Of a stretch of DNA of 64,000 nucleotides, positions 1 to 64,000 are shown in pieces (position 1 is the stretch's first letter; each line of letters begins with the position of its first letter). The notes under the pieces were generated by a model. It had not been told where the DNA came from. It ran no database searches and saw nothing but the letters and a program-made list of their open reading frames with translations. The stretch is from Thermoproteota archaeon (GTDB lineage: Archaea > Thermoproteota > Methanomethylicia > Methanomethylicales > Methanomethylicaceae). The translations under genes were made by a program, and so were the position numbers. The stretch spans positions 38,001-102,000 of the forward strand of contig VGLU01000001.1 in NCBI GenBank assembly GCA_016882195.1, given 5' to 3'.

Positions 1-933
1 GCATTATCCTCGCCCAGCGATCTGGAGACCGATTACATAAGGATCATCAACTCACCTAGGGACTTCTTGCTGCCGAGCAGGGAGCCCCTCTTCAGGTATA
101 GAAGCACCGCAACCGTGACCTCGTACGGTCTAAAGATCAGGTTCCCCACGGTGGAGGGACCATGCCCGGTCACCATCGTGCCCGAGTACACCCCTCCCAA
201 GGTGAAGATCGCGTTCTTTGGCATCCACCCGTGCATGGCCAACTCCATAAGGTACCTCGATAAGGTGATGCTCAGCGAGCCCGCCGACCCCTACTACAAG
301 GCCAGGAGGGAGGACATGTTTGTCGCGGTATTGGAGTGCGAGGAGGGGGACCAATACTGCCTCTGCAAGACCGTTGAGAGCTACAAGGTTCCGGAAGGTT
401 ACGCAGACCTGATGATCAGGAGGGGCGGGGACGGTTTCCTGGTAAGGTCAAGATCAAAGCGCGGGGATGAGCTCCTAGCCTCGTTAAAGAGGGGTGAAGT
501 GGCAGGCAAACCCAAGGATCTCGTCCCGAGGCTGAAGGAGGAGTACGCCTTCGATCGAACCGATGAGGCGGGCATAGACGAGAGGGACGCCTCCGAGTAC
601 GTGGGCGCCTGCACACTCTGCGCCTCCTGCACGGTTACATGCCCCACCTGCTACTGCTCGGACATCGAGGACAAGTTCAGCCTAATGGATCCCTCAAATG
701 TGGAGAGGTCGAGGGTGCGTATGTCCTGCCAGAGGAGGTGCTACAGCATGATCGCCGGCGGAACCACCTTCCTGAATACGAAGGAGGCGAGGTTCAAGTG
801 GCGGCTGAAGCACAAATTCCCGTTCTCTGAGAGGGCGTACCAGCTGGTGGGATGCGTGGGCTGCGGCAACTGCATCGCCTTCTGCCCGGCCAGGATAGAC
901 TTCAGGAAGTTCCTCGGGAGGAGGGTTGCCTGA
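1..933 (+). CDS. hydB: Sulfhydrogenase beta (iron-sulfur) subunit, 5' partial
   Basis: Iron-sulfur subunit of a soluble group 3b [NiFe] hydrogenase; it relays electrons between the catalytic core and the FAD subunit. The frame is open from base 1, so the start lies outside the window and about 310 residues are visible. Two ferredoxin-type clusters are seen: CTLCASC with CPTC (about 609-652) and CVGCGNC with CPA (about 855-893). The following three genes supply FAD/NAD(P), small and large subunits in the order usual for sulfhydrogenases, which supports the name. A TTG at 67 is open-frame interior, not a credible start, because family-like sequence (DFLLPSREPLF) spans it. Confidence 0.9.
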   Translation, partial: ALSSPSDLETDYIRIINSPRDFLLPSREPLFRYRSTATVTSYGLKIRFPTVEGPCPVTIVPEYTPPKVKIAFFGIHPCMANSIRYLDKVMLSEPADPYYKARREDMFVAVLECEEGDQYCLCKTVESYKVPEGYADLMIRRGGDGFLVRSRSKRGDELLASLKRGEVAGKPKDLVPRLKEEYAFDRTDEAGIDERDASEYVGACTLCASCTVTCPTCYCSDIEDKFSLMDPSNVERSRVRMSCQRRCYSMIAGGTTFLNTKEARFKWRLKHKFPFSERAYQLVGCVGCGNCIAFCPARIDFRKFLGRRVA

Positions 934-1751
934 CGTCCAAGGAACCCAACCCCTACCTACCGAGGCCTGCCAGCGTCAACTCGGTCAAGAATGAGAGCTT
1001 GGAGACAAAAACCCTGAGGCTGACGCTCATCAACTGGAGGGCCGATTTCCTTCCAGGCCAGTTCGTCCAGCTTCTGCTCCCTGGTGTTGGAGAGGCCCCC
1101 TTCTGCATAACCTCCTCCCCAAGCGACCCGAAGCACATCGAACTGACGATCCTGAGGAGGGGGCTCGTGACGACCGCTTCTCAGTACATCAGACCCGGAG
1201 ACGCCGTTGGGATCAGGGGACCGCTAGGCAGACCTTTCCCCCTGGATCGTTTTCACGGGAGGGACGTACTGCTGGTTGCCACGGGCATAGGCATAGCCGC
1301 CCTAAGGTCGCTCATACTCTACATACTGGAGAACAGGAAGAAGTTCAAGGAGGTGACGCTACTCTACGGTGCCAGATTTCCAGAGGACCTCGTCTACCGC
1401 GACGAGATCAAATCATGGGCAGAGCATGTCAAGGTGATGGTCACCCTGAGCAAGGCAACCGAACAGTGGTCCGGTCTGAGGGGGAGGGTCACAGATCACC
1501 TCAAGGAAGTTTCCCTGCACAAGGACTTAGTAGCCGTGGTCTGCGGCTCACCGGCGGTGATGGAGAGCATCACCAACGAGCTGATCAAGTACGGGTTGAG
1601 CAGTGAGAACATCTACGTCTCTCTGGAGAGGCACATGAAGTGCGGTATAGGAAAGTGCGCCAGGTGCCTCATCCCAGGCGGTCTGCTGGTATGCAAGGAC
1701 GGTCCGGTGTTCAGCGCCAGCGAGATCAGCATTAAGGCCATTGGTGAGTGA
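930..1751 (+). CDS. hydG: Sulfhydrogenase gamma subunit (FAD/NAD(P)-binding)
   Basis: Flavin subunit that passes electrons between the iron-sulfur subunit and NAD(P). An FAD-binding ferredoxin-reductase domain (SSP motif after GEAPFCIT) is followed by a nucleotide-binding domain with a Gly-rich turn (ATGIGIAALRS) and a C-terminal cysteine cluster (CGIGKCARC then C) typical of PyrK/HydG proteins. The start is uncertain. The frame is open from an ATG at 852, which would overlap hydB by 82 nt. No ATG/GTG/TTG occurs from there to a TTG at 999. A CTG at 930 sits just after a GGGAGGAGGG ribosome site and overlaps the hydB stop as CTGA, so I chose it. Confidence 0.85.
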   Translation: MTSKEPNPYLPRPASVNSVKNESLETKTLRLTLINWRADFLPGQFVQLLLPGVGEAPFCITSSPSDPKHIELTILRRGLVTTASQYIRPGDAVGIRGPLGRPFPLDRFHGRDVLLVATGIGIAALRSLILYILENRKKFKEVTLLYGARFPEDLVYRDEIKSWAEHVKVMVTLSKATEQWSGLRGRVTDHLKEVSLHKDLVAVVCGSPAVMESITNELIKYGLSSENIYVSLERHMKCGIGKCARCLIPGGLLVCKDGPVFSASEISIKAIGE

Positions 1752-1752
1752 G

Positions 1753-2496
1753 ATGAAACTGGCATTCTACTCGCTGACTTCATGCGAGGGTTGCCTGACA
1801 ACCCTCATAACAAAGCTCGGCCCCGACCTAGAGGGCTTGTGGAACAACTTTGACATAGACTACTTCAAGCTGGTGAGGGAGCCCGTGGGCGGTAGCAGGA
1901 TACCCAAGGCAGACATAGCATTTGTGGAGGGGGCGGTGGTGACGAACCTCGACAGAGAGCAGCTCCTTGAGATAAGAAAGAACTCCCGCTTTGTGGTTGC
2001 CCTCGGCACCTGCGCCTCAAGTGGAAACATCGCCTACACGGCCTCGAGGGGGGTGGACCTGAAGGGCAGGCGCCTGAGGGACGTTGAGATCTCGGAGGCG
2101 GAGCCCATCTCCTCTGTGATCACCGTGGACTATGAACTGAGCGGATGTCCGGTCAGCGCCGAGGAGTTCACCGATGCCTTATTGAGACTCGTGAACAGCA
2201 TCGAGCCCGTCCAGCCGGACTTCAGCGTCTGTTACGAGTGCAAGATGAAGGGGAACGACTGCCTCTTGGAGAAGAGGAGGGTCTGCCTGGGACCCCTTGC
2301 CATGGGGGGTTGCGGAGCCGCCTGCACGTCCGTGGGGGCTCCCTGCTTCAGCTGCCGTGGACCGGCCGCCGAGGCGGATCTTGATGCATACCTCAAGACC
2401 ATCGAGAAGAAGGGCGTCGACAGGCAGAGGGCATTGATGCTGCTACACATGTTTACGGGGAAGAAGGTTAAGGAGGTTCTGAAGAATGAGCAGTAA
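1753..2496 (+). CDS. hydD: Sulfhydrogenase delta (small, NiFe electron-transfer) subunit
   Basis: Small subunit of the group 3b hydrogenase, carrying the iron-sulfur clusters closest to the NiFe site. The N-terminus has the proximal-cluster motif (Cys11 and Cys14 in TSCEGC), then GTCASSG and SGCPVS; a cysteine-rich C-terminal part (CYECKMKGNDC, CTSVGAPCFSC) should bind two further clusters. The length of 247 residues fits the family. The ATG at 1753 lies 1 nt after the hydG stop; an upstream in-frame TTG/GTG at 1741/1744 is possible but adds only four residues. It is translationally coupled to both neighbours. Confidence 0.92.
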   Translation: MKLAFYSLTSCEGCLTTLITKLGPDLEGLWNNFDIDYFKLVREPVGGSRIPKADIAFVEGAVVTNLDREQLLEIRKNSRFVVALGTCASSGNIAYTASRGVDLKGRRLRDVEISEAEPISSVITVDYELSGCPVSAEEFTDALLRLVNSIEPVQPDFSVCYECKMKGNDCLLEKRRVCLGPLAMGGCGAACTSVGAPCFSCRGPAAEADLDAYLKTIEKKGVDRQRALMLLHMFTGKKVKEVLKNEQ

Positions 2497-3796
2497 AGAG
2501 ATAATTATCGATACCAGCGAGCTCAGGTTTATCGAGGGGCACGGCCGTCTCACGGTGAAGATCTCCGGAAAGGATGTCGTGGCGGAGTTCCATAACCTTG
2601 AGGGGCCACGTTTTCTGACCAAGTACCTGAGGGGTAAGCCTGCGGAGATGGCTCCAAGGGTGGCCTCGAGGATCTGCGGCCTCTGCTACACGGTACATTC
2701 CATCAGCGCCGCGGAGGCGGTGGAGAGAGCCCTGGGCATCAAAGTGTCGAAGGAGGTCAGAGATCTGAGGAACGTACTTTACCTAGCAAACAACCTCAGG
2801 AGCCATATGATGCATCTCCTCTACCTCTCCATTCCAGCAATAGAGGGACTGATCAGCGTTCTGAGGATGAGGGACAAGAATGTCTTCAGGGTTGGATCTC
2901 GGATCCTAACCAAGGCCACGGAGCTGATTGAGATATGGGGAGGGAGATCGGTCCACGTGCCCAACGTCGTTGTCGGCGGATTCGGTGCGCCGATAAGGAG
3001 GAAGGAGCTTCTAAAATCTGTGAAGGATCTGGCAGGACTCCTAGAGGATGCCCAAGGCTTCGTCAGATACGCCATGGACCTTGAGCTTCCGGATCTGGAG
3101 AGGTACCGAGTCCTAGCAGCATCGAAGAAGCCCGGCACCTACCCCATATATTCGGAGGATGCCGCCATTGCGCTCTCCGACGGCTCGATCATGAATGGTC
3201 AGGAGTATTACGAGGGACTTGAGGAGGTGACGAAGGAGTACTCCACCTCGAAGCACGTCTACTTCAAGGACACGGAGATCACGGTGGGAGCCCTGTCCAG
3301 GATGATGCTGAACAGGAGGTACCTCAGCTTTGGGGCGAGAACTCTGGTGGAGGAGGTGGAGTGGAGGATAAATCCTTTCTTGGTGGTGAAGGCGCAGGCC
3401 GTAGAGGTCATACACTACATGGAGGAGCTGATCAGGCTAGGAGGCGAGCTCGCGGATGTCATAATGGAGACGGAAAATCCTGCGGTCTGCAGCGTCGTGG
3501 ATCTTGAGACGGCAGAGGGCGCCTATGGTGGAAGTAAAGGGAGGGGAGTATTCATCGCAGAGGCTCCACGGGGCATGCTCTGCCACTCCTGCGAGGTGGA
3601 GGACGGTCTTATAAAGGAGTACAGGGTTTACACGCCCACCGCGGTCAACTCAATGAGCATAGAGAGGGACGCCGTGGAGCTCGTCAAGAGGTTCAGACCG
3701 ATAGGCATGGAGAAGCTAAAGTTCATACTGGAGGACCTCGTCAGGAGCTACGACCCCTGCCTCTCCTGCGCGGTGAGCCTCGACGTTTATGGGTGA
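2486..3796 (+). CDS. hydA: Sulfhydrogenase alpha (NiFe large) subunit
   Basis: Catalytic subunit of the group 3b hydrogenase, holding the NiFe(CN)2CO centre that oxidises or evolves H2, with possible polysulfide reduction as known for this family. Both cysteine pairs that bind nickel are present: RICGLC (Cys64, Cys67) and DPCLSC at the C-terminus (Cys425, Cys428). Only eight residues follow the last cysteine, so there is no long cleavable tail, and the usual His/Arg three places after the motif is Ser. The ATG overlaps the hydD stop by 11 nt and has a GGAGG site about 8 nt upstream. Confidence 0.95.
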   Translation: MSSKEIIIDTSELRFIEGHGRLTVKISGKDVVAEFHNLEGPRFLTKYLRGKPAEMAPRVASRICGLCYTVHSISAAEAVERALGIKVSKEVRDLRNVLYLANNLRSHMMHLLYLSIPAIEGLISVLRMRDKNVFRVGSRILTKATELIEIWGGRSVHVPNVVVGGFGAPIRRKELLKSVKDLAGLLEDAQGFVRYAMDLELPDLERYRVLAASKKPGTYPIYSEDAAIALSDGSIMNGQEYYEGLEEVTKEYSTSKHVYFKDTEITVGALSRMMLNRRYLSFGARTLVEEVEWRINPFLVVKAQAVEVIHYMEELIRLGGELADVIMETENPAVCSVVDLETAEGAYGGSKGRGVFIAEAPRGMLCHSCEVEDGLIKEYRVYTPTAVNSMSIERDAVELVKRFRPIGMEKLKFILEDLVRSYDPCLSCAVSLDVYG

Positions 3797-3808
3797 CAGG
3801 ATCGTGCG

Positions 3809-4144
3809 GTGAAAAGAATGAAGATCAGGAAGATAAGCGGGCAGCAACTGAAGGGCATGCTGGCGGGGGAGGACCGGTTCGTTGCCGTATTCACCGCCAG
3901 TTGGTGCAGCTTCTGCAGGGTGCTGAGGAGGGAGGTCGAGGCTGCTACGCTGGACTTCACGGTCGTCGAGGTCGACATCTCCGACGAGGGCGACAGCAGC
4001 TGGGAGGAGTTCGAGATAAGCACCGTGCCCACGGCTCTTTTATTCGAGGATGGTAAGGAGGCCGCGAGGAGACCCCCCTCGATCGACGGGCTTAGGCTCA
4101 AAGACCTCAGGGAACTCGGCGGTAGGCGATCCGGATCGCCATGA
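3809..4144 (+). CDS. Thioredoxin-like protein
   Basis: A 111-residue thioredoxin-fold protein with the redox motif WCSFC (Cys33, Cys36) after a short beta strand and the cis-proline region STVPTA. It starts 12 nt after hydA (GTG at 3809; an ATG at 3818 is equally possible) and is probably cotranscribed with the hydrogenase. It may protect or reduce a partner protein there, but that is inference. The 3' end overlaps the convergent MFS gene by 38 nt. Confidence 0.8.
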   Translation: MKRMKIRKISGQQLKGMLAGEDRFVAVFTASWCSFCRVLRREVEAATLDFTVVEVDISDEGDSSWEEFEISTVPTALLFEDGKEAARRPPSIDGLRLKDLRELGGRRSGSP

Positions 4145-5243
4145 GAGTTATCAATATCGAGAAGGCGCCAACGAGGCCGAGGATAAGGTAGGGGAAGGAG
4201 GGCGCTATGGTGAACCCCAGGTATCCCATTGTGAGGGGGCCAATCAGTTGGCCTAGGCCTATGGACGACTCAAAGAGACCCGCGTAGAGCCCCTTGGCGG
4301 CCTTGTTTAGCATGTATACCAAAGAGTATGCGTAGAGAAAACCCAACGAGAGACCCAAGAAGGCCACGGAGACGGCGAAGCCATAGATGGACGGCATGGC
4401 CCAAGACGCAAACATGGCCAAGGACAGGAAGAGCATGCCCGCGGGAAGCATCTTCTCCTTCACGAGCTGGACAAGCCTATAGTAGAAGAGGAAGACGGCG
4501 GTCCTCATGATCCCTGCGAGGCCCACCAAGTACCCGATGAATGAGGGGGAGATCCCGTTCATGCTTGCGTACGCTGGGAACAGGAAGAAGAAGGAGAGAA
4601 CCGTGAAGCCCCACAGTATCATGGTATACAGGATGATGGGCATGCCCATATTGGAAGTCATTTCCGTTACCTGATCCTCTTTATGGCTTACGCCAGCACC
4701 CCTGACATAGAAGAGGACGATTATGCTGAGTGCCATGAGGAGGGCGGTGCATACGAAGGCGTACACGATGTCGGTGAATGAGACCAAGATGCCCATAAGG
4801 AAGGGCCCGACCATGTAGCCGGCACTCCATGAGACGCTGTACAGCCCGACGGCCGCCGATCTGGACCTCCCCGGGGCGTTGTCCCCAACGAAGGCCTCCG
4901 CGGAGGGCCATATGAGCGAGAAGGAGGTCCCTTCGAGGATCCTGAGCACTGCCAGCTGCGAAAGCCCCGATGAGACCGCGTAGGAGAGGGATGCCGCCAG
5001 ATAGATGCCCAGACCGCCGATTATGACGAGCTTCCTCCCCACCCTGTCGGAGAGCTTTCCGAAGATAGCGGGCGCGAAGACATAGGGCAGGGCGACCAGT
5101 GCACCCAAGATGCCAAGCTCCCACTCATTGGCTGAGAACGTGAGGCCTGCAAAGAGGGGGACCGCGGGCGTCATAATTCCAAAGCCGGTGGATAGCAGGA
5201 AGATGGCGAGGTAGAACATGTACATGGGTGTTCTGCGGATCAA
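4107..5243 (-). CDS. Major facilitator superfamily transporter
   Basis: A 378-residue polytopic membrane protein with about 12 hydrophobic segments. It has the MFS loop motif between helices 2 and 3 (GKLSDRVGRK) and a long hydrophilic central loop around residue 185, so it is a single-polypeptide secondary transporter. Nothing in the sequence shows the substrate. The TTG at 5243 was used; ATGs at 5225 and 5219 are alternatives that keep the first helix. It runs against the hydrogenase operon and is followed on the same strand by another MFS gene. Confidence 0.85.
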   Translation of the reverse strand: MIRRTPMYMFYLAIFLLSTGFGIMTPAVPLFAGLTFSANEWELGILGALVALPYVFAPAIFGKLSDRVGRKLVIIGGLGIYLAASLSYAVSSGLSQLAVLRILEGTSFSLIWPSAEAFVGDNAPGRSRSAAVGLYSVSWSAGYMVGPFLMGILVSFTDIVYAFVCTALLMALSIIVLFYVRGAGVSHKEDQVTEMTSNMGMPIILYTMILWGFTVLSFFFLFPAYASMNGISPSFIGYLVGLAGIMRTAVFLFYYRLVQLVKEKMLPAGMLFLSLAMFASWAMPSIYGFAVSVAFLGLSLGFLYAYSLVYMLNKAAKGLYAGLFESSIGLGQLIGPLTMGYLGFTIAPSFPYLILGLVGAFSILITLMAIRIAYRRVP

Positions 5244-5333
5244 ACTCTCTATCCCCCAATGTTGATTAGCCTGGCTGGAACTCCTTTACTCCACCTCGGA
5301 GGGAGATAAAAAACTTCCCATCGCCACATCTCC

Positions 5334-6455
5334 TCATGTCCTCACCGACTTGCCACGAGCCAGAGAGGCAAACAGACCGATGACGCAGAGTACCGAGAAT
5401 ATTAGGAAGGCAGCCCTTAATCCGGCGATAAAAGGTTCGCTGTTGGCGGGCGACAGCACTACGGTTCCAACAAATATCGATAGCACGACCATGGCAATTG
5501 CCATGCTGACCACCTGCCCAAGGAGTCGCATAGTTGATACCATCGCCGAGGCTATACCGAAAACGTTCCTCTCCACCGAACCCATTATTGCGTTGGTGTT
5601 GGGAGAGCTGAAGAGGGCGAAGCCTACACCCATTACCATCAGAACGGCTATGATTAGCAAGATATCGGTCCCTCTATCTATGAGGATGAAGGCAACAAGA
5701 CCGGCAGCGTTTATCCCTATGCCCAAGGAGGCCACCAGTCTGGGCGCTATCCTGTCCGAGAGCCACCCTGCAGCGGGGGAGAGGAGGACCTGAACCACCG
5801 GCTGGGCGACCAGAATCGTTCCGGCAATCTGAGCGTCCAGCCCCTTGACGAGCTGAAGGTACAGGCTCAGAAAGAACGAGATGGCGTAGGTTGCGCTGTA
5901 GTTTATCAGCGCCGCCAGGTTGGAGAAGGCGAATACGCGATTGTACCTGAAGAGCCTGAGATCGAGCACGGGTGACGGTACTCTCAACTCCCAAGCTATG
6001 AATAGCGAGAGGCAGAGAAGACCCCCCAACAGCGCCAGAAGGGTCTGCAGCGGCAAGCCAGCCACCGTCGTACCTCCGCCCGAGTTCGAGAAGGAGAGGG
6101 ACCCCCATATAATCGAGGTGAGCGCTACTCCATAGAGTATGGAGCCGGCGAGGTCGAACTTCGATCCAGAAGCGTCCGCCCACTCGTCCTTGAGCCAGTA
6201 GAACGTGAGGAGGGCGGCGATCAGACCTAAAGGCACGCTCACTAGGAATATGCTCCTCCAGCCGAAGTTCTGAGTAAGGACCCCGCCCAGGAAGGGACCC
6301 AAGGCAATCCCCGTGTACACCGTCGCCACGTTTATCCCCAAGGCCCTCCCCCTCTCCCCCGGCGGGAAGACCGAGGTGAGGATGGCAACAGAGGTGCCGA
6401 ATATCATTGAGCCCCCAAAGCCCTGAACCACCCTAGATATGAGCAGAGATGCCAC
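5334..6455 (-). CDS. DHA2-type MFS drug transporter, N-terminally truncated
   Basis: A 373-residue membrane protein resembling 14-helix DHA2 exporters (motif SRVVQGFGGSM, then GPFLGGVLT in helix 5). Full members have about 450-480 residues. The GTG start at 6455 lies inside what should be helix 3. The same frame stays open upstream to a TAA at 6558-6560 and still reads like helix 2 (VFLAGLLIFTAAS), but helix 1 and the DxxGRR loop are gone and there is no start codon there. The 5' end collides with the divergent winged-helix gene at 6506, so this is probably a decaying or rearranged gene. Confidence 0.7.
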   Translation of the reverse strand: MASLLISRVVQGFGGSMIFGTSVAILTSVFPPGERGRALGINVATVYTGIALGPFLGGVLTQNFGWRSIFLVSVPLGLIAALLTFYWLKDEWADASGSKFDLAGSILYGVALTSIIWGSLSFSNSGGGTTVAGLPLQTLLALLGGLLCLSLFIAWELRVPSPVLDLRLFRYNRVFAFSNLAALINYSATYAISFFLSLYLQLVKGLDAQIAGTILVAQPVVQVLLSPAAGWLSDRIAPRLVASLGIGINAAGLVAFILIDRGTDILLIIAVLMVMGVGFALFSSPNTNAIMGSVERNVFGIASAMVSTMRLLGQVVSMAIAMVVLSIFVGTVVLSPANSEPFIAGLRAAFLIFSVLCVIGLFASLARGKSVRT

Positions 6456-6505
6456 CGAGTTGGAGAGCGATACAGCAAAGGACGCAGCAGTGAATATCAG
6501 CAGAC

Positions 6506-6778
6506 CTGCGAGGAAGACGCTCGAGGCTAGAAATATATATTGACATACTGGCGTGCATTAGGAGAGGCGTGCAAAGCCCGACCAACATAATGTATAAGGC
6601 AAACCTTTCTTGGGAACCCCTGCAGGAGCACCTCCGTTCACTGCTTGAACAGAATCTCATTGTGCGTGAAGCTGTGGGGGCGAGGGAGAGGTATCGGATT
6701 ACCGAACGCGGGGTCAGCGTTCTAACCTACTTCGGAAAGGTGAAGGACGAGTTGCCGCCCCTCAAAATCTCAGTCTGA
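6506..6778 (+). CDS. Archaeal winged helix-turn-helix DNA-binding protein
   Basis: A protein of about 90 residues of the archaeal single-domain winged-helix type. The hallmark N-terminal RRSRLEIYIDIL is followed by TNIMYKANLSW and a recognition helix plus wing (GARERYRITERG). No ATG/GTG/TTG precedes the conserved start; the only candidate is a CTG at 6506, while the GTG at 6569 would remove the first helix. The conserved 5' coding sequence overlaps, on the other strand, the residual frame of the truncated DHA2 transporter. Confidence 0.65.
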   Translation: MRGRRSRLEIYIDILACIRRGVQSPTNIMYKANLSWEPLQEHLRSLLEQNLIVREAVGARERYRITERGVSVLTYFGKVKDELPPLKISV

Positions 6779-7111
6779 AATGTGCTCCGCAGGGACGTTC
6801 AGCTCCTCACTCAACCAGCCTTTCAGGTTCAGTATGTACCTGTAGACCGTAACACCGGCGACTGCAATCAGGATAATGTCCTTGTTCCGCATCTGGAAGG
6901 CGACCGCCTTCGCGCCCCTTCCCCTCATTTTAAAGTCAGTCCAGCTCTCGCACTCCACCACAGTGGCCTCAGGGGCCCTCCGCCTGATCTCCTGGATCGC
7001 TGCCCTGAGTTCCTCGATGGATCCGTCCAGGCTCTTCTCGTGCTCCTTCAAGGTGTTGATGATCAGGTCGAGTACCTCAGCCTTTCCCTCCCCCACCACC
7101 ATGTTACACAC
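6770..7111 (-). CDS. Hypothetical protein
   Basis: A 113-residue protein I do not recognise. Residues 1-50 are charged and helical, probably a coiled coil (KAEVLDLI to IQEIRRR). A mixed region follows, with a hydrophobic strand (DIILIAVAGVTVYRY) and WLSEELNVPAEHISD at the end. The ATG at 7111 or 7102 may start it; CACC-type spacing before either gives no clear choice. Its 3' end overlaps the convergent winged-helix gene by 9 nt. Confidence 0.55.
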   Translation of the reverse strand: MCNMVVGEGKAEVLDLIINTLKEHEKSLDGSIEELRAAIQEIRRRAPEATVVECESWTDFKMRGRGAKAVAFQMRNKDIILIAVAGVTVYRYILNLKGWLSEELNVPAEHISD

Positions 7112-7290
7112 CTCAAAATAAATTCGTTAACTCCTAACAGGTAATGACTAACTAATATAAATAACTGCCTAACCACTAATATGGTTTTATAATATATATT
7201 CTACCTTCACGGGTCTTTACTTCTTATAGGCTGATCTAGGCAGGATGAAAATTACAGAAGAAGACTGTAGGTCAGTCCCTTAAATATTTA

Positions 7291-7686
7291 ATGGTCTGCA
7301 TTATCCACGGCCTCATCGCCACATCGCTGTTTTCCATGCCGGGCGGGCTCGCCGCCGATCAGCCGGAGTTCGATGTAACCGTGGCTGACGGCGTGGCCGA
7401 CGGGAACGCCGTGTTTATTCAAGATCCCGCATGGCCCCTGCAGCAGATAGGGGCGGACGTGGCCATATCCAGGAACGTCACAGGCCAGAGCGTACGCATA
7501 GCCATCATTGACACGGGCATAGACTACAGCCACCCTGACCTGATGCACGCCTATGTAGGCGGGTACGACTTTGTCAACAGTGACGATGATCCCTACGACG
7601 ACCACGGCCACGGGACATTCGTGGCGGGCGTCATCGCCGGAACCATCGACGGGAGGAGAGGCAGCCCATGGCGGTTTAGAATATGA
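7291..7686 (+). pseudogene. Subtilisin-like (S8) protease fragment
   Basis: The 131-residue frame has an N-terminal hydrophobic stretch like a signal peptide, a short prodomain-like part and the first half of a subtilase domain. The catalytic Asp (IDTGID, Asp74) and His (DDHGHGTFVAG, His105) are present. The oxyanion Asn and the nucleophile Ser are absent: the homology stops after GTIDG and the frame ends 10 residues later. No continuation was seen in the other frames before the next gene. It is best read as a truncated remnant without activity. Confidence 0.7.
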
Positions 7687-7760
7687 TGGCGGTTGACTGC
7701 ATATACGTTCTTATGTTCAATAGCTGCGCACTTACACTCAAGAGAACCGTTGAAGACATG

Positions 7761-8543
7761 TTAGAAGGCGGAATCGCAGCGTACCCCCCGCCTTTTGCAT
7801 GTGTCCTCGAGCGTTCTAAAGGTCCTTTCCAAGGTGCCTCGTCTTATGGAGAGGATATCGTTCACTGATAGGATCCTTCCGATCCTTGTCAGCATCATGG
7901 GCTTGATGTTGAGGCGGTCGTACAGGATCCTGCTCCTCGTCCTCTGGGCCAGACCGGTTATGGACTCGATCTCCTCTGGGGAGTCGTTAAAGCCAGGGAT
8001 TACCGGACCGTAGAATATCCATGTCCTTACCCCCTTAGAGGAAGCCTCCTCCAACGCATGAACCCTCTCCTCGGGTGGCGGAGCCCCTGGCTCAAAGCAC
8101 CTGCGGAACGCATCGTCCATGGAGGTTATTGTCATGCCGACCTCGAAATTGTCCCCCTTCATTATGTCCAGATCCCTCAGAACGAGTGGCGACTTCGTCT
8201 GCACCGAGACCGGGAACTCCGCATCCTTAAGCATGGAGAGGGCCTCCCGCGTTATCCCCAAGGACCGCTCAACGGGCTGGTACGGGTCGGTCACTGTGCT
8301 CACGCCAACGGCGCCGGGGCGTAGCCTCTTCAGATCAGCGCGAAGGTGATCAAGGACGCCCTCCTTAACAAGTACTTCGCCCCCCCACTCAGATGAGGAG
8401 ACGCGCCCCTTGAGCACGTCCGGGACGTAACAGTAGAGGCAGCCGTGCTGACAACCCACATAGGGGTTAAACGCGTACATCAGCCCGGGAAGCGCGCTCC
8501 TCGAGAGCGCCGATTTGCAGGGTATCGCCTTTACCTCGATCAT
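7761..8543 (-). CDS. SPL-family radical SAM protein
   Basis: A 260-residue radical SAM protein of the spore-photoproduct-lyase-like group. The cluster motif CQHGCLYC (Cys31, Cys35, Cys38) is followed by the TDPYQPVE signature and QTKSPLVLRD, both common in this group. The start ATG overlaps the stop of the upstream Nre gene (ATGA), so both are made from one message. That fits a shared role in DNA repair, though the substrate of archaeal members is not known from sequence. Confidence 0.85.
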   Translation of the reverse strand: MIEVKAIPCKSALSRSALPGLMYAFNPYVGCQHGCLYCYVPDVLKGRVSSSEWGGEVLVKEGVLDHLRADLKRLRPGAVGVSTVTDPYQPVERSLGITREALSMLKDAEFPVSVQTKSPLVLRDLDIMKGDNFEVGMTITSMDDAFRRCFEPGAPPPEERVHALEEASSKGVRTWIFYGPVIPGFNDSPEEIESITGLAQRTRSRILYDRLNIKPMMLTRIGRILSVNDILSIRRGTLERTFRTLEDTCKRRGVRCDSAF

Positions 8544-9850
8544 GTAAGGTCGCTTCTCCTGAAGTAGTCGTCGATCCTCCTCTGAAGGATCGTGTCCCTG
8601 AGCAGGGCGCTCTCCTCAACCCACCTCGAAGGTGGGACCACCAAGAAGTCCTTCAGATACATAAGGCAGGATCTCAGATCCTCGAAGATCCTCGGGGTGC
8701 CCTTGAACATAGACCTCACGTTCTCCCTCACGAACCACACCCCTAAAGGCAGCGGGAATTCCGGCATTATCTCCCTGACGACCAGGACGGTGGCCTGCCT
8801 CTTCAGCCTCTTCAGGTGCTCCGCGACCCCCAGGCGGGTGGAGAAGTAGCAACCACCGATATCAGGGTAAGTCTTCCTGCCGTAGTACCCCTCATCGTCA
8901 CCGATCACGGCTGCGTCCTCGCCTCTCAAGTTCCAGAAGGTCCCCGGGAACCAGGCCTCCATCCACTCGAAGGACCACTTTCTGGGCATGAGGATGGCGG
9001 CGAAGGTGTTGTGCTGGTAGGAGTGGGCGTAGACCATGTACTTGTCAACGGTCTCGAACGCCTTGATCTCGTCGATCAGCCTCTTGGAGAGAAGGCTGTC
9101 CACCGCCGTTATGCCCCACCTCGTCGGCACCATCTTCCTATTCCTTGAGAGTCCGAAGACTCCCATGCTGAAGGCCTTCTGCAGGCGGGAGACCTGTAGC
9201 CCCGATCTGTAGAGGTCGTCTACGGCCTCCGCCGCCCTGAGGTCAACATCGTAGTACGCCTTCTCGATCCTGTGATCCACCCTTATGGACGATACATCGA
9301 AGCTCTTGAGGGGGGCAGATGGCCCGAAGGGCTGCGAGTTATCGTCAAAGGAGACTCTGTCTGTGGGTTTTTTGAGGAACTCTACCTCGGTGTCGGCCGG
9401 TGAAGACCCCATGGACAACTCCTGCAGGGACTCCACGACCCTGCCGCCCCTCCTGACGGAGTCTATGGGAAGCCTTGTAGTCCCCCTCACCAGGGAGTAC
9501 CTGTAGTTGACGATGGTCTCCACCGGCTTGCCGAACCAAGCCTCTGGGATGTCCATTACCTCCGTGTCCCCGATGAACGGTGGAACCATCGGACCCGCAA
9601 AGACATAGGGGTACCCGAACCTTCCCACAAAGACGGAGGGCGGGGAGGAGCCCACGAACTCCTTCGTATTTATTACGTTGAGGTTCTTGATGTAAGCCCT
9701 TGCCTTGAGCTCTATCGGGCAGATAGACTTGCCGCAGAGACGCCTCCCTCCCCTGCACATTATGCAGAGGGTTGTGTGCTTGGACCTGACCCTGACATCT
9801 GCCCCTGAGGACAGCTCCCTGGACAGGAAAGAGGAGTACCAGCGATCCAT
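8540..9850 (-). CDS. nreA: Nre family archaeal DNA repair protein
   Basis: A 436-residue archaeal Nre protein (DUF650/DUF651). The N-terminus carries a zinc finger with Cys29, Cys32, Cys39 and Cys44 (CIMC, CGKSIC). Conserved family blocks FGYPYVFAGP and GDTEVMDIPEAWFG follow. The last residues contain QRRIDDYF (Gln423 to Phe430), an exact PCNA-interacting (PIP) box, so it should bind the sliding clamp; NreA is known to act with PCNA in mitomycin-damage repair. It is the first gene of a two-gene operon with the radical SAM protein, with 200 nt free upstream. Confidence 0.9.
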   Translation of the reverse strand: MDRWYSSFLSRELSSGADVRVRSKHTTLCIMCRGGRRLCGKSICPIELKARAYIKNLNVINTKEFVGSSPPSVFVGRFGYPYVFAGPMVPPFIGDTEVMDIPEAWFGKPVETIVNYRYSLVRGTTRLPIDSVRRGGRVVESLQELSMGSSPADTEVEFLKKPTDRVSFDDNSQPFGPSAPLKSFDVSSIRVDHRIEKAYYDVDLRAAEAVDDLYRSGLQVSRLQKAFSMGVFGLSRNRKMVPTRWGITAVDSLLSKRLIDEIKAFETVDKYMVYAHSYQHNTFAAILMPRKWSFEWMEAWFPGTFWNLRGEDAAVIGDDEGYYGRKTYPDIGGCYFSTRLGVAEHLKRLKRQATVLVVREIMPEFPLPLGVWFVRENVRSMFKGTPRIFEDLRSCLMYLKDFLVVPPSRWVEESALLRDTILQRRIDDYFRRSDLT

Positions 9851-10050
9851 CTCAGAACACTGACCCTATGAAACCTGAACCTCAATAAAATAGTAACACT
9901 TTCGGAATAAAACCGCTTTGAAGACCATCAAAAACAACATGGTCGAAGGGGCTTAATTCTGGCGGAAAAATAATTTCGCCCGGGACTCTAAAAATGCTTT
10001 TTATTCATTGTAAGGCATACAAATTGCAGAGTAACGTGTGGTGCTAGTCG

Positions 10051-10923
10051 GTGAACGTAGAACTCCTTGCGTTCGACAGCATGGGCGTCAGATCCATGTG
10101 CACTTTCGTAGAGACGGATGACGTGAAGATAACAATTGATCCAGGGATATCCCTCGCGCCGATGAGGTACGGACTGCCGCCCCACAGGCTTGAGTTGGAT
10201 AGGCTCAAGGAGCTCGCAAAGGTCATAACTGACCGGGCAAAAAAATCCGATCTGGTAGTCATAACACACTACCACTACGATCACCACGACCTCGGCGACG
10301 CCATCCCCTTTGAGGTTTATGAGGGCAAGACCGTACTCCTGAAGGATCCAGAGCACAACATTAACAAGAGTCAGGGGGACTTCAGGGCGCCCCTGTTTCT
10401 AGGAATTATCAGGGAGAGGGCGAAGGAGATTGAGGCGGCTGACGGGAGGATTTTCACCTTTGGCGGGACACGTCTGGAGTTCTCCAAGGCGGTCTTCCAC
10501 GGGTCCAGCAGCCTCCTGGGCTATGTCATCGAGGTGATGGTCGAGTCTGATGGAAAGAGGGTCATTCATACCTCGGACGTTCAGGGTCCGATCTACGAGG
10601 ACCAGACGGAGTTCCCGTTGAGAACAAAGCCGGATCTGGTGATTGCGGACGGGCCGATGACGTACATGCTGGGTTACAGGTACTCTCATGAGAACCTAGA
10701 GGCGGCTCTTAACAACATAAGGCGCCTATTGAAGAACGGTTTGAAGGAGCTGGTGCTGGACCACCACTTTATGCGGCATCTGAACTACCAGCAGTACCTG
10801 AAGGGGGTTGAGGAGGAGTTCCCTGAGGCGCGGGTATTGACCGCCGCAGAGTACATGGGCGAGGAGAACAACCTCTTGGAGGCAAAGAGGAGAGAGCTGT
10901 ACAGCTCTGAAGGCAGGAGATAA
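10051..10923 (+). CDS. UPF0282-type metallo-beta-lactamase-fold hydrolase
   Basis: A 290-residue archaeal metal-dependent hydrolase. The HxHxDH metal site is seen as THYHYDHH (His73, His75, Asp77, His78), further ligands as FHGSSS and HTSDVQGP, and LDHHFMRHLNY near the end, all as in UPF0282 proteins. The physiological substrate is not established. A GTG at 10051 starts the conserved MNVELLAFDSMG; no strong ribosome site precedes it. It is divergent from nreA and a single-gene unit. Confidence 0.85.
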   Translation: MNVELLAFDSMGVRSMCTFVETDDVKITIDPGISLAPMRYGLPPHRLELDRLKELAKVITDRAKKSDLVVITHYHYDHHDLGDAIPFEVYEGKTVLLKDPEHNINKSQGDFRAPLFLGIIRERAKEIEAADGRIFTFGGTRLEFSKAVFHGSSSLLGYVIEVMVESDGKRVIHTSDVQGPIYEDQTEFPLRTKPDLVIADGPMTYMLGYRYSHENLEAALNNIRRLLKNGLKELVLDHHFMRHLNYQQYLKGVEEEFPEARVLTAAEYMGEENNLLEAKRRELYSSEGRR

Positions 10924-10957
10924 GTCAGTAAGGAAAGGATAAATAAAAAAGGGAACT

Positions 10958-10972
10958 GCCTCGTAGAGAGGC
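10958..10972. terminator. Short stem-loop between convergent genes
   Basis: A perfect 5-bp hairpin (GCCTC, 5-nt loop, GAGGC) lies in the 52-nt gap between the metallo-hydrolase and the convergent membrane-protein gene, next to an A-rich run at 10939-10950. Reading on the minus strand, the run is T-rich and follows the hairpin, so termination of the minus-strand operon is the better fit. The stem is short. Confidence 0.35.
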
Positions 10973-10975
10973 GGA

Positions 10976-11473
10976 CTAGGGGCCGCTCTTCTTGGTCATC
11001 AGCACTGCGCCCTTTATTATATTCAGGATCGACGGTAGCATCAAGAGCAGCATTATCGTGGTGAGATCTACGGCAACGCCCGCAGAGGTCCCCATTAACA
11101 GGCTCGCCGGCAGAGTTATGGTTATCGTCCCGCCGTGGAAGAGCAGGTAGAGGTATGCGATGAAGCTGAGACCCGTCAGTAGGAGGATCGGTCCGTATGC
11201 CTTCGAGCCCCTCAGCAGGCACTCCAAGAAAACTAGGACCGTCAGTAGGAGCCCGATCATTGGAAGCGATGGATTAACTAGGCTCGAGAGTAGGGGGTTC
11301 AGAATAGAAGGGTCAGGTAGGGCCTGAGCGGGTACAAATTGACCCAGCAGGCTCAGGAAGTTTGCAGGGAGGTAGTAGAGGAGGAGGAAGGTGATGCCCG
11401 CTGCTATGATACCGATGATGACCCTCAGCGCGAGGGACGATGCCTTCAGTTCAAGGTCGAGGATTTTAGGCAT
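10976..11473 (-). CDS. Small polytopic membrane protein
   Basis: A 165-residue protein with four likely transmembrane helices (about 17-37, 72-88, 97-113 and 122-152) and no recognised domain. It begins inside the last codons of the upstream surface-protein gene (8-nt overlap), so the two are translationally coupled and may form one envelope complex. The function is unknown. Confidence 0.7.
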   Translation of the reverse strand: MPKILDLELKASSLALRVIIGIIAAGITFLLLYYLPANFLSLLGQFVPAQALPDPSILNPLLSSLVNPSLPMIGLLLTVLVFLECLLRGSKAYGPILLLTGLSFIAYLYLLFHGGTITITLPASLLMGTSAGVAVDLTTIMLLLMLPSILNIIKGAVLMTKKSGP

Positions 11474-12629
11474 GCAGGGTCACCTCTTCAATAAAGGAGC
11501 CGTAGGCTGTCTGGAAGTTGAGCCGGAGTATGTACGAGGTCTGACCGACCGCCTCATTCTTCATGTAGCCGGTGAGGTTGTCTGAGAGAGTGGTGCCAGG
11601 AGAGACGTTCAGCATATATGAGTCCCCTGTCCCAGCCTCGGTTCCATTGATCAGCAGGATCGTGCTAGTTAGGGCACCTTGTACCGGGAGGAAGGCGGAG
11701 TTGTCCTTAAAGCTGAACGGCAGCGTCACTCGGGCGTGGGTTGCATTGTGGGCGGTCGTCTGCAGGTTGCCAACGGTCAGATCCTTTATGGGAGCGCCCC
11801 ATTCAAAGGTGAGGGGGTATGGGAGGGTGAGGGCGCCCATGCCAAAGGACGGTAACTCGATGAGGGCATTGAAGTTCAGTGTCGTGTCGTTAAGCAGGAG
11901 AGACTCTGTCAGCGTCGTGGGCATCACGAAGTAGATCTGAAGGTTGCCTGAGAAGTGGGAGTTTGTCGGAGCGTTGATGTCTATCTTTCCTGATCCTACC
12001 TGCTGCCCATTGGCATCCAACACCCTTACGGAGCCTTGCCCTGAGACGGGGAAGTATGGCGAGTCGTTGTCGAAGGAGACGGGGATCATTGTGAGAAGGT
12101 GCGTCGAGTTATAGGTGATGAAGGTCGGGGAGCCCATCTGGAGGTTCTTGAAGGGCGCGCCCCAGTAGAAATTCCCTGAGGCTGAGGCTGTGAGGCTAAC
12201 CATGGGCGGGATAGCCCCTCCAAGGGAGGCGTTGACGGTCAGACTCTGGCTATTAGTCATCAGGCCCTGTAATACCTCTGGGGTTATCTGTGCAGTGTCT
12301 ATCGTGATCGTTAGCACGAATGTGCTGGTCGAGCCGGCAGGGATCGTGAGGGGGCCGCCAGATCCCTCAACGAACGTGGTGCCGTTGCTGTCCTTGAGGG
12401 ATAGCCTCGCATTGAGATCGGCGAAGGCGAGATAACCGCGGTTGCCGATCGTCACCGGGATATCGATCCTAGCGACGGTACCTGTCATATTTGGGGAGAA
12501 CTGCCCAATGGAGACGTAAGGCGCTGACTGGGCAATGGTCATGGCTACTGCGGCGACGGCGCCGATTGCTATGATGATTGTAATGATGATCAAGACGTTT
12601 AGGCTCTTTACGATCGTTGAAGTCTTCAT
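11466..12629 (-). CDS. Membrane-anchored surface protein with three beta-rich repeats
   Basis: A 387-residue protein with an N-terminal anchor helix (about 9-33) and a large outside part made of three similar beta-rich domains, about 34-150, 152-270 and 274-387. Domains 2 and 3 share a clear pattern: F-WGAP-K-L-G, then N-TH, then P-SF-DNS and PV-G. Several Asn-X-Ser/Thr sites fit N-glycosylation. The domains recall LEA14/WHy-like or CARDB-like folds, but I cannot assign one. It is the first gene of a two-gene operon with the four-helix protein. Confidence 0.75.
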   Translation of the reverse strand: MKTSTIVKSLNVLIIITIIIAIGAVAAVAMTIAQSAPYVSIGQFSPNMTGTVARIDIPVTIGNRGYLAFADLNARLSLKDSNGTTFVEGSGGPLTIPAGSTSTFVLTITIDTAQITPEVLQGLMTNSQSLTVNASLGGAIPPMVSLTASASGNFYWGAPFKNLQMGSPTFITYNSTHLLTMIPVSFDNDSPYFPVSGQGSVRVLDANGQQVGSGKIDINAPTNSHFSGNLQIYFVMPTTLTESLLLNDTTLNFNALIELPSFGMGALTLPYPLTFEWGAPIKDLTVGNLQTTAHNATHARVTLPFSFKDNSAFLPVQGALTSTILLINGTEAGTGDSYMLNVSPGTTLSDNLTGYMKNEAVGQTSYILRLNFQTAYGSFIEEVTLHA

Positions 12630-12767
12630 GCGATCACCGTTGGATTAGGGTTCATCCTTTGTTACAAATAAGAGTTATTGCATTGAATCGCCTTGACGCA
12701 GCTGTGAATAGCTGAAGGCGGTGCCGTAAATGTTGCAGTCTGAAGACGTATGGAAAAATCAAAGCGA

Positions 12768-12794
12768 CCCCCTCACCAAAGGAATAGGAGGGGG
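12768..12794 (-). terminator. Hairpin terminator after the YHS gene
   Basis: A perfect 7-bp stem (CCCCCTC at 12768-12774 pairing with GAGGGGG at 12788-12794) lies 10 nt past the YHS stop codon on the minus strand. It is followed in that direction by GCTTTGATTTTTCC, a T-rich stretch. This looks like a transcription end for the YHS gene or for both YHS and the upstream Fe-S gene. Confidence 0.5.
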
Positions 12795-12803
12795 ATCTAT
12801 AGA

Positions 12804-12950
12804 CTAAGACCGTGCGTACTTCTCTGGGTTGGACTCGAACTCCCTCTTGCAGCCGGGGGCGCAAAAGTAGTAGGTCTTTCCCTTGTAGAGGGACTTGTAT
12901 TTGGCGGTCTTCTCGTCCACCTGCATCTTGCAGATAGGATCTATTGCCAT
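12804..12950 (-). CDS. YHS domain protein
   Basis: A 48-residue protein: [13 protein letters not shown] at the start, then YYFCAPGC and FESNPEKY. This is a complete YHS domain, with the conserved DPICKM and FC...C signature thought to bind metal. YHS domains often accompany copper ATPases as small metal-handling proteins, and copA is 950 bp away. It starts at the ATG at 12950, 85 nt downstream of the Fe-S gene on the same strand. Confidence 0.85.
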
Positions 12951-13035
12951 TAATCAGCACCAAATAATGTTGGCATTTTTCAGGATATAAGTATTCATTC
13001 CCTGCGAACAACGGAAGCCAAGTTTGATCGTCCAG

Positions 13036-13851
13036 TCACGTGACATCGACCACCGAAGATATGCGGTTAACAGACCTCTCGAAAAACTTGGGGTCTTGGA
13101 TCGAGATCTCGATCGCTTTGTTCGGACAGGCACTGACGCAGCGGCCGCACCCCCTGCACTCCTCGCTGTGGGTTGCCCGGCCGTCCACAACGCGGATGGC
13201 ATCCACGAAGCATACGCCCTTGGCGCAGGTCCCGCACCCGACGCACCGATCGGTGACCTTCACGTTGACGCCCGGCATCTTCGTGACCTTGGAGCTGATG
13301 CGGGGCGATAGTTGTGGGAGCATCTTCCAGAGGCAACAACACGAACAGCAGTTGCATATGGAGAGGAGCCTGTTCCCCGGGCTGATGTCCAGCCAAGATG
13401 CGTCAAGCTTGTTCCTCCCGATGAGGTGCACCAGCCCTGCCTCTTGGCATCGCCTGACGTGGTCCAGCGCCCCCTTCTTCGTTACGAGCCGCCCAAGGCG
13501 TGGGTCGATCTTCAGTGTCGCCTCCCCAAGGAACAGGCAACCGAGATCGATCGGGTGGTTCTTGCACTTGGATGAGGCACGGCAGATGCACCAGTTCATG
13601 ATCCAGTGGTAGTTGGCCCTCTCTATGAAGTGCTCCACCACCTGAGAGGGGAGCACGGTCTCAACGGGCATATCAAATGATCTGTTCACGTCAATCACCC
13701 GATCTTGGGGCAGGTAGATCATATTATCGCTCTCGAAGAGCGCACTATCTATGATGTTACCGATTACGGGTAGCTGGGTCATCTTTGCTATGAGGAACCT
13801 CTGGGGGAAGGCCTTCATTATGAGCTTGATGTACCACATCGGTCTTGCCAT
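13036..13851 (-). CDS. Ferredoxin-type 4Fe-4S protein with cysteine-rich centre
   Basis: A 271-residue iron-sulfur protein. The N-terminal part has [12 protein letters not shown] and scattered cysteines (CICRASSKC). The middle has the dense motif CNCCSCCC. The C-terminal part holds two ferredoxin clusters (CVGCGTC and [12 protein letters not shown]). Longer upstream frames exist, but family-like sequence begins at the ATG at 13851, which leaves a 55-nt divergent promoter with copA. The redox partner is unknown; the neighbourhood (copper ATPase, YHS) suggests metal or redox stress, which is inference. Confidence 0.75.
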
Positions 13852-13906
13852 GGAACCACCGACCACAGTAGAACGTTTAATTATTCCGTCATATTTAGGG
13901 TCTCTC

Positions 13907-16249
13907 ATGCGAAGGAGGGCCACCGTCAGTATCGAGGGCATGCACTGCGCCACCTGTGCTACCACCATAGAGAAGTCCCTCAAGTCGGTGGAGGGCGTCG
14001 AAAGGGCAGACGTGAGCCTCGCCTCCAACAGCGCCGTCATAGAGTACGACCCTTCGAAGCTGGACTTCAAGGTCATAGCGAAGGCGGTGGAGGACGCCGG
14101 CTACAGGGTGGCAACCGAGAGGGCAGTAATTCAGGTGGACGACATAAGGTGCGCCTCCTGCATCAGCAAGATCGAGAAGGAGCTTCTAAAGCTGGACGGC
14201 GTGGTCTCGGCAAGCGCCAACCTGGCAACCAAGATGGTGGTCGTGGAGTACGACCCCAAAACCGTCGGCGTAGGCAGGCTGAAGGCGACCATAAAGGATC
14301 TTGGCTACACCCCGGTACTGAGGGAGGAGGCCGTAAAGGGGAAGCCCAAGTCCAGGTTCGACTTCGTCTTCAGCCTCGTTTTGTCGGTGCCAACGTTGCT
14401 GCTCAGCATGTTTGGAATGGGAATACCCAACATAGCACTCATACTCTTCCTCATGGCCACCCCGGTCCAGGCGGTGGGGGGCAGGAGCTTCTACATGGGC
14501 TCGTACAAGTCGCTCAGGCACGGATCGCCCGACATGAACGTTCTGATAGCGCTGGGGACGTCGGCGGCCTACCTCTACTCCTTGTTTAACACGTTCTTTG
14601 CCGTGGGCGACGTCTACTACGAGGTCGCCGCCCTGCTGATAACATTCGTTTTATTGGGCAGATACCTTGAGGACATCGCGAAGTCAAAGGCATCGGCGGC
14701 GATAAGGAAGCTCATGGAGCTCCAGCCGAAGGCCGCCACGGTGATAAGGGGCGAACAGGAGGTACAGATGCCGGTCGACGATATAGCGGTGGGGGACACG
14801 ATACTGGTCAAGCCCGGTGAGGTCGTACCCATAGACGGGAAAGTCGCCTCCGGGAGGAGTTCGGTGGACGAGTCCATGGTCACGGGCGAGAGCATACCTG
14901 TTGACAAGGCGGAGGGGGACGAGGCGATAGGCGGCACCGTCAACCAGAACGGGATGCTAAGGGTTGTCGCCACCAAGGTTGGAAAGGACACCTTCTTATC
15001 GCAGATCGTAAGGTTCGTGGAGGAGGCGCAGGCGAGGAAGGCGCCGATCCAGAGGTTTGCGGACAGGGTCGCCGCGCGCTTCGTTCCTACCATAATAATT
15101 ATCGCCGTGGTCACCTTCGCCGTCTGGATGCTACTTGGGAAGCCCTTCAACTTCTCCATGATAATGGCGGTATCGGTCCTCGTCATCGCCTGTCCCTGCG
15201 CCCTCGGGCTTGCCACTCCGACGGCGATAATGGTGGGGCTCGGAAAGGGCGCCGAACTCGGAATTCTTATCAAGGGAGGGGAGGTCCTCGAGAACGTTAG
15301 GAGGCTAACGACCGTCGTCTTCGACAAGACCGGCACGCTCACCATAGGGAAACCGAGGGTAGTGGACGTCGCGAACCTGAGCGGCATCGGGGAGGATGAG
15401 ATAATCAAGATCGCGGCGTCCCTCGAAAGGGGCTCGGAGCACCCGCTGGCGAGGGCAGTCCTCGAGAAGACTGAGGGCATGCAGCTTTACGAGCTGGAGG
15501 ACTTCGAGTCATTCCCAGGAGAGGGTGTGAGGGGGAAGGTCAAGGGCAAGACCGCACTCCTCGGGAACAGGAAAATCTTAAAGAGGTTCGACCTCAGCCT
15601 CGGCAGGTTCGAGGATAGGCTGCGCGTGATGGAGGAGGAGGGCAAGACCTCCTCGATCCTCTTCTACGGGGGCAAGGTCGCTGGAATAATTGGAATGACG
15701 GACACGCCCAAGCCCCACGCGGAGGATGCCATAAGGGAGTTGAAGAGGACTGGGCTCGAGGTGATCATGCTTACGGGCGACAACGAGAGGGTCGCCAAGG
15801 CGGTGTCCAAGACCCTCGGCATAGAGAGATTCATTGCTGGCGTCCCACCGAACGAGAAGGCCAACGAGATAGCCAGTCTGCAGTCGGAGGGGAAGGTGGT
15901 GGCCATGGTGGGGGACGGCATAAACGACGCGCCGGCACTTACTCAGGCGGACGTTGGGATCGCAATAGGCAGCGGTACGGAGATAGCCAAGGAGGCGGGA
16001 GGGATAATCCTCACGAAGGGAGACCTGACGGGGGTGGTATCCGCGATAGACCTCAGCAGGAAGACCGTGAGGAAGATCAGGGAGAACATGTTCTGGGCGC
16101 TGATCTACAACTCAGCGGGCATACCCATAGCCGCTGGGATCCTCTACCCAGCCCTCGTCCTGAGGCCGGAGATAGCCGCGCTGGCGATGGCGCTCAGCTC
16201 GGTCTCTGTTGTCTCTAACTCCCTGCTACTTAAGAGGTACAAACGGTAG
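13907..16249 (+). CDS. copA: Copper-exporting P1B-type ATPase
   Basis: A 780-residue heavy-metal ATPase. Two N-terminal metal-binding domains are present (GMHCATC with Cys14 and Cys17, then CASC about residue 78). The transmembrane CPC motif (IACPCALG), phosphorylation site DKTGTLT, SEHPLA and [10 protein letters not shown] are all intact. CPC with N-terminal CxxC domains indicates Cu(I)/Ag(I) export from the cytoplasm. The ATG at 13907 begins the first domain exactly; the frame is open further upstream but would overlap the divergent Fe-S gene. Confidence 0.95.
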
Positions 16250-16306
16250 CATTATGCTTCAAAAACTAGGAAAGATTTTTCAACACCTTTAAATTGAATA
16301 AGAGCG

Positions 16307-16651
16307 ATGCTTATGACCACCGTGTTCACCGTGGATTCAGGAAGATGTGGACATAAGACCCGGATCGTGGCGGAGCTTGGGCAGGGGGGCATGATAAAGC
16401 TCGATATCGCCTCCACATGCACCAACATCAAGAGATTCGGAGAGAGGTTCAAGGAGATCAGCATAAGGGACCTGGCGAAGCCAATTCTTGTGAACCCGGC
16501 TTATATTGCGGCGAGCGGCACGGTCGGTCCCGAGTGCATGGTTCCACCCGCTGTTATTAACACGAGCTGGACCGAGGCTGGGATGATAGCCAGAAGCCTG
16601 CTGAAGCAGTATCCCACGCAGGTCTTGAGATATGAGGGCGACCAGAGGTAG
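16307..16651 (+). CDS. Small conserved cysteine-containing protein
   Basis: A 114-residue protein with three spaced cysteine blocks: SGRCGHKT, ASTCTNI and ECMVPPAV. The layout resembles a family of short uncharacterised archaeal/anaerobe proteins (DUF6951-like), but I am not certain. The cysteines could bind iron or zinc. The ATG at 16307 or 16313 starts it. It is convergent with the peptidase gene, only 3 nt away. Confidence 0.65.
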   Translation: MLMTTVFTVDSGRCGHKTRIVAELGQGGMIKLDIASTCTNIKRFGERFKEISIRDLAKPILVNPAYIAASGTVGPECMVPPAVINTSWTEAGMIARSLLKQYPTQVLRYEGDQR

Positions 16652-16654
16652 CGC

Positions 16655-17884
16655 CTAATCGGAACGGCATAGTCTCATAATTATCTCGGCATAGACCTTG
16701 GCTGCCTTCGACATATAGTCTATTCGAACATACTCATTTGGCGCGTGAGTAAGATTCTCCTCGCATGGTGAGAATCCTACGGTTGGAATCCCGAGGACGC
16801 CCATGGAATAGCCCCCGTCCGTTGCAAAATCCCATCGCTGTATTTTGGGAGGCTTAGAGAGAATTGCCTCTGCGGACTCTGCCACCATCCTGACCAATGG
16901 ATGGTGCGCATCGATCGCGTAGGCGGGCATGTACTTCTGCCCCTTGAATTTTACCCCTGTGTATGTCGTCTCCTCCTCCTCGCAGACCCTGACCTCTGCG
17001 TCTGCGTTGTTGGCTTTGAGACCTCCCCTGATCTTGGATGATATCGTCTCTAAGGTCTCGGTCGGCAGGAACCTGTAGTCCAGCCACATCCGGCAGTACT
17101 CGGGAACCACATTGTGTGCCCCTGGCGAGCAGGTGATATCGGTCAGCGCTAGAGAGCTCCTGCCTAACAGTGGGTGTGCCTCCTCGCTCTCCAGTTCCTT
17201 AGACGACCTCTCAACCGAGGAGATGACGGGAGCCGCCTTGTAGATGGCGTTCTCGCCCCTCCACGGTGCGCTTGCGTGGCAAGACCTTCCCTTAGTGGTG
17301 ATCTCAAGCTCGGTCCTTCCCCTGTGCCCAACCGCGACGTTGAGGCTCGTGGCCTCCCCTGATACAATGTAATCTGGTCGCGTCTCCTTTAACGTCGAGT
17401 CGAGGAGGATCCTCATTCCTATACTGTAGGTGAGCTCCTCCATTATCACCGCCGTGAACAGAACATCACTCCTGATTCCACCACATGCCTTAACCGCTTC
17501 CATAGCGAGGATCATAGGAGCCCAGGCGCCCTTCGTGTCGGCGGCCCCCCTACCGTAGATCTTGCCGTCTTCCACCGTGCCCTTGAATGGATCGTGCGTC
17601 CATAACTCCGGAGCACCAGCAGGGACGTGGTCTAGGTGCACGTTGAAGGCAAGCCTCCTCCCTCTGCTAGCACCACCCTTCCCCCTCAACACCCCTATTA
17701 CGTTTCCCACAGGATCGACCTGTACATCCAGCCCTGCTGTTTTTAGCTCCTCGGCAAGAACCTTTGCCACATCACCCTCAGATCCGCTCAGGCTGGGAGT
17801 CCTTATGAAGCGGACTGTGGATTTCACCAAGCGGTCCCTTTCAGAATCGATATGCTCGAAGACCTTCCCTCTGACGGACATCAT
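16655..17884 (-). CDS. M20 family metallopeptidase/deacylase
   Basis: A 409-residue zinc hydrolase of the ArgE/DapE/YgeY type. The metal and catalytic residues are seen in HLDHVPAG, GRGAADTKG, the EE of MEELTYS, SGEATSL and the C-terminal THAPNEY. An inserted dimerisation domain (HRGRTELEITTKG, then SCHAS) is in the usual place. The substrate (N-acyl amino acid, dipeptide or diaminopimelate intermediate) cannot be fixed. It lies 17 nt after the acyl-CoA synthetase gene on the same strand. Confidence 0.85.
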   Translation of the reverse strand: MMSVRGKVFEHIDSERDRLVKSTVRFIRTPSLSGSEGDVAKVLAEELKTAGLDVQVDPVGNVIGVLRGKGGASRGRRLAFNVHLDHVPAGAPELWTHDPFKGTVEDGKIYGRGAADTKGAWAPMILAMEAVKACGGIRSDVLFTAVIMEELTYSIGMRILLDSTLKETRPDYIVSGEATSLNVAVGHRGRTELEITTKGRSCHASAPWRGENAIYKAAPVISSVERSSKELESEEAHPLLGRSSLALTDITCSPGAHNVVPEYCRMWLDYRFLPTETLETISSKIRGGLKANNADAEVRVCEEEETTYTGVKFKGQKYMPAYAIDAHHPLVRMVAESAEAILSKPPKIQRWDFATDGGYSMGVLGIPTVGFSPCEENLTHAPNEYVRIDYMSKAAKVYAEIIMRLCRSD

Positions 17885-17901
17885 GCCACTCCCTCAGAAG
17901 A

Positions 17902-19278
17902 TTATATTTTGTCGACTCTTTGCTTATACCTCTGCCACCGGTAGTAGGCCGCCAGAGCGGACACAGCCCTCTCAGGTATGGGGTATGTCGGCACGGAACG
18001 CTCGTCTAGCTTCCGCATTGCCTCCTCACACTGCGGACCCCCGACGAAGCTGGTGACAACGGTCTTGTCGCAGGGCTGGGACTCGCAGACATCAGCAATG
18101 GACTTGGCTATGGCAACCGGGTCGGTTATGGCGGTCTGGCAGTAAAGGACTATTATGGAGCCGATCCTCTGGTCCTTCATGGCAAGCCCCACCGACCCGA
18201 AGTAGCTGTCCTCGTAGGCCTGCCCCGTGAGGTCAACGGGGTTCCTGGAGTTCCCGAAGACGGGCATGAAGTTCTTGAACCCTGCCTGGAGATCGTCAGG
18301 TAGAGGCCATATGGTGATGCCGGACTCCTCGCACGCGTCGGTGGTCATTACCCCGACACCGCCTCCGTTCGTGATTATCAGGCAGTTCTCGTTGGACGGT
18401 GGGGGTTGCATCGTCATGAGCTTGGCCCAGTCGAAGGCCTGCACGAAGTCGAAGGCCCTCAATGCCCCGCTTTGCTTGAAGGCAGCCTCATAAATTTGAT
18501 CTGAGCCGGCGAGCGATCCTGTATGGGAGGCGGCAGCAGATGCGCCCTTCTCTGTTCTTCCGGACTTTAGAACCACGACCGGCTTCTTGATGGTTATCCT
18601 TTTGAGTGAGTCTATTAGGCGCCTCCCGTCCTTCGCGCCCTCAATGTACATCAAAACAGCCTTTGTCCTATCGTCGTCCTCAAAGTAGTCCAGCATGTCC
18701 GCCTCCTCGATGTCCGCCTTGTTCCCCATGCTGACGACGGCGGAGACGCCTATGTGATACAGGTTGGTCCAGCCCATCATGGCTACTCCGAGGGCGCCGC
18801 TCTGAGTGACGAAGGCTATGCTCCCCGGGAAGACGCGGGAGAGCCCGAAGGTAGCATTCATCCTCGACGGTGCGTAGTAGAGCCCGAATACGTTTGGACC
18901 GAGCATCCGCATACCGTACTTCCTAGCGGCAGAGAGGACCCTATCCTCCAGATCGGTGTTGCCCACCTCTTTAAAGCCCGAGCTTATTACTATTAGCGAC
19001 CTTACGCCCTTCTGCCCGCACTCCTCTACGACATCAGGGACGTAGACCGCAGGCACCGCTATAACGGCGAGGTCCACCTCCCCCGGTATGAGCCTCACGG
19101 AGGTGTAGGACCTCAGTCCCATGACATCCGCGCCCTCTGGATTTACGGGGTAGAGCCCCCCCTCGTAGCCGCCTGCGAGGATGTTGCTGACGAGCTCGTA
19201 CCCGATCTTCTTTGGGTTCTTAGAGGCGCCTATCACGGCAACGCTCTTCGGGCAGAACATCTTGTCGAGCTCGCTCAT
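17902..19278 (-). CDS. acdA: ADP-forming acyl-CoA synthetase, alpha subunit
   Basis: Alpha subunit of the archaeal ADP-forming acetyl/acyl-CoA synthetase, which makes ATP from acyl-CoA in fermentative archaea. CoA-binding Rossmann domain first (SVAVIGASKNPKKIG), then two ligase-CoA domains. The phosphorylated His is in SHTGSLAGSD. The length of 458 residues matches stand-alone alpha subunits; the ATP-grasp beta part is neither fused nor next door. The ATG at 19278 gives the conserved MSELDKMF start; the frame extends 16 codons further. Confidence 0.88.
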   Translation of the reverse strand: MSELDKMFCPKSVAVIGASKNPKKIGYELVSNILAGGYEGGLYPVNPEGADVMGLRSYTSVRLIPGEVDLAVIAVPAVYVPDVVEECGQKGVRSLIVISSGFKEVGNTDLEDRVLSAARKYGMRMLGPNVFGLYYAPSRMNATFGLSRVFPGSIAFVTQSGALGVAMMGWTNLYHIGVSAVVSMGNKADIEEADMLDYFEDDDRTKAVLMYIEGAKDGRRLIDSLKRITIKKPVVVLKSGRTEKGASAAASHTGSLAGSDQIYEAAFKQSGALRAFDFVQAFDWAKLMTMQPPPSNENCLIITNGGGVGVMTTDACEESGITIWPLPDDLQAGFKNFMPVFGNSRNPVDLTGQAYEDSYFGSVGLAMKDQRIGSIIVLYCQTAITDPVAIAKSIADVCESQPCDKTVVTSFVGGPQCEEAMRKLDERSVPTYPIPERAVSALAAYYRWQRYKQRVDKI

Positions 19279-19394
19279 GGTGAAACATCTCCCTTTGGGG
19301 GCGATTGTGATATTTAACAGATACACTTAGCGAGACATTATAATATATTACTGTGGTGTGCGATTAACGAGCGGTGGAGGAGGGAGGTAATCTG

Positions 19395-20396
19395 ATGGCC
19401 GAGCTCTTCGAGATCCCTGACGGTACTCCACTCATGGGTGCCGTGACCTTCGGCTTGATTGACAGGGGGACCAACGTGATACAGGTCAGACCGTCCACGT
19501 CATGCCCGCTCAACTGCATCTTCTGCTCCACCGATGCCGGACCCTATAGCCAGAGAAGGAGGGCGGAGTACGTTGTGAGGCTGGATCATATGATGGAATG
19601 GTTCAGGGAGCTTGTCAAGGTAAAGGGGAGCGGTGTGGAGGCGCATATAGATACAGTGGGCGACCCCTTCACCTATCCCCAGCTCGTGGAGCTTGTACAG
19701 GAGATAAAAAAGTTGGAAGAGGTAAGGATCGTCTCAATGCAGACCCACGGGCATCTAATGAACGAAAGGATCCTCGGCGAGTTGGCTGAGGCGGGGCTAT
19801 CGCGGATCAATCTGTCGGTTGATGCCCTCGATCCGTGGCTGGCGAAAAGGCTCGCGGGGACGGAGGGGTACGACGTCGAGAGGGTGGTGGCGAATGCCAG
19901 GTATGCCCTCGAGAATACCTCTGTAGACGTTTTGTTGGCACCGGTTTGGGTCCACCCGCTGAACGACTCGGAGCTGGAGGGACTGATTGCCTTGGCGAAG
20001 GATATGGACGCTGGGAGGAGGAGCCCCCCGCTCGGGATCCAGAAGTGCGAGTACCACAGGTTCGGCAGGAGGACGAAGGAGATGAGGCATGTATCCTGGT
20101 ACACCTTCTATGGGAAGATGAGGGAGCTTGAGAAGAAGACAGGGATGAAGCTGGTGATCAGGGCATCGGACTTTGGCATAAGGCCTGCGAGGACGGTGGA
20201 GGCGCCGTTTAGGGTTGGGGAGAGGCTGATGGTGAGGATCGTGGGACCGGGCTGGCTCAACGGCGAGAGCCTTGCAACGACGAGGGACTTGAGGTGGGCA
20301 GTTACCGTTGTGGGGGAAGAGCTGCCAGCCGGTGAGGAGGTTAGGGTTCGCCTTCTGAGGACAAAGGACAGCATACTAGTGGGCAGGCCTTCCTGA
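19395..20396 (+). CDS. Radical SAM protein with C-terminal TRAM-like domain
   Basis: A 333-residue radical SAM enzyme. The cluster motif is CPLNCIFC (Cys37, Cys41, Cys44); HIDTVGDPFTYP and INLSVDAL follow in the barrel. The last 60 residues form a small beta domain (VGERLMVRIVGPG to VRVRLLRT) like the nucleic-acid-binding TRAM domain. Unlike MiaB-type enzymes it has no N-terminal UPF0004 domain. RNA modification is a reasonable guess. The ATG at 19395 is preceded by GGGAGGT; an AT-rich stretch at 19333-19350 can serve as TATA box. Confidence 0.75.
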   Translation: MAELFEIPDGTPLMGAVTFGLIDRGTNVIQVRPSTSCPLNCIFCSTDAGPYSQRRRAEYVVRLDHMMEWFRELVKVKGSGVEAHIDTVGDPFTYPQLVELVQEIKKLEEVRIVSMQTHGHLMNERILGELAEAGLSRINLSVDALDPWLAKRLAGTEGYDVERVVANARYALENTSVDVLLAPVWVHPLNDSELEGLIALAKDMDAGRRSPPLGIQKCEYHRFGRRTKEMRHVSWYTFYGKMRELEKKTGMKLVIRASDFGIRPARTVEAPFRVGERLMVRIVGPGWLNGESLATTRDLRWAVTVVGEELPAGEEVRVRLLRTKDSILVGRPS

Positions 20397-20446
20397 TAGG
20401 AATGCCCTGAAAAGATATATTTAGACAATATGGTAGAGAGGAAAAT

Positions 20447-20815
20447 ATGCCAAGAGTAATCCATTTTGAGATATGTGTGGATGATCCGGATAGGGCGATA
20501 AAGTTCTACGAAAAAGTGTTTGGCTGGAAGATCGGCAAATGGGGCGGTCCACTAGACTACTGGTTGATCGAGGCTGGTAAAGGCGAGGAGCCGGGCATAG
20601 ACGGCGCGCTTATGAAGCGCATGGACCCTCGCGCCACCACCATCAACACAATCAGCGTGCCCTCGGTGGGCGAGTTCATCAAAAAGATTGAGAAAGCCGG
20701 AGGCAAGAGGATAACCAAAAAAGAAGCCATCCCAGGCGTCGGATACTTCGCCTACTGCCAAGACACGGAAGGAAACACCTTCGGGATTATGGAAAGCGAC
20801 AAGTTAGCCAAATGA
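20447..20815 (+). CDS. Glyoxalase/VOC superfamily protein
   Basis: A 122-residue vicinal-oxygen-chelate fold protein with two beta-alpha-beta-beta-beta halves. It has the start FEICVDDPDRAIKFYE and the end YCQDTEGNTFGIME, typical of single-domain VOC proteins. His6, Glu115-type metal ligands are plausible. The substrate is unknown. It is probably transcribed alone, with an AT-rich promoter at 20410-20432. Confidence 0.8.
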   Translation: MPRVIHFEICVDDPDRAIKFYEKVFGWKIGKWGGPLDYWLIEAGKGEEPGIDGALMKRMDPRATTINTISVPSVGEFIKKIEKAGGKRITKKEAIPGVGYFAYCQDTEGNTFGIMESDKLAK

Positions 20816-20935
20816 GCCGCGGTATCCATTAGCGTGAGGCAACCCCTCGGGTAGGGTAGCTGTAGTAATTCCGGTCACCCACTTCAAAGTATTAATGCCC
20901 AGCCAAGAACAAAACGGCATCATTATTAATAGGAA

Positions 20936-21835
20936 ATGGCTTTTTTTGACGCTGTGGTTCGGATGGATCTCAAGATGGAGTCGAGGAGGAGCGCGGTGGC
21001 AGGTCTGCTTCTCTCGACGTTGTTCTGGGGGGCATCCTTCCCCATCATAAAGGCGGCGCTGGGGGAGATAGACCCGTTCTTCTTCATCTCCATCAGGTTC
21101 GTCCTGGCTGCCCTTATCGTCGTCGGCTTTCTAGTAGCGTTCAGGAAGTCCATCGTCAGGCTACTCAATAACAGGATACTGTGGATAGTGGGGATAACGA
21201 ACGCCGCCGGGTTCGTCATGGAGTTCTACGGTCTAACTATGACGACGGCCTCCAAGGCCTCGTTGCTCGTGAACGTCAATGTCGTATTCATGGCAATATT
21301 CAGCTACCTCCTGCTGAAGGAGAGGATAAACGGCAGGGCTAAAGTAGGCATACTCGTAGGACTCATGGGCGTCTTTCTAACCACCACAGGCGGAGACTTA
21401 ACGGTCCTGTGGAGCGGTTCCGCGGTTGGCGACCTGATAATATTCCTTGGCGGGATAATCTGGGCATACTCAAACATCTACAACAAGAGGGCGGTGACCG
21501 AACTCTCCCTATCGCCCATGGACGTCACCGAGTCCATGACCCTGACGAGCGCCATCGTGCTGGTACCTATCCTGCTCGTATCGCCCATGAGTTTTCAGGT
21601 TACGCCCTTCTCGGTTTCAGCCCTCCTGTACGTGACGGTGATTTGCACCATCTTCGGATTCTTCCTCTTCTACAAGGCGCTCAAGACGCTCACAGTGGTA
21701 AACACTGGAATCGTGATGCTCTTCGAGATAGTCGTTGCCATAGTTACCGCGAGCATATTTCTGGGAGAGACCATACCTCCTCTTGGCGCCGTTGGTGGAG
21801 TTCTCATAGGGATAGGCATAGTGCTGGTTTCATAA
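20936..21835 (+). CDS. EamA/DMT family transporter
   Basis: A 299-residue membrane protein with ten predicted helices in two EamA repeats (helix 1 about 20-38; the second half begins near residue 155, GDLIIFLGGIIWA). The pattern LSTLFWGASFPIIKA is the usual DMT first helix. It likely exports amino acids or small metabolites; the substrate is unknown. The ATG at 20936 may be an over-extension: an ATG at 20963 or 20975 would keep the first helix. Confidence 0.85.
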   Translation: MAFFDAVVRMDLKMESRRSAVAGLLLSTLFWGASFPIIKAALGEIDPFFFISIRFVLAALIVVGFLVAFRKSIVRLLNNRILWIVGITNAAGFVMEFYGLTMTTASKASLLVNVNVVFMAIFSYLLLKERINGRAKVGILVGLMGVFLTTTGGDLTVLWSGSAVGDLIIFLGGIIWAYSNIYNKRAVTELSLSPMDVTESMTLTSAIVLVPILLVSPMSFQVTPFSVSALLYVTVICTIFGFFLFYKALKTLTVVNTGIVMLFEIVVAIVTASIFLGETIPPLGAVGGVLIGIGIVLVS

Positions 21836-21879
21836 AGGCTGGAATCAGTCCATTTAGAATAAGGGAGATCACTTGCCTT

Positions 21880-22197
21880 TTATTCCCTTCTCACGACCAC
21901 TAACGTGCAACGAGTGGCAATGCCCGCAATCACGCCCAGCGCAGCCAGCCACGGGAGCAGTAACGTCCCTACGACCGCCACGGTCGCCGGTAGCTCGAGC
22001 AGGACCTTGCCGGCCTCGTCCTTCACGATGATCCTCGTGACGTTCCCCTCGTGTATCAGCTCCTCAACCTTCTTTATGAGGTCGTCAGCCGCGACGGAGA
22101 ACTCCTCGGTCACGGTCTTGCCGAGCTTGGCTCCGCAGGAGTGGCAGTACAGCGCGTCCGCGGCAACGCTGGTTCCGCACTTCGGGCAGTAAGGCAT
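21880..22197 (-). CDS. Zinc-ribbon protein with DUF4342-like domain
   Basis: A 105-residue protein. The N-terminal zinc ribbon has CPKC and CHSC (residues 4-7 and 18-21). A DUF4342-like segment follows (VEELIHEGNVTRIIVKDEAG), then a hydrophobic helix pair (about 70-95) that should anchor it in the membrane. The function is unknown. Its 3' end is convergent with the DMT transporter and it has its own promoter region at 22198-22255. Confidence 0.75.
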   Translation of the reverse strand: MPYCPKCGTSVAADALYCHSCGAKLGKTVTEEFSVAADDLIKKVEELIHEGNVTRIIVKDEAGKVLLELPATVAVVGTLLLPWLAALGVIAGIATRCTLVVVRRE

Positions 22198-22255
22198 TAT
22201 TATGCACCTCTGACACGATCTGAAAAAACCGCTTATAAGGTTTTATTCAGCAGCA

Positions 22256-22648
22256 TCAGTCCACAGCCATCACGGAGAACTTGAGCTGCTTGACGTGCCG
22301 GTTCGCCTTTAAGCCATCGATCAAGTCCTTGAGGCGCTTGGACGAACCCTTGACGACCATGACCTCAAGGCAACTCCTCTCGGTGAGGTGGGAGTGCAGG
22401 TACTGAGTGACGATGTCGCCGAACTCGTGCTGTAGCTGCAGATCCTCGTTCTTGCCCGTCTTCTCGTGAAGCACGGTAATTGTGGCGATGATGTCGCCCT
22501 TTAGCCTCTCAAGCTCCCTGTACTCCATAATGTACTTGTGCACTGCCTGCCGCACCACCTCGGACCGGCTTGCATACCGCTCTCCGCCCAGAATGGTGTC
22601 CAGCTCGCGCAGCAGTTCATCCGGTATAGATAGGCTCACCACGACCAT
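22256..22648 (-). CDS. nikR: Nickel-responsive regulator NikR
   Basis: A 130-residue ribbon-helix-helix repressor. The DNA-binding part is VVSLSIPDELL to SRSEVVRQAV; the ACT-like nickel domain holds the square-planar ligands His74, His85, His87 and Cys93, aligned with the four known NikR ligands. It is the last gene of a CbiM-CbiQ-CbiO-NikR operon (the start codon abuts the cbiO stop, TAG-ATG), which shows that the transporter carries nickel rather than cobalt. Confidence 0.93.
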   Translation of the reverse strand: MVVVSLSIPDELLRELDTILGGERYASRSEVVRQAVHKYIMEYRELERLKGDIIATITVLHEKTGKNEDLQLQHEFGDIVTQYLHSHLTERSCLEVMVVKGSSKRLKDLIDGLKANRHVKQLKFSVMAVD

Positions 22649-23509
22649 CTAGATCACCTTTGCTGATTTTTCGTTATTCGCCCTGCCCTCTATCAGGGAG
22701 AGGAGATCCTGCCGCATAAGTGGTCTGCTCCCGTCGCCGAGCACCCCGTCCTTCACCAGCATTTTGTACATCCCCACCACCTCGGGGGGCTTCAGCCCCG
22801 CCTCTTGGAGTAGCCCTTCATCGTAGAAGAGATCCCTTGGCGTGCCCTCAGCCAGCACAACACCCTTCTTGAGGATGTAGACCCTGTCAGATATCCTAGA
22901 GGCGAGATCCATGTCATGGGTGGAGATTACAACGCTCAGCCCAAGCTCGTCCCTTAGCTTAAGAAGAAGTTTCTCGACCTTCTCGGCGTTGACCGGGTCC
23001 AAATCCGATGTTGGCTCGTCCACCGCGACGATCTTGGGCTTCATGGCGATCACGCCGGCTATGGCAACCAGCCTCTTCTCGCCGCCGCTCAGGTAGTGGG
23101 GGATCTTGGTCTTCTCCGCGAAGCCCACCAAGTCGAGGGCCCACTCAGCCGCCTTCTTAGCCTCGGCGGGAGGCATTCCGGTATTTATCGGTCCGAACAT
23201 GACATCATCCATAACAGTGGGGGCGAAGAGCTGGCTGTCGGCGTCCTGGAAGACAAGACCAACAGACCTCCTGAGCTTCTCCGGGTTCTTCTTGTCAATG
23301 CGCTCGCCTTCCAACATAATTTCTCCTTCAGACGGGATCAGTATGCCGTTCAGGTGCTCCAGCAAGGTGGACTTGCCAGAACCGTTTGGACCACATACGC
23401 CCACTATCTCCTTCGGGAATACCTTGAAACAGAGGTCGTGTATGCCCACCGTGCCGTCGGAGTAGGTGTGGGAGAGGCAGTCTAGGTGCAATAAAGGTTC
23501 GGAACTCAT
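22649..23509 (-). CDS. nikO: Nickel ECF transporter ATPase (CbiO/NikO)
   Basis: A 286-residue ABC ATPase powering nickel import. The Walker A GPNGSGKST, signature LSGGE, Walker B IVAVDEPTSD and switch His (STHD) are all intact. The ATG at 23509 overlaps the upstream cbiQ stop by 4 nt; the frame continues upstream but not with family-like sequence. A C-terminal tail (GLKPPEVVGMYK) matches the CbiO family. Confidence 0.92.
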   Translation of the reverse strand: MSSEPLLHLDCLSHTYSDGTVGIHDLCFKVFPKEIVGVCGPNGSGKSTLLEHLNGILIPSEGEIMLEGERIDKKNPEKLRRSVGLVFQDADSQLFAPTVMDDVMFGPINTGMPPAEAKKAAEWALDLVGFAEKTKIPHYLSGGEKRLVAIAGVIAMKPKIVAVDEPTSDLDPVNAEKVEKLLLKLRDELGLSVVISTHDMDLASRISDRVYILKKGVVLAEGTPRDLFYDEGLLQEAGLKPPEVVGMYKMLVKDGVLGDGSRPLMRQDLLSLIEGRANNEKSAKVI

Positions 23510-24315
23510 GGGATTATCCCCTGATACACGTAAGCTACAACAACAATCAGTACAGAAATCACCAACATGGCCCACCCCAGCGCAGATGGACTCCTAAGCC
23601 TCTCGTACGACCTGAGCTCCCCCGAGAAGCCCCTCGCCTCCATCGCCTTCCCGATCCTCTCGGCCTTGTCGAACGAGTAGACGACCCCGACCGCGAATAT
23701 CTTGGCGTAGAGTGAGCCCGCAGAGGTTATCCCCCTCCGCAGGCTTCCACCCCTTGCCCAAGCCGCCAGTAGAGCGGTCTCAAGCACCTCGAAGACGACG
23801 AAGACGAAGCGGAAGGTCAGCAGAAAGATTACATCGAAGGGCCTAGGGAATATCCTGTCTGCGAGGCCGGAGATCTCAGAGTACCTCGTGGACATGATTA
23901 ATGTGAGAGAGTAGTTCACCACCGCTAGGCCCCTGAGCAGGAGCTTCACCACGAGGAGTACGCCCATGTCAGTAATGGTGAATACGCCAGGAACGGCGAT
24001 GATAGGTCTTCCGGGCTGCGAGAAGATGAACAGGATGGAGATCGTCAGTATGAACAATACAGGAAACAGCGACCAGCCGAGCAGCTTCCTTAGCGGAAAC
24101 TTCCCCGAGATGTAGATCAACAAAGAGAGAACGTAGAGCGCTAACAGCAGAAGGGTGCTCTGTATTATCGTCGCCGCCACCACGAAGAGGAAGAGACCCA
24201 TCAACTTGACCCACGGACTCGCCCTGTTCAGCAGTCCCCCTCTCTCCGAGTAGTAGAGGATCGTTGCCAAGTTCGGGACATGCCCCCTCTCAAGACTCTT
24301 CAATTTTACTACCAC
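23506..24315 (-). CDS. nikQ: Nickel ECF transporter transmembrane protein (CbiQ/NikQ)
   Basis: The coupling membrane subunit of the nickel ECF transporter, 269 residues with about six helices. The ATPase-coupling motif is seen as AARG-type ALLAAWARGGS and EARGF (MEARGFSGE). It overlaps cbiM by 26 nt at its start and cbiO by 4 nt at its end, so the operon is tightly coupled. Confidence 0.9.
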   Translation of the reverse strand: MVVKLKSLERGHVPNLATILYYSERGGLLNRASPWVKLMGLFLFVVAATIIQSTLLLLALYVLSLLIYISGKFPLRKLLGWSLFPVLFILTISILFIFSQPGRPIIAVPGVFTITDMGVLLVVKLLLRGLAVVNYSLTLIMSTRYSEISGLADRIFPRPFDVIFLLTFRFVFVVFEVLETALLAAWARGGSLRRGITSAGSLYAKIFAVGVVYSFDKAERIGKAMEARGFSGELRSYERLRSPSALGWAMLVISVLIVVVAYVYQGIIP

Positions 24316-24949
24316 CCAAGAGTTCAGGTTTTACCTTTGCCAGGAAGGCAACCAGAAACCCGGTAACTATCGACTCAACAACCGCCGCGACCTCGTTTAT
24401 TAGTGCCAGAAGGAGGAGGTTCTGCAGCTCCTCTACTCCTTCCACGCCCTGTATGCCGGAAACGGTTATTGCGCCGACCATCAGCGCGTTTGAGACCGTC
24501 AGGGCGATCAGCGTCGCGACAAGCGCGGCTATGAAGGGGAGGACCCTGCGCCTGCGGAATAGAAACACAAAGATCGAGAAGGCAACAACGATCTCTACCA
24601 TGTTTATCAGGAAGTTGAGCCCGATGGGACCCCAGCCACCGTGACCTACAGCCGAGGAGAGTATGTTAATGATGACAGCGGATACCGAGCCGATGATGGG
24701 CCCGACCAGAATTCCCAGCATTGGCGTGAAGTTGAGGTGGAGCCCTCCCAATACCGGAACCTCCACCTGAAAGATCACGAAGGCGAGGGCGGTGGCTACG
24801 CCTGCGACCGAGAGCGTCTTGACCTCAATGGACTTACCAGTCCTCCTGAAGTAGAAGGCGACAATCCCAAGCAGGGCGAGCGAGATTAACCAGTAGAATG
24901 CCACCCACGTGATGGGCAGAACACCGTCGGGCAGGTGAATGTGGGCCAT
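24290..24949 (-). CDS. nikM: Nickel ECF transporter substrate-binding protein (CbiM/NikM)
   Basis: The metal-capturing S component, 219 residues, six to seven helices. The N-terminus MAHIHLPDGVLP contains the His residues that, after the start Met, coordinate the metal in CbiM proteins; the later GHGGWGPIGLNF block is also conserved. No separate CbiN was seen, and none is fused. First gene of the operon ending in nikR; two nickel hydrogenases in this window give it an obvious purpose. Confidence 0.92.
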   Translation of the reverse strand: MAHIHLPDGVLPITWVAFYWLISLALLGIVAFYFRRTGKSIEVKTLSVAGVATALAFVIFQVEVPVLGGLHLNFTPMLGILVGPIIGSVSAVIINILSSAVGHGGWGPIGLNFLINMVEIVVAFSIFVFLFRRRRVLPFIAALVATLIALTVSNALMVGAITVSGIQGVEGVEELQNLLLLALINEVAAVVESIVTGFLVAFLAKVKPELLGGSKIEES

Positions 24950-24982
24950 TGCGAGTCCCTTAATATGATCTGGCTAAGTATG

Positions 24983-25012
24983 TTTATTAATTTTTCTGAT
25001 ATTTTTAATAAA
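24983..25012. promoter_or_regulatory. Inverted repeat upstream of the nickel operon
   Basis: TTTATTAA (24983-24990) and TTAATAAA (25005-25012) form a perfect 8-bp inverted repeat, 14 nt apart, 34 nt before the cbiM start. On the minus strand the AT-rich arm may contain the TATA box. It could be an operator, for example for NikR, or the end signal of the uspA gene that stops at 25017. AT richness makes chance similarity likely enough to be cautious. Confidence 0.4.
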
Positions 25013-25016
25013 TAGA

Positions 25017-25496
25017 TCAGCGCCTTACGACGAGCACATTGCAAGGGGCGTTCTTAACGACATAATCGGCGACGCTACCGAGAAGTGCGCGCTTGAGACC
25101 GGTGAGACCCCTTGAGCCGATGACTATCAGCGAGACGCCTTCTCTTTCGGCCTCTGTTACAAGGCCTCCGTCTACAGTATTCCAAACCGGAATGATCTCA
25201 GATTCTACGGCTTTGACGCCGGCTTTCTTTGCTATTTCTTCATACCCCTTCAGGATAGGCTCCATTTTTTCGGTGACCTCCTTTGGCACCTTCGGGGAGT
25301 ATTCTGGGAAGCTTGTCAATATGTGGGGGTATCCTGGAACGCCTGGTGTTGATGGCATTGCAGGAGAGGCGTGTATGGCAACTATTAGCAGACGCGCATC
25401 ATGCCGCTTCGCCATATCGGTGGCGACCTTGAAGGCAGCCTCGGCGTGCTTCGAGCCGTCCACGCCAACCATTATGGTTTCTGTTGGTTTTTCCAT
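25017..25496 (-). CDS. Universal stress protein UspA
   Basis: A 159-residue UspA-fold protein. The N-terminal strand IMVGVDGSKHAEAA and the C-terminal ATP-binding loop IGSRGLTGLKRALLGSVAD (G-2x-G-9x-GS pattern) are intact, so it probably binds ATP. Single-gene unit upstream of the nickel operon. Confidence 0.9.
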   Translation of the reverse strand: MEKPTETIMVGVDGSKHAEAAFKVATDMAKRHDARLLIVAIHASPAMPSTPGVPGYPHILTSFPEYSPKVPKEVTEKMEPILKGYEEIAKKAGVKAVESEIIPVWNTVDGGLVTEAEREGVSLIVIGSRGLTGLKRALLGSVADYVVKNAPCNVLVVRR

Positions 25497-25652
25497 AGTG
25501 GACCGTGAATTACTACATTTGAAAAACTTTTAAGCATTTATTGTTTACCCGCACTAAGACTTTGTCAAGACATCTTTGCGAGGTTCATTAGATCTCAATT
25601 CTAAAGACGTTCTGTACTTTTATATCCCTAACACGCCTAATATTGAGTAAAA

Positions 25653-26246
25653 GTGGTGGAAGCGATATCACCCACCAAAGGCAAAGCCCTTCTTGTAGTT
25701 ACGTTAGTAGTCTTTGTCGTAGTTGCAGTCTTCTTCGCGTTGGGATACCTTCTGACCATCGCCATCGGAATACCATCCAGCCTTGGTTTTGCGCCTCCTA
25801 TCCGCTTGATTGGTGGACTAGTTCTTGCCCTCGGTTTTCTATTTTATGGCTGGTTGTTCAGGTATAGGAATCCAGTCGACATACTAGTTTCCACGTATGT
25901 AACCATCTCGAAGGTAGGAAGAAGAGAGCCTCTGGAAAAGCCCTCAGGCAGAAAAGAGTCGCTCGTGGTTCAGGGACCGTACCGATACGTCAGACATCCG
26001 TTGTACTTTGGAAATGTATTACTGCTCATTGGCTGGTGGCTACTTCTGGATTACACCTTTCTCCTATTTTCAGCAGTACTTCTGCTACTGTGGTTCAATT
26101 TTGTGGTGGCCAATTTTGAGGAGAAGGAGCTCAGAGCCATGTTCGGAGAGCAGTATGAGCAGTATTCGAGGGAGGTTCCCAAGATCATCCCTTTTACCAA
26201 GCGCCGTAAGAGAGGAGATGAGACTCAATCGGGCGAGCGAAGATGA
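25653..26246 (+). CDS. Isoprenylcysteine methyltransferase-like membrane protein
   Basis: A 197-residue membrane methyltransferase of the ICMT/PEMT type with about five helices. The SAM-binding block is GPYRYVRHPLYFGN, followed by a helix and a conserved acidic segment (EEKELRAMFGEQYEQY). The substrate in archaea is unknown (lipid or protein). A GTG at 25653 starts it after the weak site AAAAGTGG. It ends in TGA, and the next recognisable coding sequence lies in the same frame. Confidence 0.8.
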   Translation: MVEAISPTKGKALLVVTLVVFVVVAVFFALGYLLTIAIGIPSSLGFAPPIRLIGGLVLALGFLFYGWLFRYRNPVDILVSTYVTISKVGRREPLEKPSGRKESLVVQGPYRYVRHPLYFGNVLLLIGWWLLLDYTFLLFSAVLLLLWFNFVVANFEEKELRAMFGEQYEQYSREVPKIIPFTKRRKRGDETQSGERR

Positions 26247-26252
26247 AGGGAG

Positions 26253-26558
26253 GTAACAAAGTTCAGTGAAGATAACCCATGCCCGGAATGTTATGGATGG
26301 TGGCTTTCATATTCCACCTGCGACCATGAAAAGTACGTCTGCAAGACCTGTGGACGACCCCAGTGCGTCTTGCATTGGCGATACCCTATGCAGAGCAGGG
26401 AGGAGGCGATACACTTTTTGAAGAGCGCCGAGGTGCAGACCGGCAAGAGATGCTTCGTGGGGAAGGCGAAGGTTCCAACCGGAGGGGTGAAGTGGAAGAT
26501 ATTCACCTCCGAGGAGGATTACGAGAGTTACGTGAAGTTCAAGAAACACAAACGATAA
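26253..26558 (+). CDS. Small zinc-finger protein without a clear start codon
   Basis: The frame encodes a convincing zinc-binding module: CPEC, then C, CKTC and C with His (CVLHW), followed by SREEAIHFL and a basic end (KFKKHKR), about 100 residues. It is open from just after the TGA of the upstream methyltransferase gene and in the same frame, but has no ATG, GTG or TTG until a TTG at 26370, after the cysteines. A GGGAGGT site at 26249-26254 and a GTG at 26266 would give a start if one base were added in the C-rich stretch 26275-26285. A frameshift or sequencing error is likely. Confidence 0.55.
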   Translation, partial: VTKFSEDNPCPECYGWWLSYSTCDHEKYVCKTCGRPQCVLHWRYPMQSREEAIHFLKSAEVQTGKRCFVGKAKVPTGGVKWKIFTSEEDYESYVKFKKHKR

Positions 26559-26602
26559 TTTAAGTCGAGTTGAAAGAGATAAGGCAGTAATTTGGGATTG
26601 TA

Positions 26603-27323
26603 TTGTGCGAAGGGTGGCTATACGTTGGTAGCATTGAAGGCAAGTTTAGCCGTTTGAGGTCGTTCCTGTTCGGCTCAAAACGCAGATCCTTGTTCGGCGT
26701 TTGGCTGATCCTCGTTGTTCTGCCTCTGCTCGTGCAGATCATTGCAGGTGGTGTCAATAACCGCGTGACCAACATCTCAGTCTTTCTTTGTGCGTTCAGC
26801 ACTCTTCTGTTCTGGAGCTTCCGAGCACCCCTCACCTCATTTGTCAGCAGATGGGGAGCGCTGGTGCGATCTGGGGCGAGTTCCTGTTCTGGTCTGTTGA
26901 GAGGGTCTTGGATTACCGGTGTTGCCGCAAACCCCAATCTCGCGATCGACCTTCTGGCTACAATGCCTTGGTACGTGCTTATGATCGCCCTGCTCTGGAG
27001 GGTACAGACCACCTACAGGTACACCTCCTCGAGCTGTTGCTCCTCGGGGGCATCTACGAACTGGGCGCGGACGGCATTTTCGGCGCCGTGCTTCACGGAT
27101 GGCCTCCTTGGAAACTTTGCCACTGGTCGTGTTAATCATACCTCACTTCGTTATGATTTATTCGTTCATGATATTGTCAGGCAGTTACATGCTCAGGACA
27201 GAGGTGCAGAAGAGGGTGCGGAAGGAGCCTAAGGGCAACATTCGTAGACTCGTCTTCGGATTACTCCCATTGCTAGGGCTAATCCCCTATATTGTTCTTT
27301 TTGTCCTGATCTTTTCGCACTAA
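26603..27323 (+). pseudogene. Frameshifted membrane protein gene
   Basis: Membrane-protein-like sequence is spread over three frames: helices such as VWLILVVLPLLVQIIAGG in frame 2 (from 26603), then LLELLLLGGIYELGADG in frame 1 (about 27030-27100), then LETLPLVVLIIPHFVMIY in frame 3 (27099-27323). The pieces follow each other without long gaps, as expected from one original gene of about 230 codons broken by at least two indels. None of the single frames makes a sensible protein. The family is not recognised. Confidence 0.5.
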
Positions 27324-27381
27324 TCCACTGGCAAGTTTAATAATCGCGGGGCAAGAGATAGGAGGCGATGGTGTCAGGGAT

Positions 27382-28170
27382 ATGACCCGCAAGTTGGACT
27401 TCAAGGCGTTTATCCTCGATCTGGACGGCAACATCTACAGGGGAGACAGACCGGTGGAGGGAGCCGCGGGCGTTATCGACGCCTTAAGGAAGAAAGGGAA
27501 GAAGGTCCTTTTCCTGACCAACAACTCCACCAGAACCCCGCAGGAGTACACGGAGAAGCTGAGGGGGATGGGAATAGAGACATCTCCGGAGGAGATCCTT
27601 ACGTCCTCCATCGCCACCGCCATCTACATGCGAAACTTGGAGCGCGGTGGGGTCTACGTGGTGGGCGAGGCGGCGCTGAAGTCGGCAATCGCCGGGGAGG
27701 GCTTCACCCTGCTGGACGAGGAAGGTGCGAGGAGGGCAAAGTACGTCGTCTGCGGGCTCGACTCTGGGGTCACCTACAGGAAGCTGGCAGCGGCGTGCCT
27801 CGCGATTCAGGGCGGCGCCAAGTTCATAGCCGCGAACACCGATCGGAACCTCCCAGTGGAGGGCGGCTACCTGCCGGGAGCAGGTGCCATAGTAGGCGCC
27901 ATAGTAACGGCAACTGGTGCGAAGCCAATCATAGTGGGGAAGCCGTCCAAGAACATAATGGGCATAGCCCTCAAGAGGCTGGGCGTGGGCAGGGGGGAGG
28001 TTGCAATGGTGGGGGACTGCTTGGACATAGACGTTGCGGCGGGGAGGAACGCGGGCGTCTATACCATCCTCGTGCTCACGGGGGTCACCTGCAGGTCGGA
28101 TCTGAGGGGGAGGAGCGTTTTGCCTGACCTTACCCTAGAGAGCGTCGCGGACCTGATAGAATTGATCTGA
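27382..28170 (+). CDS. HAD hydrolase, NagD/phosphoglycolate-phosphatase type
   Basis: A 262-residue HAD-IIA phosphatase. The motifs are DLDGNIYRG (catalytic Asps), TNNSTRTP, the Lys in VGKPSKNIM and the acidic VGDCLDIDVAAG. The usual DLDGT/V Thr is Asn here. A C2 cap domain lies between residues 80 and 190. The substrate (phosphoglycolate, sugar phosphate, nitrophenyl phosphate) cannot be told. It stands alone 80 nt before the purine genes. Confidence 0.88.
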   Translation: MTRKLDFKAFILDLDGNIYRGDRPVEGAAGVIDALRKKGKKVLFLTNNSTRTPQEYTEKLRGMGIETSPEEILTSSIATAIYMRNLERGGVYVVGEAALKSAIAGEGFTLLDEEGARRAKYVVCGLDSGVTYRKLAAACLAIQGGAKFIAANTDRNLPVEGGYLPGAGAIVGAIVTATGAKPIIVGKPSKNIMGIALKRLGVGRGEVAMVGDCLDIDVAAGRNAGVYTILVLTGVTCRSDLRGRSVLPDLTLESVADLIELI

Positions 28171-28216
28171 GCCCCCTCTGCCTGTTCAGAAATTTTACAT
28201 GAACGATTAAAAAATG

Positions 28217-28229
28217 TTAATATATACTA
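28217..28229 (+). promoter_or_regulatory. TATA box of purC
   Basis: TTAATATATACTA lies 28-40 nt upstream of the purC ATG, the spacing expected for an archaeal TATA box driving a nearly leaderless message. The bases before it (GATTAAAAAATG) are A-rich. Confidence 0.5.
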
Positions 28230-28257
28230 TGCGGAAATTTATCTACTGGTGTTTATC

Positions 28258-29187
28258 ATGGAGCTGGCCGAGGATCCCCTAACCAACAAGAAAGTAGAGG
28301 TCGTCAGGTACTCCAACCTGGGCGTCGGCGTTCTGAGGAGGGGGAAGATCAGGGACATCTACGACCTCGGTGAGGAGCTCCTGATATACCACACGGACAG
28401 GGTCTCAGCCTTCGACGTCGTTCTCCCGACACTGATCCCGAGGAAGGGCGAGTCCCTGCAGAAATTGTCGGTTTACTGGATGGAGAGGAGCAGGAGGGTC
28501 TTCCCGAACCATCTAATATCTGTCGAGGACAGCCGGACCATACGGGTCAGGAAGGCGAGGAGGGTCGACATCGAGTGGGTCGTTAGGAAGTACCTCTACG
28601 GTTCGCTCTGGAGGGCGTACAGCAAGGGGGAACGCAAGCTCTACGGGATAAAGTTCCCGGAGGGGCTGAGTATGGCGGAGGAACTTCCCGCCCCAGTAAT
28701 AACTCCCACAACAAAGGCGGACGTGGGCCACGACGAGGAGATCGCCAGAAAACTCGCTGTGGAGAGGGGCATAGTCGACAAGAGCACGTGGGACGAGCTG
28801 GAGGAAGCAACTTTAAAGCTGTACGAGTTCTACGAGGCGGAGGCGAGGCAGAGGGGTATAATCATACCCGATTTCAAGATCGAGTTCGGTTGGCACGGTA
28901 AAGAGTTGATACAGATAGATGAGCCCCCGACGCACGACTCTGCTAGGATGTGGGCGCGCAGGTACTACAGGCCAGGTGAGGTGCAGGAGAAGCACTGCCT
29001 TGACAAGGAATTCTTGAGGGAGTGTCTCAGGAGGCTCGATTTTGCTGGAGAGGGCGAGCCGCCGATATTACCCAGAGGGGTCGTCGGGGAGGTTGTCAAG
29101 CGTTGTGTGGGTGCATACAGGGTGCTCGCGGAGGGCGCCAGCGTTGAGGAGCTGAGGCTTGCCGGTGTAGACGATATTTTTAGATAA
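28258..29187 (+). CDS. purC: SAICAR synthetase
   Basis: Phosphoribosylaminoimidazole-succinocarboxamide synthase, the step joining CAIR and aspartate. The 309-residue protein has GKIRDIYDLG, the ATP/substrate segment HTDRVSAFDVV, RRVDIEWVVRKYLYGS and DEPPTHDSARMW, all conserved in the longer PurC type. ATG at 28258 or GTG at 28249. It has its own TATA box and is separated by 72 nt from purF, which also has one. Confidence 0.93.
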   Translation: MELAEDPLTNKKVEVVRYSNLGVGVLRRGKIRDIYDLGEELLIYHTDRVSAFDVVLPTLIPRKGESLQKLSVYWMERSRRVFPNHLISVEDSRTIRVRKARRVDIEWVVRKYLYGSLWRAYSKGERKLYGIKFPEGLSMAEELPAPVITPTTKADVGHDEEIARKLAVERGIVDKSTWDELEEATLKLYEFYEAEARQRGIIIPDFKIEFGWHGKELIQIDEPPTHDSARMWARRYYRPGEVQEKHCLDKEFLRECLRRLDFAGEGEPPILPRGVVGEVVKRCVGAYRVLAEGASVEELRLAGVDDIFR

Positions 29188-29214
29188 ACGTATAAAAAAA
29201 CCTTAAAAAGCCCC

Positions 29215-29225
29215 CTATAAATATA
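29215..29225 (+). promoter_or_regulatory. TATA box of the purF operon
   Basis: CTATAAATATA lies about 34-44 nt before the purF start. With a start site 25-30 nt further on the leader would be about 10 nt. It suggests that purF to purQ form a transcription unit of their own, with purC read separately or through. Confidence 0.45.
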
Positions 29226-29258
29226 CATGTTTATAGTAACGGTCTGGGGGGCACTCTT

Positions 29259-30734
29259 ATGGTGGGGGAGAGGTGTGGGGTATTCGGAGCTAAATGCTTC
29301 GACGGCAGCGATGCCTTCGTAAACCTCTACTGGGGACTAGTGGCGCAGAACCACAGAGGACACGAGTCCTACGGGTTCCTCACACACTCCGAGGGGCTGA
29401 GGAGGTACGTGGACCTCGGCCTCGTCCCGAGGATAGAGAGGCAGGAGTTCCTCCGCTGGAACATACTCCTGCCGGGCAATGTCGGGATAGCCCACGTCAG
29501 GTATGGGACCTCCGGACACAGGGACGTTTACGCTCATCTGAAGGATGCACAGCCCATAGTCGTCTCCCGCGGGAAGGAGAAGCTGGGCTTGGCGTACAAC
29601 GGCAACCTGGTGAACATCGGGTGGCTGAAGGAGTTTGTAGCCAAGAGAAACGGTAGGCTCAAGACGACCTCTGATACCGAGCTCCTCAGCAGGTACCTCC
29701 TCGACAATTTGGACAGGGGCATAATAGATAGCGTAAAGTTATGCATGGAGGATGTGGAGGGTGCATTCTCCGTGGTGGGACTGAGGTCGAGCGGGGAGTT
29801 CTTTGCGTTCAGGGATCCGCTCGGGATGAGGCCGCTCTGCCTCGGACAGAGCAGGGACGGCAGCATCAAGGCGGTCTCCTCTGAAACTGTCGGGCTCGAC
29901 ATTAACGATTTCCAGGTCTTGAGCGAGGTGGAGCCGGGCGAGGCTCTGATCTTCACGAAGGACGGGATGGAGAGGCAGAGGCTCGTCAGGAACGGCGGGA
30001 GGGCATTCTGCGGCTTCGAGTTCTCCTACTTCGCGAGACCTGACTCGATGATCAACGGCAAGTACGTTTACAGGGTGAGGGAGGAGTTCGGCAGGAACCT
30101 AGGGCGGAGGTACCAGGACGTAGTCAGGGACTCTGACCTCATTATATCCATACCGGAGACGGCCGACGACGCGGCGTACGGGCTGCATGAGGAGACTGGT
30201 CTGAGGTGGGAGAGGACCCTGAGGAGGCACAGGTTCGTGACCCACAGGGCGTTCATACTGGAGGTCGACGAGAGGACCTCGACCATCGACAGGAAGATCA
30301 ACGTTCCGGATGGTGGTCTGAAGGGGAAGAGGGCCATAGTCGTCGAGGACAGCATCGTCAGGGGCGACACGACGAGGACGACAGTAAAGAAGCTGAGGGA
30401 GGCTGGCGCGGAGAAGGTCTACCTCTTCGTCACCTTCCCCAGGATAACGCATCCCTGCTTCTACGGGATAGATATGGCGACCTTCACGGAGCTCATCGGG
30501 TTCTACTTCAACGAAGAGGGGATAGCCAAGGAGATAGGAGCCGACGCGGTCTGCTACCAGCCCCTCGAGGACTTCGTTAAGGCGACCGGCATGCGTAAGG
30601 AGGACCTCTGCATGGCTTGCACCACCGGGAGCTATCCGACGGAGCTCGCGCAGAGGATAGCGGACAAGGTCAGGTCCACCGTCGACAAATCGGACAGGAG
30701 CAGGGTCTACGAACGACCGAACTTGGAGGTGTGA
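29259..30734 (+). CDS. purF: Amidophosphoribosyltransferase, complete copy
   Basis: First enzyme of purine synthesis, making phosphoribosylamine from PRPP and glutamine. The 491-residue protein has an Ntn glutaminase domain with nucleophile Cys6 (ERCGVFGA, so a five-residue leader must be removed), HVRYGTSG, YNGNLVN and TTSDTE intact. The transferase domain has FARPDS, the PRPP loop VVEDSIVRGDTT and HPCFYGID. A cysteine pair late in the protein (CMAC) may bind a cluster as in Bacillus-type PurF. It is followed 2 nt later by a second homologue. Confidence 0.92.
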   Translation: MVGERCGVFGAKCFDGSDAFVNLYWGLVAQNHRGHESYGFLTHSEGLRRYVDLGLVPRIERQEFLRWNILLPGNVGIAHVRYGTSGHRDVYAHLKDAQPIVVSRGKEKLGLAYNGNLVNIGWLKEFVAKRNGRLKTTSDTELLSRYLLDNLDRGIIDSVKLCMEDVEGAFSVVGLRSSGEFFAFRDPLGMRPLCLGQSRDGSIKAVSSETVGLDINDFQVLSEVEPGEALIFTKDGMERQRLVRNGGRAFCGFEFSYFARPDSMINGKYVYRVREEFGRNLGRRYQDVVRDSDLIISIPETADDAAYGLHEETGLRWERTLRRHRFVTHRAFILEVDERTSTIDRKINVPDGGLKGKRAIVVEDSIVRGDTTRTTVKKLREAGAEKVYLFVTFPRITHPCFYGIDMATFTELIGFYFNEEGIAKEIGADAVCYQPLEDFVKATGMRKEDLCMACTTGSYPTELAQRIADKVRSTVDKSDRSRVYERPNLEV

Positions 30735-30736
30735 GG

Positions 30737-32047
30737 ATGGCAGGGATCTTGGGGATATACCTGTTCGACAACAGATGGAACGCTTACAACTTTGGGGTCT
30801 TCGGGCTCATGGCACTCCAGCACAGGGGTCAAGAAACGGCAGGCTTCGAACTCTTTGGTGACGATCGCAATAAGGTGGCGGGCAAGGGCCTGGTGGAGCA
30901 GGTATTGGCCTCGGCGAATACGAAGGGGCACATCTGCGTAGGAGCGGTCTCTCCGTATCCAGCAGAGGACGCCGAGATACAGCCGATCTCGCTGAACGGC
31001 AAGGTCTCCGCTGCTATAGACGGGAAAATACTGAAGGTGGACGGCTACCAGTGGAACGGCTCAATTTCATACGAGGAGAACCTTAGGAGGGCTTTTTCAG
31101 AGCAGGTAAAGGGCAGCAACGATCTTGACGGCCTGAAGGGCTTCTTCGGCAGGTGCAGGGGCGGCTTCTCCTACGTAGCGGTCAACGAGAATAGGGATAT
31201 GGTAGCAGGCAGGGGGGCTATGGGGGTGAAGCCCCTCGTCTTGGGCAAGATGGGGTTCGACGGAGGGATAGTCGCCTCGGAGAGCTGCGTCATGGACATC
31301 ATCGGGGAGAGGGTTCCCATCAGCCCAGCGGAGAACATCGAGCCAGGAGAGGTGAGGGTCTTCACGCCTCTCTCGGCACACTCGGAGCAGGGCGCCACAT
31401 CAAAGAGGAGGGCGTACTGTAGCTTCGAGTACGTTTACCTCGCTAGGCCGGACTCTTACATCAACGACGTTCCAGTGTACAGGGTCAGGAGGAGCATAGG
31501 GAAGAAGCTCGTGGAGGAGGGCTACGTGGACGCCGACGTTGTTATAGGCGTGCCCGAGACCGCGATACCGTTCGCCATGGCACACTCCAACGAGACCGGG
31601 ATACCAGTGGAGAAGGGCTTTGAGCTGACGGGGAGAAGGGTGAGGAGCGCCATGAAGCCGAACCAGTTCGAGAGGCTTAAGGGGGTCCAGCTGAAGCTCA
31701 ATGTGATAAGCGAGGCGGTTAAGGGTAAGAGGGTCGTCCTCATCGATGACAGCGTTGTGAGAGGGAATACGCTGGCAAACATAGTCTACCTGATGAAGGA
31801 GAAGGGGGCAAAGGAGATCCACGTCAGGATAGGCAGCCCACACATAGTGTCGCACTGCCCATTCGGGGTCGAGGTCCCGCCAGAGGACGAGCTGATCGGA
31901 AAGCACCTCCCTGAGGATAAGATAGCGGAGGTCGTGGGCGCGGACTCGTTCAAGTACCTCAGCATTGAAGGGCTAATCGAGGCCGTTGGCATGAGCAGGA
32001 GGGACCTCTGCCTTGGCTGTTTCAACGGCCATTACCCGGAGGTGTGA
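30737..32047 (+). CDS. PurF-like protein with defunct glutaminase domain
   Basis: A 436-residue homologue of PurF. The transferase half is well kept: YLARPDS, the PRPP loop VLIDDSVVRGNT, and CLGC near the end. The N-terminal half keeps the fold (MAGILGIYLFDN, LQHRGQETAG) but lacks the nucleophile: Ala2 stands where Cys should be. The HVRYxT, YNGxLxN and TSDTE stretches are also replaced (VGAVSPYP, IDGKILK). It cannot hydrolyse glutamine. It may use ammonia, receive it from the complete PurF next door, or be regulatory. It sits between purF and purD with a 2-nt and 4-nt gap. Confidence 0.88.
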   Translation: MAGILGIYLFDNRWNAYNFGVFGLMALQHRGQETAGFELFGDDRNKVAGKGLVEQVLASANTKGHICVGAVSPYPAEDAEIQPISLNGKVSAAIDGKILKVDGYQWNGSISYEENLRRAFSEQVKGSNDLDGLKGFFGRCRGGFSYVAVNENRDMVAGRGAMGVKPLVLGKMGFDGGIVASESCVMDIIGERVPISPAENIEPGEVRVFTPLSAHSEQGATSKRRAYCSFEYVYLARPDSYINDVPVYRVRRSIGKKLVEEGYVDADVVIGVPETAIPFAMAHSNETGIPVEKGFELTGRRVRSAMKPNQFERLKGVQLKLNVISEAVKGKRVVLIDDSVVRGNTLANIVYLMKEKGAKEIHVRIGSPHIVSHCPFGVEVPPEDELIGKHLPEDKIAEVVGADSFKYLSIEGLIEAVGMSRRDLCLGCFNGHYPEV

Positions 32048-32051
32048 CGAA

Positions 32052-33530
32052 ATGAAAGTTCTCCTAGTCGGGGGAGCCGGCAGGGAGCACGCGATAGCGG
32101 CCGCCTTCGCGAGGAGCGGGCACGAGCCGAGGCTCTACTGCCTATCGGACCTGACGAACCCAGGCATAAAGGGGATCGTGAAGAAAAGCGGCGGGGAGTA
32201 CTACCTCGGAAACATAAACGACCCTGAGGGCGTGATAAAGGCCGCCAAGAAGTCCGGGGCAGATTTCGTCTTCGTCGGACCCGAGGAGCCGAACTTCCAC
32301 GGAGTGCCGGACAGGCTCGAGGATGGCGGAATACCCTGCATCGGGGCGAACAGGGCGGTCTCGGAGCTGGAGATGTCCAAGGCAAGCATGAGGGACCTCC
32401 AGTGGAAGTACAAGATTCCGGGGAGGCTCTGGTACAAGAAGTTCAAGACCTTCGAGGAGGCTGTTCCATACATCGAGGAGTATGCGGACAGCGTCGCGCT
32501 CAAGCCGGCGAGGCAGGCGGGGGGGAAGGGAGTAAAAGTGATAGAGGACTTCCAGGTCTACCTGCAGGAGGACAAGAGGAAGGTCAAGAAGGAGCACGCC
32601 GAGTCAATTGTCAGGGAGTACATGAAGGGCTACGACGATATCGACTACAAGCTGCTCATAGAGGAGAGGGTCTGGGGTCCGGAGTACACCGTCCACTGCT
32701 TCACGGATGGGAGTACGGTCGTGCCCATGCCTGCGGTTCAGGACAACAAGCACGCCTTCGACGGCGACCTGGGGCTGGAGACCGGTGGGATGGGCTCCAT
32801 ATCCTGTGGCATGAACCTCAGGTGGGGTGTGGATGACGGGAGGGCAATCCTCACGGACGAGGAGTACCTAAAGTCCGTGGAGATAGTCAGGATGATGATA
32901 GACGCGATACAGACGGAGACGGGCGAGAAGTACCACGGTGTGGTCGCTGGGCAGATGATGCTCACCTCGGTCTGGGGACCCACGGTCATAGAGATGTACT
33001 CGAGGCTGGGGGACCCGGAGGCGGGCAACGTGCTCTCGGTGCTGAAGAGTGACATAGTGGACATATGCGAGGCCATCATCGGCGAGAGGCTCAATACAAT
33101 CAAGGCGGAGTTCGAGGACAAGGCTGTCGTTGTTAAGGCTGTCTGCCCCGAGGGGTACCCCAACAGAAGGGACATTGCGAGCGGGCATCCGGTTAAGATC
33201 AAGGGGAACGGGGACGGAATCCTCTGGGCGTCGGCGGACATCAAGGATGAAAGGGTGTTCAGCGGTGGCTCAAGGGTCGTGGAGTGCCTCGGCGTTGGGG
33301 AGAGCGTACCGGAGGCGAGCAGGAGGGCTGAAAAACTTACGGAGAAGGTCTCGCTCGAGGACGGGTGGAAGCTCTTCCACAGAAGGGACATTGGGTCGGA
33401 GAAGTCCTTGGAGAGGAGGATAGCGCTGGCGAACATGGCGCGTGAGATCTACCAATACAGGGAGAGGAGGGGGCTCCTCGGAAAGAGGATGATATGGATA
33501 CCGGGTAAAGGGTTGGTGGAGGTCGGTTGA
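32052..33530 (+). CDS. purD: GAR synthetase
   Basis: Phosphoribosylamine-glycine ligase, ATP-grasp, 492 residues (bacterial PurD has about 430). GGAGREHAIA starts the first domain; VGPEEPNFHG and LKPARQAGGKGV follow. The Mg site that usually reads E-x-N-x-R-x-GDPE is EMYSRLGDPE here, so the Asn is Tyr. An insert lies around residues 175-200. ATG at 32052 follows the previous stop by 4 nt; the longer frame is not needed. Confidence 0.9.
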   Translation: MKVLLVGGAGREHAIAAAFARSGHEPRLYCLSDLTNPGIKGIVKKSGGEYYLGNINDPEGVIKAAKKSGADFVFVGPEEPNFHGVPDRLEDGGIPCIGANRAVSELEMSKASMRDLQWKYKIPGRLWYKKFKTFEEAVPYIEEYADSVALKPARQAGGKGVKVIEDFQVYLQEDKRKVKKEHAESIVREYMKGYDDIDYKLLIEERVWGPEYTVHCFTDGSTVVPMPAVQDNKHAFDGDLGLETGGMGSISCGMNLRWGVDDGRAILTDEEYLKSVEIVRMMIDAIQTETGEKYHGVVAGQMMLTSVWGPTVIEMYSRLGDPEAGNVLSVLKSDIVDICEAIIGERLNTIKAEFEDKAVVVKAVCPEGYPNRRDIASGHPVKIKGNGDGILWASADIKDERVFSGGSRVVECLGVGESVPEASRRAEKLTEKVSLEDGWKLFHRRDIGSEKSLERRIALANMAREIYQYRERRGLLGKRMIWIPGKGLVEVG

Positions 33531-33531
33531 T

Positions 33532-34908
33532 ATGGTCTATAAGATGACGGAGGAAGAGAGAAGGGATCTGTTGGATAAGATAGGATCCTACAAGAAGGAG
33601 TTCGAGGGGAGGCTAAGTCCACTCGACCCGCTCGACCCTGAGAGGCCGGCGGTCTTCATCTCCGTCGGTGGAGGGGAGCTGGGCGACCTGGCGGTCACGG
33701 CGGCGAAGGGGCAGTACGGCGGGGCGGGCGGCGGGGTGAGGACGGTCGCCTTTGATAGGTATAACGGGTTCCCTGCTCAGGACGCGGCCGACGCGTCCGA
33801 GGTCTTCGACATGAAGAACGGAGACCTTTTGGAGAGGTACATAAAGAAGTACGTGCCCGATCCCTCCAAGCCACATGCCATATACATGGAGGTTGAGATG
33901 ATCGACACCCACAGGGCATACAAGCTCGGGATGGACGAGGGCTACAAGGTGATGTCCACACCCTACGGCCCCTTGGTCTGCATGGACAGGCACGCCACCA
34001 AGCTGATGTTCGACAGGCTCAGGCTGGAGAGGGCAGACTGGGCATACGCCAACAACGACAAAGAGGTGCACAGGATTGCCAAGGACTTCGGTCTGCCCGT
34101 GATAGTGAAGCCCGTGATGACCTCCAGCGGCCACGGCACCTCCATAGTGAAGACCGGAAAGGAGCTTGAGGAGGCATACGCCCACGCCGTGGAGCACGCC
34201 AGGGGGGTGGGCGACGAGGTCGTCGTAGAGAGGTTCCTGCCGGGGCTGAAAACCATGGGCACCGAGATCACGCAGATAGTGGTGAGGCACTTCAATGAGC
34301 ACGGGAAGATCGTGAACTCCTTCGTTCCGCCCATAGAGCACAGGAGGCCCGGCGCGACCTACCACGAGAGCTGGTTGCCCTCCGCCATATCTGAGGGGGC
34401 GGCGGAGAGGTGCAAGGCGGACGCCGGGCGCATTGCCGACTTCATGGGAGGGATAGGGGTCTATGCGGTGGAGCAGTTCGTCCTTGGCGACGAGGTCTAC
34501 AACAACGAGGTGGCGAACAGGCCCCACGACACGGGCATGGTCACGAGGTGGATGCTGAACATGGATGAGGGGGCATTGCAACTCACGTCCACCCTGGGTC
34601 TGCAGATTAACCCGTTCCATCTGGAGATCGCAAGGCAGGATGTCTACGGGGTTGCCCACGTGGTCCTTGCGCCGTTGGAGATAAAGAAGGAGGTGAAGGT
34701 TCTGGGCTGGAACGCGAGCAAGCTGAACCACTTCCAGACCAAGGGCGTGAGGGGCGACTTCTGGTACTTCGGCAAGCCGACGGCGTACGCAGGAAGGAGG
34801 ATGGGTATGGCGGCGGCATTCCAGCCCGACCTTGAGAAGGCAAGGAGAAACGCGGAGATCATCGCCCACCTCGCCGAGGGGTGCATAGAGTACGGGGGGA
34901 GGGTCTGA
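33532..34908 (+). CDS. purT: Formate-dependent GAR transformylase
   Basis: Uses formate and ATP to formylate GAR, replacing folate-dependent PurN. The 458-residue ATP-grasp protein has GGGELGDLA, VKPVMTSSGHG, EITQIVV and NRPHDTGMVT, the last two being PurT signatures. It carries an extra N-terminal stretch of about 40 residues and a longer C-terminal part than E. coli PurT (392 residues). It starts 1 nt after purD and ends overlapping purE (TGATG). Confidence 0.9.
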   Translation: MVYKMTEEERRDLLDKIGSYKKEFEGRLSPLDPLDPERPAVFISVGGGELGDLAVTAAKGQYGGAGGGVRTVAFDRYNGFPAQDAADASEVFDMKNGDLLERYIKKYVPDPSKPHAIYMEVEMIDTHRAYKLGMDEGYKVMSTPYGPLVCMDRHATKLMFDRLRLERADWAYANNDKEVHRIAKDFGLPVIVKPVMTSSGHGTSIVKTGKELEEAYAHAVEHARGVGDEVVVERFLPGLKTMGTEITQIVVRHFNEHGKIVNSFVPPIEHRRPGATYHESWLPSAISEGAAERCKADAGRIADFMGGIGVYAVEQFVLGDEVYNNEVANRPHDTGMVTRWMLNMDEGALQLTSTLGLQINPFHLEIARQDVYGVAHVVLAPLEIKKEVKVLGWNASKLNHFQTKGVRGDFWYFGKPTAYAGRRMGMAAAFQPDLEKARRNAEIIAHLAEGCIEYGGRV

Positions 34909-35342
34909 TGCCAAAGGTGGCTGTGGTCATAGGGAGCAGGTCGGACGCCAAGGCGGGCAATGAGGTCGTGGGTGTGCTCAAGGAGTACGGCGTGGAGTGC
35001 GACTACAGGGTCATCTCAGCGCACAGGAGTCCGGATGAGCTGGACTCGTTCGTGAAGACTACCGACGCAGAGGTCTTCATAGCCGTTGCAGGTCTCTCGG
35101 CGGCGTTACCAGGCGTTATAGCCTCGAAGACGGTCAGACCGGTCATAGGAGTCCCCATGAACGTGAAGCTTGAGGGCTTGGACGCCTTTCTGTCCATGGC
35201 ACAGATGCCGCCAGGGGTTCCTGTTGCCACCGTTGGCGTTGACAACTCGAAGAACGCCGCCCTTCTCGCCGTTGAGATATTGGCGATGAAGTACCCCGAG
35301 CTGAGGGGGAGGCTTGAGGAGGGCAGGAGGAGACGGAGATGA
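34908..35342 (+). CDS. purE: AIR carboxylase/NCAIR mutase catalytic subunit
   Basis: A 144-residue PurE. It has GSRSDAKAG, ISAHRSPDEL and AGLSAALPGV, the substrate loops of the family. The last motif has AALPG where class I enzymes have AHLPG. No purK was seen, so direct carboxylation of AIR with CO2 is likely. The ATG at 34908 is in TGATG with the purT stop. Confidence 0.9.
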   Translation: MPKVAVVIGSRSDAKAGNEVVGVLKEYGVECDYRVISAHRSPDELDSFVKTTDAEVFIAVAGLSAALPGVIASKTVRPVIGVPMNVKLEGLDAFLSMAQMPPGVPVATVGVDNSKNAALLAVEILAMKYPELRGRLEEGRRRRR

Positions 35343-35611
35343 AGGTAAAGGTCGAGGTGAGGCTGAAGCCAGGACACTTCGATCCAGAGGGCGACATCAC
35401 CGCAAAGTCCCTCAGGGACTTGGGCTTCCGCGTGAAAGGCGTGGAGGTCAGCAAGGTCTACACCTTGGATCTGGAGGCGAGGGACGCGGAGGATGGCGTG
35501 AGGCTCACAAAGGACATGTGCAGGAAGCTTCTGGCCAACCCGACCAAGGACAACTTTTCGGTAGAGGTGCTCCCGGGTGAAGAGCGGACTGTTGAGAAGG
35601 GCAAGCGATAA
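35339..35611 (+). CDS. purS: FGAM synthetase PurS subunit
   Basis: A 90-residue PurS, the small bridging subunit of the three-part FGAM synthetase. VEVRLKPGHFDPEG and AKSLRDLGF match the family. It overlaps purE by 4 nt (ATGA) and purL by 35 nt, and purQ follows purL, so all three parts of the enzyme are encoded together. Confidence 0.92.
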   Translation: MKVKVEVRLKPGHFDPEGDITAKSLRDLGFRVKGVEVSKVYTLDLEARDAEDGVRLTKDMCRKLLANPTKDNFSVEVLPGEERTVEKGKR

Positions 35612-37928
35612 GCTCAGCCTGTTCACCGTGAACCTCTCTGCTACCGATGATAAGGATCTGGTCGAGATCAGCAAGTCCATGGGCCTCAGCCTCAGCTTGG
35701 ACGAGATGAGGTATCTTAAAGGTTACTTCAAGACACCTCCAACCGACGTGGAGTTGCAGAGCCTCGGTCAGACATGGTCGGAGCACTGCATCCACAAGAC
35801 CTTCAAGGGCGATATCAGGACGGAGAATAGGGTCGTCAGGGGACTGCTGAAGAACTACATAGCCAGGGCGACGAGGGATCTGAAGAAGCCATGGTGCATC
35901 TCCGTCTTCGAGGACAACGCTGGCATCGTGGACTTTGACGACGGATACGTGGTGGCTGCCAAGGTGGAGACTCACAACCACCCCTCGGCTGTGGAGCCCT
36001 TCGGCGGTGCCGCAACCGGCGTGGGGGGCGTCATAAGAGACATCCTCGGAGTATGGGGCGAGCCCGTTGCCAACACGGATGTGCTCTGCTTCGGACCCCT
36101 CGATATTCGCCATGAGGAGCTACCGCTAGGCGTGAGGCACCCCAAGTACATCTACAAGGGTGTGGTGGCGGGGGTGGGCGCCTACGGCAACAACATGGGG
36201 ATCCCCACCGTGTCAGGAGGGATACTCTTCGATAAAGGTTACACGGGCAACGTGATAGTCTACTGCGGCTGCATCGGGGTGCTTCCCAAGGATCTATACA
36301 TCAAAAACACTAGGGAGGGCGATTACGCGGTGATGGCTGGCGGAAAGACGGGGAGGGACGGGATCCACGGGGTGACCTTCGCCTCAGCAGATCTCCCGGA
36401 GGGCTCTGAGGAGCTGAGGTCGGCCGTGCAGATACCTAACCCGGTGGTGGAGGAGAGGCTGAAAAGGGCCATCCTGAGGATAAGGGACGGGAGGCTCGCC
36501 TCAGGCGTGACCGACCTGGGCGGGGGCGGGATATCCTGCGCCGCCGGCGAGATGGCCCACAGGTCGGGCTTGGGTCTGGACGTGAACCTTGACGTGGTCC
36601 ACCTCAAGGAGGCGAACCTGGCACCGTGGGAGATCTGGGTCTCCGAGTCGCAGGAGAGGATGCTAGTCTCGGTGCCCGAGGGTAACGTCGAGAAGGTCCT
36701 TGAGATATTCAAGGAGGAGGACATAGAGGCGTGCGTCCTCGGGAGGTTCAACAGGAGCGGAAGGATCAAGGTCACGTTGCACGGCGAGGTGGTCTGCAAT
36801 CTGGACCTCGACTTTCTGTACAGCCCGCCCAAGGTCACTAGGAAGGCTGCGCAGGTGATAATCCCTTCAGCTAGGTACAGGCTGGATGAGCCGAGGGATC
36901 TGGCAGAGGAGCTGCTCACCCTCTTAGCAGACCCCAACGTTAGGAGCCGGGAGGACGTCATAAGGACCTATGACCATGAGGTGAGGGGCTGCACGGCGAT
37001 AAAGCCGCTGCAGGGCGAGGAGGGCGGGCCCAACGACGCGGCAGTGATAAAGCCCCTGAAGGACTCGTGGATGGGGCTCGTGATCTCCTGCGGCATAAAT
37101 CCCTTCTACCCCGACCCCTACTGGATGGCGGCGGCCTCCATAGAGGAGGCGGTGAGGAACAACGCCTCGGTGGGCGGGAGGAGGGTGGCGATCCTGGACA
37201 ACTTCGTCTGGGGGAATCCCGAGCGCGAGGAGAGGATGGGCTCACTGTTAAGGGCGGTGGAGGCCTGCTACGACCTCTCAACAGCGCTGGACGTGCCCTT
37301 CATATCGGGCAAGGACAGCCTCTACAACGAGTCCCCGCTGGGACCGGTCAGGCCGACGCTCCTGATCACCGGCGTGGGTATAATCCCGGACCTTAGGAGG
37401 GCAATCACTCTGGACCTCAAGAGGGAGGGCAACCCGATTTACCTCATCGGGCTTACTAAGGACGAAACCGGCGGATCTGCGTATTTCAGGTCGAAGGGAA
37501 TCGCGGGAGGTGCTTGTCCCAAAATTGACGCAAAGGTCTCCAAGAGGACGATTGATACGCTCATCAATGCCATGGACGGGGGCATGGTCATGGCGTGCCA
37601 CGATCTCTCCGAGGGAGGGCTCGGGGTCGCGGCGGCGGAGATGGTTATAGCCTCGGATGGACTCGGTCTCGCCATCGACCTGAGGCGGGCACCTTCAGCG
37701 GTAGGGAGGAGCGACATTATTCTCTTCTCAGAGTCTGCCTCGAGGTTCTTGGTGGAGGTCGAGAGAGGTCACGCCAAGGGCTTTGAGAATCTGTTCAAGG
37801 GGCTACCCCACAGAGAGGTCGGAGAAGTGGAGGGTGGGAGGGGGGCAGGGCTCAGACTGCATGACCTGAAGGGCAGGGAGTTGGTGCTGGGTTCCTCTGA
37901 GATGAGGAGGGCGTGGAGGGGCTATTGA
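35577..37928 (+). CDS. purL: FGAM synthetase PurL subunit
   Basis: The ATP-dependent catalytic subunit, 783 residues, of the short archaeal/Gram-positive type. QTWSEHCIHKTF, KVETHNHPSA and FGGAATGVGG in the first half and SGKDSLYNE in the second are conserved. The GTG at 35577 has GAGGTG upstream and overlaps purS by 35 nt; a GTG at 35628 is closer to the usual family start but has no ribosome site, so the first 17 residues are uncertain. Confidence 0.92.
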   Translation: MKSGLLRRASDKLSLFTVNLSATDDKDLVEISKSMGLSLSLDEMRYLKGYFKTPPTDVELQSLGQTWSEHCIHKTFKGDIRTENRVVRGLLKNYIARATRDLKKPWCISVFEDNAGIVDFDDGYVVAAKVETHNHPSAVEPFGGAATGVGGVIRDILGVWGEPVANTDVLCFGPLDIRHEELPLGVRHPKYIYKGVVAGVGAYGNNMGIPTVSGGILFDKGYTGNVIVYCGCIGVLPKDLYIKNTREGDYAVMAGGKTGRDGIHGVTFASADLPEGSEELRSAVQIPNPVVEERLKRAILRIRDGRLASGVTDLGGGGISCAAGEMAHRSGLGLDVNLDVVHLKEANLAPWEIWVSESQERMLVSVPEGNVEKVLEIFKEEDIEACVLGRFNRSGRIKVTLHGEVVCNLDLDFLYSPPKVTRKAAQVIIPSARYRLDEPRDLAEELLTLLADPNVRSREDVIRTYDHEVRGCTAIKPLQGEEGGPNDAAVIKPLKDSWMGLVISCGINPFYPDPYWMAAASIEEAVRNNASVGGRRVAILDNFVWGNPEREERMGSLLRAVEACYDLSTALDVPFISGKDSLYNESPLGPVRPTLLITGVGIIPDLRRAITLDLKREGNPIYLIGLTKDETGGSAYFRSKGIAGGACPKIDAKVSKRTIDTLINAMDGGMVMACHDLSEGGLGVAAAEMVIASDGLGLAIDLRRAPSAVGRSDIILFSESASRFLVEVERGHAKGFENLFKGLPHREVGEVEGGRGAGLRLHDLKGRELVLGSSEMRRAWRGY

Positions 37929-38719
37929 TGAGGCTGGAGAAGGCGAGGGCGTGCGTCCTGAGGGTCGGCGGCACGAACTGCGACCTGGAGGTGAAGGTCG
38001 CCCTCGAGGAGCTAGGACTGCAGACAGAGATACTGCACATGAACCAGCTGAAGAAGAGAAGGTTGTCGGATTACCACATGCTCGTCTTCCCTGGCGGCTT
38101 CTCGTATGGCGACTACGTCAGGGCAGGCGCGATATGGGGGAGGCAGGTCATTACAAAGTTCAGGCGCGACCTTGAGGCCTTCGTGAACGAGGAAAAGCTC
38201 GTGATGGGCATCTGCAATGGGTTCCAGGTGCTGGTGGAGGCTGGGCTGCTGCCGGGCAATGGGGTATCTGGCGTTCCCACAGCCACCCTAGCAAACAACT
38301 CCTCCGCCAAGTACGAGTGCAGGTGGATCCGCCTCAGGGTGGATGGGAAGAGGACGCCCTTCACCAAGATCATGAAGGTCGGCGAGGTGGTCAGGATACC
38401 CATCGGTCACGGCGAGGGGAGGTTCCTGCTCCCGTCCGAGGGCGCCCTCAAGGAACTGATAAAGGAGGGGCAGGTGGTGTTCAGGTACGCCCTTCCGGAC
38501 GGCAAACCAGCGGAGGGCGCATACCCGCACAACCCCAACGGCGCGGTCTACGACATCGCGGGGATCTGCAACAAGAAAGGAAACGTGATGGGGATGATGC
38601 CCCACCCTGAGAGGGCCTTCTTTGGCTGGCAGACACCGGTTTGGGGGGCGGAGCCGCCGGAGCACGGAGACGGCAGGAAGATCTTCGAGGGAGCCGTCGA
38701 GTACCTGAAGAGGTACTGA
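37928..38719 (+). CDS. purQ: FGAM synthetase PurQ (glutaminase) subunit
   Basis: A 263-residue class I glutaminase that feeds ammonia to PurL. The nucleophile Cys is in GICNGFQ; His and Glu of the triad are in PHPERAF; GHGEGRF is also seen. The ATG is in the TGATG overlap with the purL stop. It ends the purine operon; 94 nt later a VapBC module starts. Confidence 0.92.
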   Translation: MRLEKARACVLRVGGTNCDLEVKVALEELGLQTEILHMNQLKKRRLSDYHMLVFPGGFSYGDYVRAGAIWGRQVITKFRRDLEAFVNEEKLVMGICNGFQVLVEAGLLPGNGVSGVPTATLANNSSAKYECRWIRLRVDGKRTPFTKIMKVGEVVRIPIGHGEGRFLLPSEGALKELIKEGQVVFRYALPDGKPAEGAYPHNPNGAVYDIAGICNKKGNVMGMMPHPERAFFGWQTPVWGAEPPEHGDGRKIFEGAVEYLKRY

Positions 38720-38812
38720 AAAATTCAACGCAGGTATCCAGAGTATGACCATTGAGTACGCCAAAATTATATTAGTAAGGCATATTAAAGATAAGTAAGG
38801 AGGAAATAGGAT

Positions 38813-39067
38813 TTGGGAGAAGTAACAGTTACGAGTAAGGGACAAATCACCATACCTGCGGATATAAGAAGGAGGCTGAGTATTGTGGAGGGCACGAAAC
38901 TGATGGTGATCCAGGAGGGAGGGGCCGTAAAAATAATCCCCATCGTGGAGCTCTCCAAATTGGCTGGGGTAGATAAGGAACTCTTCAAGGGAAGGGACGT
39001 GGGTAAGGAGCTCGAGGAGGAGAGGAGAGAGGATTTCCTTGCAGAGGAACGCAGGCTCAGAGACTAG
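38813..39067 (+). CDS. vapB: AbrB-type antitoxin (VapB)
   Basis: An 84-residue protein with an N-terminal SpoVT/AbrB fold (TVTSKGQITIPADIRRRL) and a charged tail that should cap the toxin. Start TTG at 38813 with AGGAGG 12-17 nt upstream. It overlaps the following PIN-domain gene by 29 nt, the standard arrangement of a toxin-antitoxin pair. A TATA-like ATTATATTAGTA lies at 38765-38776. Confidence 0.85.
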   Translation: MGEVTVTSKGQITIPADIRRRLSIVEGTKLMVIQEGGAVKIIPIVELSKLAGVDKELFKGRDVGKELEEERREDFLAEERRLRD

Positions 39068-39479
39068 GATCATCCTCGATACCAAACCCATTATCAAGCT
39101 GTTCGCCGAGCAGGAGGGCTGGGCCCATGTCAGGCGGATCCTACAGATGGCCGAGGGCGGAGCGATCAAGGCTGGGATCAGCGTCGTTACGCTCTCAGAG
39201 GTTTACTATAAGTACCTTCAGAGGTGGCCCAGGGTTGCGGAGGCGAGGATGGAGCAGCTCCGTTATTCCCCTTATCTCAGGAAGATCGGGGTGGACGAAG
39301 AGGTTGCGGTGAAGGCTGGTGAGCTTAAGGGTAGGTACGCACTGCCGCTCGCCGACGCGATAATAGCCTCTAGTGCGCATTTAAATGGTGCTATCGTCAT
39401 CAGCGACGATCCTGAGTTCAAGAAGGTCGAAGAGATTCGGGTCCTAAGCGAGACCGAGTTCTGCAAGAGTCGCGCCTGA
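39039..39479 (+). CDS. vapC: PIN-domain ribonuclease toxin (VapC)
   Basis: A 146-residue PIN-domain protein. The acidic metal-binding residues are in ILDTKPII, TLSEVYY, LADAIIA and SDDPEF, so all four positions of an active PIN nuclease are there. The TTG at 39039 is uncertain; family-like sequence begins at RIILDTK, about nine residues in. Partner of the preceding AbrB-type gene. Confidence 0.85.
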   Translation: MQRNAGSETRIILDTKPIIKLFAEQEGWAHVRRILQMAEGGAIKAGISVVTLSEVYYKYLQRWPRVAEARMEQLRYSPYLRKIGVDEEVAVKAGELKGRYALPLADAIIASSAHLNGAIVISDDPEFKKVEEIRVLSETEFCKSRA

Positions 39480-39535
39480 GTAAGTTTTTCAGAAATATTA
39501 TTACAGACTGCCGTAAAGGAGATTGTGGTGGTACC

Positions 39536-40294
39536 TTGGAGGTAAAGGTCGGCACCTGCGGCTGGAGCGTGAAGGGAGGCAAGGACGCCTACTGCAGAAC
39601 CTTCCGGACCGTAGAGCTTCAGGACACCTTCTATCGGCTCCCAAAGCCGGAGACGGTCGAGCGCTGGCGGGCAAACGCTCCGGAGGGCTTCGAGTTCATC
39701 GTGAAGGCTTGGCAGGCACTGACGCATCCCACCGAGAGCCCGACGTGGAGGAGGGTCGGCGGACCGCCAAGATGGGGGAGGGCGGATGGCTTCGGGCACC
39801 TAAGGCCCACGGAGGAGAACTTCAAGGCCTGGGATGAAGTCCTGGGCATATGCCAAGCTCTGAAGAGTAGGATCGTCATTATTCAGACACCACCCAGCTT
39901 CGGCTACTCTGAGGAGAACGTCGCAAATGTAAGAGGGTTCATCCCGTTGGTCGAGAGAAAAGGGCTGCTCTTGGGGTGGGAGCCCCGGGGAAGCTGGAGC
40001 CAGCATCCAGAGACGGTGGCATCCCTCTGCCAGGAACTCTCCCTCGTTCATGTGGTGGATCCATTCAGGCGCCTCCCCTCCACCGAGACCAACACGGTTT
40101 ACTTCCGGCTGCACGGCATCGGCAAAGGCGAGACCAACTACAGCTACCGCTACACGAATGGGGATCTGAAAAATCTTCTATCCATAGTCGAAAACCAAGG
40201 CGCGAGGGAGGTCTACGTCATGTTCAACAACGTTACCATGGCAGAGGACGCCCTCAAATTCAAGAATTTTGTGCGATCTGCCCATGGTTTATAA
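39536..40294 (+). CDS. DUF72 (YecE-like) protein
   Basis: A 252-residue TIM-barrel-like protein of the DUF72 family. VGTCGWS at the start, VELQDTFYRLP, FIVKAWQALTHP and YFRLHGIGKG near the end are typical. The biochemical role is not known. Start TTG at 39536 after GGTGGTACC. It may be cotranscribed with the cysteine hydrolase 30 nt downstream. Confidence 0.85.
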   Translation: MEVKVGTCGWSVKGGKDAYCRTFRTVELQDTFYRLPKPETVERWRANAPEGFEFIVKAWQALTHPTESPTWRRVGGPPRWGRADGFGHLRPTEENFKAWDEVLGICQALKSRIVIIQTPPSFGYSEENVANVRGFIPLVERKGLLLGWEPRGSWSQHPETVASLCQELSLVHVVDPFRRLPSTETNTVYFRLHGIGKGETNYSYRYTNGDLKNLLSIVENQGAREVYVMFNNVTMAEDALKFKNFVRSAHGL

Positions 40295-40324
40295 ACCCGA
40301 TGGCATAATTTGATCTGATAGTCT

Positions 40325-40864
40325 ATGGCAACCGCCCTCCTCATAATCGACATGCTCAACGACTTCGTCTCCGGCAGGATGAAGTGCGAGGGAGCCAAGG
40401 TCATACTCCCAAACATCCGCCTCCTCCTAGATCACGCTAGGAGAAAGCGCATGCCGGTAGTCCACGTCTGCGACTCCCACTACCCGGGCGTGGATGCCGA
40501 GCTGAAGCTTTGGGGTCCACATGCCATCGTGGGCACAAAGGGTGCAGAGGTCATCGAGGAGCTCAAACCTATCAAGGGCGAGTACGTTATCAGAAAGAGG
40601 AGGTACAGCGGATTCTTCGAGACGGACCTCGACCTTTTACTGCGCGAACTAAAGGTAAACAGATTGATTCTCACCGGCATTGACACCTCCATCTGCGTGA
40701 GGCATACCGCGGCGGACGCCTTCTTCAGGGGCTACTCCATAACGGTTCCTAGAGACGCCGTAGCCACGTGGGATCCGGCGGACAACGAGCCGACGATAAA
40801 GTACCTCAAGGAGATATACGGGGCAGAGACGCTAACCACAGAAGAGCTGGCATCCAAGCTTTGA
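40325..40864 (+). CDS. Isochorismatase-like cysteine hydrolase
   Basis: A 179-residue hydrolase of the isochorismatase/nicotinamidase superfamily. The catalytic triad is visible as Asp (LLIIDMLNDF), Lys (IRKRRYSGF) and Cys (GIDTSICVRHTA). Nicotinamide or another amide may be the substrate. An ATG at 40325 starts the conserved LLIIDM strand. Confidence 0.85.
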   Translation: MATALLIIDMLNDFVSGRMKCEGAKVILPNIRLLLDHARRKRMPVVHVCDSHYPGVDAELKLWGPHAIVGTKGAEVIEELKPIKGEYVIRKRRYSGFFETDLDLLLRELKVNRLILTGIDTSICVRHTAADAFFRGYSITVPRDAVATWDPADNEPTIKYLKEIYGAETLTTEELASKL

Positions 40865-40951
40865 ATCAATATGCCACCTCCAAAAACTCTGGGTTTGAAA
40901 TCGATTGTCGACAATTCGATGAAAAAAGCGGGAAGATGAATAAAGGCCCGG

Positions 40952-41581
40952 TTACCGGTAGTCAGTTCTTCTCCCGGTGACAAGGTATATGGTCTCTTGG
41001 GATATGTAGCAGGCGTGGTCCGCCATCCTCTCAACGATCCTTGCCGTAATTCCGTTAAAGAGGATGCAGTTCCCGCTGGCCTTTTGGACCGCGTACTTCC
41101 TAAGGATCATCCTGTACCCTTCGTCGATGGACTCGTCGCTCTTTATTAGGTTCGTAGCCGCTTTCTGGTCCTTCTCAAAGTATGCCTTCAGGCTCTGGCG
41201 CACCATCTCCCGGGCGTTTTTCAACAGTTCGCAGACCTCCTTAACCTCGCAGTTCTTGACATTGACCTCCTCTAGAACCTCTGTAATGTTTCGTAGGTAA
41301 CGGCAGACCCTCGACAAATCGTAGGATACCTTCATAGCGACGGTAAGCGCCCTCAGATCGCTGGCGAACGGCTGGTGCCTTATCAGCGATCCCACGCACA
41401 TCTCCACGATCAGTTCCTCCCTTATCTGTGCTTCTCTGCATAGCTCTGTGGCTACAGGCTTCAAGCCGCTGCTCCTGTTCTTCAGGGCGTCTTGGACCTG
41501 CTCCCCAATGCTCTCTACGATCTCCTGCATCTCCATTATCTCGGCATTTATCTTGGTAAGGTATTCTGGTTCTTTCAGCAT
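40952..41581 (-). CDS. phoU: Phosphate transport regulator PhoU
   Basis: A 209-residue helical protein with two PhoU three-helix bundles. The metal-binding E/D-xxx-D patterns are partly seen, and the family block CRYLRNITEV is present. Last gene of the pst operon on the minus strand (stop before pstB by 1 nt). It should couple the Pst transporter to phosphate control; a second, DNA-binding PhoU relative lies at 45352. Confidence 0.88.
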   Translation of the reverse strand: MLKEPEYLTKINAEIMEMQEIVESIGEQVQDALKNRSSGLKPVATELCREAQIREELIVEMCVGSLIRHQPFASDLRALTVAMKVSYDLSRVCRYLRNITEVLEEVNVKNCEVKEVCELLKNAREMVRQSLKAYFEKDQKAATNLIKSDESIDEGYRMILRKYAVQKASGNCILFNGITARIVERMADHACYISQETIYLVTGRRTDYR

Positions 41582-42349
41582 CTATCCAAACCTCCCTGTG
41601 ATGTACCTCTCAGTTAGCGGGTTCTTAGGGTGTTCAAATATGTTCCTAGTTTCATCAAACTCTACAAGCTCGCCCAAATAGAAGAAGGCGGTCATGTCAG
41701 ATATCCTTGCCGCCTGGGACACGTTGTGCGTAATAATTACGACTGAGATCTCATTCTTGAGTTTCTTGACGAGTTCCTCCAGCTTGGCTGTCGATGCGGG
41801 ATCAAGGGCAGAGGTGGGCTCGTCCATAAGAATTACCTCGGGGTTCATCGCGAGAGCCCTGGCGATGCAAAGGCGCTGCTGCTGACCTCCGGACAAGCTC
41901 GCCCCGGACTTCTTGAGTTCGTCCTTGATCTCCTCCCAAAGCCCCACCGATTTGAGGCGCTCCTCCGCAATTTCTGCAAGCTCCTTCTTGCTGTGTGTGC
42001 CGACCAGTTTTAGCCCCGCCACCACATTATCTGCCACGGACATGTTGGGAAAGGGGTTGGGCTTCTGGAAGACCATGCCGATCTTCCGGCGCACGTCCAT
42101 AACGTCCATACCACCATAGACATCGACCCCGTCTAGGAGGGCCTTGCCGGAGGCCTTGGCGCCAGGAATAAGCTCGTGCATGCGATTTATGCACCTAACG
42201 AAGGTCGACTTGCCGCAGCCCGACGGCCCTATCACCGCAACCACCTCTTTGTCGGGTATCTTCACGTTGACGTTCTTCAAGGCGTGCTTCTCGCAGAACC
42301 AAGCGTTCAGGTTCTGGATGTCAAGCTTGGTGCTGTTGGACAACGTCAA
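41582..42349 (-). CDS. pstB: Phosphate ABC transporter ATPase
   Basis: A 255-residue ABC ATPase. Walker A GPSGCGKST, signature LSGGQQQR, Walker B VILMDEPTSALDP, H-loop ITHN are intact; FVRCINRMHE and QKPNPFP are PstB-specific. It overlaps pstA by 4 nt. Confidence 0.95.
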   Translation of the reverse strand: MTLSNSTKLDIQNLNAWFCEKHALKNVNVKIPDKEVVAVIGPSGCGKSTFVRCINRMHELIPGAKASGKALLDGVDVYGGMDVMDVRRKIGMVFQKPNPFPNMSVADNVVAGLKLVGTHSKKELAEIAEERLKSVGLWEEIKDELKKSGASLSGGQQQRLCIARALAMNPEVILMDEPTSALDPASTAKLEELVKKLKNEISVVIITHNVSQAARISDMTAFFYLGELVEFDETRNIFEHPKNPLTERYITGRFG

Positions 42350-43191
42350 ACACCCGCCTTGTACTTGGGTTTAGCGAAGCGCCTAACTATTACATTTATC
42401 GATACTACAATAATCACAAGAAGCAGTGACGCGCCCCACGCCTTGATCACCCAGTTCTGGAAGCCGCTCATGGCGTAGTTGTATATCAGGACCTGGAGGC
42501 TCGCCATGGGCTGGTCTATGCCGATGGGCCAGTAAAAGCTAAAGAGCGAGGTGAAGAGCAGTGGCGCAGTCTCGCCGCTTATCCTAGCAAACGCAAGTAA
42601 GCATCCCGTGAGGATACCGCCCTTGGCTATGCTAAAGACTATCTTCGTGGTGCGGACCCACTTTGGCACGCCCAAGGCGATGGCCGCCTCACGTATGTCG
42701 TTTGAGACTATCTTCATGGACTCCTCGGTGGCCTTGGCTATAAGGGGAATCATCATGAGCCCTAAGGCGAAGGCGGCGGCGATGGCGGTGTAGTGCCTGA
42801 CCGTGAGCACGATCAGCGAGTATGCAAATATCCCAAAGATTATGGACGGCACGCCGGATAGGGACTCGATCACGGTTCTCACTGCGGAGCCGAGCCTGCT
42901 CGTTCGGTCGTACTCTGAGAGGTACATGCCCGTCAGGATTCCCACAGGTATCCCGAACAGGGAGGCCATGGCGTTGATTATTAGTGTTCCTAGAATTGCA
43001 TTGCCAATGCCGCCACCCGACTCGCCGAAGGGCGCCGGGAGCGCCGTGAGGAATTCGAGGTTTATGGCAGATACCCCGTTGTAGACAACCTCACCTATGA
43101 TCCACAGGAGGGGAACGACCGCGAGCACGGTAAGCAGGAGGCATATGTACTTTATCAGGCGTTCCCTCCCCCTTCTGGACAATATGTCCAC
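42346..43191 (-). CDS. pstA: Phosphate ABC transporter permease PstA
   Basis: A 281-residue permease with six helices. The coupling loop EAAIALGVPKWVRTTKIV is present. The frame is open 110 codons further upstream, but the GTG at 43191 overlaps the pstC stop (TAGTG) and starts just before the first helix, so I took it as the true start. Confidence 0.93.
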   Translation of the reverse strand: MDILSRRGRERLIKYICLLLTVLAVVPLLWIIGEVVYNGVSAINLEFLTALPAPFGESGGGIGNAILGTLIINAMASLFGIPVGILTGMYLSEYDRTSRLGSAVRTVIESLSGVPSIIFGIFAYSLIVLTVRHYTAIAAAFALGLMMIPLIAKATEESMKIVSNDIREAAIALGVPKWVRTTKIVFSIAKGGILTGCLLAFARISGETAPLLFTSLFSFYWPIGIDQPMASLQVLIYNYAMSGFQNWVIKAWGASLLLVIIVVSINVIVRRFAKPKYKAGV

Positions 43192-44132
43192 TAGTAGTAC
43201 CCCCTCTTGATCGTTCTGTTGATTATTAATCTGGCGACGGTGTTGATCAAGAGCGTGATTACCAGTAGTATAAGCGCCAGCTCTATAAGCGAGGCTATGT
43301 GCAGTGTGCTTGTCGCCTCGTAGAGCTCGCTGGCTATCTTGCTTGTGATTGTCGTCGCTGGCGCGAAAAGTGAGGATGTTTCGAAGGGCCAAAGGTAGCT
43401 GTTGCCAATGACCATGGTAACGGCCATGGTCTCGCCCAGCGCGCGCCCCAGCCCCAGAATTATGGCTGAGAAGATCCCGAGGCGGGCAAAGGGTATTCCC
43501 ACGTGCCGGACCGTCTCCCACTTCGTGGCGCCCAGCGATATGAGACCCTCCCTCAGTGAAGGGGGTGTGCCTCCGAGCAGCTCAATGCTCAGGGAGGAGA
43601 TGATGGGAATAACCATAATCGTGAGAATCATGGACGCCAGAAATATGCTGAGACCGTAAGCAGGTCCAGCGAAGATCGGGATGAAACCGATCGCTCCGAC
43701 TATGGGCTGCTGCACATAGATTTTGATAAGGGGGGAGATCACCCAGAGCCCCCAAATTCCATAAATTACGCTGGGGATTGCCGCCAGAAGATCAATGAAT
43801 AGTGAAAGAACGGATTTGATCCTTGAGGGGGCATACTCCGTAAAGTAGATCGCTACCCCCAAGCTAATTGGTATAGCGAAAAGCGTTGCGATGACGGCGG
43901 AGAATAGGGTTCCAGCAATGGCTGGGACCGCCCCGAATATTCCAGCCGCGGAGTTCCAGACCGTACCCGTTAAGGTGCTTAACCCGTTTATGGAAATAGA
44001 GGGAAACGACCTATCAATAAGCATGTAAAACAGCGTAATAAATAACAACACCACAAAGGCGGATACGCCTATAAGAAGGTACTTAAATACAGAGTCTTGG
44101 AGATTAAAAAACCGGGAGTTCCTGCGTGGCAT
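43191..44132 (-). CDS. pstC: Phosphate ABC transporter permease PstC
   Basis: A 313-residue permease, six helices plus an extended loop. FVVLLFITLF forms the first helix, and LREGLISLGATKWETVRHV the ATPase-coupling loop. An ATG at 44132 (MPRRNSRFF) is preferred over an in-frame TTG two codons upstream. It follows pstS by 21 nt. Confidence 0.93.
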   Translation of the reverse strand: MPRRNSRFFNLQDSVFKYLLIGVSAFVVLLFITLFYMLIDRSFPSISINGLSTLTGTVWNSAAGIFGAVPAIAGTLFSAVIATLFAIPISLGVAIYFTEYAPSRIKSVLSLFIDLLAAIPSVIYGIWGLWVISPLIKIYVQQPIVGAIGFIPIFAGPAYGLSIFLASMILTIMVIPIISSLSIELLGGTPPSLREGLISLGATKWETVRHVGIPFARLGIFSAIILGLGRALGETMAVTMVIGNSYLWPFETSSLFAPATTITSKIASELYEATSTLHIASLIELALILLVITLLINTVARLIINRTIKRGYY

Positions 44133-44153
44133 AGACAACTCTCAGATCCTACC

Positions 44154-45239
44154 TTAAATTAGGCTCATCCCTTGGTAAGTTATCTGGTGCAGGATACCTT
44201 CTCCCAATGTTACTATCTCAGCGGGCAGCTTCGGATACAGCAGTGCTTCGGAGTAGTTCTGACCGTCGTGTACGGCCCACCACAGGAAATTGACCACTGC
44301 GGTCGCCTTGGCCTGATCCATGTAGGACAGATCCTTGTACACCAGTACGTACGTGAAGGTTGAGATGGGATAGACGTTGTCTCCTGGCAGATTGGCTATC
44401 GATGCTCTCATGTCTTTAGCCAGCAACGGAGCGCCAGCCCTGGCCGCATTTCCAATCGTCTCTAGCGATGGCACAACGAACTGACCGTCGTGATTCTTTA
44501 CGGTGGCATATGGGATCGAGTTATTGTACGCATACCAGAACTCAAGGTATCCTATAGAGTACGGCGTCTGCAACAGTGTACTTGCAACACCGGCGTTTCC
44601 CGGGGCACCTATGCCCGCCGGCCAGTTCACTGTGGTGCCCTGGCCTAGCGTCCAAGTCGTGCTGGCAGTCCTAAGATAGCCTGTGAAGGCAAATGTGGTG
44701 CCGCTTGAGTCGGAGCGCCTCACTAAGACGATGTCCTGGTTTGGTAGGTTGAAGTCTGGGTTCATGGCAGTAATTGTAGGGTCGTTCCACTTCGTGATGT
44801 TGGCTTGGAAGATCTTTGCGATGGTGTCTGCGTCGAGCTTAAGTCCGCTCGCTACTCCTGGTACATTATAGGAAACTACAACACCGCCTGCGGTTTCTGG
44901 CAGATGAAGTACCGGACCAGAATAGTTTGCAATTTGTGCGTCGGTGAGGTAGGCGTCGGAACATGCAAAGTCGAAGGTCTTTGACTTTAGGTTATTCTGA
45001 CCTCCTCCGCTACCGATTGACTGGTAGGATATCTGGATGTTCGGGTGTAGCTTGTTGTACTCAGAGGTCCACTTTGTCATGAGCGGGTACGGGAACGAGG
45101 CGCCGCCGGCTGTGAGGGTGACTGGCTGTTCTGGCGGGGGCGTAAGGAAGTAATAGCCTATTGCGACGGCTGCGACAATTAGGATAATGATGCCAATTAT
45201 GAGAACCGTTGATACGCCTTTTCCATTAATCTTATGCAC
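44154..45239 (-). CDS. pstS: Phosphate-binding protein PstS
   Basis: The outside phosphate receptor, 361 residues, with an N-terminal anchor helix (about 9-31) rather than a lipobox. Phosphate-contacting parts are GGASFP, SIGSGGGQ and RSDSSGTT. It starts with GTG at 45239 and is the first gene of pstSCAB-phoU, reading from the repeat-rich promoter it shares with the AbrB-PhoU regulator. Confidence 0.92.
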   Translation of the reverse strand: MHKINGKGVSTVLIIGIIILIVAAVAIGYYFLTPPPEQPVTLTAGGASFPYPLMTKWTSEYNKLHPNIQISYQSIGSGGGQNNLKSKTFDFACSDAYLTDAQIANYSGPVLHLPETAGGVVVSYNVPGVASGLKLDADTIAKIFQANITKWNDPTITAMNPDFNLPNQDIVLVRRSDSSGTTFAFTGYLRTASTTWTLGQGTTVNWPAGIGAPGNAGVASTLLQTPYSIGYLEFWYAYNNSIPYATVKNHDGQFVVPSLETIGNAARAGAPLLAKDMRASIANLPGDNVYPISTFTYVLVYKDLSYMDQAKATAVVNFLWWAVHDGQNYSEALLYPKLPAEIVTLGEGILHQITYQGMSLI

Positions 45240-45274
45240 GAAATCTCACCATTTCTGCTCAACGGTGAAAATAA

Positions 45275-45325
45275 ATATATACTATTCCTAAATAGTATAT
45301 ATACTATAAGAGGAGATATATACTA
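45275..45325. promoter_or_regulatory. Divergent pst/regulator promoter with repeated TATATACTA boxes
   Basis: A perfect 11-bp inverted repeat (ATATATACTAT at 45275-45285, ATAGTATATAT at 45292-45302) has a 6-nt gap. The box TATATACTA occurs three times in the same direction, at 45276, 45298 and 45317. The block lies between pstS (minus) and the AbrB-PhoU gene (plus), covering likely TATA boxes for both. It is a good candidate operator for phosphate control. Confidence 0.65.
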
Positions 45326-45351
45326 GAAAGTAGAAACTTCGGGGGAAAATC

Positions 45352-46365
45352 ATGGGAATCAGGAGGGTTCAGAAGGTCGGGAGGTCGACTTACACGGTCT
45401 CTCTGCCACACGATTGGGTCGAGGCAAAAAAGCTGACGCCGAAGACTGAGGTCGATATTCGGGCTTTGCCAGACGGGAGCCTCAGAGTCTCAACGCTCGA
45501 GTCGATGAAGGGCGAGACGAGGACGAGGGAGATCGTGATAGGATCCAAGGAGTCGGACGCGGGGTTCCTGATAAGGAGGGCGCTGGCGGCGTACATATCG
45601 AACTTTGACGTCATAAAGCTCGACCTCTCGGGTGTGAACTTGGAGGCTGGCGGGAGGGAGAGGATAAGGAGGATGATAAAGAACAAGATGGCCGGCGGGG
45701 AGATAATCGAGGAGTCCGTTAACCAGTTAACTGTCCAGATACTGCTGAGGCCCTACGAGTTCCCGCTGGACAAACTGCTCCTAAGGATGGCGACGATGAC
45801 GCATGACATGATGACAGACATAGGCAAGGCCGTCGACAAGAAGGACAAGAACATCCTCAAGGACGTTATGGACAGGGACGAGGACGTGGACAAGTTGTAC
45901 TTCATGGGGAGTAGGTGGCTCACTGGTATGATAAGCGACCAGAGCGCGCTTCAGGACTTCGGCCTCAAGGAGGCAAAGAACTGCCTAGAATACAGGCTCG
46001 TATTCAGGCATATCGAGAGGGTGGCGGACCATGTGAACAGGATAGCCAGCAAATTCTTCGAGGTGATAGACGAGATAGACGAAGGTCTGAGCGGGGCGCT
46101 GGCAGGAGCCTTGAAAGGGTCCGGAGGCGTCTTTATCAGGGCTGTCAACTGCCTTCAGAGTGGCAGCCTGCAGGAGGCAAACAAGGCGATACATGATGCC
46201 AGAAAGGTGATAAGCACTGCGGAGGAGCTGATGGACAGGGTCGTGAACAGTAAGCTTCCGGCCCGATTGGTAGGACCGATGATTATCGTAATTGACAGCA
46301 TAAAGAGAATCGCCGAATACGGGATTGGGATCTCTGAGATCGCATTTAACCTACACTCTCAATGA
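45352..46365 (+). CDS. AbrB-PhoU domain phosphate regulator
   Basis: A 337-residue protein with an N-terminal SpoVT/AbrB DNA-binding domain (GIRRVQKVGRSTYTVSLPHDWV, first 50 residues, shown here in two parts of one block) followed by two PhoU bundles (about 120-225 and 230-335, VFRHIERVADHVNRI). In archaea such proteins are thought to sense phosphate state and bind pst promoters. It faces pstSCAB-phoU across the TATATACTA repeats; the GGGGGAAAATC before the ATG serves as ribosome site. Autoregulation is likely. Confidence 0.88.
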   Translation: MGIRRVQKVGRSTYTVSLPHDWVEAKKLTPKTEVDIRALPDGSLRVSTLESMKGETRTREIVIGSKESDAGFLIRRALAAYISNFDVIKLDLSGVNLEAGGRERIRRMIKNKMAGGEIIEESVNQLTVQILLRPYEFPLDKLLLRMATMTHDMMTDIGKAVDKKDKNILKDVMDRDEDVDKLYFMGSRWLTGMISDQSALQDFGLKEAKNCLEYRLVFRHIERVADHVNRIASKFFEVIDEIDEGLSGALAGALKGSGGVFIRAVNCLQSGSLQEANKAIHDARKVISTAEELMDRVVNSKLPARLVGPMIIVIDSIKRIAEYGIGISEIAFNLHSQ

Positions 46366-46418
46366 GGTTGTGCTGATAACTGAAAATAGTGATAAACAAA
46401 AAGGGAAGCTGAAGTAGC

Positions 46419-47024
46419 TCAAATGGACTTGACCACCGTTTCCAGCCCCTTCTTTCTCCGCCTTGGAGTAGGCATCTGCTTTGGGTATCCAAATGCGAGT
46501 ACAGCGGCAAGCCTCATCTCATCCTTCTTGGCATCAAAGAACTCATAGAACTCCTTTTCAATGAGCAACGGGACGCCGAACCAACACCCGCTTATCCCCA
46601 GGCCCCACGCCGCAAGCAGCATGTTTTCAATCGCTGCGGCCGCGCTCTGCTGACCCCATAGCTCCTCGACATCGCTCTTTGTGTAAAACCTCTGCCTCAG
46701 GTCAACGAATACGGCGACGTAAAATGGGGCCCTGTACCGACCCTTCTCCACGCTCTTCATCCAGTTATCCATCTGTTCCTTCGACAGAGGCGTCTTGAGC
46801 ATCTCTGTATAGTAAGCCTTCTGGGCTTCTACGAGTAGCCGCAGGAGTTTTTCCCGTTTCTCGGCAGATTCAACGCAGAGAAATAGCCACTGTTCGTTCC
46901 CTCCTGCGGTTGGTGCTCTGATGCCGGCCTGCAGGATCCTTTGTTTCTCTTCATCGCCCAGAGGAGTATCCTTGAACTCCCTCACCATAGCCCTTGTGTT
47001 GATCGCCTCAAAAAGTTCTGCCAT
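46419..47024 (-). CDS. Nitroreductase family protein
   Basis: A 201-residue FMN-dependent NAD(P)H oxidoreductase. The FMN contacts lie in the start (INTRAMVREF), RAPTAGGNEQW and the later LLAAWGLGISGCWFG. The substrate is not known. The ATG at 47024 is chosen over one seven codons upstream because it precedes the conserved ELFEAI helix. An inverted repeat at 47140 lies 115 nt upstream. Confidence 0.85.
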   Translation of the reverse strand: MAELFEAINTRAMVREFKDTPLGDEEKQRILQAGIRAPTAGGNEQWLFLCVESAEKREKLLRLLVEAQKAYYTEMLKTPLSKEQMDNWMKSVEKGRYRAPFYVAVFVDLRQRFYTKSDVEELWGQQSAAAAIENMLLAAWGLGISGCWFGVPLLIEKEFYEFFDAKKDEMRLAAVLAFGYPKQMPTPRRRKKGLETVVKSI

Positions 47025-47139
47025 AGGCTCCACCAGATGTACCAATATTAGGGTTGTTATATTATTAGAGATTACGTTTGGTCTTTGTTAAAACAATTCT
47101 TTCGTGATCCCCTCTGATGCAGTTTTCGTAGATAGTATA

Positions 47140-47159
47140 ATTTACCTAGAGTGGTAAAT
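47140..47159. promoter_or_regulatory. Inverted repeat upstream of the nitroreductase gene
   Basis: ATTTACC and GGTAAAT form a perfect 7-bp inverted repeat with a 6-nt centre. It could be an operator for the nitroreductase gene, or the edge of the structured non-coding region that follows. Confidence 0.3.
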
Positions 47160-47215
47160 CATCAAACTAAATGGAATCTGCTAAAAGATGCATAATGACA
47201 TTCTAAGCAGAGCCC

Positions 47216-47460
47216 CCTTCTATAAGCGCAGGGACCGCGGTCTGGCTTGGACCTACATCATCGTGGTGAAATCCTCGCAAATCCCTTTTTTAAACTCCGA
47301 ACCCATCCGAATGCTGTGATGTCCTCTCCACGACATAGCTAAAGCCGGGAGCTTCCCGCTTCAATGCGCAGGCTTGCCATCCCCCTTAAGGATGGCAGAG
47401 GCCCTTGCTCCATGGGCGTTTTTTCTTCACCCCCGTCCGGGGGCATCGGGGTCGTTTTGA
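47216..47460. other. Structured non-coding region, possible IS200/IS605-type end
   Basis: No gene is seen in 47025-47537. The middle holds consecutive perfect stems: CGGGA/TCCCG (47346-47358), GCCATCC/GGATGGC (47376-47396), GCCC/GGGC (47401-47417) and CCCCCG/CGGGGG (47430-47443). The 17 bases at 47316-47332 (GTGATGTCCTCTCCACG) recur with one mismatch at 51705-51721, where a stem also follows. TAAAGCC followed by an inverted repeat is usual at the right ends of IS200/IS605 elements and their guide-like RNAs. No transposase or TnpB frame is beside it, so it would be a remnant. A free-standing small RNA is the alternative. Confidence 0.4.
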
Positions 47461-47537
47461 TGATACTGATAGGGACAATATCTCTCCAGTCGAAGCATTT
47501 AATGGTAAAGGTGCCCCTTCTTACATGTCCTGTTTTT

Positions 47538-48839
47538 TTAAATCAATACAAGTAAAGCATATGCTATAAAAAAGTTAATTGCCAATGTTATTAGTGTAAA
47601 TTTGATGGTGACTGAGTGGAATGCTTTTGAAGTTACTTTGACGCCTGCCTTCTCAAGGAGTGTCCAACAAACATACAGCGCGGGAGCAGCCACGATTGTG
47701 GCATTGCTCGCCAGCGTAGAAGATATCGCAACAGTCCAGAAGTACGGATAGACATTGAAACCAGGTATTGTCGTGAGATCACCCAGCATCTTATACATTA
47801 TTAAACAATACGCATCATGTTCAACTATGGTAGACAAAGACGCAGAGATCAAGTAGAGCACTGGTACGCCCACTATAAGGTTTGATAAGAATGGGAATAT
47901 GGCGTCTGCAAACATTTTTATAAGCCCGACTTTTTCAAGACTTCCAACCAAAATGAATAGGAAGGCGTAAAAGAATACAGCGCGCCACTCGACTTCGCCC
48001 AAAATTTGTTGGAAAGTCGGGCCATTTAATCCGCCTTTTTTATTCAATATTTCAACGCAAAGTATTAATGCAATAGCCCCTGAGAAAGTTATCGAACCTA
48101 ATGGAACTCCAAGATTTTGCCTAAAGATCATTAGTATTATCGTCCCTACGAAAAACACAAGGGCTATTTTTAGAAGTCGCGGGTTCCGCCCCGCAATTCC
48201 GTTACCAATGAGAGCCTTTAGATCGATATGCTGGCTTTCGCATTTATAGAACCTAGTAGTGTACAGATAGATAACTATCAGGAAAGTTATTATGAGAATG
48301 GGAAAGGCAGAGGGTTTTCCTCTGAAAACTATAAAGTCCATAAATTCAAAATGAGCAATTGAATGTAAAAACTGAGGAGTTATATCACCCAATAACAAAG
48401 CGGTGCCCATGAGATTTGCTGCGAGCCCGGTTAATATTGTGGGCACAAACGGATCTTGTTTCAAAGTTTTGCAGATAGTGATCATGATAGGGCAGAATAG
48501 TAGGACCACAAGTACGTTATCAACAAACATCGTGACCATGCCAGCGAAAAAAATCAGGGCAAAAACTAATGCCCTAAAGGACTTTACCCTCTTTATTAAT
48601 ACGGAAATGAGTCCTTCAGGCCTACTGGCTTTTATCAAATATATGCTTATTATCCATAGCCCTATGAGTATCGCGAGGATATTCCAGTCAACAAACTGAA
48701 AAGCTTCAACAGGAGATATTATACCTATTATTATCATAACAATAACGCCAAAACCACCTATAATGCTCGGCTCAATTGGGCTCCAAATCATCAGGACTAT
48801 CGTTACAAGAAATATTGCAAGCGTAATCCATTCTAGCAT
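47538..48839 (-). CDS. Ion transporter of the ArsB/NhaD superfamily
   Basis: A 433-residue protein with 11-12 helices, of the ion-transporter superfamily that includes ArsB, NhaD and dicarboxylate carriers. FFAGMVTMFVDNVLVVLL and the matching late block STLASNATIVAAPALYV are the two re-entrant substrate loops. The ion (Na+, arsenite or organic acid) cannot be fixed. Its codon use is visibly AT-rich (AAA, ATT, ATA, TTT), unlike the neighbours, and it is flanked by non-coding DNA on both sides. It may have been acquired. Confidence 0.75.
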   Translation of the reverse strand: MLEWITLAIFLVTIVLMIWSPIEPSIIGGFGVIVMIIIGIISPVEAFQFVDWNILAILIGLWIISIYLIKASRPEGLISVLIKRVKSFRALVFALIFFAGMVTMFVDNVLVVLLFCPIMITICKTLKQDPFVPTILTGLAANLMGTALLLGDITPQFLHSIAHFEFMDFIVFRGKPSAFPILIITFLIVIYLYTTRFYKCESQHIDLKALIGNGIAGRNPRLLKIALVFFVGTIILMIFRQNLGVPLGSITFSGAIALILCVEILNKKGGLNGPTFQQILGEVEWRAVFFYAFLFILVGSLEKVGLIKMFADAIFPFLSNLIVGVPVLYLISASLSTIVEHDAYCLIMYKMLGDLTTIPGFNVYPYFWTVAISSTLASNATIVAAPALYVCWTLLEKAGVKVTSKAFHSVTIKFTLITLAINFFIAYALLVLI

Positions 48840-49234
48840 TTCGCGTCACTCAGAGCTGATTACCAACTGTATTGATTTTTTTCAGTAGTTCGTATATTTA
48901 TGCTTAACTATTTTTGAGTTTATAATAAAAATAGTTAATAAATATAAGAAAATTATTCAAACTTATTTGTTTCATTGCACTAGGATGTAATCATGCCTTC
49001 CTAGAGAAATAAAACCATTTTCTAGAATCCAATCAGCTCTTTTTTACGTCAAAGAAAAGAAGGCTGTTTTTATTGGCCCCCCGTTCAGGTAGAGCGGCTC
49101 AGACGAAATCATCAGAAATAATGAGAACTGACAATTTAAGCATCGCTATTGAGAAATACTGGAAGGGGTTCAATTGGTTCTTAAATTGTATAGAATGAAG
49201 TTGGTCCGTTTCCCATCCTTTTATTCGGTTGCAA
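48840..49234. other. AT-rich non-coding gap
   Basis: No gene or RNA is supported here. The stretch is AT-rich with runs of T. A 25-codon frame from the ATG at 49120 ends at a TGA near 49197 and has no recognisable content. It may be the remains of imported DNA around the transporter gene. Confidence 0.5.
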
Positions 49235-50395
49235 TTAAGCCGAGCGGCACATGAAACTCTCGACCCTGTTCATGGCCACCTCCAGATTCTTCATTGATGT
49301 CGCGTAGCAGAGCCTGAGGTGGTGCACGCCGTACCTGCCGAACGCCGAGCCCGGGACGACGACCACCTTCTCCTCGACGAGCAGCTTCTCCGAGAACGCG
49401 CTATCGTCCTTCCCGTCTATCCGGGGGAAGATGTAGAACGCGCCTTGGGGCTTCGCCACGGTAAATGCCTTTATTTTTTTCAGCTTCCTGTAGATGTAGT
49501 CCCTTCTCGACTCGTACTCTGACCTCATCCTCTCCGTGGCCTCTCTGCTCCTAGGGTCCTGTAACGCCTTTGCCGCAGCGTACTGACCAAAGGATACCGG
49601 GCAGGTCGCGAGGAACATCTGGAACTTCGTCATCCTTGCCACCGTCGCTTCGTCCGCCACGGCGTAGCCGAGCCTCCAACCGGTCATGGCATAGGTCTTG
49701 GAGAAGCTGTTGACTATTATGGTTCTGTCGGACATTCCGTTCAGCGAGGCTATGCTGACGTGCTTCGCACCGTCGTAGACAAGCTTCTCATAGACCTCGT
49801 CGGTGATCACCTTCAGGTCGTTCTCCACGGCGACCTCGGCTATCGCCCCCAAGTCTTTTTTGGTGAGGACGGCGCCGGTCGGGTTGTTGGGTGAATTTAT
49901 AATTATGCAACGGGTCTTCTTGGTAACTGCCTTTCGAAGGTCCTCCGCATCGACCCTGAACCCGTTCTCGAGGCGGGTTTCAACCTCCACCGCCCTCCCA
50001 CCCACCAGCGTGACGGCCGCTCCGTACGTCACGAAGTATGGCGAAGGTAGAAGGACCTCGTCGCCGGGGTTCAGGAAAGTTGATAAAACGAGAAGGAAGG
50101 CCTGGTTCCCGCCTATCGTCACTATGATGTTTTTGTCGGGGTCTGCCTCTATGCCGTTCTCCTTCTTCAGCTTGACGGCGATGGCGTCCCTAAGCATCTT
50201 GAGACCATTATTCGGGGTGTAGTGGGTCATTCCCTTGTCCAGTCCCTCCTTGGCGTACTCCTTTATGTGCTGGGGAGTGTCGAAGTCAGGCTCCCCGATG
50301 CCGAGGGAGACCACGTCCTTGTACCTCCCGGCAAGCTCGAAGAGCCGCCTGATCCCCGACTCCGGAATTCTGTCAAGCCTATCGGGTATAGCCAT
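49235..50395 (-). CDS. Class I/II aminotransferase (AspB-like)
   Basis: A 386-residue PLP enzyme of fold type I, aspartate/aromatic aminotransferase group. Substrate and cofactor parts are GEPDFDTP, NSPNNPTGAV, DEVYEKLVY, the PLP Lys in SFSKTYAMTGWRLGY, and the C-terminal Arg in LRLCYATS. The ATG at 50395 begins the usual MAIPDRLDRIPESG; an earlier in-frame ATG adds four residues. Confidence 0.9.
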   Translation of the reverse strand: MAIPDRLDRIPESGIRRLFELAGRYKDVVSLGIGEPDFDTPQHIKEYAKEGLDKGMTHYTPNNGLKMLRDAIAVKLKKENGIEADPDKNIIVTIGGNQAFLLVLSTFLNPGDEVLLPSPYFVTYGAAVTLVGGRAVEVETRLENGFRVDAEDLRKAVTKKTRCIIINSPNNPTGAVLTKKDLGAIAEVAVENDLKVITDEVYEKLVYDGAKHVSIASLNGMSDRTIIVNSFSKTYAMTGWRLGYAVADEATVARMTKFQMFLATCPVSFGQYAAAKALQDPRSREATERMRSEYESRRDYIYRKLKKIKAFTVAKPQGAFYIFPRIDGKDDSAFSEKLLVEEKVVVVPGSAFGRYGVHHLRLCYATSMKNLEVAMNRVESFMCRSA

Positions 50396-50465
50396 TAAGA
50401 CCACCAAAACCAGAGAAATGTTGATGGAAGAAGCTTAAAAAAGATTCCCCGTATCCACAGCGGGC

Positions 50466-51620
50466 TTAGTACTCAAACTTTCCAAAGCCAGACTTTATCA
50501 TGACGGCGTTTCCTGAAGCGGATCTCTCGCACCTGCCGATGACCTGCGCGCCGACACCGAACTTTTTCGAGATCTTCAGTATGGACTCTTCATCGCCCTT
50601 CTCTACAACGACCTCGAAGCCGACGCCCATGTTGAAGTCTTGGTACATCTCCCGCCAGTCCGCCTTGCTCTCCCGCTTTATAAGATTGAATATTGGGTCA
50701 GGCTCCGGGAGAGAGTCCTTAACGTGCCGTATCTTCCGGCCGAGGCGCTTGCACTTCGTCAGACCTCCACCGGTGTTATGGACCATTGCCTTCACGCTGA
50801 CCCTCTTCAGAATGTTCAAGGCTATGGGGAGGTAGATCCTTGTGGGAGAGAGCAGTGCCTCACCCAACATGGTTCCCAGCTCTGGGAATTGCGAGTCGAC
50901 CTTGAAGCGCCCGTAGTAGCCTTTTACTTCCTTGCAACCTATCTCGGGGTACTTCTTGAGATACTCCCTAGTCAGGAGGCTGTGCCTCGCAAGCGTGATC
51001 CCGTTGCACATCAGGCCGCTGTTCTCGCCCTTTTCATACGAGCACCTTCCTCCGCTTCTCAGTCCCACGATCACGTCACCGGGCGCGATTTCATTGCCAG
51101 TTATTACCTTTTGCAACGAGACCTCGCCGTAGACCGTGCCGGAGACGTCGAAGGTTCTGATTATGTCCGGCAGGTCGGCAGTCTCGCCGCCGCTGAAGAG
51201 AACTTCGATTCCTAACGCCCTTAGCATGGCGAACGTCTTGGAAAAGCCCCTCGCCAGCCCGCCGAGAAGGTCCTCCTTCTTCACCATGAGAGCGTTTAAG
51301 GCGACGTAGTCGGAGAAGGCTATCGGCCTCCCGCCTACGCAGACTACGTCGTCGACGTTCATGGCGATCACATCCACGGCCAGGGGCTCGAACCATCTAG
51401 GCTCGCCGGTCTCCCTGTAGCAGATGTAGGAGACTATGGGCTTGCTGCCCGCGCCGTCCTCGTGAAGGATTATGCCCCTCTCAGGATCCGTGGGATGCTT
51501 AACGACGGAGCAGAACGAGGCCGGGAACAGGTCGTCGGTGATGGACCTAAGGGCCTCGATCCCCTTCTTGCTTATGTCGACGCCTAGGGAACGGTACCTT
51601 GAGGACGTGGAACCCACCAT
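50466..51620 (-). CDS. purM: AIR synthetase
   Basis: Phosphoribosylformylglycinamidine cyclo-ligase, which closes the imidazole ring after PurLQS. The 384-residue protein has DGAGSKPI (usually DGVGTK), MNVDDVVCVGGRPIAFSDYVA, SGGETADLPD and HNTGGGLTKCKRL, as in PurM. Longer than bacterial enzymes (about 345). It lies 12 kb from the purQ end of the main purine operon, on the opposite strand, and is the only purM seen here. Confidence 0.88.
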   Translation of the reverse strand: MVGSTSSRYRSLGVDISKKGIEALRSITDDLFPASFCSVVKHPTDPERGIILHEDGAGSKPIVSYICYRETGEPRWFEPLAVDVIAMNVDDVVCVGGRPIAFSDYVALNALMVKKEDLLGGLARGFSKTFAMLRALGIEVLFSGGETADLPDIIRTFDVSGTVYGEVSLQKVITGNEIAPGDVIVGLRSGGRCSYEKGENSGLMCNGITLARHSLLTREYLKKYPEIGCKEVKGYYGRFKVDSQFPELGTMLGEALLSPTRIYLPIALNILKRVSVKAMVHNTGGGLTKCKRLGRKIRHVKDSLPEPDPIFNLIKRESKADWREMYQDFNMGVGFEVVVEKGDEESILKISKKFGVGAQVIGRCERSASGNAVMIKSGFGKFEY

Positions 51621-51704
51621 GTTTTGAAATGAGGTTGTTCCGAATTCATAAAGGTTGCCTTTTCAGTTTTGATGAAAGACCCACATATGATGAAGGATTC
51701 ACAC

Positions 51705-51734
51705 GTGACGTCCTCTCCACGGTTAAAGCCGTGG
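51705..51734. repeat. Second copy of the CCTCTCCACG repeat with stem-loop
   Basis: GTGACGTCCTCTCCACG (51705-51721) matches 47316-47332 at 16 of 17 positions. It runs into a perfect 6-bp stem CCACGG/CCGTGG (51717-51734) with a 6-nt loop, followed by GTTTTC. Such a short conserved block plus a stem is like the ends of IS200/IS605-type elements. No transposase is nearby. Confidence 0.45.
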
Positions 51735-51831
51735 GTTTTCTGGGCACCCCCCTTTATAATACGCAGAGTATGAGCATTAAACGTAAAACATTTATTTATC
51801 GATAGTCATAAGTAAAGCGGTAGTGATATCG

Positions 51832-52041
51832 ATGTCCACTGTGACGGTTTCATCCAAATTCCAGATAGTGATTCCAGACAAGGTCAGGAAGAGGTTGGGA
51901 ATTATGCCAAAGCAGAAGCTACTCCTGCTTGAGAAGGACGGTACCTTGCACCTCGTCCCCCTGAAGCCAATAAAGGAGACGAGGGGGTTTGTCAAAGGCC
52001 TTGACACGCGTGATCTGAGGGAAGAGGGCGACCGGTTTTGA
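51832..52041 (+). CDS. vapB: AbrB-type antitoxin (VapB)
   Basis: A 69-residue protein with an N-terminal AbrB fold (TVTVSSKFQIVIPDKVRKRLG) and a charged tail. ATG at 51832 has GGTAGTGAT upstream; a GTG at 51823 is the alternative. It overlaps the VapC start by 4 nt (TTGA). Second toxin-antitoxin pair in the window. Confidence 0.85.
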   Translation: MSTVTVSSKFQIVIPDKVRKRLGIMPKQKLLLLEKDGTLHLVPLKPIKETRGFVKGLDTRDLREEGDRF

Positions 52042-52412
52042 TCCTCCTCGACTCCTATGGATGGATAGAGTACTTCACGGATGGCCCCCGGGCAAAGAAG
52101 TATGAGAAGTACGTCGAGGCGATCAACGAGGACAACACCGTAATCCCGACGATCGTAGTTTACGAGGTCTACCGGAAGGTAAAGGCTAGCGCGGGTGAGG
52201 AGGGTGCCATAGAGGCGTACGCCCAGCTCAGGAGGGCAAGGATAGTGGAACTGGATGAACGTATCGCCCTCAGGGCCGCAGACGTAAGCCTGGCGCTCAA
52301 CCTTGGGATGGCGGATGCCGTAGTTTACGCCACCGCCCAGACTTTCGATGCGAAGGTAGTAACGAGTGACGTTCACTTCAAGGGCATGAAGGGCGTGGAG
52401 TTCATAGAATGA
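52038..52412 (+). CDS. vapC: PIN-domain ribonuclease toxin (VapC)
   Basis: A 124-residue PIN-domain protein. LLDSYGWIEYF gives the first Asp, VYEVYRKV the Glu, LGMADAVVYATA the middle Asp and VTSDVHFKG the last Asp. It starts with TTG overlapping the antitoxin stop. Confidence 0.88.
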   Translation: MILLDSYGWIEYFTDGPRAKKYEKYVEAINEDNTVIPTIVVYEVYRKVKASAGEEGAIEAYAQLRRARIVELDERIALRAADVSLALNLGMADAVVYATAQTFDAKVVTSDVHFKGMKGVEFIE

Positions 52413-52445
52413 AACGCAAGTTCCTTTAGAGCAAGATTTGCCCTT

Positions 52446-53024
52446 TTATCTTAGGTAGAGTAGCACCTGTACCCACGTCAATAGGATGGTCAGCAGAGCC
52501 CCCGCTACCACCTGCTTTAGGTCATGCGCTCCGAGCTTGAGCCGCGCCCATCCCACAGGAAGTAGGAGTATGAAGAGGGGGAGCATTATCGCCCCCATCT
52601 GGAGGGTTAGAAAGGTTGCTGGACCGGATATGCCGACAGCGTGGATGCTGATCTTCCACACCAGGCTTATCACCGTCATCACGAGCGTGTTGACGAAGTA
52701 ACATGCCATCAGAGCGACGAGACTTGGGGGAGCGTTGAAGACCGTTAGAACGAGTGCTCCCAGCAGATAGCTGGCGATGGTACCCATAAACGGTTTTGTT
52801 CTTGTCCTCCTCTCGGAGGCGTACATGTCGTGGATGATGCCCATTCTCAGCATGAGGAAGATAATGGTCATCGGGAGGATAGACCCGAAGAGAGTGGAGA
52901 CGATAAAAAAGAACAACGATGAGGGAGGATTCAGGAAGAATATTAGGACCGCAAAGGCGTACATAGTAACGAGGGGGGCGTTGAAAACCAACGATATTGC
53001 CTCAGCGAGCTTTCGCGTGTCCAC
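52446..53024 (-). CDS. PAP2-like membrane protein
   Basis: A 192-residue protein with five to six helices. Loop residues recall the PAP2 phosphatase motifs: SERRTRTKPF in the first loop, SIHAVGISG in the second, and ARLKLGAHDLKQVV in the third (His and Asp of the third motif are present). The match is incomplete, so activity on lipid phosphates is a guess. It is convergent with the VapBC pair. Confidence 0.65.
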   Translation of the reverse strand: MDTRKLAEAISLVFNAPLVTMYAFAVLIFFLNPPSSLFFFIVSTLFGSILPMTIIFLMLRMGIIHDMYASERRTRTKPFMGTIASYLLGALVLTVFNAPPSLVALMACYFVNTLVMTVISLVWKISIHAVGISGPATFLTLQMGAIMLPLFILLLPVGWARLKLGAHDLKQVVAGALLTILLTWVQVLLYLR

Positions 53025-53149
53025 CAGACCATCCCTCTCCTTGGCATACGTTGGATCAGTATCCTCTTCCTAACGGCTATGTAAATCTTGCTGAGATCTC
53101 TAAGAAACTTTTATAGTTATGGAGCTACGATAATCACCTGTGAACTCGG

Positions 53150-53464
53150 ATGAGCGAGGAGCTTAAGCGCTACGTCGAAGAGGCACTCTACAAGTGGATA
53201 ATGAAGCAGATAGAGGAGGGCAACTTCAAGGCAAACCTGAGGATCGAGATAGACCACCCCATAGAAGTCAAGGGAATGAAGGGCAGGATCGTCGGCGAGA
53301 TCATGCTCTCAGAGAAGGAACCAGTTGTTGAGAAGGTCCCGTCCTACGCCGTCGACCCCGCTAAGAAGGAGGAGGTCAAGAAGAAGGAAGGGGCAGCGGA
53401 AGGGCAAGGGGAGGAGATGAGCCTACAGGACGTGGAGAAGCTCCTGCGGCAGTTGGGGGTTTAG
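53150..53464 (+). CDS. Small hypothetical protein
   Basis: A 104-residue, highly charged protein with a helical start (SEELKRYVEEALYKWI), a middle part with strands (ANLRIEIDHPIEVKG) and a Lys/Glu-rich linker before a final helix (LQDVEKLLRQLGV). I do not recognise it. A TATA-like TTTTATAGTTATG lies 40 nt upstream, so it is probably its own unit. The ATG at 53150 is clear. Confidence 0.65.
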   Translation: MSEELKRYVEEALYKWIMKQIEEGNFKANLRIEIDHPIEVKGMKGRIVGEIMLSEKEPVVEKVPSYAVDPAKKEEVKKKEGAAEGQGEEMSLQDVEKLLRQLGV

Positions 53465-53491
53465 CGAACTTTTTATTACATTAAAGGCAGA

Positions 53492-54763
53492 CTATGTGAA
53501 AACGAAGCCTCTCGGTTGCCGTTCGAATGGTCTCCGGCGCCTGAACTCCCTGTCTTCGCGTTCCCGGAACGGACCTCTCCTATCTCCGTATTCCCGGAAT
53601 TGCCCTCTCCTGTCGCTGTGCTCCCGGAACTCATCTCTCCTGAACGGAAGCATCCTTATGTCATCAGCGGAGCAGTCAATCTCCTGGATATCGAAGGAGA
53701 AGGTATTCACTATCCTGCTGAACAAGTCGAAGTCCTCCCTGGTAAGCAGAACGATGGCCTTCCCAGACTGCCCTGCCCTCGCTGTCCTCCCGATCCTGTT
53801 CACATAATCCTCCGCGTTCATGGGTACGCTGTAGTTGAAGATGTGGGTCACGTCCTTGAAGTCCAGCCCCCTTGCAGCCACGTCGGTTGCTACGAGAACC
53901 CTTGTGGATCCCCTGTGGAACTCCTCCACTATGTGCTCCCTCCTCTCCTGCGAGAGGCCGCCGTGGAGGGACTTGGCATTTATGCCGTTCTGTTGCAGGT
54001 TTCTGGCTACGATGTCTGTGTCCCTCCTGGAGTTGCAGAAGACCATCGCGAGTTTGGGCGCTTCCTTGCGCAGCAAGTGAACGAGCATCGAGAACTTGAT
54101 CCTTCGATCCACGTCGCAGTAGTACTGTTTTAGGTAGTCCTCCTTCACCTTCGTGTCTGTGACGACCTCCCTAGGGTTCTTGGTGAACCGGTCCCTGATG
54201 GACTTGAGCTCGTAGGGCATGGTTGCGCTGAAGAGCAATGTCTGCCTCTCCCTTGGGAGGCTCCTCTCAATGGTCTCTATGTCCTCGATGAAACCCATGT
54301 CGATCATCCTGTCCGCTTCGTCCAGGACGAAAATCTTCACGTTATTTAGTTTCAAGGTCCCCCGCCTCATATGATCCATGATCCTGCCGGGGGTTCCCAC
54401 CACGATCTCCGAACTCCTTAGCCCGGATATCTGGGGCCCCATGGACGCACCACCGTAGACGCACTCTATTCTGAGCCCCTTGGCGCGGGAGAATTTCTTG
54501 AGCTCTCCAGCGTTCTGCAGCGCCAGCTCCCTAGTTGGTGCGAGGATGAGCCCTTGGACTGGCGTGCCTCGGGTAACCTTCTCTACGAGCGGTATCCCGA
54601 ACGCCGCGGTTTTACCAGAGCCTGTCTCGGACTGACCGATGACGTCGTATCCCTCTTTAATGAGCGGTATAGTCTCGTACTGGATTCGTGTGGGTTCATT
54701 GAACCCGATCTCGTTTAGAGAGGCCAGTACCTCCCTCTCAATATTCAAATCTTCAAACGTCAT
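53492..54763 (-). CDS. DEAD-box RNA helicase
   Basis: A 423-residue helicase. Q motif PTRIQYETIPL, motif I SETGSGKT, PTRELA, DEAD in VLDEADRMID, SAT, and motif VI NRIGRTARAG are present; motif VI has Asn where His is usual. A basic, Arg-rich tail (HSDRRGQ repeats to RRRPFERQ) should bind RNA. Probably involved in ribosome assembly or RNA folding. Confidence 0.92.
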   Translation of the reverse strand: MTFEDLNIEREVLASLNEIGFNEPTRIQYETIPLIKEGYDVIGQSETGSGKTAAFGIPLVEKVTRGTPVQGLILAPTRELALQNAGELKKFSRAKGLRIECVYGGASMGPQISGLRSSEIVVGTPGRIMDHMRRGTLKLNNVKIFVLDEADRMIDMGFIEDIETIERSLPRERQTLLFSATMPYELKSIRDRFTKNPREVVTDTKVKEDYLKQYYCDVDRRIKFSMLVHLLRKEAPKLAMVFCNSRRDTDIVARNLQQNGINAKSLHGGLSQERREHIVEEFHRGSTRVLVATDVAARGLDFKDVTHIFNYSVPMNAEDYVNRIGRTARAGQSGKAIVLLTREDFDLFSRIVNTFSFDIQEIDCSADDIRMLPFRRDEFREHSDRRGQFREYGDRRGPFREREDREFRRRRPFERQPRGFVFT

Positions 54764-54973
54764 AATACATCATCTCTTTTTTATTTTGTTTATTGTTGTT
54801 TTTGTTGCCAAAGTCACAAAAGCAATAGAATTAGCGCGATAGGCTAACGCTATTTGTCAAGGCCTTGCACTTTAGACCCGTTTCAAGTAATAAAACAGGT
54901 ATTTAAACCTTCGCTGTCCCCCTCTGCCATTTTTTATCGTGGTGCATCAAAGGGCGGAGGGATCCGCCTGAAA

Positions 54974-55011
54974 GGAATATATTGAACTGAGGGGATTATA
55001 CCTTCAGGTAT
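54974..55011 (+). promoter_or_regulatory. Promoter and short palindrome before sod
   Basis: GAATATATTG (about 54975-54984) fits a TATA box some 50 nt before the sod start. ATACCT-TC-AGGTAT, a perfect 6-bp inverted repeat at 54998-55011, sits between it and the ribosome site (GGAGGGA). A second stem (GGCGGA/TCCGCC, 54953-54968) lies just upstream. The palindrome covers the expected transcription start and could be an operator. Confidence 0.4.
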
Positions 55012-55028
55012 TTTTGGAGGGATTGGTT

Positions 55029-55646
55029 TTGGAGAGGAAGGTATACACTCTACCAGCCTTGGCGTACCCGTACAACGCGCTCACGCCGCATATATCCGAG
55101 GGGCAGCTGAAGATACACCACACCAAGCACCACCAGGCTTACGTGGACAATGTTAACAACATTAACAAGAAGTTTGACGACGCCACAAAGAGTGGAGCCG
55201 ATGTCGACATCAAGGCTCTGCTAAAAGAACTCGCCTTTAACCTCGGCGGGCACTCGCTGCACTCATACTTCTGGGAGGACATGGCTCCCCCAAGCAAGGG
55301 AGGGGGCAAGCCGGGCGGAAAGCTTGCGGACCAGGTCAACAGGGACTTCGGGGGCCTGGACAGGTTCAAGAAGCTGTTCTCGCAGACCGCCACGAGCGTG
55401 GAGGGATCGGGCTGGGCCTCGCTGATATACTGCGGGGAGCTGGACAGGCTGATGCTTCAGCAGATAGAGAAGCACAACGTCAACTATGCCCCGGACTTCA
55501 CAGCTGTGATGGTCCTGGACGTGTGGGAACACGCCTACTACATCGACTACAAGAACCTGAGGGCGAAGTTCGTCGAGGCGTTCTGGAATGTGGTCAACTG
55601 GGACGGAATAGGCAAGTGGTTCGAGGAGATAAAAGGGTGGTATTAG
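55029..55646 (+). CDS. sod: Superoxide dismutase, Fe/Mn type
   Basis: A 205-residue Fe/Mn superoxide dismutase. Metal ligands are His in HHTKHHQAYV, His in LGGHSLHSYFW, and Asp/His in DVWEHAYYIDYKN. The TTG at 55029 follows GGAGGGA by 7 nt and fits the usual start; the frame begins five codons earlier. It shows that this H2-metabolising organism meets oxygen. Confidence 0.93.
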   Translation: MERKVYTLPALAYPYNALTPHISEGQLKIHHTKHHQAYVDNVNNINKKFDDATKSGADVDIKALLKELAFNLGGHSLHSYFWEDMAPPSKGGGKPGGKLADQVNRDFGGLDRFKKLFSQTATSVEGSGWASLIYCGELDRLMLQQIEKHNVNYAPDFTAVMVLDVWEHAYYIDYKNLRAKFVEAFWNVVNWDGIGKWFEEIKGWY

Positions 55647-55737
55647 CCACCCACTTTCCCATTTTAAAATCGAATTTCGATTCTGGCTTTTCAAATGCAC
55701 AGCTCGTGATCCTGAGAAAAGGAGAGAAAGAAAATGG

Positions 55738-56202
55738 TTAGGATTTTTGCGTCGGAGCAGCGGCCTTCTTCTTTGCGGCCAGCTTCAGGATGCCCTGTAC
55801 TATGCCATTGATTATGGCCTCTGGCTTGGGGGCGCAACCCGGCACATATACGTCCACTGGTATGAGCAGATCTGGTGAGCCGAGTATTGCATAGTTGTCC
55901 GGATCCTCGTTATAGAAGAGGCTCCCTCCGCAGGCGCAGCCACCAATGGCCACCACCACCTTGGGCTCTGGAACCTGCTCGTAGACCCTCTTGACCATAG
56001 GTATGAACTGCTTGGGTACGCAACCTGTTGCGATGAGTATGTCCGCGTGCCTTGGGGATGCCACAAGCTGTATGCCGAACCTCTCTGGGTCCCATCTCGG
56101 GTCCAGGGCGGCGAGGGTCTCTATGTCGCATCCGTTACATCCGCCGCAGTGCAGGTGGTAGAGCCAAGGCGAGTAGATTCGAGCCTTATCCATTATCCCC
56201 AT
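55738..56202 (-). CDS. Group 4 [NiFe] hydrogenase small subunit (NuoB-like)
   Basis: A 154-residue subunit with the proximal [4Fe-4S] site of energy-converting hydrogenases: HCGGCNGCDIE (Cys19, Cys22, Cys25), GGCACGG (Cys89, Cys91) and PGCAPKP (Cys123). It relays electrons to the NiFe centre. It is the last gene of an eight-gene minus-strand operon and overlaps the NuoI-like gene by 1 nt. Confidence 0.9.
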   Translation of the reverse strand: MGIMDKARIYSPWLYHLHCGGCNGCDIETLAALDPRWDPERFGIQLVASPRHADILIATGCVPKQFIPMVKRVYEQVPEPKVVVAIGGCACGGSLFYNEDPDNYAILGSPDLLIPVDVYVPGCAPKPEAIINGIVQGILKLAAKKKAAAPTQKS

Positions 56203-56795
56203 TACGGTCCCTCCAACCAGACATGCTTCTTGGTATGCGTGTCATATTTGTAGGCAAAAGCCCTCCTGCAGGACGGGCAGTAGTCCTGGACCTTCTTGAA
56301 GTCCGCGACCACCACATCCTTCACCAGGGGGTTTATCTTCTGCAACAGTAATTCATTGGCCTTGTCCACGTACTTCTTGGGATAGAAAGTATGACCGCAG
56401 TTCGCACATCGAAGCAGATCGAGGGTCGTGTCCACGTAGTTCGCCGGATCGTCCCTGCTGCCGGTGGCCACCTCGAACTTCTTGGACATCTTCAGCGCCT
56501 CCGTCGGGCACTCGTCCACACAGTGCTGGCAGAAGGTACAGCGAAAGAGGAATATCTGCACGAGCCTCTTCGCCTCTGACTCGTTGTCGAAGATCTTTGT
56601 TGCCATTCCGGTGCAGACCCTGGCGCACGCCTCGCAGCCTATGCACTTCTCCTCATCCCTCTCGGGCACCCCTCTAAGACCCTCGGGTATGGCGCTGTAC
56701 TTCTTGTTGGGGTCCACAGATGAGGGGTAGTTCAGGGTCATGGGGCTGCTGTAGTGAGCCAAGACTTCCTCCAATATTTTAATTCTAGCTGGCAT
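56202..56795 (-). CDS. Group 4 hydrogenase NuoI-like ferredoxin subunit
   Basis: A 197-residue protein with two [4Fe-4S] cluster motifs (CIGCEACARVC and CTFCQHCVDEC), the quinone-side relay of complex I relatives. The C-terminal third adds a zinc-ribbon-like unit (CANC, CPSC), which is unusual but also seen in some hydrogenase-associated NuoI proteins. It lies 4 nt after the NuoH-like gene. Confidence 0.88.
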   Translation of the reverse strand: MPARIKILEEVLAHYSSPMTLNYPSSVDPNKKYSAIPEGLRGVPERDEEKCIGCEACARVCTGMATKIFDNESEAKRLVQIFLFRCTFCQHCVDECPTEALKMSKKFEVATGSRDDPANYVDTTLDLLRCANCGHTFYPKKYVDKANELLLQKINPLVKDVVVADFKKVQDYCPSCRRAFAYKYDTHTKKHVWLEGP

Positions 56796-56799
56796 GTTT

Positions 56800-57792
56800 T
56801 CACACCACCCAATAGAACCTTAGTACTAGAACCATCATCGCGGTCAGGACGCCGAAGACCAGCACCCACCTTCCGTACCAGGACATGGCCTTGGCTATCT
56901 GGAATCGTGGGTGCAGAACCTGCATCACCGTTATGAAGAACAGGATGACTACGACGGCGATTATGTAGACGGGCAGCCATAGTATCGAGTTCAGCGTGGG
57001 CGCGAGAAAGAGTGCTATGAAGAGTGCCACCATGTCGTAAAAGAGGAACGCCTTTGCTAACTGGAAGAGCCCCAAGTATTTGCCACCGTACTCTGTGAAT
57101 GGACCGGCAACGATCTCGGCCTCAGCCTCCGCCATGTCAAGGGGCTTGATTGCAAGCTTGCCTATTATGACGAGGAAGAGAAGGACTGCTGCGAACGGGT
57201 TGAGGATCAGCATCGGCAAACCCGGTCTCGTGGCGATCTCCCACAGCGAGAGGGATCCTGCCACCAGCCCGACCGAGAAGAGGGCGACCACAAAGCCCAG
57301 TTCGTATATTAGGAATATCTCGATGTCTCTCCTTGCGCCGATTGCGCCCCAAGGCGAGCCGCTTGAGGCCGCGCCAAGAATGGTGAACATGACCGCACCG
57401 ATGAGCAGGTAGGAGGCGATGACCAGGCTCTCCTCCATCGTGGACAGTAGCGGGACGCCCGGGAACGGTATGAAGAATATGGCCAAGAAGGCGCAGATAA
57501 AGGCGAGGTAGGGTGATGCTATGAATATGGTCTTCCTAGAGATGTCAGGCACAGGCGTGTCCTTGCCGAAGAGCTTTAAGATGTCGTATAGCGGTTGCAG
57601 GATCCTTGAGGCGCCCAGGAGCGGCGCGAGATCCTTGTACATACTGACAACAGGTCCGACGCGCCACTGGAACCTCGCAGAGAGCTTCCTGAACAGGAAA
57701 ACGTAAAGAATACCAGCGAAGAGGGCCACGGGTATCATTATCAGCATCGTTACCGCAGTAAAGAGCATGTCCACCATCTTTAGGGCCTCCAT
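56800..57792 (-). CDS. Group 4 hydrogenase NuoH-like membrane subunit
   Basis: A 330-residue membrane protein with eight or nine helices. The signature loop AEAEIVAGPFTEYGG is the usual NuoH sequence, and a second acidic loop (PVPDISRKT) follows the second helix. It anchors the hydrogenase to the membrane and offers the ion path. Start overlaps the large-subunit gene by 13 nt. Confidence 0.92.
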   Translation of the reverse strand: MEALKMVDMLFTAVTMLIMIPVALFAGILYVFLFRKLSARFQWRVGPVVSMYKDLAPLLGASRILQPLYDILKLFGKDTPVPDISRKTIFIASPYLAFICAFLAIFFIPFPGVPLLSTMEESLVIASYLLIGAVMFTILGAASSGSPWGAIGARRDIEIFLIYELGFVVALFSVGLVAGSLSLWEIATRPGLPMLILNPFAAVLLFLVIIGKLAIKPLDMAEAEAEIVAGPFTEYGGKYLGLFQLAKAFLFYDMVALFIALFLAPTLNSILWLPVYIIAVVVILFFITVMQVLHPRFQIAKAMSWYGRWVLVFGVLTAMMVLVLRFYWVV

Positions 57793-59543
57793 CTCTTCTG
57801 GCTCATTCTAACCAGTTCCTCCCACGAGAGCGTGTAGCTCTCCTCTGTCTTGTCGTTGATGACCTCGACCCTGTCGGTGCATGCCAGGCACTGGTCGGTG
57901 CTGCCCATGACGATGGGTACGTCTGCGAGGGCCGAGCCGATGAGCATCTGCGGGATGAGGGCGTTGTTGCGGTAGCTTGGGGTCCTGATGCGGACTGCCT
58001 GCGGAAGGTTGGATCCCTGGACGTTGTGCTTGCCCTCGGGCATCATGTAATCGGGGACATCGGTCCCGCCTGCCCTCATGTAGTAGAAGAGCTCGCCTCT
58101 GGGCGCCTCATTGAGACCGACTGCCTCGGAGCCGGGTTCTATTGTCTTGGGCTTGTCCCTTATCTCTCCCGCTGTCTTCTCCAAGTACGCTAGGCACTGG
58201 TCCACTATGCCAATGGATACGAAGGTCTCCTTGGCTCTCACGAGCGTTCGTCCGAGCATGTCGCAGTGGTCGTCAACCACTATGTCCCACGATATCTTGC
58301 TTGGGTCGTACATTGCGTGTGGCGGGTTGTCCCTCCTGGTGTCTATCTTCCAGTTGCTCGCCCTGGCAACCGGACCGACCGCGCCGCCGTCGAAGGCCTG
58401 GGCGAAGGTGAGCGGGCCGACGCCTACAACCCTTGCCTTGACAACCGGGTGATCGACAACTGCCGGTATAAGTTGTGTGAGCGCCTCCTTCAAGCCTGGA
58501 ATTGTCTGCCTTGCCTTCATGGCGAGTTCTTGTGATACGTCTCTGCTGACGCCGCCCAGCCTCCAGATGCCGTAGTTGACCCTGTTGCCAGTTATAGCCT
58601 CGATTATGTCCATGACGCGCTCCCTGAGGCCCCACGTGATCATGAAGCCTGTCTTCCATCCGATTAGGTCGGCGGCCACGCCGATCCACAGGATGTGGCT
58701 GTGGACCCTGTTTAGCTCGACCAGCAGCGTCCTTATGTACTGAGCCCTCTCCGGGATCTCAGCATCGTACAGGTTCTCCGCACAGGTCACGTAAGCCAGG
58801 CCGTGGGCCGCGCTGCAGATGCCGCAGACACGCTCGGAGACGAAGACTCCCTTGTTGTAGCCCCTCCGCTCGATGAGGCGGTGGATGCCCCTGTGGTGGT
58901 AGCCTGTCTTGATGTCGGCATCGACCACGTGCTCGCCCTCCACCCTGACGTAGACGGTCTGTCCCTCGATTACGCCCGGGTGGTATGGACCTATGGGTAG
59001 GAGTGATGACCTTGCGGTCTTGGGGTCGATGCCTACTGGCTTCCAATTCTCAGAAGTCGGCGAAACTCCCGTGGTGGCAGGCATGTAGAGGCTCGGGTCA
59101 CTCGGCAGACCAGTCTCTGGGTTCTTCGGCCACTCGTACGGCAGGAACTGGTGCCGCGGGTCTGGCATTCCCGCGACGTTTATGCCTAGGAACTCCTTGA
59201 TCTCCCTCTCAGCCCAAACCGCCTGCCATGTCACCTTACCCACAGAGGGGATGATCGGGTTATCCCTATCGACATGAGCCTCGAGAACGAGCACAAGGTT
59301 CTTCGCCTTGGAGAAGTCATAGACGTAGACGATGTCGAAGCCGAACTGCTCCCTGTCCACACCCGTCGCGTGGATCAGTCGGGCACCCAGCTTCTTCACG
59401 AACCTCTCGGCCAGCCTGTCGACATCCTCTGGCTTGACCATGACTAAAACCCTGTTCTCCCTCAGGGGTTTGAATTCCAGTCCTTCAGGAACTACCTCGG
59501 TCTTGAGCCATTCCATGATGGTTGGATCAGTAGATGTGGTCAA
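57780..59543 (-). CDS. Group 4 [NiFe] hydrogenase large subunit fused to a NuoC-like domain
   Basis: A 587-residue NuoC-NuoD fusion. Residues 1-135 form the 30-kDa (NuoC) domain. The rest is the large subunit with both nickel-binding pairs: ERVCGICSAAH (Cys240, Cys243) and DQCLACTDR (Cys552, Cys555). All four cysteines mean a real NiFe centre rather than a complex I-type relic. It ends 32 residues after the last cysteine. It follows the HdrB-like gene by 1 bp. Confidence 0.93.
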   Translation of the reverse strand: MTTSTDPTIMEWLKTEVVPEGLEFKPLRENRVLVMVKPEDVDRLAERFVKKLGARLIHATGVDREQFGFDIVYVYDFSKAKNLVLVLEAHVDRDNPIIPSVGKVTWQAVWAEREIKEFLGINVAGMPDPRHQFLPYEWPKNPETGLPSDPSLYMPATTGVSPTSENWKPVGIDPKTARSSLLPIGPYHPGVIEGQTVYVRVEGEHVVDADIKTGYHHRGIHRLIERRGYNKGVFVSERVCGICSAAHGLAYVTCAENLYDAEIPERAQYIRTLLVELNRVHSHILWIGVAADLIGWKTGFMITWGLRERVMDIIEAITGNRVNYGIWRLGGVSRDVSQELAMKARQTIPGLKEALTQLIPAVVDHPVVKARVVGVGPLTFAQAFDGGAVGPVARASNWKIDTRRDNPPHAMYDPSKISWDIVVDDHCDMLGRTLVRAKETFVSIGIVDQCLAYLEKTAGEIRDKPKTIEPGSEAVGLNEAPRGELFYYMRAGGTDVPDYMMPEGKHNVQGSNLPQAVRIRTPSYRNNALIPQMLIGSALADVPIVMGSTDQCLACTDRVEVINDKTEESYTLSWEELVRMSQKRWRP

Positions 59544-60467
59544 TTATTTTCCCCCCTCTACCTTTGAGATGAGCTTGCTGGGGGACGTAGTCCTGAAGAC
59601 GTCCATCCCAAACTCCTCTGGCTTGTAGCCGAACGCCAGCGCCAAGATCTCCGAGAGGTGGACTATCGGGACGTCAAAGCCCTGTGGGAGCTGACCGGTT
59701 GGGTCACCCTCATCCTCCAAGATCTTGATCCCCCTGTCGAACTGGTCGTAGCAGCCCGAGCATATTATCGCGATGGCATCGACGCCTAGGTCCTGCGCCA
59801 GCTTGAACTTCTTGAAGACATTGCGGTAGATGGATGTCTTGGGGTCCGCGAAGTATAGCAGGAGTCCGCAGCACATGGAGTCGTACGGTGTGTCGACTAG
59901 CTCCACGCCACACGCCTCCAGGATCTCGTCGAAGTACCTCGGCATGACATCGTTGCCAAGCTTCCTCGCGTGGCAGCCTATGTGCCTCATCATCCGAAGG
60001 TTGAGCGGCTTCTTTATGGACTTCCTGATCTTGTCGAGCCCGACATCCTCATACAGAACCTGAAGGAAGTGCTTGACTTGCACAGTCCCCTCGAGCCTCA
60101 TGTTCGCCTTGGCGAGGTGCTTGTTCACCATAGCCATCTTCTCGGGCTCGTCCAACAGCTCCTCAAGAGTCTCGTAGTGCGTTATCCAGCATCCGTTGCA
60201 CGAGTCCACTAGGGTTACGCCCTGCTTCTCTGCTAGCGCCAAGTTCTGCCCGGTGAGGGTCAGCCATGTGTCCGGATCGATCGCCTTCCAGACTCCGGGC
60301 CTGACGCAGCAGAGCGTCTCCTTCATATAGTCCCAGCTGAGACCCAGCTTCTCGGCGACCAAGAAGGTTGCCTTCTCGGCCCACGGCATCTTAGCCGGCA
60401 TGACGCAACCCAAGAAGTAACCGTACTTCTCGTTCGAGGCATTAGTCTTTGATTTTGAAGCGGTCAC
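59544..60467 (-). CDS. HdrB-like protein with two CCG domains
   Basis: A 307-residue relative of heterodisulfide reductase subunit B. Both CCG motifs are complete: Cys21-X31-Cys53-Cys54-X35-Cys90-X2-Cys93 and Cys165-X33-Cys199-Cys200-X35-Cys236-X2-Cys239. HdrB uses such motifs to hold two noncubane [4Fe-4S] clusters that reduce disulfides. It lies directly between a 119-residue gene and the NiFe large subunit in one operon, so it should be part of the complex. It has no transmembrane helix. The true substrate is unknown. Confidence 0.88.
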   Translation of the reverse strand: MTASKSKTNASNEKYGYFLGCVMPAKMPWAEKATFLVAEKLGLSWDYMKETLCCVRPGVWKAIDPDTWLTLTGQNLALAEKQGVTLVDSCNGCWITHYETLEELLDEPEKMAMVNKHLAKANMRLEGTVQVKHFLQVLYEDVGLDKIRKSIKKPLNLRMMRHIGCHARKLGNDVMPRYFDEILEACGVELVDTPYDSMCCGLLLYFADPKTSIYRNVFKKFKLAQDLGVDAIAIICSGCYDQFDRGIKILEDEGDPTGQLPQGFDVPIVHLSEILALAFGYKPEEFGMDVFRTTSPSKLISKVEGGK

Positions 60468-60482
60468 TCTGTTCCCTCCATA

Positions 60483-60842
60483 TCAATACTTGTAAACCCT
60501 CTTCTCCGGGTCAAAGGCGAGCTTCTTGCCTGTCCCCATGTCCTTCATAATCTCGCGCTTCTTCTCCGCCTGCTCCGTGAACTTGTGTGCCGTAGGCGGC
60601 ATCGGATCCAAGTTTGCGGCCTTCCGCGCCCCCGAGACGTCCTCTGTTATTGGGTAGACGAGCCCCTGCTCGAAGTCCCTCTTGAGGGAGGGCTTCGCCG
60701 CGTCCGGGGCCGTGGCGTTGAACGGCCTTCTCCATGGATGCTTCACCATCTCATCCTCGAGCCTGTGCTCAGTCACCTTCTTCGCAGAATCAAGAAGGCG
60801 GGTAAAACTTTTCATTGGCTTCTCTTGCTCCATCTCAGACAC
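60483..60842 (-). CDS. Hydrogenase operon protein of unknown function
   Basis: A 119-residue, hydrophilic protein without cysteines: EKPMKSFTRLLDSAKK at the start, PWRRPFNATAPDA and KKLAFDPEKRVYKY at the end. I do not recognise it. It overlaps the ferredoxin gene by 8 nt and the HdrB-like gene follows after 15 nt, so it is part of the operon. A structural or adaptor subunit is the simplest guess. Confidence 0.65.
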   Translation of the reverse strand: MSEMEQEKPMKSFTRLLDSAKKVTEHRLEDEMVKHPWRRPFNATAPDAAKPSLKRDFEQGLVYPITEDVSGARKAANLDPMPPTAHKFTEQAEKKREIMKDMGTGKKLAFDPEKRVYKY

Positions 60843-61359
60843 CCCTCAACTTCTTTACGTAATCGAATGCCTCCCTTCTGGGGAGAAGTTGCAGCGCGTT
60901 TGTGCTGCACATCTTGACGCAGTTTGGATACTCCCCGTTGCAAAGGTCACACTTCACGTAGATCTTCTTGGTATTGTCCAGCCTTGGGACGGCTATCGGG
61001 CAGGTCTGGGCGCATATGCCGCACCCTATGCACTTCAGTGGGGAGATCCTCACTATGCCCAAGTGGTCCTTGTAGATCGCCTCCCTCGGGCAGGCAGCCA
61101 GGCACATGGGGTAAACGCAGTGGGAGCAGTTGGCGTTCACCCAGGACCCCGGCGTGGCGGGGTTATCGTTGACGTAAAGGAGAGCATAGTTGATGTCGAA
61201 GGTCTTGAAGTGGCTGTAGGCGCAGCCCACCATGCACTGCATGCACCCGGTGCAGAATTCTGGATTGTGGATAATTACGTTCTCCGTCACATTCTCGTTG
61301 GCTATAGGCACCAGCACTGGTGCACTCAGCCTCTTTGAAACTTTAACTTTTAGTGCCAT
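60835..61359 (-). CDS. Four-cluster ferredoxin subunit of the hydrogenase operon
   Basis: A 174-residue HycB/CooF/NrfC-like ferredoxin with four [4Fe-4S] motifs: CTGCMQCMVGC, CSHCVYPMCLAAC, CIGCGICAQTC and CDLCNGEYPNCVKMC. It would link the HdrB-like protein and the hydrogenase core. There are 9 nt between it and the upstream membrane-protein gene. Confidence 0.88.
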   Translation of the reverse strand: MALKVKVSKRLSAPVLVPIANENVTENVIIHNPEFCTGCMQCMVGCAYSHFKTFDINYALLYVNDNPATPGSWVNANCSHCVYPMCLAACPREAIYKDHLGIVRISPLKCIGCGICAQTCPIAVPRLDNTKKIYVKCDLCNGEYPNCVKMCSTNALQLLPRREAFDYVKKLRGV

Positions 61360-61368
61360 ACGGACCGC

Positions 61369-61821
61369 CTACTTTTGACCCTCTTTCTTGCCTCCCATAT
61401 CCACGAGATAGTAACCCACGCCCAATACGAAGGCGCCAAGCGCTATTAGGTTCACATACAACGGCACGGCCTTTATCAGGGATATGAGCTGCAAAGCCCA
61501 AAAGACGAGAACGCTGACGGCCAAAAGGGTGATGTGCATCCTTGGCATCTTCGGGCGGTAGACCTGTTCGTTGCTGATGTAAGGCTCCTTGGCGAGACCG
61601 CTGTAGTAGATCGACTCGGCCTTGATGTTTCTGGGGAATACCCCAGGGATAAAGCTCAAGAATAGAAGCGTGATAACGGCGACCAAGGTCAGCTCCACAA
61701 AGGCAAGGTTCATCACTGGGTGTGCGTAGAGGCTTGCATAGACGCTCCCCACGAGCCCTATGACGACCAGTGCCGAGGAGATAAGCAGAGAAATTCTCTC
61801 TGAAGAGGTGTAAGAAACCAT
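61369..61821 (-). CDS. Small membrane protein of the hydrogenase operon
   Basis: A 150-residue protein with four likely helices (about 9-27, 34-53, 96-117 and 121-140) and a hydrophilic loop between helices 2 and 3. It is not like NuoL/M/N or Mrp antiporter subunits, nor a recognisable cytochrome. First gene of the operon; an ATG at 61821 lies about 35 nt after a TATA box (TTTATATA at about 61855-61862 on the minus strand). Confidence 0.7.
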   Translation of the reverse strand: MVSYTSSERISLLISSALVVIGLVGSVYASLYAHPVMNLAFVELTLVAVITLLFLSFIPGVFPRNIKAESIYYSGLAKEPYISNEQVYRPKMPRMHITLLAVSVLVFWALQLISLIKAVPLYVNLIALGAFVLGVGYYLVDMGGKKEGQK

Positions 61822-61854
61822 TATTTTTCCTCCTCTTTCAGTTGGCGCTTTTTC

Positions 61855-61919
61855 AGTATATAAAACATTTTACCATTCGCCACCTAATGGTATCCCTTGG
61901 CCTATGAGGAAATACCATT
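61855..61919 (-). promoter_or_regulatory. TATA box and repeated TACCATT boxes of the hydrogenase operon
   Basis: The minus-strand TATA box (GTTTTATATACTG, about 61852-61865) stands about 35 nt before the operon start. Upstream of it are three copies of one 7-bp box: TACCATT at 61871-61877, AATGGTA at 61886-61892 (inverted), and TACCATT within 61913-61919; the second and third match over 8 bp. Boxes upstream of a TATA box suit an activator. Confidence 0.55.
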
Positions 61920-62042
61920 ACGTTTTAAATCGTGGAATTGGTCGAATATAAGGGTTACGACAAAGTAATATTTTAGTTACAAAAATGTACAAAGATGAAA
62001 GTAAAGAACAGTGTTATATTTTGTAATTTGTGGCCCTGCAGG

Positions 62043-62282
62043 CTACTCGGAGATTATATCCTCTTCGGTGGCGCGGCACTTGTTGAACTTCAGTACGTAC
62101 GTGCCCTTCTTCTTCCCTGGGGCTATCTCGCCCTCTTCCATGAGCCTCTTCACAACGCCCTCTGGATCCTTGAGGCCCGCCCTCTTCAGCTTCTGCATAA
62201 GGCCGTCCTTCGTCTCTATGTAGTTGCCCGTGGAGCAGAGGTAGGCGTATCCTTTATCATAATCCACTTTGTTCATTACCAT
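62043..62282 (-). CDS. Hypothetical small protein
   Basis: A 79-residue basic protein: KVDYDKGYAYLCSTGN, then a helix (DGLMQKLKRAGL), then GEIAPGKKKGTYVLKFNKC. It resembles no family I can name with confidence; a small winged or nucleic-acid-binding fold is possible. It lies 221 nt upstream of the hydrogenase operon on the same strand. Start ATG at 62282 or 62276. Confidence 0.6.
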   Translation of the reverse strand: MVMNKVDYDKGYAYLCSTGNYIETKDGLMQKLKRAGLKDPEGVVKRLMEEGEIAPGKKKGTYVLKFNKCRATEEDIISE

Positions 62283-62477
62283 ATCCCCTGATCTTTCAGG
62301 GAGAATATCCCATTGAATGCATATAAGCCTTTAACAAATACAGTCCCAGGCGGTCGGCCTCCGGCTCTTTGCCCGTCCGGTACGAATTGTGTACAAATAG
62401 ATAGAACTTATTACATTAGACCAAGAAGTGTATAAATAGACCAAAGACACCGTAGATAACTGCGTAATAACCAAAGT

Positions 62478-63029
62478 GTGGTGCGGAAATTGAGCGAATC
62501 TGCTGAATCGACGTTAAGGACGTTTAGACTGGATGCAGATGTCATAAAGGGACTTGAGGAAGAGGCGAAGAGGCAGGGTGCGACCGTAAACGGGCTCGCG
62601 TGCAGAGTGTTAAAGAATTACGTCAAGATTAGGGCAAAGCTGGAGCCCTTCGGCATAGTGTGTCTGGCTAAGAGCGACATCGTTGAGCTGATAAACAGCC
62701 TTGATGCGGATGCCCTTGCCAAGACGGCCTCAAAGATCGGAGGTTTGATCGCAAAGGAGATCATAATCCAGCTTTATGGAGAGCTCTCACCAGAGAACTT
62801 CAAGCAGTTTCTTGAGACCGTGATCTGCAGCTTTGGGGATTGGGCCGCTTACTCCGAGGATGTAAAAGAGGGCTACTACGAGATAAGGCTCGGCCACAAC
62901 ATGGGACAGAAGTGGTCGATATTCCTTCGAAACTACGTAGATGCCGCTTTGATGGTGATCACGGGCAAGAAGACGGAGTTCAAGTACGTCTCAAATTATA
63001 GCGTCATATTCAACCTTAAGATCCGCTAG
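62478..63029 (+). CDS. Ribbon-helix-helix-like regulator with helical C-terminal domain
   Basis: A 183-residue protein. The first 55 residues look like a ribbon-helix-helix DNA-binding domain (LRTFRLDADVIKGLEEEAKRQG). The rest (helix, IAKEIIIQLYGELSPENF, then a small beta part GYYEIRLGHNMGQKWS) is found in unassigned archaeal regulators. GTG start at 62478 or 62481. It is divergent from the small unknown gene. Confidence 0.6.
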   Translation: MVRKLSESAESTLRTFRLDADVIKGLEEEAKRQGATVNGLACRVLKNYVKIRAKLEPFGIVCLAKSDIVELINSLDADALAKTASKIGGLIAKEIIIQLYGELSPENFKQFLETVICSFGDWAAYSEDVKEGYYEIRLGHNMGQKWSIFLRNYVDAALMVITGKKTEFKYVSNYSVIFNLKIR

Positions 63030-63146
63030 CGATGCCGTCATGGATCGCCAGAGGAGACAGCGGTCTTTAGTCCTTGCTGTGAATCGCTAGCCAGCCTAGC
63101 AAAGGGTTAAGAATAAGATGGAAATATCAAGTTTTGGAGGGTTGTT

Positions 63147-64000
63147 ATGCCCGTTTGCCCCATCGACACCGGAAGGTATGGCAGCCCGGAGATGAAGGCG
63201 TTATTTGAGGATGAGAGCAGGCTCCAGAAGCTCCTTGACGTGGAGGCAGCTCTGGCAGAGGCCCACGCCAGAGTCGGCGAGATACCCAAAGCGGCTGCCG
63301 ATGAGATCAAGAGGAGGGCGGTCGTAGGCGTCGTCACGCTGGAGAAGGTGAAGGAGAGGGAGAAGAAGACCCACCACGACATAATGGCGATGGTCGAGGT
63401 CCTTGCCGAGGAGTGCGGCGAGTACGGCAAGTACGTCCACTGGGGGGCTACGAGCTACGATATCGTGGATACCGCCTGGGCACTGACCATGAGGGGCGGC
63501 GTCTCCATACTGAAGAAGAGGGTGGGGGATCTGAGGGACGTCCTCTGCGATCTGGCCACGGAGAACAGGGACCTCGTGATGGTAGGGAGGACACATGGAC
63601 AGCACGCCACGCCCATAACGTTCGGCTTCAAGATGGCGGTGTACGCCGCCGAGGCCGGGAGGAACCTGGAGAGGCTGGGCGATCTGGAGAGGAGACTCAT
63701 CGTGGGAAAGATGAGCGGCGCCGTAGGGACCATGGCGAGCCAGGGCGAGGGGGCCCTCGACATAGAGCAACTGATTATGAAGGAGCTCAGGATAAGGCCG
63801 GCGGTGATCACGACCCAGATCGTCTGCCGGGACAGGATAGCGGAGTTCGTCTGCTGGGCGGCGGTCACGGCGTCGAGCCTGGACAGGATCTCGACGGAGA
63901 TAAGAAACCTGCAGAGGACCGAGATCCTGGAGGTGGCTGAGGGGTTCGAGGCGAAGTCACAGGTGGGGAGTAGCACGATGCCCCACAAGCAGAACCCTGT
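63147..64000 (+). CDS. purB: Adenylosuccinate lyase, 3' partial
   Basis: Cleaves SAICAR and adenylosuccinate. The visible 284 residues have CPIDTGRYGSPEM at the start, RTHGQHATPITFG in the middle and the fumarase/lyase signature SSTMPHKQNP at the window edge. An ATG at 63147 follows GGAGGGTTGTT. The frame runs off the end at 64000, with about 160 residues missing. It completes the set purC, F, D, T, E, S/L/Q, M, B. Confidence 0.92.
   Translation, partial: MPVCPIDTGRYGSPEMKALFEDESRLQKLLDVEAALAEAHARVGEIPKAAADEIKRRAVVGVVTLEKVKEREKKTHHDIMAMVEVLAEECGEYGKYVHWGATSYDIVDTAWALTMRGGVSILKKRVGDLRDVLCDLATENRDLVMVGRTHGQHATPITFGFKMAVYAAEAGRNLERLGDLERRLIVGKMSGAVGTMASQGEGALDIEQLIMKELRIRPAVITTQIVCRDRIAEFVCWAAVTASSLDRISTEIRNLQRTEILEVAEGFEAKSQVGSSTMPHKQNP

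Follow-up and report, generated by a model that had tools for sequence, protein, structure and literature searches.

The purine gene cluster analyzed here contains, next to an intact purF, a second PurF-like gene (purF') whose presence, position and phylogeny follow a clade of long PurD proteins and not PurF. The best explanation of these sequence patterns is that PurF' would serve as an accessory phosphoribosyl-binding or phosphoribosyl-transferring subunit of the archaeal step leading from phosphoribosylamine (PRA) to GAR, rather than as a spare copy or a regulator of PurF only. Paralogues of this kind have already been described; new here is the tie to PurD instead of PurF.

The window, i.e. 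the whole stretch of 64,000 nucleotides that was analyzed, carries at 28249-38719 on the + strand a purine cluster with the gene order purC, purF, purF', purD, purT-like, purE, purS, purL, purQ. Its features were as follows:

28249..29187, + strand: purC (SAICAR synthetase), first pur gene of the cluster; NCBIfam NF009251, E = 4.9e-69
29259..30734, + strand: purF, intact, 491 aa; Arg, Asn and Asp of the glutaminase site, channel residues, PRPP loop and four Fe-S-type Cys present; model pLDDT 91.0
30737..32047, + strand: purF' (glutaminase-dead PurF paralogue), ATG to stop, 436 aa
30740..30742, + strand: Ala2 codon of purF', at the position of the nucleophile Cys1
31418..31420, + strand: Cys228 of PurF', first of four Fe-S-type cysteines (the others at codons 374, 425 and 428)
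31643..31645, + strand: Arg303 of PurF' (= E. coli R332), in the flexible loop TGRRVRSA; 60/60
31733..31771, + strand: PRPP loop of PurF', residues 333-345; D337, D338, S339, G343 and T345 invariant
32052..33530, + strand: purD, 492 aa, from the clade that goes with PurF', extended by ~40 aa at the C terminus; TIGR00877, 330 bits
33532..34908, + strand: purT-like formate-dependent GAR transformylase; NF006766, E = 1.3e-78, below cut-off
34908..35342, + strand: purE; TIGR01162, above cut-off
35577..37928, + strand: purL; homologues at the same place in related loci
37931..38719, + strand: purQ (ORF opens at 37913); TIGR01737, above cut-off

The initial annotation had described purF' as squeezed between purF and purD with gaps of a few bases, and indeed 2 nt separate the purF stop from the purF' start and 4 nt its end from the purD ATG (32052). 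Among relatives, purF' was almost always adjacent to purF (gaps of -13 to +26 nt), with the loci closest to the window belonging to Ca. Methanomethylicus and relatives (75-81% identity). PurF and PurF' of the window share 30% identity, and no further full PurF was found in the window genome, the remaining GATase matches being separate loci. The window purD product passed the TIGR00877 cut-off of 288 bits, and the consensus of its clade contains the GGMG and RxGDPE motifs. The PurT-like protein (458 aa) reached 265 of 339 and 255 of 502 bits and thereby fell far under both PurT cut-offs.

Functional residues were compared by alignment column (E. coli PurF numbering) between 60 dereplicated PurF' and 77 archaeal PurF sequences. 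PurF' starts with MAGILG, so that Ala2 stands where PurF has its nucleophile Cys, as had been claimed for this gene, and the upstream PurF carries a 5-residue leader followed by Cys6 (MVGER-CGVFG). Cys1, Arg73, Asn101 and Asp127 were present in 77/77 archaeal PurF, while PurF' retained them in 0/60, 0/60, 2/60 and 9/60 sequences, respectively, and 50 of the 60 had none of the four left. Position 1 of PurF' was occupied by Ala, Thr, Ser, Pro or other residues, and Asn101 was replaced by Asp in 46/60, which argues that the old glutaminase pocket is not merely drifting. The broader statement that every other glutaminase motif is altered held for Arg73, Asn101 and Asp127, which are mostly gone, but not for the structural HRG (R26, G27), which was kept in 60/60. 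With 272 bits to TIGR01134 (E = 9e-81, much too low for a chance match) the window PurF' stayed below the cut-off of 350, as did its intact neighbor PurF with 321.

In the transferase domain, the PRPP-site residues Y258, R332, K349, D366, D367, S368, G372 and T374 were each found in 60/60 PurF', in agreement with the earlier reading that PRPP loop and transferase domain are conserved. The ammonia-channel face of the flexible loop was altered: F334 was present in 77/77 PurF and 0/60 PurF', and positions 334 and 335, which are Phe and Ile in every PurF, were Ala/Met and Leu/Ile/Met in PurF'. We take F334 and I335 to be channel-lining residues of E. coli PurF. The loop of PurF' has a motif of its own (TGRxxRSA...QLKLN) that is conserved more than the PurF loop. 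Four Fe-S-type cysteines were kept in archaeal PurF as well as in PurF' (59/60, 60/60, 60/60 and 60/60 in the latter), three of them being missing in E. coli PurF; they are presumably Fe-S ligands as in the B. subtilis class of PurF, which shares all four with PurF'. The AlphaFold2 model of PurF' (pLDDT 90.6, pTM 0.88) was similar in quality to the predicted model of the window PurF (pLDDT 91.0, pTM 0.91), and its best structural matches in the PDB were all PurF (TM 0.82-0.86), consistent with the proposal of a retained fold with dead chemistry. A PDB sequence search found no PurF' structure. A different amidotransferase such as GlmS or AsnB was rejected based on these structural matches and on the separate loci of the other GATases. 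Known PurFs (EC 2.4.2.14; B. subtilis 1gph/1ao0, E. coli 1ecb/1ecf) share the two-domain fold and the PRPP loop with PurF', which differs from them in having no nucleophile, glutamine/oxyanion residues or channel residues. In the PRPP loop, the two Asp and one Ser are important for activity, and Y258 touches the pyrophosphate of PRPP (PMC7056826).

PurF' is an ancient paralogue and not the product of recent decay. The 60 dereplicated PurF' from across the phylum formed one clade (SH-aLRT 100) against archaeal and bacterial PurF, with the Cys nucleophile absent from all members; the sole sequence outside this clade without Cys (L041) has a gap at this column and no substitution. Among close PurF' pairs the median dN/dS was 0.067 for the dead glutaminase domain and 0.037 for the transferase domain, compared with 0.068 and 0.058 for the same domains of intact PurF, and the dead domain of PurF' is thus under strong purifying selection. 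Homologues with an intact Cys in close relatives and frameshifted copies in sister genomes had been named as the outcomes that would speak for recent decay; neither was seen among the homologues, and two apparent losses in genomes with a long PurD or a window-type PurF (G038, G030) were contig breaks inside purF'. Even though the glutaminase site is gone, a freshly decayed, functionless duplicate or pseudogene is scarcely conceivable given the single old Cys-less clade, the low dN/dS of both domains and the lack of broken copies.

By description, the window gene is the PurF' of Brown et al. (2011), here from a member of the Methanomethylicota. These authors (PMC3261824) report that each Crenarchaeon has, besides PurF, another PurF-like protein that lacks the N-terminal Cys and that they named PurF', that its gene is found close to purF and to further purine genes, and that it may have ammonia-dependent activity. 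The features given there were found here as well: the N-terminal Cys is gone (replaced by Ala and others), PurF' clusters apart from PurF in the tree, and there is one of each per genome, with purF' near purF and further purine genes. Our clade takes in lineages of the phylum of the Crenarchaeota, including Methanomethylicota and many others beyond the crenarchaeal PurF' of that account; the sequences of Brown et al. are outside our tree, so that the match is one of description. The association with a PurD clade, the intact PRPP site, the Fe-S cysteines and the in-place replacement detailed below are not reported in the available part of that paper. It also mentions Mlab_0150 of Methanocorpusculum labreanum, a PurF-like protein with its nucleophile replaced (Ser), which, however, is a recent duplicate of its own PurF, whereas PurF' forms an old clade of its own. 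A literature search, whose coverage leaves out most subscription journals, turned up no later work on PurF'.

To describe the distribution of PurF', we used 398 genomes, all from this one phylum and many of them metagenome-assembled. PurF' was present in about 110 of them (genome numbers tallied from match listings), and all of these with a readable PurD had one scoring at least 296 bits, or part of such a PurD. Conversely, the 111 genomes with a PurD of at least 296 bits were the PurF' genomes (G397 being fragmentary), while complete PurDs of PurF'-less genomes reached at most 131 bits, except for one ordinary PurD at 227. PurF' was present and no PurD was found in G346, a genome that is 73% complete, and in G093 a partial PurD lies at the beginning of a contig. 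The PurDs that occur together with PurF' formed one clade (SH-aLRT 99) separate from other PurD types; they are longer, being extended at the C terminus by a conserved stretch, and their KPxRQxGGKGV loop is altered. On the PurF tree, used in place of a species tree, PurF' presence switches 12 times, and the long PurD switched with it in 9/9 independent contrasts on well-supported branches (p = 0.004); 8/8 contrasts agreed after PurF'-less genomes less than 90% complete had been dropped. Distance matrices gave a correlation of 0.85 between PurF' and PurD (partial 0.67 given PurF) and of 0.72 between PurF and PurF' (partial 0.22 given PurD). PurC and PurL were rejected as linked traits since loci with and without PurF' overlap in their scores for these two proteins; only PurD separates such loci.

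Two further groups of genomes stood out in this survey. PurF'-less genomes of the window's class (L163-L165) encode a very divergent PurD-like protein of 474 aa with ~60-75 bits to either reference, which may not be an ordinary PurD. Full matches to PurF, PurF' and PurD were absent from G062 and G076, two genomes of one genus in the family of the window genome that are at least 90% complete, which points to a loss of the de novo purine pathway.

Gene order followed the same pattern. Where purF was distant or on the opposite strand, purF' was still the immediate neighbor of purD, in the same orientation (7/7 loci); the reverse case occurred once (L124). The locus L105 is organized as purQ-purL-purF-purF'-purD with purE-purC further on, and L188 from the same genus as purQ-purL-purF followed by an E. 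coli-type purD, again with purE-purC further on and without PurF'. The PurF of L188 is sister to that of L105; a single bacterial-type purD replaces purF'-purD in place, with purF inherited normally. In one family of the window's class (L132, L189), purC-purF-purS-purL-purQ were kept, while purF', purD and the purT-like gene were gone from the cluster. The retention of PurF where purF' and purD were swapped or lost (L188, L132 and L189) indicates that PurF is independent of PurF', and the long PurD seems to need PurF'. Neighboring genes may be lost or transferred jointly just because of their position, without direct contact of their products. Against mere positional co-inheritance argue the genomes, few in number, that keep these genes despite looser linkage: G095 and G137 have purF, purF' and purD at three separate places, and L120 and L124 keep purF' as well as a nonadjacent purD.

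The initial annotation had offered a hetero-complex with the intact PurF, an ammonia-dependent enzyme or a regulatory subunit as functions. The reading we favor, to which we give somewhat less than an even chance, is that the ancient PurF', without glutamine hydrolysis and with its phosphoribosyl site kept, acts in the PRA-to-GAR step as the partner of one particular kind of archaeal PurD. PurF' would bind the long PurD, and probably PurF, hold a phosphoribosyl ligand in its conserved transferase site, and either hand the short-lived PRA to the long PurD or make PRA at the PurD entrance; the physical complex, the bound ligand and the hand-over are the parts of this model that we infer. Put more tentatively still, GAR synthesis in these archaea may take two proteins, the long PurD and PurF' as its PRA- or PRPP-handling subunit, with one bacterial-type PurD able to replace the pair. 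The conservation of Y258 on the pyrophosphate side suggests PRPP or a nucleotide as ligand rather than PRA alone and counts against the hand-over. A close rival, though unlikely in our estimate, is an ammonia-dependent PRPP aminotransferase that would need neither glutaminase nor channel and would form PRA, perhaps on PurD, from PRPP and free NH3. The full PRPP site alongside lost glutaminase and channel residues fits such an enzyme, and replacing Cys1 of E. coli PurF leaves its use of ammonia intact, according to work cited in PMC3261824. However, no near-complete genome had PurF' without a Cys-containing PurF, single-gene cases ending at contig edges, and such an enzyme would be expected to track the PurD type only if it acts on PurD.

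A function confined to PurF is less favored, since PurF' follows the PurD type and stays beside purD. We consider it rather improbable that PurF' would form a mixed oligomer with PurF and serve in it as a regulatory or structural subunit, its pocket sensing PRPP or purine nucleotides, even though the two genes are almost always neighbors and the A and C nucleotide sites of known PurF overlap the PRPP site (PMC7056826): genomes with and without PurF' are interspersed on the PurF tree, even sister PurFs differing in this respect (L105 versus L171), and the partial correlation with PurF is low. The loop motif of PurF', more conserved than that of PurF, would also suit a side pathway in which phosphoribose is transferred to some acceptor that is not ammonia, which is very unlikely in view of the tight purD linkage and the in-place replacement by purD alone. 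How PRA gets from PurF to PurD is a long-standing question, and PRA binding to PurD is structurally unresolved (PMC8880213). Hand-over of this unstable intermediate has been considered for Aquifex aeolicus PurF and PurD, where the available part of PMC3261824 reports no PurF', calls the coupling in vitro too weak and raises the possibility that another protein is needed. If PurF' mediates this hand-over in a large share of archaea, the step could be studied as a stable thermophile complex, a paralogue unexplained since 2011 would have a testable function, and a dead enzyme half would have been put to use in the reaction that follows its own in the pathway.

Neither archaeal PurO (PF07826) nor bifunctional PurH (PF01808) was found in the window genome, leaving IMP cyclohydrolase missing, as also noted for Crenarchaeota by Brown et al. 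(PMC3261824). Directly 5' of purC lies a HAD-IIA (NagD/phosphoglycolate phosphatase-like) gene (27382-28170), which occupies the same place in several relatives.
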